DNA from: Candidatus Tectimicrobiota bacterium
GTDB lineage: Bacteria > JACPSX01
Reading direction: 5' to 3'
DNA length: 6,012 nucleotides
NCBI GenBank assembly: GCA_016193065.1
Contig: JACPSX010000134.1
Location: 1 to 6,012, forward strand
Part shown: piece after piece, positions 1 through 6,012 of the stretch
How the letters are laid out: the number at the start of each line of letters is the position of its first letter
Position numbering within the stretch: position 1 is the stretch's first letter
Translations under genes and position numbers: made by a program
Notes under the pieces: model-generated
The model's input: only the letters and a program-made list of their open reading frames with translations
Databases searched by the model: none
What the model was told of the DNA's origin: nothing

Positions 1-1877
1 ACTTGAGCCACATCAACCGTCTCGTGTACCGGCACACCGGCAGGTTCATGCTCCTGGACCTGGCCACCCAGAGGCACCTGGAGCTGGTTTCCTCGGCCAT
101 CGACGGCTCCTCGCGAGGGACCCTTCTTTCTGTTCTGGACCTCACCCGCACGGCCATGGGAGGCCGCAAGCTCCGGCACTGGATCTTGTTTCCCCTTCTC
201 GATCTATCCGAAGTCGGCGCCCGCCACGAGGCTGTGGAAGAACTGGTCGAAGACTTCCCCCGGCGCCGGGAAATCCGCAGCCATCTCGAGGCCATCCATG
301 ACTTCGAGCGGATTGTGAGCCGGGCCAACCTGGGAACCGTTAATGCCCGGGAACTATTGGCCTTGCGCAACTCGCTTAAAGTGTTCCCTGAGCTCCACCG
401 CTTTCTGATTCCGGCCCGCTTTCCGTTGCTAAAAGGAATGGGCGGCCGCTGGGACGATTGCACGGACCTGCACGGATTGCTCTCTACCGCGCTGGCCGAA
501 GATCCGCCGCTCACGCTTAGAGAAGGCGGTCTGATCCGGGAGGGCTACCACGCGGAATTGGACGAACTGCGCCACATCCGGCAGGAGGGCCGGGGGTGGA
601 TCGCCCGGATCGAGGCCAACGAGCGCACCCGCACCGGCATCTCTTCGCTCAAGGTGCGCCACAACAAAGTCTTCGGCTACTACATTGAGGTGACCAACAA
701 GTACCGTGACGCCGTTCCGGCAGACTACATCCGCAAGCAGACCCTGGTGGGTGCCGAACGCTTCATCACTCCTGAACTAAAGGAATATGAGGCCAAGGTC
801 CTGGGCGCGGAAGATCGGGCCCGGACCCTGGAATACGAAATCTTCCAGGAGATCCGCCTGCACGTGTCTGCCTGCACCCGCCGGCTCCAGGAGATGGGCG
901 GGATGATTGCCGAGCTGGATGTCCTGGCGAGCCTGGCGGAAGTCGCTCACAGCCGCCATTACACCCGCCCCACCATGACCCATGGAGACGCCCTGGAGAT
1001 CCGGCAGGGGCGCCACCCGGTCGTGGAGGCCGAGGGAACGGACGCACAGTTCATCCCCAACGACACTTTCCTCGACCCGAAAAGCCAGCAGATTGTCCTG
1101 CTCACGGGTCCCAACATGGCCGGCAAATCGACCTACCTGCGGCAGGTGGCCCTCATCACGCTGATGGCCCACATGGGCGGCTTCGTCCCCGCAGAGGAAG
1201 CAACCATCCCCCTCGTAGACCGGATCTTCACCCGGGTCGGAGCCCAGGATTATCTCATCAAAGGGCAAAGCACGTTCATGGTGGAGATGAGCGAGGCGGC
1301 CAACATCCTCCACAACGCCACCCCGAAAAGCCTGGTGATCCTGGACGAGATCGGCCGCGGCACCAGCACCTACGATGGCCTGAGCATTGCCTGGGCCATG
1401 GTGGAGTACCTGCACAACGAGGAAGGGAAGCAAGCCAAGACCCTGTTTGCGACCCACTACCATGAGCTCACGGAACTCTCCTCCCTATTCTCCAGAGTGC
1501 AGAATTTCACCTTCGCGGTCCGGGAATGGAAGGACCAGATTGTTTTCCTGCGCCGCCTGATTCCAGGCGGAGCGGACCGCAGCTATGGAATTCAGGTAGC
1601 CCGTCTGGCCGGGATCCCGCTCCCGGTCATTGCCCGCGCCAAAGAGGTTCTGGCCGGCCTTGAAGCCGCAGACGGGAAGAAACGCAGGCTTTCACCCGGC
1701 AGGTCCAAGGGCGGGAAAGAGCGCGAAGATGTCGAACAGCTTTCCCTGTTCAGTTCCGCTCCCGGGTCCTTGTTTGGGGAGATCCTGAGCCTGGACGTCG
1801 ATCGCCTGACCCCGGTGGAGGCACTGAACATCCTGAGCCAGTTGAAAGCCAAAGCCCAAGAACTGCGAGGAAGCTAA
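1..1877 (+). CDS. mutS: DNA mismatch repair protein MutS, C-terminal part (5' end outside window)
   Basis: MutS binds mispairs and, as an ATP-dependent sliding clamp, recruits MutL in the cytoplasm. The frame is open from the left edge (first full codon at base 3), so the gene is cut by the window. The 624 visible residues start in the core/lever region; the mismatch-reading domain with its Phe-x-Glu motif and the connector are missing, as expected since family members run about 850-880 residues. Visible motifs are Walker A GPNMAGKS near residue 369, the GQSTFMVEM signature, Walker B LVILDEIGRGTST near 444, and the ATHYHEL switch near 483. Near the C-terminus is QLSLF, which resembles the beta-clamp-binding motif of other MutS proteins, followed by the usual end with LTPVEALN. 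The stretch before GQST reads GAQDYL where GASDDL is more usual, a minor change. The next gene starts 2 bases after the stop, so the two are probably co-transcribed and translationally coupled. Confidence 0.97.
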   Translation, partial: LSHINRLVYRHTGRFMLLDLATQRHLELVSSAIDGSSRGTLLSVLDLTRTAMGGRKLRHWILFPLLDLSEVGARHEAVEELVEDFPRRREIRSHLEAIHDFERIVSRANLGTVNARELLALRNSLKVFPELHRFLIPARFPLLKGMGGRWDDCTDLHGLLSTALAEDPPLTLREGGLIREGYHAELDELRHIRQEGRGWIARIEANERTRTGISSLKVRHNKVFGYYIEVTNKYRDAVPADYIRKQTLVGAERFITPELKEYEAKVLGAEDRARTLEYEIFQEIRLHVSACTRRLQEMGGMIAELDVLASLAEVAHSRHYTRPTMTHGDALEIRQGRHPVVEAEGTDAQFIPNDTFLDPKSQQIVLLTGPNMAGKSTYLRQVALITLMAHMGGFVPAEEATIPLVDRIFTRVGAQDYLIKGQSTFMVEMSEAANILHNATPKSLVILDEIGRGTSTYDGLSIAWAMVEYLHNEEGKQAKTLFATHYHELTELSSLFSRVQNFTFAVREWKDQIVFLRRLIPGGADRSYGIQVARLAGIPLPVIARAKEVLAGLEAADGKKRRLSPGRSKGGKEREDVEQLSLFSSAPGSLFGEILSLDVDRLTPVEALNILSQLKAKAQELRGS

Positions 1878-1879
1878 GA

Positions 1880-3049
1880 GTGGAACTCTCCTGCCCTCAG
1901 TGCGCCACTCGTTACCGAGCGAGCGAGGAAAAAATCCCCCCCGGAGGGGGGAAAGTCCGCTGCCCCAAATGCGAGGCCATGATCGTCATCGATCCTCAAA
2001 CGGTTGCCCCCGGTGCCCAGGAGTCCCTCGCAGAACCGGAAGGAAAGCCCCCGGAAGAGATTCTCTCCGAAGAGACTGCGGACACGGAGAGCGTCAGTGC
2101 CGAGCCAGGAGAAAGCGCTCAGGAAGTCCAGCCGGAAGGCGATGCCGTTGCCGTCGCACCGGATGTGGCGGGAGCTCCTTCGGCTGGGGCAGGCGAGGAG
2201 ACGGATTTCCTGTCCTCTTCTCTCGCGGAGCAAGAAGAGCAACAGGACGAAGCCGGAACGATCCCTGCGCCTCCCGCCACCGCGCAGGAAGAACCACGGG
2301 AAGAAGAGGGAGAGCCCTCCGAACCTCCCCTGGCAGTGCAGGAAGAAGGACAGAAAGCAGATAGTGTGTCCCTCTCCCTGGCGGAGGAGCTCCCCCCGGA
2401 AGAGCCAGCCCTGCGGCAGGAGCCTGAAGAAGAAAAAACGGGGCATACCCGCGCCGGGATGAGGAGGTGGGCGAAACGCTTCAAGGATCGACTCCCGCGC
2501 GGCGGCCGGATTCCGAGACCTCTTGGATTGGGCCTGGCCGCCGCTTTCCTGGCCGCTGTGGCAGTCATCCTGTGGCAGTCCGCGCCGACTCGCGGTCCCC
2601 AGGCGCCGGCCCAGAGGATGACATCTTCTCCGTCCGGCCAGCCTCCTGCTTCTTCCGTCCCTCCCAGCAGTCCCCAGCAGCCTTTGCCCCCGGGGAAAGA
2701 ACCGGCCCTCACCCAGCCTCCGGAATCCCTTCCTGTGACTCCCGCGGGTCCTCTCTATCCGCTGGAGCCGTTTCTGGTCCCCTTGACGACCGGGGCCAAA
2801 GAGGATCGCTTCCTGAAAGTGACCATGGCCCTGGAGCTCTCCAGCGGACAGGTCTCCCTCGAGCTTGACGACAGGCTGACCACGGTTCGAGAACAGGTCC
2901 TGGCGGTCTTGAATTCCCGGACTCTGTCCTCGTTTCTGAACCTGGAAGGCAAGAACCAGCTTCGCAGCGACCTGATCCGGTCCATAAACCAGCAACTGTC
3001 CACGGGCGCGGTTCGCAATCTTTACTTCACCGAGTTTATCGTTCTCTAG
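1880..3049 (+). CDS. Zinc-ribbon, single-pass membrane protein with C-terminal FliL-like domain
   Basis: The 389-residue protein has four parts. Residues 1-38 form an MJ0042-type zinc ribbon with Cys5, Cys8, Cys28 and Cys31 in two CxxC knuckles. Residues 40-195 are acidic, rich in Glu and Pro, and probably disordered. A basic stretch (RRWAKRFKDRLPRGGR) precedes a membrane helix at about 214-232, which by the positive-inside rule leaves the zinc ribbon in the cytoplasm. After a Pro/Ser/Gln linker, residues 292-389 resemble the outer domain of FliL (YPLEPFLVPL, FLKVTMALEL, VREQVLAVLNSRT, and a closing YFTEFIVL). FliL stabilises flagellar stators, but no flagellar gene is visible here, so that role is not implied. 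The start is GTG at 1880; AGGA at 1868-1871, inside the end of mutS, is a well-spaced ribosome site. The domain reading is confident; the function is unknown. Confidence 0.85.
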   Translation: MELSCPQCATRYRASEEKIPPGGGKVRCPKCEAMIVIDPQTVAPGAQESLAEPEGKPPEEILSEETADTESVSAEPGESAQEVQPEGDAVAVAPDVAGAPSAGAGEETDFLSSSLAEQEEQQDEAGTIPAPPATAQEEPREEEGEPSEPPLAVQEEGQKADSVSLSLAEELPPEEPALRQEPEEEKTGHTRAGMRRWAKRFKDRLPRGGRIPRPLGLGLAAAFLAAVAVILWQSAPTRGPQAPAQRMTSSPSGQPPASSVPPSSPQQPLPPGKEPALTQPPESLPVTPAGPLYPLEPFLVPLTTGAKEDRFLKVTMALELSSGQVSLELDDRLTTVREQVLAVLNSRTLSSFLNLEGKNQLRSDLIRSINQQLSTGAVRNLYFTEFIVL

Positions 3050-3069
3050 GCCGGGGAGGGGAGTTAAAG

Positions 3070-3096
3070 TTGCGAGGAGGGGATACCTGGTATAAT
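3070..3096 (+). promoter_or_regulatory. Sigma70-type extended -10 promoter
   Basis: A perfect TATAAT lies at 3091-3096, with TG one base upstream (3088-3089), which is an extended -10 element. The best -35 is TTGCGA at 3070-3075, only 15 bases away, so the extended -10 probably carries most of the activity. The predicted start near 3103 leaves a leader of roughly 17 bases before the ATG at 3120. It lies between two same-strand genes and would drive the small membrane protein and possibly the structured region and tRNA beyond it. Confidence 0.65.
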
Positions 3097-3119
3097 CTTA
3101 AGGAAGGAAAGGGGTAATC

Positions 3120-3278
3120 ATGTCTTCCCGGTTCGTCGAAATCGTTATTTACCTGATCCTGGCGTTTGTGTTTCTCATCCTGGGGCTCAACTCCGACCAG
3201 GGCAGCATCCAACTGCTCCTCTTCCTGCTGACGGCCCTTTTCTTCTTCGCCATGTTCCGGCCCCGGCAGAGCTCGTAA
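3120..3278 (+). CDS. Small two-helix membrane protein, unknown function
   Basis: This is a 52-residue reading frame starting with ATG at 3120 and ending in TAA. A purine-rich ribosome site (GGAAAGGGG) sits about 5 bases upstream, and the extended -10 promoter lies just before that. The protein is almost entirely two hydrophobic segments, roughly residues 6-23 (VEIVIYLILAFVFLILGL) and 30-46 (IQLLLFLLTALFFFAMF). A short polar turn NSDQG joins them and a basic tail RPRQSS follows, so it should insert in the inner membrane as a helical hairpin. I recognise no family and see no catalytic residues. Promoter, ribosome site and clean topology together support a real gene. The long opposite-strand frame over the same bases looks like its shadow. 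Confidence 0.65.
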   Translation: MSSRFVEIVIYLILAFVFLILGLNSDQGSIQLLLFLLTALFFFAMFRPRQSS

Positions 3279-3786
3279 TCGCGTGCGGCGAGAAGGCTGA
3301 AGAGATGCGAGACCGGGGTGCCCCTTGGGGCTCCAGTAAACTTTTGCACGAGGGGGCGATTTAGGATCGGTTGCTTTTCGCGTGCGGAGAGGTCAGGTCT
3401 CCGGGGGTGCGGCGCCTGCAAAACTTTAAGTCGCCCTACGGGGCACACCCGGTCTCTTCTGGCAACCCCGTTAAGGTTGCCTGCGGGGGTTACCTTCTCG
3501 GAGGAGAAAGCACCGAGGGGACTGTCCTTCCGTCCGGAGCGAAACTGCCGGGAGCAGCGGGGGAACCCACCGGGAGCGGCCAGGGAAGGGAAACCGCGCA
3601 GCCAAGACGCGCTTGCAGATAGCTGAAGCATTTAACGGGGCGGTAGCGGAGGGTTCCCACCCTGGGCGCCCCGTAAGGGTCCGTTGCGGGAGGCGTGGAG
3701 CGTAGGGCGGAAGACAGTCACTTGCTACAAGTCCGTAATGGGTATTGACAGAACGGGTCCGATCGGGTAATAGGAAGAACCTTCGT
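3279..3786 (+). ncRNA. Candidate structured noncoding RNA region of unknown type
   Basis: About 500 bases carry no gene I can defend; several frames are open only because stops are rare in GC-rich DNA, and their translations resemble nothing. Inverted repeats are dense: 3317-3334 (CCCC/GGGG stem); TTTTGCA 3342-3348 with TGCAAAA 3417-3423; GGAGA/TCTCC 3386-3402; CCGGGGGTG 3401-3409 with CACACCCGG 3444-3452 (one mismatch); GGCAACC/GGTTGCC 3461-3481; CTCGG/CCGAG 3497-3517; an 8-pair stem ACGGGGCG/CGCCCCGT 3635-3674 enclosing AGGGT/ACCCT; and ACTTG/CAAGT 3720-3732. A 10-base direct repeat TCGCGTGCGG occurs at 3279 and 3378. Being downstream of a strong promoter and ending at a tRNA, it would be transcribed. 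I compared it by eye with RNase P RNA, tmRNA, SRP RNA and group I/II introns and found none of their diagnostic motifs. It may be a new RNA, a long leader, or merely GC-rich spacer. Boundaries are those of the gene-free gap. Confidence 0.35.
3745..3773 (+). promoter_or_regulatory. Possible tRNA/tilS promoter
   Basis: A consensus -35 hexamer TTGACA is at 3745-3750. Seventeen bases downstream the best -10 is TAATAG (3768-3773), which matches only three of six consensus positions. Initiation near 3780 would fall just upstream of the tRNA, the expected place for a tRNA promoter. The weak -10 keeps confidence low; the tRNA could instead be processed from a transcript begun at 3103. Confidence 0.3.
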
Positions 3787-3863
3787 GGCGGTGTAGCTCA
3801 GCTGGTTAGAGCATGCGGCTCATATCCGCAGTGTCCGGGGTTCAAGTCCCTGCACCGCCACCA
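3787..3863 (+). tRNA. tRNA with CAT anticodon, probably elongator tRNA-Met
   Basis: A complete 77-base cloverleaf with encoded CCA. The acceptor stem GGCGGTG (3787-3793) pairs perfectly with CACCGCC (3853-3859), followed by discriminator A3860 and CCA 3861-3863. The D arm is GCTC/GAGC around AGCTGGTTA. The anticodon stem is TGCGG/CCGCA with loop CTCATAT, placing CAT at 3821-3823. The T arm is CGGGG/CCCTG with loop TTCAAGT. CAT is used by initiator Met, elongator Met and Ile2 tRNAs. The paired first acceptor base excludes a typical initiator, and the GGCGGTGTAGCTCAG start resembles known elongator tRNA-Met genes, such as that of Bacillus subtilis, more than tRNA-Ile2. Because tilS, the enzyme acting on CAT tRNA-Ile2, begins 16 bases later, the Ile2 identity should be formally excluded. 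Confidence 0.95.
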
Positions 3864-3879
3864 ACTCATCCTTAGGATC

Positions 3880-5307
3880 ATGCCATTCTCCGCGTTTCTG
3901 GAGAAAGTGTTCCGGACCATCACCCGCCATGGGCTTGTCGTCCGCGGCGACCGGGTCCTCGTGGCCGTCTCCGGCGGACCGGACTCCATGGCTTTGCTGG
4001 AAAGCCTCTACCTGCTGCGAGAAAGGCTCTCCATAAGCCTCTCCGTAGCCCATCTCGACCACGCGCTGCGCGGATCTGAATCTGCGAGAGACGCCCGTTT
4101 CGTGCAGTCCGAGGCAGAGAAGCGCGGGCTGCCTTTCGTTGGTGGAAAAGAAGACGTCATTGCCTTCCGCAAAACCCGGCGCTGCTCCCTTGAGGAGGCG
4201 GCCCGAGAAGTCCGCTACCGCTTTCTTCGGGACTCGGCCGCCTCTCTGGGAGCGCAACGGATCGCACTGGGACACACGGCCAGCGACCAGGCCGAAACGG
4301 TTCTCCTAAATCTCTTGCGGGGAAGCGGCCGCCGGGGGCTGGCCGGCATGCCGGCTGTCCGCCAGGGCGTCTGGATCCGTCCTCTGCTGAACTGCCTGCG
4401 AGCCGAGGTGGAGGACTTTCTGAAGGAGCAGGGAATCCCTTTTGTCCTGGATCCGACAAACGCACTGCGGGTGTACCGGAGAAACCGGATCCGGCACGAC
4501 CTCCTGCCGAAGATGGAAGAAGAGTTTGGTCCGGGCGTGACCCGGGCTTTGGCCCGCAGCGCAGAACTTTTGGCGAGGGAAGAAGAATTTCTGGAAGCCC
4601 GGGCCCGAGAGGCCCTAAGAGATGTGGCGCAGGAAAATTTCACTCGGGGAATCGCGCTGCGCCTGGAAAAGCTCCAACACTATCCTCTGCCAATTCGCAG
4701 CCGGGTCCTGCGCCTGGCCGCCGGAGAGGCAGGGCTGCTCGGGGCGCTGACGTTCAGGCAGGTGGAAAGTCTCCTGAATCTCGCCGGAGGCACGGATCCC
4801 AGCGGGGAAGTGGCCCTGCCCCGAGGCCTCAGGGCGCAGCGGGAGTACGGCCTCCTGCACATCACTGTGCCTGTAAACACGCCGGAGAACGTCGAGCCCT
4901 CCGAGCTGCCAATGCCGGGAGTGCTGGAACTCCCCTGGTGCCGGACTCGCCTGATCGTCTCCCTGGTGGAGAGAGGAACAACGGACTTATCCCAATTGAC
5001 CGCCATGGAGGCTCTCTTTGACGCCGAGGCGCTGGTCTACCCCTTACGAGTGAGAAATCGGGCTCCCGGAGACCGATTTGAGCCTCTGGGGGGACCCGGA
5101 GGGAAAAAGCTGAAAGAGTATTTCATCGACGAAAAGATTCCCCGCCGGCGGCGTGATTTCATCCCGCTGGTCCTTAGCGGGGAGCGCATCCTCTGGGTGG
5201 TCGGGCGCCGCCTCTCTTCCTGGGCTCGGCCGACCGGGAGAACCCGGCACCTGCTAAGGATCCGCGCCGAGATCATGGACACGGCAGTCTCAGGAGACGG
5301 GAAATGA
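3880..5307 (+). CDS. tilS: tRNA(Ile)-lysidine synthase TilS
   Basis: TilS is a cytoplasmic ATP-dependent enzyme that joins lysine to C34 of tRNA-Ile2 (anticodon CAT), making lysidine; this switches both charging and reading from Met/AUG to Ile/AUA. The protein has 475 residues, normal for the family. The N-terminal PP-loop ATPase shows VAVSGGPDS (28-36), AHLDHALRG (57-65) and LGHTASDQAETVLLNLLRGSG (130-150). The conserved DPTN...YRRNRIRHDLLP lies at 191-210. The C-terminal substrate-binding domain shows VRNRAPGDRF, GKKLKEYFIDEKIP and the DFIPLV...ILWVVG ending at about 391-442. An in-frame extension upstream reads through the tRNA and is not coding, so I start at ATG 3880, with AGGA a few bases before it. 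The gene starts 16 bases after the tRNA CCA and overlaps hpt by ATGA at its end. Confidence 0.96.
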   Translation: MPFSAFLEKVFRTITRHGLVVRGDRVLVAVSGGPDSMALLESLYLLRERLSISLSVAHLDHALRGSESARDARFVQSEAEKRGLPFVGGKEDVIAFRKTRRCSLEEAAREVRYRFLRDSAASLGAQRIALGHTASDQAETVLLNLLRGSGRRGLAGMPAVRQGVWIRPLLNCLRAEVEDFLKEQGIPFVLDPTNALRVYRRNRIRHDLLPKMEEEFGPGVTRALARSAELLAREEEFLEARAREALRDVAQENFTRGIALRLEKLQHYPLPIRSRVLRLAAGEAGLLGALTFRQVESLLNLAGGTDPSGEVALPRGLRAQREYGLLHITVPVNTPENVEPSELPMPGVLELPWCRTRLIVSLVERGTTDLSQLTAMEALFDAEALVYPLRVRNRAPGDRFEPLGGPGGKKLKEYFIDEKIPRRRRDFIPLVLSGERILWVVGRRLSSWARPTGRTRHLLRIRAEIMDTAVSGDGK

Positions 5308-5852
5308 GCAACGAGTGGGAAGTCTTAATCAGCGCAGAGGCCCTGCAGCGGCGGGTTCGGGAGCTGGGTGAAGCAATCTCCCGTGACTATGCAGGCCGGG
5401 AGCCTCTGCTCGTGGGGATACTGCGGGGCGCCTGGGTTTTTCTAGCCGATCTGGTCCGCTGCATCTCCATCCCCATCCGCTGTGACTTCATGGGAGTGTC
5501 CAGCTACGGTCCCCAGACGGAAAGCCAGGGGCTGGTTCGGATCACCTCGGACCTGAGCGAGCCGGTCACGGGCCAAGACCTCCTCGTGGTGGAGGACATC
5601 GTGGACACGGGTCTCACCATTGATTACCTGCTCCGCAACCTGTCCGCCCGCCGCCCCCGGACCCTGAAAATCTGCACATTACTCAACAAACCGGACCGCC
5701 GCCGGGTGGAAATCCCCCTGGATTACGTGGGCTTCAACATTCCCAGCTGTTTTGTCATTGGCTACGGTCTCGATTACAACCAGCATCATCGAGAGCTCCC
5801 TTTCATTGCCACTCTCCCTCCCTCCGCCCTCTCTGTCAGTCCACCGGGATGA
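5304..5852 (+). CDS. hpt: Hypoxanthine (guanine) phosphoribosyltransferase
   Basis: This purine-salvage enzyme converts hypoxanthine or guanine plus PRPP to IMP or GMP in the cytoplasm. Its 182 residues are the usual size for the bacterial type. The PRPP-binding signature VVEDIVDTGLTI is at 95-106. Other family marks are the LRG turn at 40-42, the flexible-loop segment DFMGVSSYG near 61-69 with downstream T and S, LLNKPDRR at 126-133, and YVGFNIP followed by YGLDYNQHHRELPFIATL near 141-171. The segment after YGLDY is less typical (NQHHRELPFI where AEKYRNLPYI is common), and a short Pro/Ser tail follows; neither suggests loss of function. ATG 5304 overlaps the tilS stop by ATGA, indicating translational coupling; GGAGACGG within the end of tilS provides the ribosome site. 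tilS next to hpt is a known bacterial arrangement, often followed by ftsH. Confidence 0.95.
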   Translation: MSNEWEVLISAEALQRRVRELGEAISRDYAGREPLLVGILRGAWVFLADLVRCISIPIRCDFMGVSSYGPQTESQGLVRITSDLSEPVTGQDLLVVEDIVDTGLTIDYLLRNLSARRPRTLKICTLLNKPDRRRVEIPLDYVGFNIPSCFVIGYGLDYNQHHRELPFIATLPPSALSVSPPG

Positions 5853-5909
5853 CCTCATGAATGCCGTTCCCCAATCGGCGGAGAAAGCCCTTGCGGGGAG
5901 GATTTGTTA

Positions 5910-5938
5910 TTGTCAAACAACCAGGGCTATGTTACACT
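5910..5938 (+). promoter_or_regulatory. Sigma70-type promoter for the gene beyond the right edge
   Basis: TTGTCA (5910-5915, five of six matches to the -35 consensus) is followed after exactly 17 bases by TACACT (5933-5938, four of six matches to the -10 consensus). It lies in the gap after hpt, where local A+T rises, and points toward the right edge. Initiation is predicted near 5945. The served gene is not identifiable: the only ATG after the start site is at 6005, with two codons visible and no clear ribosome site. Genomes with tilS-hpt often have ftsH next, but nothing seen here confirms that. Confidence 0.55.
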
Positions 5939-5951
5939 CCATGCGGGAGTT

Positions 5952-5996
5952 ACTCTAAGGAGAGCCAATTATTTTCGGGACTTAGAGAAACTCTCC
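5952..5996 (+). promoter_or_regulatory. Leader with competing inverted repeats that can mask AAGGAG
   Basis: In the predicted leader, CTCTAAG (5953-5959) is the exact complement of CTTAGAG (5981-5987), and GGAGAG (5959-5964) is the exact complement of CTCTCC (5991-5996). Short local hairpins CTCT/AGAG are also possible within each half, so several exclusive folds exist. The purine-rich AAGGAG (5957-5962) lies inside these pairs, but no ATG, GTG or TTG follows at normal spacing, so it may not be a true ribosome site. Regulation is inferred only. Confidence 0.25.
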
Positions 5997-6012
5997 AAAG
6001 ACCCATGGCAAG

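Follow-up and report, generated by a model that had tools for sequence, protein, structure and literature searches.

The locus and its features

The window studied here is a stretch of 6,012 nucleotides on a contig (JACPSX010000134.1) of a Candidatus Tectimicrobiota bacterium. It contains, between a small ORF and a tRNA gene, an interval for which a preliminary description had claimed the absence of any credible gene, and the list of ORFs confirms this. The interval had been taken to reach the tRNA. We now restrict the feature to positions 3281 to ~3727-3731, since 3732-3786 is a separate region, the promoter region of the tRNA itself. The features of the locus, all on the + strand, are the following:

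3120 to 3278 (+): membrane-type ORF of 52 amino acids, directly upstream of the element
3281 to 3731 (+): truncated mosaic MITE copy, with blastn/nhmmer matches to ~40 other places in the same genome
3309 to 3456 (+): module A, a large hairpin (GAGACCGGG...CCCGGTCTC) inside which the arms TAAACTTTTGCA/TGCAAAACTTTA are nested
3475 to 3727 (+): module B, a multi-part stem with core 1 at 3572-3673
3728 to 3731 (+): CAAG, presumed outer end of the element, i.e., the last 4 bases of the right terminal repeat (4-base match)
3732 to 3744 (+): putative 13-bp spacer between the element end and the -35 box, following the rule from other copies
3745 to 3773 (+): promoter of the tRNA, read from the sequence, with TTGACA at 3745-3750, 17 bp, and TAATAG at 3768-3773 (a weak -10)
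3787 to 3863 (+): tRNA-Met with anticodon CAT (ARAGORN; Rfam tRNA, 66.4 bits)

The ORF of 52 amino acids has no match in Pfam, and the homology with the other elements begins 2 bp past its stop codon. The excellent promoter that had been noted upstream of the interval belongs to this ORF. The promoter of the tRNA at 3745-3773 was not scored by our strict promoter scan. The tRNA with the CAT anticodon, called Met by ARAGORN, lies directly upstream of tilS (3880-5307). The product of tilS modifies the tRNA-Ile carrying a CAT anticodon.

The interval is as structured as previously described. We recovered the 8-bp GC stem (arms 3635-3642/3667-3674), the long-range pair TAAACTTTTGCA/TGCAAAACTTTA (3337-3348/3417-3428), the direct repeat TCGCGTGCGG (3279 and 3378), and 15 pairs of inverted repeats where at least eight had been claimed. 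Folded as RNA, 3281-3731 surpasses the stability of 100 out of 100 dinucleotide shuffles on both strands, with z-scores of -3.6 on the + strand and -4.3 on the - strand. The interval was also said to lack the signature motifs of the known large ncRNAs. A search of Rfam up to E = 5 revealed nothing besides the tRNA and a tRNA-like match overlapping it, and had no match within the interval.

A dispersed family of repeats

Searches with blastn and nhmmer identified ~40 related places in the same genome, with 69-91% identity. This genome is a draft of 2.9 Mb in 294 contigs and is 86% complete. Overall, the family comprises at least ~55 distinct elements. Many contigs end within copies of the element. 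The repeats have thus broken the assembly, and the true number of copies is likely higher than ~55. No match to the family was found in 40 other genomes, and the genome collection searched contains no second genome of the phylum. A 20-mer of module A has no exact match in 85k GTDB genomes, a set that may not include the genome under study, a 21-mer of module B has no match in viral contigs, and the copy in the window has no blastn match among plasmids. The best Hpt matches of this genome have ~45-59% identity and come from many different phyla.

Terminal repeats, target duplications and transposases

Complete copies have near-perfect terminal inverted repeats of 18 bp: CTTGCCCACCCCCAGTTT at the start, and the reverse complement of this sequence at the end. 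Allowing up to 3 mismatches, the terminal repeat has 61 matches genome-wide, against 6 for the reversed control. Ten copies have both ends; they are 102-464 bp long and carry no gene. Six of these 10 are flanked by 10-bp target duplications, identical at 10/10, 10/10, 9/10, 9/10, 9/10, and 8/10 positions, whereas 90 mismatched pairs of left and right flanks used as control were never identical at more than 6/10. The family has therefore the hallmarks of MITEs: terminal inverted repeats, target-site duplications, short length, lack of genes, and high copy number.

The copy in the window is more degraded. The segment it shares with other copies is 3281-3727; its left terminal repeat and left arm are gone, with a loss of ~110-140 bp, and its right terminal repeat is degenerate and mostly lost. 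Taken by itself, this copy thus has absent or degenerate terminal repeats, and without recognisable ones its own insertion cannot be demonstrated. The end at CAAG was read from the sequence against other copies.

We found no transposase with the terminal ends of the family in the 86% complete draft. The searches for transposases included the profiles PF01609, PF01797, PF00872, PF06782, and PF13808. They revealed one IS1380-type transposase (PF13701/PF01609), one of UPF0236 type, and two of Y1 type; there was no match to IS256 or PF13808 in the draft. The IS1380-type and UPF0236 (ISLre2-like) genes lie side by side (L165:367-1779 and 1981-3069, contig C242) and are the sole matches of their families in the genome. 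The terminal repeat of the MITE flanks neither of them within the 3-kb locus read. Y1 transposases move REP/RAYT elements, which are short GTAG-tagged palindromes, and 10-bp duplications speak against this mechanism. We discarded the idea that the elements interrupt genes, since our crude ORF calls on rejoined empty sites revealed no convincing broken gene.

Insertion at a fixed distance from promoters

We read outward from 60 ends of elements, defined by the terminal repeat with at most 3 mismatches, a search that is blind to promoters. A -35 box was called when at least 5/6 positions matched TTGACA, and a -10-like box when at least 4/6 matched TATAAT. In 18 of the 60 ends, the -35 box begins exactly 13 bp outside the element, and 22 ends have it at an offset of 12-14; the mean number of boxes at any other offset is 0.23. 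A -10-like box follows at normal spacing in 59% of the cases, against 17% in shuffles. At several other ends, a weaker box is found at offset 13 (TTGATC, TTGATT, TTGCCG).

Among the 10 complete elements, 8 have the -35 box on one side only, one lacks the box, and one is untestable because the contig starts 10 bp away. The ends with a -35 box are split 12 and 10 between the two strand orientations, and those that could be typed are 5 of B type and 4 of C type. Most are followed by an ORF on the same strand, whose products, from translations read by eye, include ribosomal protein S20, RibF, GlnE, CysK, and an ECF sigma factor. A one-sided box at a fixed distance of 13 bp thus points to insertion at ~-49 relative to sigma70 promoters, which serve ordinary housekeeping genes.

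The spacer of complete copies consists of the 10-bp target duplication and 3 additional bp, and the sequences of the spacer and of the -10 vary between copies. Since the duplication lies between the element and the box, the promoter must be older than the insertion. Unlike what is expected for elements of the Correia type, the promoter is not within the element end: TTGACA is found 13 bp away from it, on the far side of the target duplication. In the window, CAAG (3728-3731) is exactly 13 bp from the TTGACA at 3745, as in the other copies. This distance is consistent with the spacing rule, without being independent proof of it.

Conservation of pairing in a modular interior

The copies are mosaics of three modules: C (a hairpin arm), A, and B. 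Module C is inverted in some of them. Module A is a hairpin of ~148 bp inserted in the tip of module C. Module B is a stem with two alternative cores; core 2 (GAGGCCCGCGCCGGATGAAAGCCGG...GCGCGGGCC) is unrelated to core 1 and takes its exact place in the stem (copies in L066:1364-1432, L070, L073, L075, and L081).

Substitutions are much rarer in paired than in unpaired columns, keeping in mind that the paired columns were partly chosen for conservation: 0.007 vs 0.134 substitutions per site in module A, 0.048 vs 0.151 in module B, and 0.026 vs 0.130 in module C. Covariation had been suggested as a check of the structure, and we found it among the copies of this genome: module B has 18 cells with compensatory changes vs 5.6, above both shuffles and slid controls. 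Departures from pairing in this module comprise 15 G-T and 9 A-C, which are not clearly unequal and therefore indicate no clear strand preference. Stems are far more conserved than loops, to a degree that would not be expected of a MITE that simply decays. The conservation of pairing may result from selection on folded DNA, from template-switch correction of palindromes, or from RNA.

Alternative explanations

The preliminary description had proposed a new structured RNA or a processed spacer. The structure stands, in that the helices are conserved, covary and lack a match in Rfam, but they belong to a DNA element that has transposed, as evidenced by terminal repeats, 10-bp duplications, ~55 copies in both orientations, inverted modules, and an independent promoter for the tRNA. 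Neither a new large ncRNA nor a processed spacer is necessary to account for the interval. A structured RNA with a function, either trans-acting or as a leader, might still be carried at many loci. The strong fold, the slow change of paired columns in all three modules, and the compensatory changes above shuffles would fit it. We nevertheless regard it as unlikely, given the terminal repeats and target duplications, the inversion of module C, the lack of strand preference (15 G-T vs 9 A-C in module B), and the fact that the tRNA has its own promoter. Furthermore, B and C ends are about equally associated with -35 boxes (5 and 4 of those typed), which shows that the element has no fixed orientation relative to the promoter. 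There is also little to recommend an evolved regulatory effect, where elements at exactly -49 would be kept because a hairpin or cruciform in phase with the promoter improves expression. The spacing, which amounts to roughly a helical turn and three bases, and the conserved stems agree with it, whereas the unrelated housekeeping genes downstream and the occurrence of both orientations and of elements from ~100 to more than 450 bp do not.

Alternatively, the spacing might reflect survival: elements would insert randomly in intergenic regions and selection would keep those sparing promoters. The elements do sit between genes, and insertions in genes or core promoters would be lost. However, this process predicts broad distances upstream of the -35 box. 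The distances instead form one peak at 13 (12-14) and hardly any fall elsewhere, which makes it improbable. It is most improbable that the promoter belongs to the transposed unit, i.e., that the element carries an outward promoter, even if this is known for Correia and other MITEs according to a review (PMC10969869). The 10-bp duplications are directly adjacent to the terminal repeats and separate the element from TTGACA. Moreover, copies differ in their spacer and -10 sequences, and the promoter is present on one side only, beside either end. We therefore discarded the element as a promoter carrier, because the duplications lie between it and the promoter.

A MITE probably aimed at promoters

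The interval is, very probably, a decayed copy of an abundant MITE whose transposition is aimed at sigma70 promoters, a reading that builds on directly observed repeats, terminal repeats, duplications, fixed spacing, mosaicism, and pairing. The element would be a non-autonomous transposon of ~100-465 bp in complete copies, moved by a transposase with a 10-bp stagger. This transposase may dock at the -35 region itself or at RNA polymerase bound to the promoter. The duplication stops 3 bp short of the -35 hexamer, which places the end of the element, in either orientation, 13 bp from TTGACA (~-49). Insertion at this position would leave intact the core promoter of whichever gene follows, in this case the tRNA-Met, and replace the sequence upstream of the promoter. 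We infer that insertions survive owing to these intact promoters. Within the element, nested hairpin modules are swapped, inverted, and invaded by smaller palindromes, and base pairing is kept. More tentatively, it is possible that a target selector reads the -35 box or the bound RNA polymerase/sigma70, integrates at ~-49 either way, and carries a hairpin cargo selected for its fold.

By analogy, such a promoter-reading bacterial transposition system might be the counterpart of promoter-targeted retrotransposons. Ty3/Ty1 of yeast and TRE of Dictyostelium are aimed at RNA polymerase III and integrate at a fixed distance from the machinery of transcription start, which leaves the gene unharmed. 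This constant distance is what they share with the family described here; they are eukaryotic retrotransposons, and the likeness is one of analogy, not of homology.

Among bacterial elements, BOX elements and REP-BIME mosaics are built from short units. Our family is likewise modular, palindromic, and intergenic, and differs from them by its terminal repeats, its 10-bp duplications, and the swapping of modules within one transposon. It resembles MITEs such as MITEAba12, QMITE, and BrickBuilt, which are short and gene-less, with terminal inverted repeats, target duplications, and many intergenic copies. Unlike these, it is fixed 13 bp from -35 boxes and has swappable hairpin modules inside. The Correia elements of Neisseria are also MITEs found near promoters and upstream of genes, but they carry their own outward promoter (PMC10969869), whereas here the promoter is that of the host and lies outside the target duplication. 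The relevant passages of the same review report that promoters can lie within MITEs and that MITEs occur upstream of genes, and describe no targeting of promoters at a fixed distance (PMC10969869).

A limited literature search revealed no description of a bacterial transposon picking generic promoters at base-exact spacing. The novelty of this mode of targeting is thus provisional. Bacterial transposons are known to insert at random, at a single attachment site, in repeats, or at terminators. If true, a transposase finding -35 boxes or sigma-bound polymerase would represent a new targeting mode. It would explain how the element spreads safely in a gene-dense genome, and it could be used to map active promoters. 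The swappable hairpin interior bears on the origin of palindromic repeats.

Small palindromes

Two smaller palindromes were observed in the hairpins. A micro-palindrome of 19 bp (CACCCGC, a short spacer of N, and GCGGGTACC) is found 86 times in the genome, and the reversed control is never found. It occurs in several hairpin loops of the MITEs and also elsewhere (for example at L037:1980-1998 and 2255-2275, and L029:3901-3915), and looks like an independent, tiny mobile palindrome. In several copies (L022:2295-2320, L037, and L049), the palindrome CCTGCCTGTGCGGACACGCAGACAGG is inserted into module A, always at the same point (ACTT/TAAG).
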